Shown here: positions 1-33,283 of the stretch, piece by piece
Layout: every line of letters begins with the position of its first letter
Position numbering within the stretch: position 1 is the first letter of the stretch
Source: Methylococcaceae bacterium
Lineage (GTDB): Bacteria > Pseudomonadota > Gammaproteobacteria > Methylococcales > Methylomonadaceae
Length of the DNA: 33,283 nt
NCBI GenBank assembly: GCA_013141375.1
Contig: JABFRC010000200.1
Location: 1-33,283 of the forward strand
Direction: 5' to 3'
Program-made: the position numbers and the translations under genes
Notes under the pieces: model-generated
Told to the model about the DNA's origin: nothing
Database searches by the model: none
What the model saw: the letters and a program-made list of their open reading frames with translations, nothing else

Positions 1-1668
1 CTTGCAATCGCAAGTGTCGCGCAGGCAGGCCCTTCCCCCGTTGTCAGCTTCGGTTCTTATAAGAGTCATCAAATTAATGTCGACGTATTCGGACAGAATA
101 TTCCTGGTGACCGGGGCAATGAGCCCACGATAGCCCTCAATCCACTCAATCCGGCCAATATTGTTATCGGCTGGCGCATGTTTGATTCACCACCCACAGC
201 CTTGAAACATGGGGGCGTTGGGGTTAGTTTCGATGGTGGCCTGAGTTGGAGTAACTCAAAGCTACAAGCCTTAACGGGACAAACCCGCACCGACCCTGTG
301 CTGGATGTCGATTCAAACGGCAATTTCTATTACCAATCGTTGGGGCTGGGAGGAGAAGACAGAACCTCAGTTTTTAAATCCAGCGATGGGGGGATCAACT
401 GGTCCGAGCCTGTGTTTCAATTTAATGGTGATAAAAACTGGCTTGCCATTGATAAAACCTCAGGTCCCAGCAATGGCATTATCTACAGCACCTGGCGCCG
501 AACCAGCTTTCCCAATCCAGATCCCAGTTATATTCCGAAATATTTCATACGCTCGGTAGATGGCGGTATCAGTTATCAGGAGCCCGATGCCCCATTGCCT
601 GTGCCTTATTTTGGTTTTGGCAGAATCGCAATTGGTCCGGAAGGCAATGTTTATCTTTCCGGCTTTGATGAATCACTCCTTTCTATCAATGCACTCGGTG
701 TTATTCGTCAGGGACACTATTTCTTAAAGTCCGTCAATGCCAAGGAGCCTTCTATTTCACCCACATTTACTGCCAAAAAGATTGATATGGGCGGAAATTC
801 GGTGATGCTTCTTTCTCCGCAGTTGCAACTTCCAAATCCGCTTGGAGGCGATGGCGATATTCAAATTGCTGCCGATCAATCTACCGGTCCTTTACGGGGG
901 AATATATACATGCTCGCCCATGTGGTTCCCTATGACTGGATACCTGGAGGGGATCCGTTGGATGTCCATTTTGTGCGCAGCACCGATGGTGGTGAGACAT
1001 GGTCAGCGTCGACGCGTCTCAACGATGACAGTCCGAGTGCCGACGCCTATCAATGGTTTCCAATGCTTAGCGTAGCACCCAATTCCCGTATCGACGCAGT
1101 TTGGTACGATACCCGCAATGCTACGGGCTTGACGCCCTATCGATTTTCACAACTTTACTACACCTATTCCTGGGACGGCGGCATAACCTGGAGTCATAAC
1201 CAAGCAGTGACGCCGATCTTCAATACCCACCTGCCGAATAGTATTGTGAATGGTGAAGAAAGACCGGCAGATAAAATCGGCGACTACACGCAGATGCTGT
1301 CCGATGCCAATGGTGCACATATCGCCTACACCGCTACTTTCAATGGCGAACAGGATGTGTACTATCTGAATATATTCCCGGACTGTAATAACAACAGGCT
1401 GTCTGATGTGCTCGATATTGAACAACGTAAAAGCGGTGATACCAATGTCAACCATATTCCCGATTCATGCGAGAACATCACTGTATCCGGTGATATAGAC
1501 GGCGACCGCGATGTCGATCAACTGGATGTCAATCTGTTACTGGCCGTTAAAAACAAACCGGCTACCGGTGCGAATGATCCACGGGATTTAGACAAAAATG
1601 GCGTAGTTAACCTGCTGGATGCGCGAAAGCAGACCTTACTATGCACTCGGCCGCGATGTGCTGTGTAG
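1..1668 (+). CDS. Secreted BNR/Asp-box (sialidase-fold) protein with C-terminal dockerin-like domain, 5' truncated
   Basis: Frame 1 is open from base 1 (LAIASVAQAGPSPVVSFGSY..., the tail of a signal peptide) into the listed ORF at 178. Five Asp boxes: SFDGGLSW, SSDGGINW, SVDGGISY, STDGGETW, SWDGGITW. The C-terminus has DCNNNRLSDVLDI..DTNVNHIPDSCE followed by GDIDGDRDVDQLDVNLLL...RDLDKNGVVNLLDARK, two dockerin-like Ca-binding loops. Confidence 0.85.
   Translation, partial: LAIASVAQAGPSPVVSFGSYKSHQINVDVFGQNIPGDRGNEPTIALNPLNPANIVIGWRMFDSPPTALKHGGVGVSFDGGLSWSNSKLQALTGQTRTDPVLDVDSNGNFYYQSLGLGGEDRTSVFKSSDGGINWSEPVFQFNGDKNWLAIDKTSGPSNGIIYSTWRRTSFPNPDPSYIPKYFIRSVDGGISYQEPDAPLPVPYFGFGRIAIGPEGNVYLSGFDESLLSINALGVIRQGHYFLKSVNAKEPSISPTFTAKKIDMGGNSVMLLSPQLQLPNPLGGDGDIQIAADQSTGPLRGNIYMLAHVVPYDWIPGGDPLDVHFVRSTDGGETWSASTRLNDDSPSADAYQWFPMLSVAPNSRIDAVWYDTRNATGLTPYRFSQLYYTYSWDGGITWSHNQAVTPIFNTHLPNSIVNGEERPADKIGDYTQMLSDANGAHIAYTATFNGEQDVYYLNIFPDCNNNRLSDVLDIEQRKSGDTNVNHIPDSCENITVSGDIDGDRDVDQLDVNLLLAVKNKPATGANDPRDLDKNGVVNLLDARKQTLLCTRPRCAV
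1483..1665 (+). other. Dockerin-like tandem EF-hand-type domain (within the BNR CDS)
   Basis: Two loops DxDGDxDVDxxD and DxDKNGVVNxxD about 33 residues apart at the extreme C-terminus. Confidence 0.7.
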
Positions 1669-1715
1669 TCACAACACGCCACCTATAAAAATAAGAACCT
1701 TAAGAGACTTTATCC

Positions 1716-2306
1716 ATGAACCCCTTAATTTACAGATTGTTTTTTCTAGCGTCATTCCTGTTGTTTAACGGCGTGACCCAGGCCAATATCAGCCTGGGCA
1801 TCACCCCAATTACTCAGTCAGGAAACTCAGTCAATCTAGGCCTAGTGATTTCCGGCTTGGGAAGTGCTTCCGCACCATCGCTTGGCGGATACGATTTTGA
1901 CATTGGTTTTGATCCTGCCCACTTATCTTTTGACAGTGCCGTCTTTGGTGATTCGGTTTTGGGCAATCAACTGGATTTGTCCAATTTTGGTTCAAACTAC
2001 ACGACTGCTAATGTCGGCAGCCCAGGTCTTTTGAATTTATCCGAACTGTCTTTCGATGCCATTTCCGACTTAAACACCCTGCAAGCCGATAGTTTTACCT
2101 TGGCAACGCTCAGCTTTAATGTGCTCAACCCAGGCACCAGTCAATTGGATATTACAATTAATACCTTGAGCGATGCCGATGGCAGTGCGCTCCTGGCAAA
2201 CAATACCTCTGTCGCCATCACCACCGTTCCTGTACCGGGGGCAGTCTGGCTAATGCTCAGCGGATTGGGTGTGTTTTTCAGAAAATATCCATTGCTAACT
2301 AATTAG
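1716..2306 (+). CDS. Secreted cohesin-like domain protein with PEP-CTERM-like C-terminal sorting signal
   Basis: N-terminal signal peptide. Cohesin-like pattern (GGYDFDIGFDPAHLSFDSAVFGDSVLG ... LATLSFNVLNPGTSQLDI). The C-terminus VPVPGAVWLMLSGLGVFFRK resembles gammaproteobacterial VPxPAAVWLxxSGL sorting signals. Confidence 0.75.
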   Translation: MNPLIYRLFFLASFLLFNGVTQANISLGITPITQSGNSVNLGLVISGLGSASAPSLGGYDFDIGFDPAHLSFDSAVFGDSVLGNQLDLSNFGSNYTTANVGSPGLLNLSELSFDAISDLNTLQADSFTLATLSFNVLNPGTSQLDITINTLSDADGSALLANNTSVAITTVPVPGAVWLMLSGLGVFFRKYPLLTN

Positions 2307-2363
2307 TCACTGTTCAGTACCTTTAAATTCTATAAAAACAGGCTATTAGTTCGCCAGGTTTGT

Positions 2364-2403
2364 TGGGAGCGACACCTACGTCGCGACGTAGGTGTCGCTC
2401 CCA
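2364..2403. repeat. Perfect 40-bp palindrome, REP-like element
   Basis: TGGGAGCGACACCTACGTCG|CGACGTAGGTGTCGCTCCCA: 20-bp arms, no loop, intergenic. The TGTGGGAGCG-type outer end resembles gammaproteobacterial REP sequences. Confidence 0.8.
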
Positions 2404-2456
2404 CAGATGACCTGAATAGTTACACTGATTATTTTGCGTCCATATCACCCATTCCA

Positions 2457-4493
2457 TTGAAAAAACTATTTATTGTTTGTCTGATTTCAATATCAGCACA
2501 TGCCGATGAAACCCTGACCTTGCAAACCATGCAGGTCACCGCAGGTCGTTCGACCATTGACAGCTTTAACGTACCCACTGCTATTACCGTGATCGATCAG
2601 GATGACATTGAAAAACAGGTGCCGCAGATCCTGCCTGATCTGCTGCGGGGACAAACAGGGGTATTTGTGCAGGAAACCACCCCCGGCCAGGGAATTCCCA
2701 TCATCAGAGGTCTAAAAGGATCGGAAGTTCTCTATCTTGTAGATGGTATGCGACTAAGCAATGCCATTTTCCGTAATTCGCCGAATCAGTACACAGCGAT
2801 GCTTGACCCTTTCAATGTAGAAAGCATCGAGGTGTTACGCGGTCCATCATCATCCCTTTATGGCGGCGATGCGATGGGCGGCGTGGTGCAAGTGATGACG
2901 CCCACGCCTCGATTTTACGGCTCCGAATGGCAATCAAACGCCGCATTCGACAACAGTTATGCCAGTGCCGAAAATGCCTTTCAAACCCATATGAAACTTA
3001 GTGCAGGCAATGAGAAACTTGCCGTGCTGGGAGGTTTTGGGTATCAGGATTTTGATGACCGTGTCGCAGGGGGGGGTGAAGAGCAAGCTCATTCAAGTTT
3101 TAAATCCTGGGCGAGCAATAGTAAAGTCATTTACCACCCAAACAATGCTCATGAATTGCTGTTGGACATGCAGTATTACAACCAGCCTAAAACACCGCGT
3201 TATGATGAATTAATGCCGGGATACGGCCAAACCAACCCCAGCTCTTCAGTATTCTACTTCGAGCCCAACGAACGGCTGTTTTTGCATGGCAGATACCGTT
3301 ACACGCACAACACGCCGTTATTTGATAGTCTGGAGTTCCATGCTGCCCATCAACGAATCACGGATGACAGGCGAGCTCGGGATTTCGGAGATTCTATAGA
3401 AACCAGAGAGCGCAATGCCAGTCTTTTAACAGGGTTTACAGTTCAAGCGGCCCTGGCTCATTGGCCCCGTTCTCAATTGGTATACGGTTTTGAGTTTTAT
3501 CATGATGAAGTCGACAGCCGACGTTTTGATACCGATATCAATACAGGAACAGCTTCTACTGAAAAGAGTCGCTTCCCAAACGCTTCCACGATGGATTCTT
3601 ATGCACTGTATGGCAATGAGACCCTGCAGCTTGGCGAGCGCTTGCAGTTCATGCTGGGCACACGCTACAGCCATTACCATACGATACTGGCTCCGGCAGA
3701 TCGCGGCGTTGGCGCCAGGCTCGATCATGATGATGTCACCGGCAATGTCGGTTTGTCCTATTTACTGATTGACGGACTTAAATTTGTCAGCAACTTTGGA
3801 CGCGGTTTTCGTCCGCCGAATGTGTTTGACCTGGGTACGCTGGGCTCTCGACCGGGAAATCGTCACAACATCGCCAATCCCGCACTAACCCCCGAAACCC
3901 TATTGACCTGGGATGGAGGATTCAAATTTCAGAACAGGGTCTGGCAGGCTGAAGCTATCGGCTTTGTTACGGACTACCGAGATAAAATTACCAGTGTGTT
4001 GACCGGTGATAAGATTGCGGGACGTGATGTTGTTCAAAACCAGAATGTTAATAAAGTAAAACTTTACGGAGTAGAATTTGGCGCCCGATTTTTTGCCAGT
4101 GACCAACTTGAACTGTTTAGCAGCGTCAATTACACGCTGGGCGACGAAACCTTCACCGACGGCAAAAGCTTACCGGCAGACCGCATTCCGCCCTTAAATG
4201 GTCGATTCGGCCTACATTACACTCTGATGCCAACACTTTGGATTGAGTCTTATACCCGCTTCGCCAGCAGGCAGAATCGATTGAGTGGTCGTGATCGGGA
4301 TGACCCGCGCATCAATCCGGCGGGGACTGCAGGCTGGGCGACCTTAAATCTTCGTGCTGGCTGGAAACCCCATGAAAATTGGGCACTCCAACTGAGTCTT
4401 GAAAACTTGCTGGACAAAAACTACAGAGAACATGGCTCAGGCATCGATGCAACAGGCGTCAATGTCATCGCCAGCCTGCACATGACCTTGTAA
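2457..4493 (+). CDS. TonB-dependent outer-membrane receptor (haem/siderophore-type)
   Basis: TTG start, signal peptide MKKLFIVCLISISAHA, plug domain (VTAGRS...IPIIRGLKGSEVLYLVDGMRLSNA...VLRGPSSSLYGGDAMGGVVQV), barrel with FRPPNVFDLGTLG and a C-terminal ENLLDKNYREHGSGIDATG...LHMTL. Confidence 0.9.
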   Translation: MKKLFIVCLISISAHADETLTLQTMQVTAGRSTIDSFNVPTAITVIDQDDIEKQVPQILPDLLRGQTGVFVQETTPGQGIPIIRGLKGSEVLYLVDGMRLSNAIFRNSPNQYTAMLDPFNVESIEVLRGPSSSLYGGDAMGGVVQVMTPTPRFYGSEWQSNAAFDNSYASAENAFQTHMKLSAGNEKLAVLGGFGYQDFDDRVAGGGEEQAHSSFKSWASNSKVIYHPNNAHELLLDMQYYNQPKTPRYDELMPGYGQTNPSSSVFYFEPNERLFLHGRYRYTHNTPLFDSLEFHAAHQRITDDRRARDFGDSIETRERNASLLTGFTVQAALAHWPRSQLVYGFEFYHDEVDSRRFDTDINTGTASTEKSRFPNASTMDSYALYGNETLQLGERLQFMLGTRYSHYHTILAPADRGVGARLDHDDVTGNVGLSYLLIDGLKFVSNFGRGFRPPNVFDLGTLGSRPGNRHNIANPALTPETLLTWDGGFKFQNRVWQAEAIGFVTDYRDKITSVLTGDKIAGRDVVQNQNVNKVKLYGVEFGARFFASDQLELFSSVNYTLGDETFTDGKSLPADRIPPLNGRFGLHYTLMPTLWIESYTRFASRQNRLSGRDRDDPRINPAGTAGWATLNLRAGWKPHENWALQLSLENLLDKNYREHGSGIDATGVNVIASLHMTL

Positions 4494-4519
4494 ATCTTGA
4501 GGATACTTAATTTAATGCT

Positions 4520-5233
4520 TTGCTCATGAGCTACTTTCACTGCCAGCAGTTTTCGGTACGACAACAGCAGTCGGCGATGAAGATTTGTACCGATGGTTTG
4601 TTGTTTGGGGCGATGGCGCCGATTAAGCCTGGTGATACTGTTCTGGATATTGGCGCCGGTACCGGCGTGCTGTCGTTGATGGCCGCGCAGCTGGGAGCTG
4701 AGAGGGTGACAGCGGTGGAATTGACCCGCGAAGCCTATGAAGAAGCCGGTTTCAATTTCAGCAATAGCCCATGGTCGGATCGATTGACAGCGGTACATCG
4801 GGATATTCAAAGCTATGCCAGGGAGGAAGATTCGGTCTACGACGTCCTCATCAGTAATCCGCCGTTTTTTGTGCAGCACAGCAAGTCTGTCAGTCCTTCC
4901 AGAAGTATCGCCAGGCATACGGATAGTTTGTCTTTTGCCGAGTTGATTGTGGTAGTTGAGAAATTACTTGCACCACAGGGTTTGTTTTATGTGCTGTTGC
5001 CCACCAATGCGGCGATGCAATTTTCCGAGCTCGCATTGGTGGCGGGCTTGTTTCTAAGTCAGCAAATAAGTTATCGGGGCTATGAAGATAGCCCGACTAA
5101 GGTATCCGCATTGACCTTTAGCCGTATAAAGGCAGATTGTGAATATGGGTTGTTGACAATTTATCAGTCGAAAAGTATTTATACCTTAGCAAGTCAGGCC
5201 TATTTACAGGATTTTTTACTGCGCTTTGCCTAA
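4520..5233 (+). CDS. trmN6: tRNA1(Val) (adenine(37)-N6)-methyltransferase
   Basis: FSVRQQQSAMKICTDGLLFGAMA, SAM motif VLDIGAGTGVLSLMAAQ and catalytic ISNPPFF, as in TrmN6/YfiC. Confidence 0.88.
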   Translation: MLMSYFHCQQFSVRQQQSAMKICTDGLLFGAMAPIKPGDTVLDIGAGTGVLSLMAAQLGAERVTAVELTREAYEEAGFNFSNSPWSDRLTAVHRDIQSYAREEDSVYDVLISNPPFFVQHSKSVSPSRSIARHTDSLSFAELIVVVEKLLAPQGLFYVLLPTNAAMQFSELALVAGLFLSQQISYRGYEDSPTKVSALTFSRIKADCEYGLLTIYQSKSIYTLASQAYLQDFLLRFA

Positions 5234-5358
5234 GTTTAAGTCTCTATTTACGGCTGTCTATGTTCGTCAACGAACAGAATTCCGAGTTACTAAAATCTAC
5301 TATCCCATTGGCGCACAGTTATTACGATTGCCGATTTCTCTGCTTGATTGTCAGCGGG

Positions 5359-5384
5359 TACATCTCGGCTTGAGCCGAGATGTA
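5359..5384. repeat. Intergenic hairpin, possible terminator
   Basis: TACATCTCGGCT-TG-AGCCGAGATGTA, 12-bp perfect arms followed by ATGGTGGTTTTT. Confidence 0.5.
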
Positions 5385-5462
5385 TGGTGGTTTTTGGCAA
5401 AAATCATGGTTGTAAATTAACTGGCCCGGCAAAACACAATTTAATTATTAAGGGCTTCAATC

Positions 5463-5960
5463 ATGAAATATGTTTACGTTATTCCCGTTGCTTTATTTAG
5501 CATTATCACGACCAATGCATTCGGCGCTTATAGCTGCAAGCCGATATCGGGCTCAATAGAGCAATTAGCCGTTGATCCTGTCTGTAAAATTTTGAAAGAT
5601 AAAGCTGTGCATTTTCCTGATGTCACATTTTATGGTGCTCTCGGCAGCTGTTTTTCAGGTAAGTTACAGGGGACTCTTGGCGGAAAGCCGGTGACCGGGA
5701 TATCTTCTTCAGGTTTGACAGTGAATGGCATTGGTAAGCTAACGTCAGCTTCAACAATTCGTGTGTATTCTGGATCAAATGAATTAGGAAGATTGTTTAC
5801 TAAAGATTTGCTGTCCGACCCTGAAGGCAATACATCTGAATTTGTTAGTGTGGTGGACGGTAGCAAACAATTTAAAGGCGGTCACGGCAGTCTTGAAATT
5901 ATCGGTAACGGGTTATACCAAGCCACCAGCTTTTCGGGCGTTATCTGCACGGAAGATTAA
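5463..5960 (+). CDS. Small secreted protein of unknown function
   Basis: Signal peptide MKYVYVIPVALFSIITTNAFGA. The mature part has four Cys (SCKP, PVCKI, SCFSG, VICTED). No family recognised. Confidence 0.65.
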   Translation: MKYVYVIPVALFSIITTNAFGAYSCKPISGSIEQLAVDPVCKILKDKAVHFPDVTFYGALGSCFSGKLQGTLGGKPVTGISSSGLTVNGIGKLTSASTIRVYSGSNELGRLFTKDLLSDPEGNTSEFVSVVDGSKQFKGGHGSLEIIGNGLYQATSFSGVICTED

Positions 5961-5985
5961 TTCTTCTTAAATCAGCAGTCCTCTT

Positions 5986-6015
5986 TGCCTAAGCAAGTTT
6001 TACTTGGCTTAGGCA
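5986..6015. terminator. Probable bidirectional terminator between convergent genes
   Basis: TGCCTAAG-CAAGT-TT-ACTTGGCTTAGGCA stem with a single bulge, then GATTTTCT. Lies between a + CDS ending at 5960 and a - CDS ending at 6048. Confidence 0.65.
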
Positions 6016-6047
6016 GATTTTCTGAGAATGAACACATAGTTAAACGA

Positions 6048-7064
6048 TTACTTTCCCAAGCGTATAACACGCCCTTGGGCTGCAGATTGCAAGGCGGCGA
6101 CGATAATCTGGCAGTTGGCTTTGGCATCTTCAAAAGATAAAGCCGGAGCCGTACCATTTAAAATGCAATCGCTGAAATGTTCAATTTCCAGCCGGAAGTG
6201 ATTGGCAGCGGGAAGGCGTTCTTCGGTTTGGCGACCATCTTCATTCCACCAGGAAATCACTGGAACATCGCCGGGTAATTGCCATACGGTATGGCAAATG
6301 ATGCCGCCACGGGTGCCGATAATTTCATATTCGCATTTACGGGCGCGTTCAAAACTGAAATCAAAATGGGCCAGGGTGCCGTCACCAAAATCCAGGATGC
6401 CGCTGCTGGTGGTATCTGCGCCGCTCTCTGCATAATTGGCAATGGCTGTGACTGCAATGGGGAGTTGATCAAAAAACATCCGTGCGGAATGAATGGCGTA
6501 GCAGCCGATATCCCACATGGCACCGCCGCCGCGTTCAACGCTTTCTGCCAAACGATACATCCGTGCCGGGCGCATCATAAAAGAGTAGCTGGCGCGTACT
6601 GAGCGGATATCGCCAATCGTGCCCTGATCCAGTAATTCTTTCACCCGGGCATGCTGCGGGTGAAAACGGTACATAAAGCCTTCCATGACTGTGACATTGT
6701 TGCGTTGCGCGGCGGCCTCAATGGCTTCAATATCTTCAATAGTCAGTGCCATCGGCTTTTCGACCAACACATGCTTGCCTTGCTCGATCGCGCGAAGTGC
6801 CCATTCGGCATGCTCATGATTGGCCATTGGTAAGTAGATGGCATCAACGTCAGTGTCGTTCAGCAAGCTTTCCAGATGATCATAAGTACGAACATTTTGT
6901 TGCTGAGGTGCATATTGAGCCAAGGTTTGCGCTGCCGCTCCAGGCCTACGGCTGGCAATCGCCACCAGTTCGGCGTTATTAGCCTCGACAATCGCTGGCA
7001 ACAGGCGCTCATTGACACGAGCAGCTCCTAAAATTCCCCAGCGTAGTTTTTTGTTGTTACTCAT
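6048..7064 (-). CDS. Gfo/Idh/MocA-family NAD(P)-dependent oxidoreductase
   Basis: MSNNKKLRWGILGAARVNERLLPAI...; GKHVLVEKPMALT. Start at 7064 chosen (GAGG Shine-Dalgarno upstream); the ORF extends to 7139. Confidence 0.88.
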   Translation of the reverse strand: MSNNKKLRWGILGAARVNERLLPAIVEANNAELVAIASRRPGAAAQTLAQYAPQQQNVRTYDHLESLLNDTDVDAIYLPMANHEHAEWALRAIEQGKHVLVEKPMALTIEDIEAIEAAAQRNNVTVMEGFMYRFHPQHARVKELLDQGTIGDIRSVRASYSFMMRPARMYRLAESVERGGGAMWDIGCYAIHSARMFFDQLPIAVTAIANYAESGADTTSSGILDFGDGTLAHFDFSFERARKCEYEIIGTRGGIICHTVWQLPGDVPVISWWNEDGRQTEERLPAANHFRLEIEHFSDCILNGTAPALSFEDAKANCQIIVAALQSAAQGRVIRLGK

Positions 7065-7324
7065 AAGCATCCTCTTCAATTTCTTCCGTTTTAACAGCTT
7101 GGCTAAAACGGGATGGTTGTTAGCGATTTGGTCTGGCAATGATAGCGTAGTTTGCCCGTCAAATTAGCAAACAAGTCTTAAAGCCTTGCGCTTAAGTTTA
7201 GAAGTCCTTAACTGAAGCGCTACTGAATTAACACGAGTTGTAATTGAATGATTACACCTGCACTGGTTTGAACAGGCTAAAGCAAGGTATGCTTAGTACA
7301 CTTAAACCGCTGGAGATATTGATA

Positions 7325-8545
7325 ATGCAATTCCCATTCAGATTGATGTTTAGGACGGCAATACTGATTCTGCTGAGTGTTGTGCTTGTTGGTTGCGCTA
7401 GGCAAAATGCTATGCCAAATCAAGGGACCAAATCGTCTTATCAATTACTCTCGCTGGGTTTATATGAACTGAGCTCGTTTGATGCCATCGTCCATGATGA
7501 TTCCGTTCATGTCGTGGTTGTCGGTCTGGAAACTGTTTCCAGTAAAGCATCGGTTTTTCGCTATATCCACTCTGAAGATGGCGGCAGACACTGGTCGCTG
7601 CCAGTCGATTTAGGTGCAGATCTGCCCGCTTCTTTAGCCGCACGAGGCAATGATATTCAACTGGCCGTTAGCGGTAAGAATTTATTGGCTGTGTGGCAAA
7701 GTAAGGGGGAACTTCCCGGCATGGGGCCGATGGCCAGCGTTTATTCTCATGATGGGGGTAAAATCTGGCAAGCCGGTGCGAATCCGGCGGCTAATGATTT
7801 CGGCGATCAGGCGCATATTGATTTGGTTGCTGATCAACAGGGCAATTTTCATGCGGTTTGGCTGGAAGATCCGGAAGAAAATGGCTATCAAAGTTTGCGT
7901 TATGCCCGTTCAGTCGATGCCGGAGAGCATTGGCAGCCCGGCGTCAGGTTAGACGACAGTACCTGTTCGTGTTGCTGGAATACCTTGCGGGTGTCGACAA
8001 CTGGTCAACTGGATGTGTTGTATCGGGATATGGAGCCACGCGATATGGCGCTGGTACGATCCACCGACCATGGCAGTCAATGGCAACCGGTTAGTAAGGT
8101 GGGTGACTTTCATTGGCAGTTTGACGGCTGTCCGCATATTGGTGGCGGTTTAACTTATACCGACCAGTCCGAGCAATTACAGGCAATCGTTTGGACCGGC
8201 GCAGAGCCTAAACCCGGTTTATATCATCTGCACTCTGAAAATAACGGCCAAACCTGGTCTGCGCCGCAGCCCATGGGCATTCGGGGTTTACATGGCGATA
8301 TTGCTGCAATAGATAGCAAGCATGTGCTTGCGGTTTGGGATGAGTTGGGGCCTGAAGGCTCGAGTATTGTTTCCGAGTTATCGAGCGATGGCGGGATAAG
8401 CTGGGCAAATGTTCAAACGCTATCAAAACCAGGTTCGATGGTTACTCATCCCAGAATTGTTGCCACGTCAGCGGGATTTTTGGCTTTATGGTCAGAAAAA
8501 CAGCCCAAACAAAAAAACCAACTGGCGATAGCTGTATTTGATTAA
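7325..8545 (+). CDS. BNR/sialidase-fold lipoprotein
   Basis: Start at 7325 after GGAG. Lipobox LSVVLVGC. Asp boxes SEDGGRHW, SHDGGKIW, SVDAGEHW, STDHGSQW, SENNGQTW, SSDGGISW. CSCC motif (DDSTCSCCWNTL). Confidence 0.85.
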   Translation: MQFPFRLMFRTAILILLSVVLVGCARQNAMPNQGTKSSYQLLSLGLYELSSFDAIVHDDSVHVVVVGLETVSSKASVFRYIHSEDGGRHWSLPVDLGADLPASLAARGNDIQLAVSGKNLLAVWQSKGELPGMGPMASVYSHDGGKIWQAGANPAANDFGDQAHIDLVADQQGNFHAVWLEDPEENGYQSLRYARSVDAGEHWQPGVRLDDSTCSCCWNTLRVSTTGQLDVLYRDMEPRDMALVRSTDHGSQWQPVSKVGDFHWQFDGCPHIGGGLTYTDQSEQLQAIVWTGAEPKPGLYHLHSENNGQTWSAPQPMGIRGLHGDIAAIDSKHVLAVWDELGPEGSSIVSELSSDGGISWANVQTLSKPGSMVTHPRIVATSAGFLALWSEKQPKQKNQLAIAVFD

Positions 8546-8650
8546 GCGCTGCTTTAGCGTTTTGAAATCAATATAATATCTGCTGAACTTCCCTTTCAGC
8601 TTTTCAGCGATAGATAAACGAATGATAGATTTAAGTGTGTGGTCAGGCTT

Positions 8651-9133
8651 ATGAGTAATGAGCCTTGTTTGTGCGGCTCCGAGAATGCCTACTCGGAATG
8701 CTGCGGTCAGTTTCACAACGGCGAAAAAAATCCCCCTACCGCTGAATCTTTGATGCGTTCCCGCTATAGCGCTTATGTGCTGCGCAATGCCGATTATTTG
8801 CTAAAAACCTGGGATGTGACAACGCGTCCGAAGGAGATCGATTTTTCCAATGAAACGGTCGAATGGCAGCGCCTGAGTGTGGATATGGTAAAAAAAGGCG
8901 GCAGCAAAGACAGCAAAGGCCTGGTTGAATTTAAAGCAGTCTACCTGCTTGATGGAGAAGAGCACGTCATGACTGAGATCAGCCGCTTTACCAAACAGGC
9001 GGAGCGCTGGTTTTATTTAGATGGCAAAGTTAAGTCGATCAGCAAGGCCAATCAGCAAGTCAATGAGGGTAAAAATGCACCCTGCTCATGCGGCAGTGGT
9101 AAAAAATTCAAACGCTGCTGCGGTGCGAATTGA
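8651..9133 (+). CDS. ychJ: YchJ-family protein with SEC-C zinc-binding motifs
   Basis: N-terminal PCLCGSENAYSECCGQFH and C-terminal APCSCGSGKKFKRCCG, with central LMRSRYSAYVLRNADYLLKTWD. Confidence 0.9.
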   Translation: MSNEPCLCGSENAYSECCGQFHNGEKNPPTAESLMRSRYSAYVLRNADYLLKTWDVTTRPKEIDFSNETVEWQRLSVDMVKKGGSKDSKGLVEFKAVYLLDGEEHVMTEISRFTKQAERWFYLDGKVKSISKANQQVNEGKNAPCSCGSGKKFKRCCGAN

Positions 9134-9157
9134 GTTGTCTTACCTAACGAGGCGCGT

Positions 9158-9424
9158 ATGACACTTTCTTATATTTTCGACACTTACGCCAAAACTGCAC
9201 AAGGAAAAACTCTGCATTTTAATGTGGCGCTGGATGAAGAAGATCAGCAACAAGCCTTGATCTATGCCAGGCATTGGTTGGAGGGTATCGGCTTGGAAGA
9301 AGATGCGGTAGTTACACCGGAAAATTGTTACTTCTACCACAGCCTTGTTGTACCGGCTGAGATGCGAGTCGATATCGACCGGCAAGGATATGCAATTTAC
9401 AAGATGGAAGGTTGTCCCAGGTAA
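9158..9424 (+). CDS. DUF2024-like small protein
   Basis: YIFDTYAKTAQGKTLHFNVALDEEDQQQALIYA...; GAGG Shine-Dalgarno upstream. Confidence 0.65.
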   Translation: MTLSYIFDTYAKTAQGKTLHFNVALDEEDQQQALIYARHWLEGIGLEEDAVVTPENCYFYHSLVVPAEMRVDIDRQGYAIYKMEGCPR

Positions 9425-9442
9425 GGGAAAAACGCGCTGGAA

Positions 9443-9472
9443 GTGAATCCTGTTCAATTGAATAGGATTCAC
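9443..9472. terminator. 30-bp near-perfect palindrome between convergent genes
   Basis: GTGAATCCTGTTCAATTGAATAGGATTCAC, self-complementary except for one G.T pair. No T-tract. Confidence 0.45.
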
Positions 9473-9490
9473 AGAAGACAAATTGCCGAA

Positions 9491-10045
9491 TTACTTTTTC
9501 ATTCGTTTTTTAAACAAAGAATCCAGTTTCTTATTGGTGTCCTGACTATCGAATCCAGGTGCGCGAGGTGCGACAGCTGGAGCAGGTGCCGGTGTTGCCG
9601 GAGCAACAACGATAGGCGCTGGTTGCGGAGCTATCACTTCGACAGGCTCTGGAGCTGCTTGGCTTTTGTTTAAGCGAAAGGTGTCTCCGTAGGTGGTGTC
9701 GACATCAAAGTCATCCCAGATATACACAGGATAGGCGATGGGTTTGGTCGGAATCGGAAAGGTCACCAGGTCGGCAACGCCAACGCCAATTCTTCCGCCT
9801 GTATTCACAATCCCCTTAAATAAGCCGCCAATCACGCCATAAAAAATATTGCTTTGGTTAGTGGTATTGATGATGTTTTTGGGAATTTCCAGTGGTGCAG
9901 TCGCCAGATTGGCGAAGCCATTCAGGGCTTTATTGCCAATTTTACTGCCGTAACTGGACTGGTCGGTCGCATCGTTAGCGCTGACTAAAGTCACTGAAGA
10001 TGCCAGCAGGCCCGTGATGAATAATGTGCGAATTGAGTTAGCCAT
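9491..10045 (-). CDS. Exosortase-system-associated protein, TIGR04073-like
   Basis: Signal peptide, then YGSKIGNKALNGFANLATAPLEIPKNIINTTNQSNIFYGVIGGLFKGIVNTGGRIGVGVADLVTFPIP, the pattern recognised for this family. Pro/Ala-rich tail. Confidence 0.75.
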   Translation of the reverse strand: MANSIRTLFITGLLASSVTLVSANDATDQSSYGSKIGNKALNGFANLATAPLEIPKNIINTTNQSNIFYGVIGGLFKGIVNTGGRIGVGVADLVTFPIPTKPIAYPVYIWDDFDVDTTYGDTFRLNKSQAAPEPVEVIAPQPAPIVVAPATPAPAPAVAPRAPGFDSQDTNKKLDSLFKKRMKK

Positions 10046-10100
10046 ATTTAAATCCTTGGATCAAGTTTAACGGTGCGCTTGAGTATAGCAGAGCTGACAG

Positions 10101-12392
10101 TTACTTTTTCAACGCCTTGGCGAAGGCGTTAGCCATGCTGTTTTGCACTGGCGCTTGCGGTTTGACTTTGCCGGCTGGTTTTTGCTGATTGTGCTCAGTT
10201 TTGCGTTCAGGTTTCGCCGTTGCACCGATTTCCGGCTGCGATTTCATCGATAGCGAAATGCGTTTGCGTTCGACATCAACTTCCAGCACTTTTACTTTAA
10301 CCATATCGCCGGTTTTAACAGCTTCTCTTGGATCTTTAATAAAAGTATCTGATAGATGCGAAATGTGTACCAGGCCATCCTGATGCACGCCAATATCAAC
10401 GAAAGCGCCAAAGTTGGCGACATTGGTGACAACGCCTTCCAGGCTCATGCCCGGTTGCAAATCGGTAATTTTTTCGATGCCCGCTTTAAATGCCACGCTT
10501 TTAAATTCCGGTCTGGGATCGCGGCCGGGTTTTTCCAATTCTTGCAGAATGTCAGTAACGGTCGGCAGACCAAAATGTTCATTTGTAAAGTTTGCCGCGT
10601 TTAGGCCCCGTAAAAATTGGCTTTGACCAAGCAAGTCCCGAATTGATTTGCCGGTGTTGCCGATGATGGCTTCGACAACCGGGTAGGCTTCCGGGTGAAC
10701 CGCAGAGGCATCCAGCGGATTATCGCCGTTCATCACGCGTAAAAATCCGGCCGCTTGTTCATACGCCTTATCGCCCAGCCGCGGTACTTTCTTCAACTGC
10801 TTGCGATTGGTAAACGGGCCGTTTTCATCGCGGAAAGCGACAATATTTTCGCTGACGCTGGTCGAGAGACCAGACACCTGTTTCAGTAAGGCGACTGATG
10901 CCGTATTGACGTCGACGCCGACCGCGTTAACGCAGTCTTCGACAACGGCATCCAGGCTCTTTGCCAGTTGCACCTGATTAACATCATGCTGATACTGGCC
11001 CACGCCGATAGATTTTGGATCGATTTTAACCAGTTCTGCCAGCGGATCTTGCAAGCGCCTGGCGATGGAGACCGCGCCGCGCAAGGATACATCGAGATTT
11101 GGGAATTCTTTGGCCGCCAATTCTGATGCGGAATACACCGACGCACCGGCTTCAGAGACAGTAATTTTGGTGAATTTGAGTGCGCTGTAGCGCTTCATCA
11201 AGTCAGCTACCAGTTGATCGGTTTCGCGTGAGCCGGTGCCATTGCCGATGCTGACCAAGTCAACATGATGCTGCCCAATCAGTTTTGCCAAAGTTTCAAT
11301 GGATTCATCCCATTGCTGTTTGGGTGGATGTGGATAAATGGTATGGGTGGCCAATAGTTTGCCGGTGGAATCAACTACGGCGACTTTAACACCGGTGCGT
11401 ATGCCGGGATCCAGGCCCATGGTTGCTTTTGGGCCGGCTGGTGCAGCCAGTAATAAATCTTTTAAATTGCTGGCAAATACCCGGATGGCTTCAAGTTCTG
11501 CCGCTTCGCGTAGGCGCAATTTCAAATCCAGGTCGATACGCGTGAATAATTTAATTTTCCAGGCAAAACGTGCGGTTTCCGCCAGCCAGGCATCAGCCGG
11601 TTTGGATGTATCGCTTACGTTGAGATGTTTGCTGACAAACTGGGCATAAAGATCGTGCTCTTCTTTATCTTGCTCACCCGGTTTTAGATTGATGCTTAAC
11701 AAATCTTCATTGCGACCACGGAACAAAGCCAAGGCTCGGTGCGATGGGATTTTATTGATGGCTTCCTGATAATCAAAATAATCCTGAAACTTCGCGGCTT
11801 CGTGCTCTTTTCCCGAAATAACCGTAGCGTGCAATATGCCTTTTTGCCAGATGCGCTCCCGTAATTCGGCTAATAAACCGGCATCTTCAGAAATACGTTC
11901 CATGATGATTTGTCTGGCGCCTTCAAGAGCAGTGGCAACATCGGGAACGGCTTTTTCTTCGTTAATATAGCTAAGAGCGGCTTGATCAGGGATCAGGCTG
12001 CGGTCATCCAGTATGGCATCGGCCAAGGGTTCAAGTCCGGCTTCGCGAGCAATCTGTGCTTTGGTGCGACGTTTGGGTTTATAGGGTAAATACAAATCTT
12101 CGAGCAGTGTTTTGGTGTCTGCATCATTAATTGCATGTTCCAGTTCCGGCGTCAGTTTGCCCTGTCCGGTGATGCTTTCCAGAATGGTCTGTCTGCGATC
12201 GTTGAGTTCGCGTAAATAACTCAAGCGTTCATCCAGCATTCGTAATTGCGTGTCATCGAGACCGCCGGTGGCTTCTTTACGATATCTGGAAATGAATGGT
12301 ACGGTGGACCCCTCGTCTAAGAGTGCAACAGCAGCACTGACTTGTTTGATATTAACGGCGAGTTCTTCGGCGATGCGTTTGATTACGTCCAT
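10101..12392 (-). CDS. tex: Tex-family transcription accessory protein / S1 RNA-binding protein
   Basis: [44 protein letters not shown]-terminal S1 domain ([35 protein letters not shown]). Confidence 0.97.
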
Positions 12393-12467
12393 TTTTGGAA
12401 TTCTTGATAATTAATGGGAGTGGTGTGCGCGCATTGTAAATTCAGTCTTACATTTCTTAAAGCGCAT

Positions 12468-12507
12468 AAAAAAACCGGAACCCGAGATATTTCCTCAGGC
12501 TCCGGTT
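12468..12507 (-). terminator. Rho-independent terminator of the ctpA operon
   Basis: Minus strand: AACCGGAGCCTGAG...CTCGGGTTCCGGTT followed by a run of T (seven A on + at 12468-12474). About a 14-bp stem including G.T pairs. Confidence 0.9.
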
Positions 12508-12520
12508 CGATTAATCAAGA

Positions 12521-13840
12521 TTATTTGATGATGCTAATGCCTTTAAGCAAGTTAAGCGCCTCGTATAAACCATAGTCTTTGAGCTCAAGGGGTTCGTCCT
12601 TTTTATCTTCCTGGCCTTTTTTCTTGGCGTCAGCCGCTTCTTTGTCATTTTGTAAATGATGAGACAGATCAGCTTCCTTGACGGGTGTGAACTCGGCTTT
12701 ATCCAGTGCTTCCAGTTTGACCCGCGCAACTGTGACATCAGGCTCGATGCCTTCGGCCTGAATGGAGCGACCTGAAGGGGTGAAGTATCGGGCTGTGGTT
12801 AATTTGACCGCGGCGCCGTTACTGGTTGGCAAGATGGTTTGCACGGAGCCTTTGCCAAACGACTTTTCACCCATGATAACCGCACGTTTTTGATCTTGCA
12901 GCGCACCGGCAACAATTTCAGAAGCGGATGCTGAGCCGGCATTGATCAACACAACAATCGGCGCGCCATTCAAAAGGTCATCCGGTGCTGCATTAAAACG
13001 CATTTCAGAGTTGGCAATGCGACCTTCGGTATAGACAATCAGTCCGCTTTTGATAAAGGCGTCGCTGACTTCAACGGCTGCATTTAACACACCACCGGGG
13101 TTATTTCTTAAATCCAGCACCAGGCCTTTTAAGTCAGCACCGTTTTCTTTTTTAAGTGCGGCAAGCGATTCTTTCAGGCCTTCACCGGTACCTGATTGAA
13201 AGCTGCTGATACGAAGATAACCGAAGTTTTTTTCAAGTAAGCGACTCTTCACGCTTTTAACTTTAATGATGTCTCTGGCTAAAGTAATTTTTAAAGGGGC
13301 TTCTGCGCCTTCACGCACGACAGTCAATAAAATTTTGCTGCCTGGCTCACCCCTCATCAGCTTGACGGCGTCGGCCAGCGACATGCCTTTGACGGGTTGA
13401 TCATCCAGTCTGACAATCAGATCACCGGTTTTGATGCCTGCGCGTTGTGCGGGGGTATCGTCAATTGGAGAGACGACTTTAATAAAGCCGTTTTCCATAG
13501 TGACTTCTATACCTAAGCCGCCAAATTGTCCGGTGGTACCTTCTTTTAGCTCTTGATATTCATCAGCTGCCAGATAAGCCGAATGTGGGTCGAGTCCGCT
13601 CAGCATGCCTCTAACAGCGTCTTCCAATAACTTTTTATCGGTGACGGGCTCGACATAGTCTTGCTTGATGCGGCCAAAAATCTCGGTAAAAGTGCGTAAA
13701 TCTTCATAAGGGAGCACTTCTGTATTGGTTGAGGTAGCGGCTGGGTTGTTTTTCTCAGCTACGACACTGCCACAGATACCAATAAATACTCCGAGTGTTA
13801 CCCCTAGAGACAAGATGAATATATTTTTCTTTTTCAGCAT
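12521..13840 (-). CDS. ctpA: S41-family C-terminal processing peptidase
   Basis: TFTEIFGRIKQDYVEPV, PDZ domain, LRNNPGG, NAGSASASEIVAGALQD, GKGSVQTI. Confidence 0.95.
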   Translation of the reverse strand: MLKKKNIFILSLGVTLGVFIGICGSVVAEKNNPAATSTNTEVLPYEDLRTFTEIFGRIKQDYVEPVTDKKLLEDAVRGMLSGLDPHSAYLAADEYQELKEGTTGQFGGLGIEVTMENGFIKVVSPIDDTPAQRAGIKTGDLIVRLDDQPVKGMSLADAVKLMRGEPGSKILLTVVREGAEAPLKITLARDIIKVKSVKSRLLEKNFGYLRISSFQSGTGEGLKESLAALKKENGADLKGLVLDLRNNPGGVLNAAVEVSDAFIKSGLIVYTEGRIANSEMRFNAAPDDLLNGAPIVVLINAGSASASEIVAGALQDQKRAVIMGEKSFGKGSVQTILPTSNGAAVKLTTARYFTPSGRSIQAEGIEPDVTVARVKLEALDKAEFTPVKEADLSHHLQNDKEAADAKKKGQEDKKDEPLELKDYGLYEALNLLKGISIIK

Positions 13841-13908
13841 GTAATTTCAAACTCCAAACGATCAATATTAATAGTAATCAACGCATGTTTAATTGGCTGT
13901 TCGGCTTT

Positions 13909-15102
13909 TCAGCGGCGACACCAAGCAATCGGGTCGACCGGTTTACCTTTTTTGCGTATGCCGAAGTACAATCCAGGCTCGCTTCGACCACCGCTTTGCC
14001 CGACGGTAGCAATAATCTCTCCGGCCTCAACTTTGTCACCCACTTTTTTATAGAGGCTTTGGTTGAAGGCATATAGCGTCATGTAATCATTGCCATGCTC
14101 GACAATGAGCAGCATGCCGTAGTCTTTAAGCCAGTCGGCATAGACCACCTCGCCATTGGTTACTGCGTGTATTTCAGTACCTTCTTTGGCGTCAATTAAC
14201 ACGCCACCATCACCGGCAACTTCTGCGTTATTTCCGGTTTTATTGCGTAATTGTCCCGCAACTGGCCAAGGTAATGTTCCCTTAAGTTCGGAAAAATCAC
14301 CTTTAAGTACAGGAAAACTCTCCCCAGTTTCAGCACTTGCAACATTTACAACGGGTGGTGCTGTCTGATGGTGGAGTTGTTCTTTCACCCATTCAACCGC
14401 TGACATTGAGTCATCGGAGCTTCGATCGGTAGAAGCAATGAGGTTTTTTAATGTACGTTCGCTTTCTTTTAAACGGTTTATTTGCTGTTCGTTAGTAAGA
14501 TAATCGTTGCTAAATTGTGCCAGCAAGTTGGCGCGTTTTTCTTTGATATCATCGGCTTTTAGTTGTTCAGATTTTTGCTGACTAAGAACGTTCTCTAACG
14601 ATGTCGATTCTTCCTGTTGACGCTGCTCTAATGTAGTTAATTGGCTCAGTGTGTTATTGAGTTGGTTCAACTTCGATATGCGGGCGGCATTCAGGTAGCC
14701 ATAATAGACCATCATTCTGCTAGATAATGCCGGATCTTTTTGATTCAGCAACAATTTTAATTTTTCTTGTTGCCCCATCGCATGAGCGGCTTTTATTTGG
14801 CCGGCCAATTCCTTGTTATGTTTAGCGACTTCAGTTTTGAGCTGGGTTAATTCTTTACGAATTTTACTCAGGTTGTTATTAGTTGTTTCCGCCTTGGTGT
14901 TTAAAGTTCTGAGTAACGCGGCTGTGTTTCCGTAAAGTTTCTCAATTTCCGCCAGTTGCGCATTCAGCGAAGTTTTTTGCTTATCATCGACAGCAGTTTC
15001 AGTATCGGCTTCACTCAGCTCAATAACCGGCTCGGGCACCTCGCTGTTTGCGGGGGCTTGATATAGGGCGAGCAAACATAAAAAAACTACCCTTCTTTTC
15101 AT
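13909..15102 (-). CDS. envC: Murein hydrolase activator EnvC (coiled coil plus degenerate M23/LytM domain)
   Basis: Signal peptide, long coiled coil, C-terminal VVYADWLKDYGMLLIVEHGNDYMTLYAFNQSLYKKVGDKVEAGEIIATVGQSGG. ATGA overlap with gpmI. Confidence 0.92.
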   Translation of the reverse strand: MKRRVVFLCLLALYQAPANSEVPEPVIELSEADTETAVDDKQKTSLNAQLAEIEKLYGNTAALLRTLNTKAETTNNNLSKIRKELTQLKTEVAKHNKELAGQIKAAHAMGQQEKLKLLLNQKDPALSSRMMVYYGYLNAARISKLNQLNNTLSQLTTLEQRQQEESTSLENVLSQQKSEQLKADDIKEKRANLLAQFSNDYLTNEQQINRLKESERTLKNLIASTDRSSDDSMSAVEWVKEQLHHQTAPPVVNVASAETGESFPVLKGDFSELKGTLPWPVAGQLRNKTGNNAEVAGDGGVLIDAKEGTEIHAVTNGEVVYADWLKDYGMLLIVEHGNDYMTLYAFNQSLYKKVGDKVEAGEIIATVGQSGGRSEPGLYFGIRKKGKPVDPIAWCRR

Positions 15103-16655
15103 TCACTGTTTGCTACTTTAATGAGCGATCGCCCCGTCATTTCAGCCGGCTGCGGCAAGCCAAGAATTGCCAGCATGGTCGGCGCAAGGTCTGACAAGCT
15201 GCCGCCGTCTTCCAATTGGCCTTTGCCACAGACATAGACCAGAGGTACCGGATTGGTGGTGTGGGCTGTGTGCGGCTCGCCAGTGATCGGATCGCGCATT
15301 TGCTCGATATTGCCATGATCTGCAGTCAGCAGTAATTGACCACCTACCGATTGCAGTGCGATTAGAATGCGTTGCAATGCGGCATCAACAGCTTCAACGG
15401 CCTTGATTGCAGCATCCAGCACACCGGTATGACCGACCATATCGCAATTGGCGTAGTTGCAGATAATGACGTCGTATTTCCCGCCGGTAATCGCCTCGAC
15501 CATGTGATCGGTCACTTCTACGGAGCTCATTTCCGGTTGTAAATCATAGGTTCTTACCTTGGGTGACGGAACCAGAATTCTATCTTCGCCAGGGAATGGT
15601 GTATCTACGCCGCCATTTAAAAAGAAAGTGACATGGGCGTATTTCTCGGTTTCTGCCAATCGCAATTGGGTTAGCCCCAAGTTCGATAAATATTCGCCCA
15701 GTCCGTTTTTTATATCGCTTGAGGGGTAGGCAACATCATAATCAAAGGCATGATGATATTCGGTCAGGGTGCAAAAATAGCCTGAGTGAGCGGCATGGCC
15801 TCGTTCAAAGGCATCAAAATCTTTTTCGGTAATGGCTTGAGAAATTTCTCTGGCGCGATCGGCGCGAAAATTCATAAAAACGACAGAATCATCCGGGTCC
15901 AAGGCAATTGCATGTCCATCGTCAGACAAAATACCGGTAGGCAAAACAAATTCGTCTGTCTCACCTCGCGCGTAAGCGTCATGTAAGCCGGTCGATGCAG
16001 AATCAGTATAAAAGTCGGCTTTGCCTTTGACGATTAAATCGTAACCACGCTGCACGCGATCCCAGCGATTGTCTCTGTCCATTGCATAAAAGCGGCCAAC
16101 GATTGAGGCAATCTTGCCTACGCCCAGGTCAGCAAACTTTTTATCCAGTAAATCAATGGAGGATTGGGCGCTTTTGGGCGGCACATCTCGGCCATCAAGA
16201 AAGGCATGTAAATAAATCTTTTCCAGACCTTTTCGGGCAGCCAATTCTATCAATGCGATGATTTGGTCTTCATGGCTGTGCACGCCGCCAGGCGATAACA
16301 GTCCCAGAATATGTAAGGCCTTGCCTTTGATTTTGGCCAGCTCGATAGCGCGAGATAAAACGGGATTAGAGAAAAAGCTGCCGTCTTCTATGGCATCATT
16401 TACTTTAGAGAAATCCTGAGGAACATAGCGGCCTGTACCAATGTGGATATGTCCCACTTCGGAATTGCCCATTTGTTCGGCTGGCAAGCCAACCGATCGT
16501 CCCGAGCAATCCAGATATGTCATTGGATAATCTTTTTGCAAGTTATCCCAACAAGGCGTTTTGGCTAATGCAATCGCATTATAATCGGGATTAGCGGAAT
16601 ACCCGAATCCATCAAGTATCAGCAGGACTAAAGGCTTTGGCCGATTCGACAGCAT
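15099..16655 (-). CDS. gpmI: 2,3-bisphosphoglycerate-independent phosphoglycerate mutase
   Basis: LVLLILDGFGYS, GNSEVGHIHIGTGR, HAFLDGRDVPPKSA, NYANCDMVGHTG, TADHGNIEQM. Confidence 0.97.
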   Translation of the reverse strand: MLSNRPKPLVLLILDGFGYSANPDYNAIALAKTPCWDNLQKDYPMTYLDCSGRSVGLPAEQMGNSEVGHIHIGTGRYVPQDFSKVNDAIEDGSFFSNPVLSRAIELAKIKGKALHILGLLSPGGVHSHEDQIIALIELAARKGLEKIYLHAFLDGRDVPPKSAQSSIDLLDKKFADLGVGKIASIVGRFYAMDRDNRWDRVQRGYDLIVKGKADFYTDSASTGLHDAYARGETDEFVLPTGILSDDGHAIALDPDDSVVFMNFRADRAREISQAITEKDFDAFERGHAAHSGYFCTLTEYHHAFDYDVAYPSSDIKNGLGEYLSNLGLTQLRLAETEKYAHVTFFLNGGVDTPFPGEDRILVPSPKVRTYDLQPEMSSVEVTDHMVEAITGGKYDVIICNYANCDMVGHTGVLDAAIKAVEAVDAALQRILIALQSVGGQLLLTADHGNIEQMRDPITGEPHTAHTTNPVPLVYVCGKGQLEDGGSLSDLAPTMLAILGLPQPAEMTGRSLIKVANSE

Positions 16656-16911
16656 TTATTTAACTCTCCAAACATACACATTAATATTACGAATTGCCAT
16701 GAAAGCTGGCTCAGTCGAAGGGATTTTTCTCGCACCCAAATGATTCAAAATAATGTATCATTTGACCGGATATACCGTTTATTTATCTACTCTGACAATG
16801 GTACGTAACCAATTAGTTATATTAAACACGTTTAAGCGGGTTGTGTATAAATAATTATCTCCCTTCTTTCGATAACATTTTGGTCTTGTTGTAAAAGTCA
16901 TCAAATACAAT

Positions 16912-17226
16912 ATGGAAATCAAACACGATCATTCGTTGTATGCCGATAGTGACATTACCAAGGCTGCAAACCGCTTGAAAGCGATGTCTCACCCGCTACG
17001 CTTAAAAATTTTGTGTGTGCTTGGCAACCAGTCAATGTGTGTGCAGGATATTGTTGAACTTGTGGGCACCAGTCAGAGCAATATTTCTCAGCATTTATCG
17101 ATACTTAGAGATAAGAAAATCATAGATTTTAAAAAAGATGCCAATCGGGTGTTTTATTTCATTGACGATGCCCGAGTTTTACAATTGATCAAAATGATGC
17201 AGGAAGTATTCTGCTCTCAACATTAA
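16912..17226 (+). CDS. ArsR-family transcriptional regulator
   Basis: LKAMSHPLRLKILCVLGNQSMCVQDIVELVGTSQSNISQHLSILRDKKIIDFKKDANRVFYFI; C-terminal VFCSQH. Confidence 0.9.
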   Translation: MEIKHDHSLYADSDITKAANRLKAMSHPLRLKILCVLGNQSMCVQDIVELVGTSQSNISQHLSILRDKKIIDFKKDANRVFYFIDDARVLQLIKMMQEVFCSQH

Positions 17227-17258
17227 CCCGATTTTTACTCAATTTATTAAAGTGACTC

Positions 17259-17693
17259 ATGGATCGTTATCTGGAATTTATCTTAAATCATTACTGGCTG
17301 TCGATTGCCTTGGCTGTTGTTACGTTTTTACTCATTCAAGAGTTTTTTGATACGACGTTTAAAAAATTCTCATCCGTTTCTCCTTTGGAAGCCGTCACTA
17401 AAATGAATGATGGTAATACTGTCGTTGTGGACGTGCGCGAGCCTGATGAATACAAGGTTAGCCATGTTGTTGATGCGATTAATGCGCCATTGAGCAAGTT
17501 AAACGAACAACTCGTCAAGCTGGAAGCTCACAAAAAAGGCTCTATACTGTTGGCTTGTCAGAATGGCACGCGCTCTGCAGCTGCGGCAAAAATTTTGACA
17601 AAAGCTGGATTTGAGCAAGTTTTCGTTATTACTGGCGGAATGCAGGCCTGGGAAGTCGATTACAAGTTGCCAATCAGAATTTCCAAAAAATAA
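17259..17693 (+). CDS. Membrane-anchored rhodanese-like protein (YibN-like)
   Basis: N-terminal TM helix; VVDVREPDEYKVSHVVDAINAPLSKL; active-site LACQNGTRSAAAA. Lies upstream of secB-gpsA. Confidence 0.9.
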   Translation: MDRYLEFILNHYWLSIALAVVTFLLIQEFFDTTFKKFSSVSPLEAVTKMNDGNTVVVDVREPDEYKVSHVVDAINAPLSKLNEQLVKLEAHKKGSILLACQNGTRSAAAAKILTKAGFEQVFVITGGMQAWEVDYKLPIRISKK

Positions 17694-17730
17694 ATTATCC
17701 TTACACAATTAACTTATCGAGCAAAACATC

Positions 17731-18198
17731 ATGGCCGAAGAAAACGCAGCAGTTGAAAAACAATTTTCCATTCAAAAAATCTATACCAAAGATCTCTCTT
17801 TCGAAACACCTAACTCACCCAAGACGTTTACCTTGCAATGGGAACCGGTGGTCGATTTCAACTTAGGTACCAATGTTGAGCATTTGGAAGATTCTTTATA
17901 CGAAGTTGTTTTGTCTGTCACCATCACTGTTAAAAGTGGCGAGACAACAGCTTATCTGGCTGAAGTCAAACAAGCCGGTATTTTTTCATTAGGCGGATTT
18001 ACTGAGCAAGAATTGGGTCCAATGCTTGGCAGTTTCTGCCCGAACATACTGTTTCCTTATGCCAGAGAAACTATTTCTGACATCGTTGCCAGAGGCGGCT
18101 TTCCTCAAATGCTGTTGGCACCGGTTAATTTCGATGCCTTATATGCGCAGCATTTGCAACAGGCACAGCAATCTGCCGGTTCTGAAACTCTTAACTAA
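17731..18198 (+). CDS. secB: Protein-export chaperone SecB
   Basis: [75 protein letters not shown]. Confidence 0.97.
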
Positions 18199-18206
18199 GT
18201 CCACGC

Positions 18207-19205
18207 ATGAACCAAAAAATAACCGTTCTCGGTGCAGGATCCTGGGGCACCGCATTAGCAATGTTGGCAGCCAGAAATGGCTGTCAAACTCTGTTGTGGG
18301 GGCATAAGCCCGCGCATATCGACGCGCTAAAAAACGACCGGGAAAACAAACATTATTTGCCCGGTTTGGCGTTTTCGGACAATTTGTCGGTCACGTCAGA
18401 TTTGGCCGAAGCTGCCGCTTTCAGTGATTTGATTCTGGTTTCTGTACCCAGCCGGGCTTTCAAAGACACCTTGGTTAAGCTCAAGCCTTTTACCCGTGAT
18501 GGCGTGCAGATTGCCTGGGCCACAAAGGGGTTTAATTCTGAGAATGGTTCCTTGCTGCATGAAGTCGTAGCGGAAGTTTTTACGCCCAATACACCGGCGG
18601 CTTTTCTTTCTGGCCCCAGTTTTGCGCGTGAAGTGGCAGCAGATCTGCCAACGGCGGTAACGATTGCATCTGCACAGACGGAGTTTGCCAATCAATTGGC
18701 CGATATTCTTCATAGCGGTCGTTTCCGCGCCTATACCAACTCTGATTTGGTTGGCGTAGAAGTTGGCGGGGCAGTTAAAAACGTCATGGCGATTGCCGCT
18801 GGTATTGCCGATGGACTTGGCTTTGGTGCCAACACGCGTGCAGCATTAATTACGCGAGGTCTGAATGAGATCATCCGCTTGGGCATCGAGTTAGGCGGTA
18901 AAAGAGAGACCTTCATGGGCTTGGCGGGATTGGGAGATCTTCTTTTGACCTGCACTGACAATCAATCCAGAAATCGTCGTTTTGGTTTGGCTTTAGGTCA
19001 GGGCAAAGACAGAGCCACCGCTACAGCAGAAATTGGCCAGGAAATCGAAGGGGTTTCAGCGGCCAGGGAAACGTTTTTGTTGGCTCAAAAACACGGAATA
19101 GAAATGCCCATTACTGAGCAAACCTACAAAGTGTTGTATGAAGGCTTGGCTCCACTGACGGCAGTAGAAAACCTGCTGGCACGCGATCCCAAAGCTGAAT
19201 CGTAA
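18207..19205 (+). CDS. gpsA: NAD(P)H-dependent glycerol-3-phosphate dehydrogenase
   Basis: ITVLGAGSWGTALAMLAARNG, LSGPSFAREVA, GGAVKNVMAIAAGIADGLGFGANTRAALITRGL. Confidence 0.97.
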   Translation: MNQKITVLGAGSWGTALAMLAARNGCQTLLWGHKPAHIDALKNDRENKHYLPGLAFSDNLSVTSDLAEAAAFSDLILVSVPSRAFKDTLVKLKPFTRDGVQIAWATKGFNSENGSLLHEVVAEVFTPNTPAAFLSGPSFAREVAADLPTAVTIASAQTEFANQLADILHSGRFRAYTNSDLVGVEVGGAVKNVMAIAAGIADGLGFGANTRAALITRGLNEIIRLGIELGGKRETFMGLAGLGDLLLTCTDNQSRNRRFGLALGQGKDRATATAEIGQEIEGVSAARETFLLAQKHGIEMPITEQTYKVLYEGLAPLTAVENLLARDPKAES

Positions 19206-19220
19206 ATCCCCAGTTTTAAG

Positions 19221-19964
19221 CTAGCCGAAGTCCACTACTGATTTTTCGGCGAGTTCCAGCAAGATTTGTAGCCCTCCATTTTTGATGATGTCAGGATTGG
19301 CGGGCTTCAATTCATCAGTGACTTGTTGAAGTACGTCCTTTGTTTGAATGCCTTCGTTTTGTTCAATAATTTCCAGTAAGCGATAGGTCAGCGGAGTTAT
19401 TTCGATAAAGTTCACTTCATCATCCGGATTACGATAGACCGCCAGAAAAGTGGGTTGCTCAGGCAGATTTTTCGGCAGACAGTCTGGTGAAATGGTATGC
19501 ACCGGGTACTGATAAACCAGTGGCCAGGCTAGCGGCGATAACTTGAGTTGGGCTTGCAGCGGATCATCTATCGGTAATGGTGCACTGACGTTCTCTTTGG
19601 CAATCGATAAAGCCATTTCCACCCATTCGTAATGCGCAAGCTCAAACATAAACGCAAAATCATTCGTGCTATCCCGTTCATCTTGCAGATAGCCGAGAAA
19701 TTCTTCAGGAATTTCAGAAAAAAAAGGCGATTGATTGTGGTGATTGGCAAAAAAATCTTCAGTCAGAGCTTGCCATTGTGCATCGTTAAGAATTTTTCTG
19801 AGCACCGGAAAGGTGCTGGCAAGAAAGCTATCAATATTGTTATAAAACAGCTGGCGGTACATCGCCATACGCTCCGGCTTAACGTCGGCTGGTGCAGGGT
19901 TGACCTGAGGATTTCTAATGTAAGCGGCAAACTCTTGCTGTTTGGCTTTAAAGTCAATGTTCAT
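19221..19964 (-). CDS. hvfC: DUF2063 / HvfC-like protein (DUF692 partner)
   Basis: FAAYIRNPQVNPAPADVKPERMAMYRQLFYNNIDSFLASTFPVLRKILNDAQWQALTEDFFANHHNQSPFFSEIPEEFLGYL. Directly downstream of the DUF692 gene (5-bp gap). Confidence 0.9.
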   Translation of the reverse strand: MNIDFKAKQQEFAAYIRNPQVNPAPADVKPERMAMYRQLFYNNIDSFLASTFPVLRKILNDAQWQALTEDFFANHHNQSPFFSEIPEEFLGYLQDERDSTNDFAFMFELAHYEWVEMALSIAKENVSAPLPIDDPLQAQLKLSPLAWPLVYQYPVHTISPDCLPKNLPEQPTFLAVYRNPDDEVNFIEITPLTYRLLEIIEQNEGIQTKDVLQQVTDELKPANPDIIKNGGLQILLELAEKSVVDFG

Positions 19965-19969
19965 TAACT

Positions 19970-20821
19970 TTAGGCCGATGCTTTGGCGTGCTGGTCGGAC
20001 CAGGCTGCTTGTATCGTTTTAATGGTATTTACTTCCAGCAAAAGCTCGGACAAAGGCGGAATATTGAAATCCCTTTCCAGTAAGGTTGGAAATACTCCGT
20101 AAAGTTCATAAGCCTTACCCAGTAAGTTCCAGACCGGGTCGATAATCGGCGCGCCGTGGGTATCCACCAAAAAATCGTCGGCTTCAACATAGTGTCCTGC
20201 GATATGAGCATAAGCGATGCGATGAGCGGGGATGGCTTTTAAAAAAGCTTCGGCATCGTAACCATGATTGACGCTATTGACGTAGATATTGTTGATGTCG
20301 ATCAGAATGTCGCAATTAGCTTCTTCCACCACAGCATTAAAAAAATCGATTTCCGTCATTTCCTGGCCAGGTGCGGCGTAATACGAAACATTTTCGATAG
20401 CGATTTTTTGTTCCAGAATGTCCTGTACCCGGCTAATACGTTCAGCTACATGAGTGACAGCTTCGCTAGTGAAAGGAATAGGCATCAAGTCGTATAAATG
20501 GCCGCCATGACTACAGTAGCTTAAGTGTTCGCTGTAAAGTTTGATTTGATGCTCGGCCATAAAGGCTTTGATGGCATGAACAAATTGCTCGTCCAACGGA
20601 TCGGTGCTGCCTATGGATAATGACAGGCCATGGCATATAAAGTTGCAGCGTTCAGTCATGGCGCGGAATTGTTTGCCCAATTTACCGCCGATGGGAATCC
20701 AGTTTTCCGGTGCGACTTCGTAAAAACCTACTTCTGATGGAGGTGCATTGAGTATTTTCGCCAAAATAGAACGTCTCAGGCCTAGACCGGCACCATCAAC
20801 CAAGAATTGAGTTGTGTCCAT
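19970..20821 (-). CDS. hvfB: DUF692 / HvfB (MbnB-like) multinuclear-iron peptide-modifying enzyme
   Basis: GLGLRRSIL, FYEVAPENWI, HGLSLSIGS, SEHLSYC, DLMPIPFT, IAIENVSYY, ILIDINNIYVNSVNHG, AHIAGH, VDTHG, LLERDFNIPPLSELL. Confidence 0.93.
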   Translation of the reverse strand: MDTTQFLVDGAGLGLRRSILAKILNAPPSEVGFYEVAPENWIPIGGKLGKQFRAMTERCNFICHGLSLSIGSTDPLDEQFVHAIKAFMAEHQIKLYSEHLSYCSHGGHLYDLMPIPFTSEAVTHVAERISRVQDILEQKIAIENVSYYAAPGQEMTEIDFFNAVVEEANCDILIDINNIYVNSVNHGYDAEAFLKAIPAHRIAYAHIAGHYVEADDFLVDTHGAPIIDPVWNLLGKAYELYGVFPTLLERDFNIPPLSELLLEVNTIKTIQAAWSDQHAKASA

Positions 20822-20848
20822 AAGAACACCTGTGTTGAATTTTAAGGT

Positions 20849-20871
20849 GAGGGCATGAGACTCATGCCCTC
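20849..20871. promoter_or_regulatory. Intra-operonic perfect hairpin between precursor and hvfB
   Basis: GAGGGCATGAG-A-CTCATGCCCTC, 11-bp perfect arms, 28 nt after the hvfA-like stop on the minus strand. No T-tract. Confidence 0.75.
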
Positions 20872-20898
20872 CGCAGCGAGTAAAGCAATCTTGGTGAT

Positions 20899-21765
20899 TT
20901 ATTTTTTAGGAACGTAGGGAATCACTTTGATCAGACTTTTATCTAAGCCGTATTTATCGTGCTGCTCGTCACTCTTCTTATCTGCATCGGGATGATGAGC
21001 GTCATGGCCCGCAGCTGCTTCAGGGCTGATAGTGGTTTGGGTATCTTTTTTAACGGCAGAGTCCATCGCGCCGCATGCGCCTTCCTTGCCTTTCATCATA
21101 GCACCGCAACTTTGCTCCAGGCCTGGTTTCATTTTGCCGCCTTGCATCATCGCACCGCACATGCCTTCGCCACAGGCGCCTTCGGCAGTTTTAGTTACCG
21201 GTTTTTCTGCAGCTTTGGTTTCAGTGGCAGCGGCACCGCAAGCGCCGTCTTTGCCTTTCATCATCGCGCCGCAGTTATGTTCAAGACCGGGCTTCATTTT
21301 GTCACCCTGCATCATAGCGCCACACATGCCTTCTCCACAGGCGCCTTCGGTGGCTTTAGCGGCTGGTTTTTCCGCAGGTTTACTGTCAGTCGTTCCTGCA
21401 CCACAAGCGCCTTCTTTGCCTTTCATCATGGCACCGCAACTTTGTTCCAGTCCCGGTTTCATTTTGCCGTCTTGCATCATTGCGCCGCATTTACCTTCGC
21501 CACATGAGCCTTCGGTTGACTTTGATGTAGGTTTATCGGCTGCTTTTGTTGGTTTGCCTGCACAAGCACCCTCGGGAGCTTTAGGGTCTTTCATATTCAT
21601 GCTGGCGCCACAGGCCATTTCTGCTGCGGCAACTTGCATATAGCCAGAAGATAACTCAGTCATACCAAAAGGATTGGCCTCGGCACTGACTGGGCTGGCT
21701 GAGAGTGTCGAGATAAATGCGGCACCCATCGCAGCCGCTAAAGGGGTTTTGTTGATTTTTTTCAC
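20899..21765 (-). CDS. hvfA: HvfA-like secreted Cys-rich precursor protein with three 55-aa Cys/Met repeat modules
   Basis: Signal peptide then NPFGMTELSSGYMQVA (as in EGKCG low-complexity/HvfA-type leaders), EGSCGEGKCG/EGACGEGMCG motifs, and an adjacent DUF692-DUF2063 pair. 14 Cys counted. Confidence 0.88.
   Translation of the reverse strand: MKKINKTPLAAAMGAAFISTLSASPVSAEANPFGMTELSSGYMQVAAAEMACGASMNMKDPKAPEGACAGKPTKAADKPTSKSTEGSCGEGKCGAMMQDGKMKPGLEQSCGAMMKGKEGACGAGTTDSKPAEKPAAKATEGACGEGMCGAMMQGDKMKPGLEHNCGAMMKGKDGACGAAATETKAAEKPVTKTAEGACGEGMCGAMMQGGKMKPGLEQSCGAMMKGKEGACGAMDSAVKKDTQTTISPEAAAGHDAHHPDADKKSDEQHDKYGLDKSLIKVIPYVPKK
21067..21513 (-). repeat. Coding tandem repeat, 165-bp period (55 codons), three units (last one truncated)
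   Basis: Anchor TTGCCTTTCATCAT on + occurs at 21086, 21251 and 21416, exactly 165 bp apart. Protein units start at E85, E140 and E195. Confidence 0.9.
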
Positions 21766-21822
21766 GGTAACTCCTCAGTTATTTTTATGAAATTCGATGA
21801 TGCCAGCGTTCAAACACTACCT

Positions 21823-21855
21823 ATGATACCAAATAGCTGTAAGGATCAGCTTACA
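21823..21855 (-). promoter_or_regulatory. Candidate hvfA promoter: extended -10 with a dyad over the -35
   Basis: Minus strand: TGTAAG-CTGATC-CTTACA (21838-21855), then TGGTATCAT (extended -10, TATCAT at 21823-21828), 58-90 bp upstream of the ATG. Confidence 0.4.
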
Positions 21856-21870
21856 AAAAAACTTTAGGCG

Positions 21871-22506
21871 CTAGGTGGCTTGTTTATCTTTGAATTCGCA
21901 CAGATCAACAACAACGCAATTCGGGCAACGTGGTTTTCTGGCTATGCAGGTATAACGGCCATGTAAAATAAGTAAGTGATGGGCGTCTTTTTTGTATTTT
22001 TCATTCACCACTTTATCCAGCTTACGTTCCACGTCAAGTACCGTTTTACCTGGCGCCAGACCGGTGCGATTAGCTACTCTAAAAATGTGTGTATCGACAG
22101 CGATCACCGCGTGACCAAAGGCGGTATTAAGAATGACATTGGCGGTTTTTCTGCCCACGCCCGCCAATGCTTCCAGTTCAGCTCGGGTTGTCGGTACTTG
22201 CCCTTGATGCTTGTCCAGCAACTGCTGACACAGCGTAATAATGTGGGCCGCTTTGCTGTTAAACAAGCCGATCGTTTTAATAAATTCTTTCAGGCCCCTC
22301 TCGCCTAAGGCCAATATGCTTTCCGGTGTATTAGCAACTGGAAACAAAAGGCTGGTGGCCTTGTTGACACCTTTGTCAGTTGCTTGCGCTGACAAAACAA
22401 CTGCAATTAGCAATTCAAACGACGTGCTGTAATTTAATTCGGTTTGGGGATCGGGGATAGCCTGAGCCAGACGTTCGAAGATTGCCAGCCGTTTTGCTGC
22501 ATTCAC
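21871..22506 (-). CDS. nth: Endonuclease III
   Basis: FELLIAVVLSAQATDKGVNKAT, LAGVGRKTANVILN, HIFRVANRTGLA, C-terminal CIARKPRCPNCVVVDLC Fe-S motif. Confidence 0.97.
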   Translation of the reverse strand: MNAAKRLAIFERLAQAIPDPQTELNYSTSFELLIAVVLSAQATDKGVNKATSLLFPVANTPESILALGERGLKEFIKTIGLFNSKAAHIITLCQQLLDKHQGQVPTTRAELEALAGVGRKTANVILNTAFGHAVIAVDTHIFRVANRTGLAPGKTVLDVERKLDKVVNEKYKKDAHHLLILHGRYTCIARKPRCPNCVVVDLCEFKDKQAT

Positions 22507-22508
22507 AC

Positions 22509-23063
22509 TTAGCCTGCCGATTTAAGCTTGTTGAGCAATGCTGCTCTTTTTTGTTTTGCGCGCTCGGCATTTTCTGCTTCTTCTTGCTGCTTACGCAGGT
22601 TTCGCGCTTCATAGCGTTGTTTGGCAAGTTGTGCTCGGGCGGTTTTTTCTGCCTCAGACAGGGCATCTGGCAATGGTTGCATCACAACACAATCGACCGG
22701 GCAAGGGGCGATACACAATTCGCAGCCGGTGCATTCAGCTGTGATAACCGTGTGCATGAATTTCGCGGCGCCCAAAATGGCATCGACAGGGCATGCTGCA
22801 ATGCATTTGGTGCAGCCGATACAATCCTTCTCAATAATGAATGCAATACTTTTAGGCTTATGTTCACCAAATGCCGGATTGAGCAACTTGGGACTTACAT
22901 TCAACAACTGCGCCAATGCAAGGATGCCTTCATCCCCGCCAGGAGGGCATTGGTTGATGTCAGCGTCGCCAGCAGCAATCGCTTCGGCATAAGGGCGGCA
23001 ACCTTTAAAGCCGCATTGACCGCATTGGGTTTGCGGTAGAAGGTTATTGATTTGTTCAATCAT
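22509..23063 (-). CDS. rsxB: Electron transport complex subunit RsxB/RnfB-like ferredoxin protein
   Basis: [30 protein letters not shown]; two 4Fe-4S motifs [16 protein letters not shown] and [15 protein letters not shown]. Confidence 0.92.
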
Positions 23064-23076
23064 TCAGCTAACCAAA

Positions 23077-25095
23077 TTACTTTACGCGCATTCCCACTAG
23101 CGCACCTGCATCCGGGCTTAATACCCATATGTCTTTGCCGCCGGGGCCTGCTGCCAGCACCATACCTTCAGAAACGCCAAAACGCATTTTTCTTGGGGCC
23201 AGATTCGCAATAACCAGCGTTAATCGGCCTTCCAGATCTTCCGGCGCGTAAGCAGATTTTATCCCTGCAAAAATGTTTCGAGTTTCATCACCGATATCAA
23301 CAGTCAGTTGCAGCAGTTTTTCCGCGCCTTCAACATGTTCAGCCTTAATAATTTTGGCGATACGCAAATCCAGCTTGGCAAAATCATCAAACTCAATGGT
23401 CGGCGCGATGGCTTCGAATTTCTTTTCGGCGGGTTTATCGACAGTTTTTTCCAGATTTTCTTTTGAGGCTTCAATAATCGCGGCGATTTTATCGGCTTCA
23501 ACACGCGTCATTAACGGCTTAAATGCGTTAATGCTGTGGCCGAGTAAAGGCGCTGCTTGAGCTGGCCAGGATTGCGCGGCGATGTTCAGGAACTCTTCGG
23601 TATTGACGGCCAACACTGGTAATACTGGGCTCAGATAAGCAGCCAATAGACGGAACAGATTAATGCCTACAGAGCATACCTCATGCAATTCTTGATCTTT
23701 ACCTTCTTCTTTGGCGATCAACCAGGGTTTTTTCTCGTCGATATACTGGTTGGCTTTATCGGCCAGCGCCATGATTTCACGCATCGCTTTGCCAAATTCG
23801 CGAGTTTCGAAGAATTCGGCAATTTGCTCATTAGCGGCAACGAATTCTGCAAATAAAGCCGGCTCTGCATTTCGTTCGGACAGAACGTTATTAAAACGTT
23901 TGGCGATAAAACCGCTACAACGGCTGGCAATATTGACCACCTTGCCGACCAAATCGCTATTCACCCTTTGGCTGAAGTCGTCGAAGTTAAGATCGATGTC
24001 GTCAACACTGCTGCTAAGTTTTGCGGCAAAGTAATAGCGCAGATATTCCGGATTTAAATGGTCCAGGTAAGTCCGGGCTTTAATGAAAGTGCCGCGGGAT
24101 TTGGACATTTTTTCGCCATTCACGGTTAAAAAACCGTGGGCGAAGATCGCGCTGGGCGTTCTAAAGTGTGCGCCATTCAACATCGCCGGCCAGAACAGAG
24201 CGTGGAAATAGATAATGTCTTTGCCGATGAAGTGGTAGAGCTCGGCGTCGCTGCCTTTCGCCCAGAATTCGTTAAAATCCAGACCTTGCTTGTCGCAATA
24301 ATTTTTGAAGCTGGCCATATAGCCGACCGGCGCATCCAGCCAGACATAAAAGTATTTGCCCGGCGCATCGGGAATTTCAAAACCGAAATAAGGCGCGTCG
24401 CGGCTGATATCCCATTGTTGCAAGCCGCCATCCAGCCATTCAGCCAGCTTATTGCGGACTTCCGGTTGCAAATGTCCGGCAGTCGTCCAACTGCGCAGCA
24501 TGTCGGTGAAATTGGCTAAATCAAAAAAGTAATGTACCGATTCTTTATCTATCGGTTTGGCACCGGAAATGGCTGAGACAGAGTTTTTCAGGTCCGTTGG
24601 TGAATATGTCGCGCCGCAGACTTCGCAGCCATCGCCGTATTGATCAGCCGCGCCGCATTTCGGGCATTCGCCTTTGATAAATCGGTCCGGCAAAAACATG
24701 TTTTTAACCGGATCATAAGCCTGAACAATACTGCGCGAGCTGATATGACCGGCATCACGCAGGCGTTCGTAAATTAATTCAGAAAAGATTTTGTTCTCTT
24801 CAGAATGGGTGCTGTGATAATTATCAAACGCGATGCCAAACTCGGTAAAATCAGCCAAATGCTCTTTACCGACAGCCGCGATCAGTTCTTCAGGCGTAAT
24901 GCCGTCGCGATCGGCTTTCAGCATAATCGGAGTGCCGTGGGTATCGTCAGCACAGACGTAGTAGCAAAGATTGCCGCGTTGTTTTTGAAAACGCACCCAA
25001 ATATCAGTCTGAATATATTCAACCAGATGGCCTAAGTGAATCGGGCCATTGGCGTAAGGTAAGGCGCTGGTAACAAGGATTTTTCTGTTTGACAT
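23077..25095 (-). CDS. metG: Methionyl-tRNA synthetase
   Basis: [47 protein letters not shown]-terminal tRNA-binding domain ([14 protein letters not shown]). Start taken at 25095. Confidence 0.97.
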
Positions 25096-25271
25096 GGTGT
25101 TAACGCGGCAAGAATTACAAAAATATAATGCGCACATTATCGCATAAAACCTGGCGTGCAGATGATGCCTTCCGATGCAGTATGCTTTGAGTGTTGAAAA
25201 ATAATCTCGCGCCTTATATCCTGACTAAATAATTTGGTTATTAATTTATCCCCTCATCCTTCGGAAAAATC

Positions 25272-26360
25272 ATGACAGACATCAAAGCAGATGTAGAAGC
25301 TTCGCTACAAACTTTTATTGATCCAAATAACGGTGTTGATTTAGTCACCGCCAAATCCGTGAAAGCCATATCAATTGATGGCGCCAATGTGCTGGTCAAA
25401 CTGGAACTTGGCTATCCCGCCAGAAGTTATATTGAAGAGCTCAAAACGGCTGTTGTCGAGCATTTACAAGATGTTCCCGGGATTGGCAATGTTGTGGTCG
25501 AAGTGGCGGTTAAAATTGTGTCACATGCTGTTCAGCAAGGCTTGAAGCCTTTGCCGAATGTTAAAAACATCGTAGCGGTAGCTTCCGGTAAAGGCGGAGT
25601 AGGTAAATCGACGACGGCCGTTAATCTGGCGCTGGCGCTGGCTGCGGAAGGTGCTTCGGTGGGTATTTTGGATGCTGATATTTATGGGCCGAGCATTCCG
25701 ACCATGTTGGGGCTTTCAGGCTTTCCAGAGAGTAAAGATAACAAAACCATGCAGCCAAAAATATCTTTTGGGATTCAAACCAACTCCATCGGTTATTTGG
25801 TGGAAGCCGATCAAGCCGTTATCTGGCGCGGTCCAATGGTTACCGGCGCATTGCAGCAGTTACTTAAAGACACCAATTGGACGGATCTGGATTATTTGAT
25901 CATCGATTTGCCGCCTGGTACGGGTGATATTCAATTAACCTTGGCTCAGCAGATTCCGGTCAGTGGTGCCGTGATCGTGACCACGCCGCAAGATATTGCC
26001 TTGCTTGATGCCCAACGTGGTTTGGCGATGTTCGAGAAAGTCAATGTGCCCGTATTAGGTTTAGTGGAAAACATGAGCATTCATATCTGCAGCAATTGTG
26101 GGCATGAGGAAGCCATATTTGGTCAAGGTGGCGGTCAGGCGATGGCCGAACGTAACCGCATTGAGTTGTTAGGATCGTTACCTTTAGACATCAGTATTCG
26201 TCAAAATGCCGATAGCGGCAGGCCGACAGTTGCGGCCGATCCTGATGGCAGACCTGCGCAAATTTATAAACAAATTGCCCGCAAAACAGCAGCCAAACTG
26301 GCTTTGAAAGGCAAAGATTTTTCCACGAAGTTTCCCAACATTGTTGTGCAAAATTCCTAA
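25272..26360 (+). CDS. apbC: Mrp/NBP35-family Fe-S carrier ATPase
   Basis: VASGKGGVGKSTTAVNLALALA, DADIYGPSIPTMLG, IDLPPGTGDIQLTL, NMSIHICSNCGHEEAIFG. Confidence 0.95.
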   Translation: MTDIKADVEASLQTFIDPNNGVDLVTAKSVKAISIDGANVLVKLELGYPARSYIEELKTAVVEHLQDVPGIGNVVVEVAVKIVSHAVQQGLKPLPNVKNIVAVASGKGGVGKSTTAVNLALALAAEGASVGILDADIYGPSIPTMLGLSGFPESKDNKTMQPKISFGIQTNSIGYLVEADQAVIWRGPMVTGALQQLLKDTNWTDLDYLIIDLPPGTGDIQLTLAQQIPVSGAVIVTTPQDIALLDAQRGLAMFEKVNVPVLGLVENMSIHICSNCGHEEAIFGQGGGQAMAERNRIELLGSLPLDISIRQNADSGRPTVAADPDGRPAQIYKQIARKTAAKLALKGKDFSTKFPNIVVQNS

Positions 26361-26374
26361 TTCAAATTGAAGCT

Positions 26375-26417
26375 ACAGCATCTCCGAATGTCTTTCTGAC
26401 TTCGGCGATGCTGTTTT
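26375..26417 (+). terminator. Rho-independent-type terminator downstream of apbC
   Basis: ACAGCATCtCCGAA...TTCGGcGATGCTGT then TTT. Long stem with one mismatch. Confidence 0.75.
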
Positions 26418-26458
26418 GGGTCTGTTCAAGTCATGCGTAAGACCCTGTTATAAAAAGT

Positions 26459-26485
26459 TAAAGTTTAAACATGAGGTGCCGATAA
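26459..26485 (+). promoter_or_regulatory. Sigma-28 (FliA) promoter
   Basis: TAAAGTTT (26459-26466), 11-nt spacer, GCCGATAA (26478-26485). Matches the FliA consensus at every position; 30 bp upstream of the ATG at 26516. Confidence 0.85.
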
Positions 26486-26515
26486 CTGCCTAAACATACA
26501 GATAAAGGTGCCGTC

Positions 26516-27742
26516 ATGAACACTCAATCCATTCAAGTTGCGCTGTCTTCTTCCTTCTATTTGACCGGAAGACTTAACCAAGCAATTCGACCACAATTGG
26601 CTGCAGTTGCCAGTGCTCAGTCGCCCGCAGCCAAGGTAGAAAACGATAAACAGACGCTGACATCAAACCCCAACAAAGTCATTGAAAAACAGGTTTTTAA
26701 AGGCCTAGATAAAACCAGTGGCACTGACAGCAAGAAAGAAGTTGATGGCAATGACTCAGAGTTTAATCCTGAAAAGTTAGCCCGCAAAATCATGAAGTTT
26801 GTGAACCAATCTTACCGGCAGCTTCAAAGTGAAGATCCTAATTTTGATAAGGCCAAGTTTTTTAGCCAAGTCAAACAAGGCTTGGAAACCGGCTTTGCTG
26901 ATGCAAAAGATACCCTGAGCAAGCTCGGCATGTCGAATGCAGAAACGCAGAAAGGTATAGACGCGGCCTATGCCAACATCCAACAGGCATTAACCAAGCT
27001 GGAATCCGCCAACCAAGCGTCGTCAGTCGATCCTGCTGCAACAGCGACGAATCCTGTGGCGCAATTGCAAGGATTTTCAGCGCAAATGAACCAGTCTGCC
27101 GAAGTACAAGTGGTTACTAAAGAAGGCGATATCGTCAAAATTAAATTGTCGCAATCAGCGGCGACTACTCAGGGCTCGGTGAATCTTCAGCAAAATGGAC
27201 AGTCTGCCACAGCCTTTCAGTTAAGTTCTGAAAACAGCTCCAACTTTTCGGTAAGCGTGCAAGGCAATCTTAATGAAGATGAGCAGGCATCATTGAAGAA
27301 GCTGTTGAAAGAAATGGACACTGTGGGACAGGATTTTTTTAAAGGCAATGTGAAAGATGCCTTTGAACATACTCAAAAGATTGGCCTGGATACCGGGCAA
27401 ATTGCGAGCTTTTCGTTGAGTCTGTCATCAAGCAAATCCATTCAAGCGGTAGCTGCTTATCAGCAAGCCGCGACACCTGATCAACAAGTTGATCAGGGCA
27501 AAATAAAACAGGCGACTGACTTTTTCAGCCAAGCCAGGGATTTATTAAAAACAGCACAAGAGGCTTTGAAACCTTTTGAAAATCCCTTGTCAGTGTTTGA
27601 TGCGCTTTTTGGTGGGGTGAATCAGGTTGCGGCAAGCGCAGAGCCAAAACAGATAGAGAGCACCGCGGCATTGCAACAGATCATCAAGCCCTTGGGTGAG
27701 ACAGTTTTAGCAACTGAGCCGAAGGTGCCTGTTCAAGCTTAA
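26516..27742 (+). CDS. DUF5610-like domain protein, possibly flagellar-regulon member
   Basis: LARKIMKFVNQSYRQLQSEDPNFDKAKFFSQVKQGLETGFADAKDTLSKLGMSNAETQKGIDAAYANIQQALTKL resembles DUF5610. Preceded by a perfect FliA-type promoter. Confidence 0.7.
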   Translation: MNTQSIQVALSSSFYLTGRLNQAIRPQLAAVASAQSPAAKVENDKQTLTSNPNKVIEKQVFKGLDKTSGTDSKKEVDGNDSEFNPEKLARKIMKFVNQSYRQLQSEDPNFDKAKFFSQVKQGLETGFADAKDTLSKLGMSNAETQKGIDAAYANIQQALTKLESANQASSVDPAATATNPVAQLQGFSAQMNQSAEVQVVTKEGDIVKIKLSQSAATTQGSVNLQQNGQSATAFQLSSENSSNFSVSVQGNLNEDEQASLKKLLKEMDTVGQDFFKGNVKDAFEHTQKIGLDTGQIASFSLSLSSSKSIQAVAAYQQAATPDQQVDQGKIKQATDFFSQARDLLKTAQEALKPFENPLSVFDALFGGVNQVAASAEPKQIESTAALQQIIKPLGETVLATEPKVPVQA

Positions 27743-27782
27743 AGTTATTGCTTTGATACTACACAAGTCACATAACTTTAAG
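27738..27782. terminator. Inverted repeat overlapping the stop of the DUF5610-like gene
   Basis: CTTAAAGTTAT-N23-ATAACTTTAAG, 11-bp perfect arms. Confidence 0.45.
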
Positions 27783-27915
27783 TTTCCGAAACTATGGATT
27801 TGTTGACAAAAACATGAGTTTTATCCATCTCAAAACAAGTTAATCTATTAATAGGCGTGAATGAACCTATCTACTTTATTAGTAGCGGTTTGGCTTTTGA
27901 TAATTTTAAGGAGTA

Positions 27916-28956
27916 GTGGTGGAGAAAAATCATTTTTTTCGGGTGTTTGAGGGCTTGCGCTGTATAGCGGCATTGGGAGTTGTGGGGTATCACGCGACCT
28001 ATGGTTGGCCTGGCTATTTGGCTGTTGAGGTCTTCATGCTACTCAGTGGCTTTATTCTAGCTCATACCTGTCTTGACCGCAGTTATAGAGTAAATGGCTC
28101 AACATTTATTCTGCAGCGTTTAGCGCGTATGTATCCTATGCATATTTTTGGACTAATGGCCTATGTATTCGCATATTGGCTTAATCATGACAAACACTGG
28201 CCATCTTTTCCTGATGGCACGCTGTTTACTTTACTCCAGCAACTTACCCTTTTACATAATGTTGGATTTAATCCTAATGGCTTGACGTGGAATTTTCCGG
28301 CGTGGTGTGTCAGCATAGAAATTTGGATCAATGTAATTGTATTTTTTGCATTGCCTATGCGGATGAAAAGCGCTTACTTACTGCTCATTGCTTTAGCCAG
28401 TTATTTGGTACTGTTCAATCACAGCCACCGACTCGGTGTTCATTATGAGTTGTATTGGGGCTGGTTGGCCTCCGGCATGGTGAGAGGATTTGCTGACTTT
28501 ATGCTGGGCTGGTTTGTTTACAGAGTTTATTCGAAATGGAGTGCAATACATCGTATTTCCATGACTAATGCCACAATTATTGAACTGCTTCTAGTTGGTT
28601 TAATTGCACCTATTTTCTGGTTTAAATTGCAAGATGGCGCGAGTGATTTTATTGCAGTTGGTTTGATGGCATTATTTCTTTTGGTTTTAGCACTTGAAAG
28701 AGGATTTGTTAGCAAAATATTGAGTGTTCCTGTCGCTGTTTATTTCGGACGAATCTCCTATTCCATGTTTTTACTGCATATTCCTATCCTTGAATTTTTT
28801 TATTATTTGGAATGGCATGCAGTGACTCTTGGTTTGCCGCTATTTCTTACCCTGTTTCTGAGTACCGTTATCGTGATCGGCAGCCTTACTTATTATCGGG
28901 TAGAAGAGCCATGTAGGCGCTTTTTAAAACAGTACCAACCAAATCCGAGTCACTGA
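27916..28956 (+). CDS. Acyltransferase family 3 (OafA/YrhL-type) membrane protein
   Basis: FFRVFEGLRCIAALGVVGYHATYGW...AVEVFMLLSGFILAHTC; about ten hydrophobic segments; GTG start. Confidence 0.9.
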   Translation: MVEKNHFFRVFEGLRCIAALGVVGYHATYGWPGYLAVEVFMLLSGFILAHTCLDRSYRVNGSTFILQRLARMYPMHIFGLMAYVFAYWLNHDKHWPSFPDGTLFTLLQQLTLLHNVGFNPNGLTWNFPAWCVSIEIWINVIVFFALPMRMKSAYLLLIALASYLVLFNHSHRLGVHYELYWGWLASGMVRGFADFMLGWFVYRVYSKWSAIHRISMTNATIIELLLVGLIAPIFWFKLQDGASDFIAVGLMALFLLVLALERGFVSKILSVPVAVYFGRISYSMFLLHIPILEFFYYLEWHAVTLGLPLFLTLFLSTVIVIGSLTYYRVEEPCRRFLKQYQPNPSH

Positions 28957-28971
28957 AAACCTTAAAGAATT

Positions 28972-29412
28972 TCACCAGCTCCCCGTATTTTCCATAGAAA
29001 TCCAGGGCTCAGCAGGCGCCAGCGGCTCGCCTTTTTGCAAAAACTCAATTGATATGTTGTCCGGTGAGCGGATAAACGCCATCCGTCCATCACGAGGTGG
29101 GCGGTTGATGGTGACGCCGGCAGCCATCAATTTCAGGCAGGTTTCATAGATGTTGTCGACTTCATATGCTACATGGCCGAAATTGCGTCCGCCCTGATAA
29201 TCCTCTGTGTCCCAGTTGTAAGTCAGTTCCAGTAAGGGGGCATTGCTGTTGGTGGCTTGTTCAGCATCTTTGGGTGCATGTAAATATACCAGCGTAAAGC
29301 GTCCGGCCTCACTGACGATTCGACTGCTTTCAATCAGTCCAAGCTTATTGCAGAAAAAATCCAATGACTCGTCTAGGTCGCGAACCCGAATCATGGTATG
29401 TAGATAGCGCAT
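28972..29412 (-). CDS. gloA: Lactoylglutathione lyase (glyoxalase I)
   Basis: [80 protein letters not shown]. Start taken at 29412. Confidence 0.95.
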
Positions 29413-29552
29413 GGTATTACTCCTCGAAATCGAATTTAAATACAACGGGACACGGCCAATGCCGAGAATACAGCTCTGAGTGCTTGATTCTTGGCGGCTT
29501 GGATGACGGGTTTGGTATCATAATAGTTATTATTTACAGCCTAGGAAAGCCA

Positions 29553-30029
29553 ATGCCACGCACATCCGAATCATCCTCTAAAACCTTATTACTGCATTGG
29601 TTTGTAGTTGGGGTTATGGCGGCCTTACTTGTGGTTTCTTTAGTGTTTTGTAACACAAAAGGCTTAGCCTTTCAGCAGCCACTGCCGGAGCATGACAGGA
29701 TATTGCTCAGAACGATTTTGTATGTGGTCGCAATTCTTACTCTACCGCTGACAAATTTAATACGCCATATCCAACTGCGGCTCAATCAAACCATGCCGGG
29801 AGACAAATCGGCCAAAAGCCGTTATTTGTTGACGGTACTTGTCTCGGCTATTTTTTCTGTAAGTATTGGTGGCTATGGTCTGCTCATGTATTTGCGTGGT
29901 GACGGCTTCAATACTTTGTATATTTTTACCTGGGTGTCGGCGCTGGGATTGTATTTGTATCGCCCCAAGGCCGATGAATATCAAAGCATTGTGTCCGCGT
30001 TGACAGAGCGTGAGAGCGAGGCGGATTAA
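29553..30029 (+). CDS. Small multi-pass membrane protein of unknown function
   Basis: Four predicted hydrophobic segments. Start at 29553 (AGGAAAG upstream) avoids overlap with gloA; the track ORF begins at 29364. Confidence 0.65.
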   Translation: MPRTSESSSKTLLLHWFVVGVMAALLVVSLVFCNTKGLAFQQPLPEHDRILLRTILYVVAILTLPLTNLIRHIQLRLNQTMPGDKSAKSRYLLTVLVSAIFSVSIGGYGLLMYLRGDGFNTLYIFTWVSALGLYLYRPKADEYQSIVSALTERESEAD

Positions 30030-30035
30030 ACAAGG

Positions 30036-30650
30036 TTATTCCAATAACGCTTTCAGCAAATCATCAAGTGCGTAGGATTGCCGTTGTTGGGTCAGACGGT
30101 TAGCGATGAAGATGCTTTTAACTTCAGCCAAGGCTTGGTCAAAATCATCGTTGACGACCAAGTAATCAAATTCATTGTAATGGCGTATTTCATTCACGGC
30201 TTCACGCATGCGGCGGGCGATGGTGGCTTCATCATCCTGGCCTCTGTTTCTAAGGCGCTGCAACAACACTGCAGTTGAAGGCGGCAAGATAAAAATAGAT
30301 AAGCTTTCAGGCAACAGCTTTTTAATCTGTTGCCCACCTTGCCAGTCGATTTCAAGAATAACATCCAGGCCTTTCTTGAGATTTTCCTCTACCGTTTGTT
30401 GGGCGGTACCGTAAAAGTTATCAAATACCTGAGCATGTTCCAGAAACGCGTTTTGCGCTGACATGGCTTGAAAGTCGGCAACATTCACAAAATAGTAATC
30501 CTGCCCGTGGATTTCGCCAGGGCGCATTTGGCGCGTGGTGTGAGAAACAGAAACGGCCAGCTGGTCTAGGTCGTTAAGGAGTTGTTTAACCAAGCTGGTC
30601 TTGCCTGCCCCTGAGGGGGCTGCGATGATGTAAAGTTTGCCAATGTTCAT
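30036..30650 (-). CDS. gmk: Guanylate kinase
   Basis: LYIIAAPSGAGKTSLVKQLL, VSVSHTTRQMRPGEIHGQDYYFV, VILEIDWQGGQQIKK. Confidence 0.97.
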   Translation of the reverse strand: MNIGKLYIIAAPSGAGKTSLVKQLLNDLDQLAVSVSHTTRQMRPGEIHGQDYYFVNVADFQAMSAQNAFLEHAQVFDNFYGTAQQTVEENLKKGLDVILEIDWQGGQQIKKLLPESLSIFILPPSTAVLLQRLRNRGQDDEATIARRMREAVNEIRHYNEFDYLVVNDDFDQALAEVKSIFIANRLTQQRQSYALDDLLKALLE

Positions 30651-30679
30651 ATTAACTTCAAATCTACAGTGATTGTGGG

Positions 30680-31546
30680 TTACTCAATATTCTGGATTTG
30701 CTCGCGCATTTGTTCAATAAGCACTTTCAGTTCTATTGATATCTGCGTCATGTCTTTGTCTTGGGATTTTGATCCGAGCGTGTTGGCTTCACGGTTTAAT
30801 TCCTGCATTAAAAAATCCAGGCGTCTGCCGACCGGTTCCGGTTGATTAAGTACGCGTAAGACTTCGCTGATGTGTGTATGGAGGCGATCGAGTTCTTCGG
30901 AGATATCGAGTTTTTGTGCCAGCAGAACCAATTCTTGTTCCAGGCGGTCAAAATTGGGCTCGCTAACCAATTCTTTTATCCGGTCTTTGAGTTTGCGGCG
31001 CAAAGCATTCAACACTTCAGGTAGGCGCTTGCCGGCAGCTGCGACATAAAACTGCATTTTGTGGCAACGATCTTCCAGTAGTAATTTAAGCTGTGCACCT
31101 TCTCTTTCGCGCACTTCGTGCAGCTGTACTAAGGTTTGTTTAACTAGGGTTGTGATGGCCGCGGCAAGTTCTTCTTTGTCGGTTTCCGGTTCTTGTTGTA
31201 TGCCTGGAAATGCCAGTACATCCAGTGCGGAGAATGCCAAAGGTGCGGACATTTGTCGTTCAATTGCATTCGTTGCTGTCAGCAACGCATCAACTGCCTG
31301 ACTATTGATGATAAAGGTTTGGCCATCTTTTGCTTGTTTTTTATAGTTTAACGAGCATTCGATTTTACCTCGGCTGATTTTGGCGGCTATCTGAGTGCGC
31401 AGGTCGCTTTCAATAAAACGTAAGCGTTCGGGCAGTTTTAAGTTGATGTCGGAGTAGCGGTGATTGACCGAGCGCAATTCACAGGTCAGGGTTAAATTGC
31501 CGATTTCAATTTCACTGCCGGCAAACGCGGTCATGCTTCTTATCAT
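30680..31546 (-). CDS. yicC: YicC/YloC-family endoribonuclease
   Basis: MIRSMTAFAGSEIE..LTCELRSVNHRYSDINLKLPERLRFIE...; GRRLDFLMQELNREANTLGSKSQD. Confidence 0.95.
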   Translation of the reverse strand: MIRSMTAFAGSEIEIGNLTLTCELRSVNHRYSDINLKLPERLRFIESDLRTQIAAKISRGKIECSLNYKKQAKDGQTFIINSQAVDALLTATNAIERQMSAPLAFSALDVLAFPGIQQEPETDKEELAAAITTLVKQTLVQLHEVREREGAQLKLLLEDRCHKMQFYVAAAGKRLPEVLNALRRKLKDRIKELVSEPNFDRLEQELVLLAQKLDISEELDRLHTHISEVLRVLNQPEPVGRRLDFLMQELNREANTLGSKSQDKDMTQISIELKVLIEQMREQIQNIE

Positions 31547-31592
31547 TTTTCACCTATACTCGGGGAGCATTAATAAATGTTGTGTGTGGTAA

Positions 31593-32492
31593 ATGACTGA
31601 ATACTACGATCCGGACACTTATCCAAAGGAATGGAACTACCTGCAAACTGGCACTATTATAGACCAGTACATGATCGAGCGGGAGCTTGCGCATGGTGGC
31701 TTTAGTTCCGTGTACCTAGCAAGGCAGCTGTCCGACCAGACACAAGTTGCAATTAAAGAGTACTTGCCTAGAAAACTGGCGCACCGCACTTGGAATAATC
31801 TTGTGGTTGCCAACAATGAAGAATCACAAAGCTTTTTTATGCGTGGTCGGGCCTTGTTCTTTGAAGAAGCCAAGGTGTTATCGACGTTAAAACATCCCAA
31901 TATCGTTGAAGTGACCAATTTTTTTAAGGCCAACGATACCGTTTACATGGTGATGACGTATGACTATGGCGTCACCATGGATAAGATTTTAAGCACAAAA
32001 ATGTTGCCGGTGACCGAACAGTTTTTGGTGTCTGTTTTTAGTAGCTTGCTGGCGGGCTTGGCCCATATTCACCAGCATAAGTTAATCCATCTTGATATCA
32101 AACCCTCAAATGTTCTAGTAAGACCTGGTAATGATGCATTGTTGCTTGATTTCGGAGCCATCCAGAGCTACCCCATTTCGCATACGAGCAAGCAAAGCAA
32201 GGTGTTGACCAAAGGCTTTTCGCCAATCGAACAGCATGACTTAAATGCACAACTGGGGCCTTGGACGGATCTTTATGCGGTGGGGGCGAGCATGCGTGCC
32301 TGCCTTGATTGCAAAACTCCAATTGCTTCGCCTGATCGGGCCAAACTGGATACCTTAGTGCCGGCTGCTAAAGCCTTCAAACGAAAATTTCCTGAATATC
32401 TGTTGAACGCGATCGATTGGGCAATGGCCTTGCAGCCCCAGCAAAGACCGCAGTCCGTTGAGCAATTGCAGCGTGCTTTAGAGGGAAATTAG
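31593..32492 (+). CDS. Soluble Hanks-type serine/threonine protein kinase
   Basis: ELAHGGFSSVYLA loop, VAIKEYLP, catalytic HLDIKPSNVL, DFG (LLLDFGAIQ), TKGFSPIEQH. No TM segment or extra domain. Confidence 0.92.
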   Translation: MTEYYDPDTYPKEWNYLQTGTIIDQYMIERELAHGGFSSVYLARQLSDQTQVAIKEYLPRKLAHRTWNNLVVANNEESQSFFMRGRALFFEEAKVLSTLKHPNIVEVTNFFKANDTVYMVMTYDYGVTMDKILSTKMLPVTEQFLVSVFSSLLAGLAHIHQHKLIHLDIKPSNVLVRPGNDALLLDFGAIQSYPISHTSKQSKVLTKGFSPIEQHDLNAQLGPWTDLYAVGASMRACLDCKTPIASPDRAKLDTLVPAAKAFKRKFPEYLLNAIDWAMALQPQQRPQSVEQLQRALEGN

Positions 32493-32593
32493 TTTCCATT
32501 CTTTACACCTTTCAATCGTGAGCTTTACCACCATCCCCCTTGAATAGACGCGTTCCGGTATACTCTGCAGTTTTAAATTTTACCGAGAACTAC

Positions 32594-33283
32594 ATGAGAC
32601 CCAGCGGACGCAATCCAGATCAACTCAGAGACATTTCATTTACCTGCGGTTTTACCAAGCATGCCGAAGGCTCGGTTCTGGTTGAATTTGGCGATACCCG
32701 TGTCTTATGTACCGCCAGTGTCGATAAAAGTGTGCCGCGTTTTCTAAAAGGTAAGGGCGAAGGCTGGGTGACGGCCGAGTACGGTATGTTGCCGCGTTCC
32801 ACGCACAGCCGGATGAATCGCGAAGCGAGTCATGGCAAACAAGGCGGTCGTACATTGGAAATTCAACGTCTTATCGGTCGCTCGCTTCGTGCAGCAGTGG
32901 ATTTGAAAGCCTTGGGCGAGCACACCATCACGATTGATTGCGACGTGCTCCAAGCCGATGGCGGCACACGCACGGCGGCAATTACTGGCGGCTTTGTGGC
33001 GCTATCGTTGGCTGTCGATAAAATGCTTAAACGTAAACAAATTAAAACCAACCCTTTACATGGCCAAGTAGCGTCTGTGTCTGTGGGGATATTTAATGGC
33101 GTGCCGGTGTTGGATTTGGATTATGCCGAAGACAGCAATGCCGAAACCGATATGAATGTAGTCATGAACGATGCGGCTGCCTTTATTGAAGTGCAAGGCA
33201 CGGCGGAAGGTCATGCGTTCAGAAAAGAAGAGCTCGATGCAATGTTAGAATTAGCATCCCTGGGCATTACCCAACTTTTGGAA
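32594..33283 (+). CDS. rph: Ribonuclease PH, 3' truncated by window end
   Basis: [50 protein letters not shown]...[21 protein letters not shown]. Open to the last base (230 codons). Confidence 0.96.

What the first reader, a model, noticed from the sequence alone, without database searches (positions are those of the whole stretch)
1..2306. Adjacent dockerin-bearing BNR protein and cohesin-like PEP-CTERM protein
Seen: a secreted BNR-repeat protein ends in two dockerin-like loops (DIDGDRDVDQLD; DLDKNGVVNLLD). The next gene, 47 bp on, encodes a secreted cohesin-like domain with a C-terminal VPVPGAVWLMLSGL anchor. Established: cohesin and dockerin form tight Ca-dependent complexes. Inference: the PEP-CTERM-like protein anchors the BNR protein at the envelope or in the exopolysaccharide matrix, a two-component non-cellulosomal display system.
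Basis: partly seen in the sequence, partly recalled or inferred. Interest (0 to 1): 0.7.

Follow-up and report, generated by a model that had tools for sequence, protein, structure and literature searches.

The report
Two-gene cohesin–dockerin surface-display cassette
Methane-oxidising bacteria, and many other gammaproteobacteria, carry a conserved two-gene cassette in which one secreted protein ends in a calcium-type plug (dockerin) and its neighbour carries the matching socket (cohesin) plus a membrane-sorting tail; the plugged-in cargo differs from species to species, so this looks like a natural snap-on system for displaying proteins outside the cell.

Summary
ORF 1-1668 (5' end on another contig) is a secreted BNR beta-propeller ending in a dockerin with both Ca loops intact. 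ORF 1716-2306, 47 bp on, is a signal peptide, a cohesin (Pfam 24.9 bits, cut-off 24.1) and a degenerate PEP-CTERM-like tail. It is the genome's only cohesin; exosortase and other PEP-CTERM proteins are present.

The pairing is not chance. In 369 genomes of the class, this cohesin type occurs in 17 and this dockerin type in 16; 13 have both, always on one contig within 3 kb (Fisher P = 4e-18). Two of the other four cohesins sit beside another dockerin type, and five further loci from a phylum-wide sample are all paired.

The cargo is swapped freely: BNR or VPS10 propellers, RHS, subtilase, GDSL lipase, nuclease, dehydrogenase, cadherin repeats. In one family the cohesin is fused to an autotransporter barrel instead of PEP-CTERM.

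AlphaFold2 and Foldseek give a cohesin fold for a family member. Binding, Ca dependence and final location are inferred, not shown. I found no paper in the searchable library describing this arrangement. Best reading: a modular two-component display system, a new variant of non-cellulosomal cohesin–dockerin systems.

The parts
1..1668 (+). BNR beta-propeller protein with C-terminal dockerin (cargo); 5' end missing, signal peptide on contig C4 (L060:9610-9869)
   Evidence: PF02012 4.8e-8; five Asp-boxes; L060 overlap
1381..1473 (+). Asp/Asn-rich linker DCNNNRLSDVLDIEQRKSGDTNVNHIPDSCE, resembling a thrombospondin-3 Ca repeat
   Evidence: read from the sequence; conserved in all seven BNR relatives; no Pfam TSP_3 match
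1492..1527 (+). dockerin Ca loop 1, DIDGDRDVDQLD
   Evidence: ligand positions 1, 3, 5, 9, 12 all D; alignment A1
1585..1620 (+). dockerin Ca loop 2, DLDKNGVVNLLD
   Evidence: ligand positions 1, 3, 5, 9, 12 all D/N; alignment A1
1642..1659 (+). CTRPRC at the dockerin end, a Cys pair shared by most of this dockerin subfamily
   Evidence: alignment A1; 23-pair alignment
1716..2306 (+). cohesin protein with PEP-CTERM-like tail (proposed anchor)
1716..1784 (+). signal peptide MNPLIYRLFFLASFLLFNGVTQA
   Evidence: read from the sequence; no signal-peptide predictor available
1815..2183 (+). cohesin domain
   Evidence: PF00963 24.9 bits, cut-off 24.1; the only cohesin match in the genome
2226..2285 (+). 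degenerate PEP-CTERM-like tail VPVPGAVWLMLSGLGVFFRK
   Evidence: PF07589 13.2 bits, below cut-off; 8 of 14 relatives match the model at E <= 1

Best explanation
A dedicated two-gene display system. The BNR propeller protein is secreted across the inner membrane by its signal peptide, and its C-terminal dockerin folds around two Ca ions and binds the cohesin of the protein encoded next door. The cohesin protein is also exported; its PEP-CTERM-like tail holds it in the membrane for exosortase, which hands it to the cell envelope or exopolysaccharide. The cargo is thereby held at the surface or matrix through a non-covalent, Ca-dependent joint instead of carrying its own anchor. Across gammaproteobacteria the plug and socket stay together while the cargo is exchanged. 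Shown: gene structure, domains, cohesin fold in a homologue, co-occurrence, adjacency, cargo and anchor swapping. Inferred: binding, Ca dependence, exosortase processing, location, and what the propeller recognises (most likely a glycan or matrix polymer).
For: Domains. Only cohesin in the genome, one dockerin of the matching type. Pair conserved in the genus and in G004, G014. Class-wide co-occurrence 13 of 17 and 16, Fisher P 4e-18, all adjacent genes; five more loci from a phylum-wide sample, all paired. Unrelated cargos with the same plug and socket. Anchor swapped for an autotransporter barrel. Cohesin fold of a family member, VIA Z 16.5 and the top 49 Foldseek matches cohesins. Exosortase and 11 PEP-CTERM motifs over cut-off in the genome. 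Purifying selection on cargo, plug and socket.
Against: No binding shown. Pfam dockerin score of this copy and the PEP-CTERM score are below cut-off. The cohesin gene evolves faster than the cargo and differs strongly from its genus sisters (48-50% identity against 83-85% for the BNR protein). Two cohesin genomes (G186, G182) show no dockerin neighbour. The tree-distance correlation of plug and socket (Mantel r 0.49, or 0.32 with one BNR pair) is confounded by common descent.
Confidence: 0.75

Rival explanations
1. Adaptor for several clients: the cohesin is a small general-purpose scaffold that captures several dockerin proteins of the cell, and the neighbouring BNR protein is only one of them.
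For: G005 has one cohesin but two dockerin proteins of this type on the same contig (BNR and penicillin amidase); G301 has a second dockerin protein just downstream; genus relatives G001 and G003 carry further dockerin matches.
Against: In the window's own genome only one dockerin of this type is found; the other dockerins are Kelch proteins of another type. Most class genomes have one of each.
Confidence: 0.12
2. The two domains do not bind: the dockerin-like tail is a Ca-stabilised end cap, the cohesin-like protein is an ordinary Ig-like surface protein, and the neighbourhood reflects an operon of envelope proteins.
For: The genus locus lies among other PEP-CTERM genes; dockerin-like repeats occur without a matching cohesin on other proteins of this genome.
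Against: The same pair recurs in unrelated neighbourhoods with unrelated cargos, Fisher P 4e-18.
Confidence: 0.07
3. The cohesin protein is a transient export or folding partner that hands the cargo on, not a lasting anchor.
For: One cohesin per cargo and coupled genes would suit a chaperone; the PEP-CTERM tail of this copy is degenerate.
Against: The autotransporter-barrel version points to a lasting outer-membrane link.
Confidence: 0.06

Closest known systems
Non-cellulosomal cohesin and dockerin proteins (Archaeoglobus, ANME archaea, Saccharophagus; Peer et al. 2009, cited in PMC5244752 and PMC9012536)
   Same: Same two domain families outside cellulose degradation; few cohesins per protein.
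   Different: Here a strict one-to-one gene pair with swappable cargo and a visible anchor. ANME genomes carry many copies and scaffoldin-like proteins with up to five cohesins; in Saccharophagus binding was left as an open question.
Cellulosome (type I cohesin–dockerin)
   Same: Same predicted joint; a family member's cohesin fold is closest to cellulosomal type I cohesins.
   Different: No multi-cohesin scaffoldin (one cohesin in the genome); the cargos seen are mostly not cellulases.
PEP-CTERM / exosortase sorting (Haft et al. 2006, PMC1569441)
   Same: Signal peptide, C-terminal Pro motif, hydrophobic stretch and basic residues; exosortase in the genome.
   Different: The sorted protein is an adaptor for another protein; that paper mentions neither cohesin nor dockerin.
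Engineered cohesin–dockerin autodisplay (PMC9705933)
   Same: By its title and abstract, a designed surface-attachment system that uses a cohesin–dockerin pair with autodisplay; G045 and G038 have a natural cohesin–autotransporter fusion.
   Different: Man-made; I did not read beyond the abstract.

Membership tests
Cohesin (PF00963) | profile match over the curated cut-off | tested here: met
   24.9 against 24.1 bits, narrowly
Cohesin (PF00963) | cohesin fold | tested here: met
   tested on the homologue L116, not on the window copy: VIA Z 16.5, top 49 Foldseek matches cohesins; 32% identity to the window cohesin
Dockerin type I (PF00404) | profile match over the curated cut-off | tested here: not met
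   11.6 against 22.9 bits for this copy; a relative of the same subfamily passes with 23.9
Dockerin type I (PF00404) | two Ca loops with D/N at 1, 3, 5, 9, 12 | tested here: met
   both loops, read from the sequence and alignment A1
Dockerin type I (PF00404) | Ca-dependent binding to a cohesin | not testable with these tools
   needs purified proteins
PEP-CTERM protein | C-terminal motif over cut-off | tested here: not met
   Pfam 13.2 against 20.7; TIGR02595 11.2 against 16
PEP-CTERM protein | exosortase in the same genome | tested here: met
   PF09721 at 1.6e-73
Cellulosome | scaffoldin with several cohesins | tested here: not met
   one cohesin in the genome
Sialidase (GH33) | FRIP/RIP motif and BNR_2 over cut-off | tested here: not met
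   no RIP motif; PF13088 22.5 against 31.4; fold resembles sialidases only at low model confidence

The most novel reading that the evidence does not exclude
A general display platform of gammaproteobacteria: a short plug-plus-socket block (dockerin codons and cohesin gene, often about 50 bp apart) that recombines as a unit onto unrelated secreted proteins, with exchangeable anchors (PEP-CTERM or autotransporter barrel).
Probability: 0.55. Interest if true: 0.75.

Novelty: new variant of a known kind. Interest (0 to 1): 0.62.

Why it matters
The role of cohesins and dockerins outside cellulosomes has been called unknown (PMC5244752, citing Peer et al. 2009). These one-to-one gene pairs, with cargo and anchor visible in the sequence, make it directly testable, offer candidate orthogonal plug/socket pairs for engineering, and suggest a job for one class of PEP-CTERM protein as surface adaptors.

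Tried and rejected
Names by a degenerate scan with alignment A2: no conserved stretch; a closer alignment (A3) worked. A mixed alignment of fragments with read-through chains was misaligned and replaced by one of chains plus cohesins. Its pTM of 0.71 with 44 residues under pLDDT 50 is compatible with docking, but I do not count it as evidence because no PAE or coordinates were returned. VIA-align tested only residues 110-277, so the dockerin fold itself was not tested. Considered and dropped: cellulosome (single cohesin), sialidase (no RIP motif). Literature for dockerin or cohesin domain together with PEP-CTERM: no papers; Peer et al. 2009 is not held, so novelty is judged without it.

Full report
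The window is contig C236 of a 3.9-Mb gammaproteobacterial assembly. Records that carry the closest named relatives of the cohesin are methanotrophs: Methylococcaceae MAGs, Methylobacter, Methylomonas and Methylocaldum.

Observation. ORF1 (1-1668) and ORF2 (1716-2306) are as described. ORF1 starts on another contig: the end of C4 (L060) encodes MKQSLHISKIHQRPISVSQKGLFLASLAIASVAQA and overlaps the window at 174 of 182 nt. ORF1 has five Asp-boxes and BNR at 4.8e-8. Its AlphaFold2 model is poor (7 rows, mean pLDDT 62), but the fold search gives mostly sialidase-type propellers. It lacks the sialidase RIP motif, so I call it a propeller of unknown ligand. The dockerin has both Ca loops intact and ends in CTRPRC, a Cys pair shared by most of the subfamily. 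ORF2 passes the Pfam cohesin cut-off; its PEP-CTERM tail does not pass, though 8 of 14 relatives match that model at E <= 1.

Conservation. ORF2 homologues were found in 15 of 61 related genomes at E <= 0.01, the weakest of them probably only shared tails. All three other genomes of the genus, G004 and G014 have BNR-dockerin followed by cohesin; in G005 both are on one contig about 4 kb apart. Elsewhere the same cohesin sits beside another dockerin protein: a VPS10/BNR propeller (G033), RHS proteins (G020, with an embedded dockerin; in G002:C60 an RHS gene is adjacent but its dockerin is not seen, as the contig ends inside the gene), FG-GAP proteins (G047; at C38 the dockerin ORF and the long ORF beside the cohesin overlap in different frames, so this one may be a split gene), and cadherin-like repeats in G045, where the cohesin is fused to an autotransporter barrel (PF03797 7e-55).

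Statistics. In 369 genomes sampled from the class, the cohesin model hits 17 and the dockerin model 16; 13 have both, against about 0.7 expected (Fisher P 4e-18). All 13 pairs are adjacent genes. Of the four remaining cohesin genomes, G272 and G196 have a different dockerin type (PF00404 over its cut-off) in the neighbouring gene or next but one; G186 and G182 have none. Of the three dockerin-only genomes, G405 has a weak cohesin (14.9 bits) next door. A phylum-wide sample added five more loci (G484, G535 twice, G746, G700), all with a dockerin protein directly upstream, three of them with weak dockerin scores. Named records L140 (Cellvibrio MAG), L141 and L142 are paired too; L143 (Bryobacterales) is not. 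The alignments used as queries came from the family and order relatives, so the class- and phylum-wide hits are independent of them except for the window's own genome.

Cargo. By Pfam: IgGFc-binding (G301), RHS with PASTA (G124), MopE and Hydin-like domains (G359), subtilase (G368), GDSL lipase (G381), NHL (G105), glucose/sorbosone dehydrogenase (G344), endonuclease I with exo/endo phosphatase (G198). The only common denominator is a secreted protein plus a dockerin. By my hand count, in 29 of 36 pairs the dockerin lies at the end of the cargo that faces the cohesin gene, as if plug and socket moved as one block (inference).

Structure. In L116 the dockerin and cohesin genes happen to be in frame, so a natural read-through with stops read as Ser gives one chain. 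AlphaFold2 gave mean pLDDT 79.7 and pTM 0.71; the top 49 Foldseek matches are cohesins, best VIA Z 16.5 with rmsd 2.1 over 140 residues. Docking could not be inspected.

Selection. Window against G003: dN/dS about 0.05 for the propeller, 0.07 for the dockerin, 0.15 for the cohesin (dS near saturation); the cohesin evolves fastest.

Mechanism. I commit to Ca-dependent plug-and-socket display: cargo secreted with a dockerin, captured by a cohesin whose tail or barrel fixes it to the envelope or matrix. Shown: domains, pairing, swapping. Inferred: binding, sorting, location.

Novelty. Cohesins and dockerins outside cellulosomes are known; their function has been called unknown, and in Saccharophagus binding was left as an open question. 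I found no paper describing paired cassettes with PEP-CTERM anchors, but the key review is not in the library.

Noticed in passing
L060:2216-9613 (contig C4) and window 2457-4493: Upstream of ORF1: ECF sigma factor, FecR, TonB siderophore-type receptor and two or three PEP-CTERM proteins; downstream a TonB receptor closest to hemin receptors. Largely the same order in G001 and G003. Suggests an iron- or haem-responsive locus.
   Followed up: partly
L078:6584-10153, L076:6821-10437: The CTxxxC dockerin also sits on PKD proteins directly beside TonB receptors (ZnuD-like in L078), with no cohesin gene in the stretch read.
   Followed up: partly
L075:6497-8260, L074:3697-5532: Natural fusion of a cohesin to an autotransporter barrel (G045, G038); in G045 next to a cadherin-repeat dockerin protein.
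   Followed up: partly
L127:6134-12001, L129:5576-8734: A second dockerin type ending in PGPSGL, after thrombospondin-3 repeats, near a divergent cohesin-PEP-CTERM gene: perhaps a parallel plug-and-socket lineage.
   Followed up: partly
window 1716-2306 against L061, L062, L034: Within the genus the cohesin is only about 50% identical while the BNR protein is 83-85% identical; the cohesin of another genus (G004) is as close or closer. Fast evolution or gene exchange; the tree does not resolve it.
   Followed up: partly
window 2364-2403: Perfect palindrome GGGAGCGACACCTACGTCGCGACGTAGGTGTCGCTCCC between the cohesin gene and the TonB receptor gene; a repeat element or terminator.
   Followed up: no
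L057:3227-4507, L058:3247-4833, L059:3351-5483: Kelch-repeat proteins in the same genome with another kind of dockerin-like stretch (L057 and L058 over the Pfam cut-off, L059 not), with no cohesin partner found.
   Followed up: partly

Follow-up and report, generated by a model that had tools for sequence, protein, structure and literature searches.

An hvfABC-type operon of a methanotroph with a repeated Cys/Met module in its precursor

The peptides initially called Buf_EGKCG or oxazolins have been renamed captophorins and are 5-thiooxazole copper peptides. Particulate methane monooxygenase (pMMO) gives methanotrophs a high demand for copper, and periplasmic copper handling in those methanotrophs without methanobactin is poorly settled. 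At the enzyme level, it has been reported that MNIOs acting on EGKCG-type precursors share an Arg-Arg pair and an Asp-Phe pair, whereas in the Cys-Lys (Buf2-type) enzymes the second Arg is lost and Asp replaces Phe (PMC13097082). The substrate scope described for the FonBC pair comprises E or D at position 1 of the target pentad, K, A, R or T at position 3, and G or A after the Cys (PMC13097082). The locus described here was found in a stretch of 33,283 nucleotides from a Methylococcaceae bacterium (contig JABFRC010000200.1 of assembly GCA_013141375.1), which is referred to below as the window.

The operon and its enzymes

Three consecutive and intact genes occupy the minus strand of the window: a precursor gene of the HvfA/Buf_EGKCG type, that is, a captophorin precursor (20899..21765; 288 aa, GTG start), hvfB for an MNIO (DUF692) enzyme (19970..20821; 283 aa) and hvfC for a DUF2063 partner with an RRE (PME type 1; 19221..19964; 247 aa). 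The initial annotation was therefore right in placing a DUF692 and a DUF2063 gene directly downstream of a secreted Cys-rich protein. The hvfB product matches PF05114 with 353 bits and exceeds the cut-off of the NCBIfam HvfB model NF003818 (437.4 bits against 360), and the hvfC product matches PF09836 (93.5 bits) and PF22106 (104 bits) and exceeds the cut-off of NF050145 (305.6 bits against 142). The two proteins also match PDB entries 3BWW and 3DEE, respectively, both of which have been named as members of this type of pathway (PMC13097082). Three stretches of the precursor match the KCGExKCG domain model NF050137, with a score above its cut-off (30.5 bits against 19.5), and the cut-off of the HvfA equivalog NF050188 is not reached (36.9 against 95); judged by these scores the precursor is a relative of HvfA and, by the NCBI rule, not an HvfA orthologue. 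The filing of the locus as an hvfABC-type RiPP operon is backed by curated models, by the gene order in relatives and by the published chemistry of the class. The gene nth, for endonuclease III (21871..22506, minus strand; TIGR01083, 265.5 bits), is a conserved upstream neighbour: of 45 relative loci of full length, 41 have it beside the operon. It is not proposed to belong to the pathway. No metal or copper gene adjoining the operon was found in the window, and no protease gene lies within the operon. Elsewhere, the window encodes a TonB-dependent receptor (PF00593, PF07715; 2457-4493, plus strand), for which there is no evidence of a link to the operon, followed by a methyltransferase-like gene recognised by eye (4520-5233), and two BNR/Asp-box repeat proteins near one end of the window (178-1668 and 7244-8545, plus strand).

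The enzyme of the window can be assigned to the EGKCG (Lys-Cys) subgroup by its R16-R17 and D251-F252 pairs, and the same residues are kept in its relatives, with R-R in 78 of 80 and ERD-F in 79 of 80. It falls below the cut-offs of the BufB model NF050167 (268.6 against 310) and of the MbnB model TIGR04159 (50.9 against 325), and the latter score rules out a methanobactin system. A PF05114 search of the genome found no methanobactin-type enzyme. The one further MNIO encoded in the genome (L001) carries R-T and D-D at the diagnostic positions, scores 386 against the BufB cut-off of 310 and lies beside a BufA2 precursor (85.7 against a cut-off of 60). Because this second MNIO differs in residues, model score and adjacent precursor, the genome holds two distinct captophorin operons. 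The L001 operon (G000 contig C71, 686-2797) is made up of the BufA2 precursor, the BufB-type MNIO and a low-scoring HvfC-like partner, and displays a hairpin (AAAGGGGCAA-TATTC-TTGCCCCTTT) and then T-rich sequence ahead of the MNIO gene. DoxX is frequent, but not universal, in such clusters, and no DoxX protein (PF07681) was found in this genome, which is 96% complete.

The precursor, its leader and its Cys/Met module

The precursor starts with a Sec signal peptide, predicted by sequence inspection from a KK n-region, a hydrophobic core and a VSA/EA site (residues 1-28, MKKINKTPLAAAMGAAFISTLSASPVSA; 21682..21765, minus strand), and continues with a conserved mature-peptide start (residues 29-46, EANPFGMTELSSGYMQVA; 21628..21681, minus strand). 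Signal cleavage is predicted at VSA/EANPFG and is likely to occur after A28, a residue invariant in relatives, so that the mature end would be EANPFG and not the NPFG assumed initially, while the claim of a secreted protein stands. The NPF...LSSGYM pattern also occurs in EGKCG precursors of other Gammaproteobacteria. Signal peptides usually drift in sequence; among 58 ungapped relatives, mean column identity reaches 91% over residues 29-46 and 84% over residues 1-28, the latter being high for a signal peptide. This unusual conservation of the signal/leader region, which the alignment brings up as a new observation, would fit the leader role reported for HvfA, which is barely modified without its signal and whose signal is treated as the leader (PMC13419390). 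By analogy, residues 1-28 probably serve also as the leader read by HvfC.

Downstream of this region the protein is rich in sulfur-containing residues, with 14 Cys, 25 Met and, as the initial annotation had counted, six copies of CGAMM. All 14 Cys lie within [ED]xxC[GA] pentads, whereas 20,000 shuffled sequences contained 0.55 such Cys on average and never more than 4, and 584 of the 701 Cys in 76 unique precursors (that of the window included) fit the same pattern. Since every one of them agrees with the FonBC-type substrate pattern, the 14 Cys are, by analogy, candidate 5-thiooxazole sites, with a candidate mass change of about -56 Da in total. Against this reading counts that some pentads have S, M or N as their third residue, outside the FonBC variants found in PMC13097082. 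Twelve Cys fall inside three modules and the other two upstream (EMACG and EGACA), and the early description of about 14 Cys in three modules thus stands for both numbers and fails for the placement of two Cys. The large size ascribed to the precursor is not exceptional either: published precursors of the family reach lengths of 506 aa and contain as many as 58 Cys (PMC12452194), and in FonA seven Cys are modified (PMC13097082). For this reason enlargement is not the novelty of the locus. A match to the Cys-rich repeat PF00839 (E 0.041; 14.4 against 22 bits) was set aside as chance.

The repetition itself is regular. Tandem Repeats Finder detects a period of 165 bp with 2.7 copies and 78% matches, and the three module starts are spaced by exactly 55 aa. 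On the minus strand, module 1 (55 aa, EGSCGEGKCGAMMQDGKMKPGLEQSCGAMMKGKEGACGA plus linker) spans 21349..21513, module 2 (55 aa, EGACGEGMCGAMMQGDKMKPGLEHNCGAMMKGKDGACGA plus linker) spans 21184..21348, and module 3 (39 aa, EGACGEGMCGAMMQGGKMKPGLEQSCGAMMKGKEGACGA), in which the repeated linker is absent, spans 21067..21183. The linkers are made of Lys, Ala and Pro, such as PAEKPAAK, and among relatives they differ in sequence and length. Within the modules lies a core, CGxMMxxGKMKxGxExxCGAMMKGKEGACG (consensus CGAMMKDGKMKPGMEAACGAMMKGKEGACG), which measures 30 residues in all 78 copies. The initial annotation had proposed a search for the 55-aa module in precursors adjoining DUF692 genes, and the core was found in 63 of 71 precursors; most relatives have one CGxMMKGK copy and some up to four. 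Between the modules of the window dN is 0.09-0.10 (about 0.1 for modules 1 and 2) and dS exceeds 1 in all pairs, that is, synonymous sites are saturated; the combination suggests that the repeats are old and that either purifying selection or homogenisation of the protein sequence has kept them alike. In the AlphaFold model, poor overall and mostly disordered (mean pLDDT 53.1, pTM 0.21), the module cores stand out as blocks with pLDDT of 71-78, each a small beta-hairpin plus helix, which hints at modules arranged as beads on a string. A beta-helix fold, reported for another class member (PMC12452194), was considered for the precursor and rejected, as it is absent from this model.

Distribution in methanotrophs and the intercistronic hairpin

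Relatives of HvfB with 78-87% identity occur in Methylobacter, Methylovulum, Crenothrix, Methylomonas and related methanotrophs, and in 74 of 80 hvfB loci a precursor lies just upstream of the enzyme gene, most of the other six ending at a contig edge. Homologous precursors located away from DUF692 genes, which had been named as evidence against the assignment, are thus not what the relatives present. A precursor homologue exists in 147 of 151 genomes of the methanotroph family of the window and in 174 of 201 genomes of the order sampled. With a 42-aa module as query, matches were obtained in 131 of 151 family genomes and 27 of 29 genera. In the order sample (201 genomes) there were 116 matches, all in the same family and none in other families, and in samples of 387 class and 349 phylum genomes the sole match was the genome of the window, the class sample including one further genome of the family, without the module. 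These counts refer to a single query sequence, which may miss diverged copies, and to samples that do not span every species. The plain EGKCG domain, in turn, matches 76 of 291 class genomes, and C[GA]xM after Cys was found at 5 of 249 Cys in class EGKCG precursors against 258 of 655 in those of the family. Because module matches and C[GA]xM are confined to or enriched in this methanotroph family, the Cys/Met module seems to have arisen there as a new trait, and the Met-rich repeat appears to be confined to the family. Judged from these surveys, the module is the unusual part of the locus and a family-wide trait of these methanotrophs, not of one gene, and the stress on the Met pairs was the best lead of the initial annotation. 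Neither the module nor the class members of methanotrophs are mentioned in the main texts of the class literature searched. Variation in precursor organisation was also observed: two loci (L101 and L110, ~2867-3891) have tandem precursor genes upstream of one MNIO, of 117 aa with 4 Cys and 209 aa with 9 Cys, and three of Methylotuvimicrobium/Methylomicrobium type (L096, L098 and L106) have a short precursor of 110-111 aa with 5 Cys and without the CGAMM module, which makes the latter a natural comparison set. Among culturable relatives, Methylobacter luteus (L055) and Methylovulum miyakonense (L084) carry the module, and Methylotuvimicrobium buryatense (L098) does not.

Between the precursor gene and hvfB lies an RNA hairpin (GAGGGCATGA-GTC-TCATGCCCTC; 20849..20871, minus strand) that ends 27 nt ahead of the start codon of hvfB (ATG). 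A sequence alignment of 39 relatives gives 94.2% paired cells. This percentage is biased upward, as the window supplied the arms and the loci had been chosen for a hairpin at about that distance; the covariation, with 11 of 11 pairs changed on both sides, is less exposed to this bias. None of 500 shuffles reached as high a pairing, slid controls were likewise far below, and 64 of 73 unique intergenic regions fold with z < -2 relative to mononucleotide shuffles. A dispersed genomic repeat was rejected, as a genome search that tolerated 2 mismatches located the hairpin at one site only, and so was an ordinary intrinsic terminator, since no T-run follows it and the terminator scan returned no such site. 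No Rfam match was obtained for the hairpin, and nothing useful was found in the literature on intergenic hairpins in RiPP operons. In the few loci of other Gammaproteobacteria for which the MNIO start was located, the corresponding gaps are mostly 2-31 nt. The likely role of the hairpin is to let more precursor than enzyme be made, and it might do so by partial termination or by protection of the mRNA end. Upstream of the operon, a GGTATCAT-like stretch is partly conserved in some relatives in a poor alignment, and a promoter scan of this region returned none on the minus strand.

Proposed function and comparison with known systems

Taken together, the operon is best read as a methanotroph captophorin (Buf_EGKCG/oxazolin-type) operon making a periplasmic copper buffer or store, with a probability of roughly 0.7. 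In the cytoplasm, HvfC would attach to the precursor at its conserved signal/leader region, and HvfB would oxidise the Cys of up to 14 pentads to 5-thiooxazoles, with a loss of 4 Da each. Sec would then export the product and the signal would be cut after A28 to leave a peptide of about 260 aa, which might bind several Cu(I) ions in the periplasm through the 5-thiooxazole sulfurs, the flanking Met pairs offering extra soft ligands. Such a buffer or store is proposed to act in a pMMO-bearing methanotroph, since the genome encodes a pMMO/AMO-family (PF02461) protein and a copper need of the host follows from it. Counting against this reading are the absence of a metal gene beside the operon, the score below the HvfA equivalog cut-off and the failure to find a DoxX gene in the genome. 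A more ambitious version, considerably more tentative, would see here a captophorin design of the family's own, in which 5-thiooxazoles and Met-Met thioethers form a small folded Cu(I) site in each module. The peptide would then be a high-capacity periplasmic store that supplies pMMO or shields it, and the hairpin would set the excess of precursor.

Other readings of the same data differ mainly in the fate of the cysteines and in the stress served. The strongest competitor, still a minority view, would restrict 5-thiooxazoles to the EGxCG Cys and leave those of E[QH][SN]CGAMM as thiols that, together with the Met pairs, make up a small folded Cu(I) site per module; the fixed spacing of the 30-residue core and its small modelled hairpin and helix within an otherwise disordered chain speak for it, but the CGAMM Cys too match [ED]xxC[GA], and the AlphaFold model is poor as a whole. 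It is rather unlikely that copper binding is incidental and that the operon serves oxidative stress, gold, mercury or another soft metal. Class members do respond to gold and oxidative stress besides copper (PMC13097082) and no copper gene adjoins the operon, but copper binding has been shown for fontiphorin and gonophorin (PMC13097082), oxazolin has been described as copper-binding (PMC13419390), and the pMMO-family protein of the host again implies a copper need. A multi-core RiPP, already suggested in the initial annotation, found no support and is improbable; its precursor would be cleaved within the Lys/Ala/Pro linkers to give three copper peptides: published work leaves the cutting of EGKCG products open (PMC13097082) and the three modules are nearly identical, but a protease gene is absent from the operon, the linkers are not conserved and a single CGxMMKGK copy is the rule among relatives. 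Least credible of all is that the repeats are neutral slippage products without function beyond one module, for the variable module number among relatives would be expected from it, but saturated synonymous sites beside protein differences of about 0.1 per site argue that selection maintains each module or that homogenisation acts on the protein sequence.

If the captophorin reading holds, a modified Cys/Met peptide present in nearly every sampled genome of the family would be a direct candidate for periplasmic copper handling, and the natural series from one to several modules suits the study of how the number of thiooxazoles and of Met pairs relates to copper capacity. Copper storage proteins (Csp; PMC5171941) resemble it in using many Cys for Cu(I) storage and in being known from methanotrophs, and differ in being four-helix bundles, a fold not predicted for the precursor of the window, with unmodified thiols. 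In methanobactin (MbnA/MbnB/MbnC), known likewise from methanotrophs, an MNIO also modifies a Cys peptide that serves copper; however, a different heterocycle is reported for it, the partner in the window is DUF2063/RRE and not MbnC, and the precursor carries a Sec signal. Closer in kind are the bufferins Buf1 (DUF2282) and Buf2/BufA2, which share the types of enzyme pair and the nature of periplasmic copper peptides, with a BufA2 operon also present in the same genome, but they belong to another precursor family, and the MNIO of the window stays under the BufB cut-off (268.6 against 310). The closest systems are the EGKCG captophorins (HvfA, FonA/fontiphorin, gonophorin and bulbicupramide), with which the locus has in common a Sec-signal precursor, E-x-x-C-G motifs, the NPF...LSSGYM region, the gene order precursor-MNIO-PME1 and the MNIO residues of the EGKCG subgroup. 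Unlike them, it displays a repeat of 55 aa built around a Cys/Met core of 30 aa, together with CGAMM pairs, in contrast to the plain EGKCG or 17-residue double-EGKCG repeat of the described precursors, the latter being absent here and typical of one type of member and not class-defining; it also lacks a predicted beta-helix and has a covarying hairpin between genes A and B. What is known, then, is the peptide class and its long precursors, and what is new is the Met-rich module variant.
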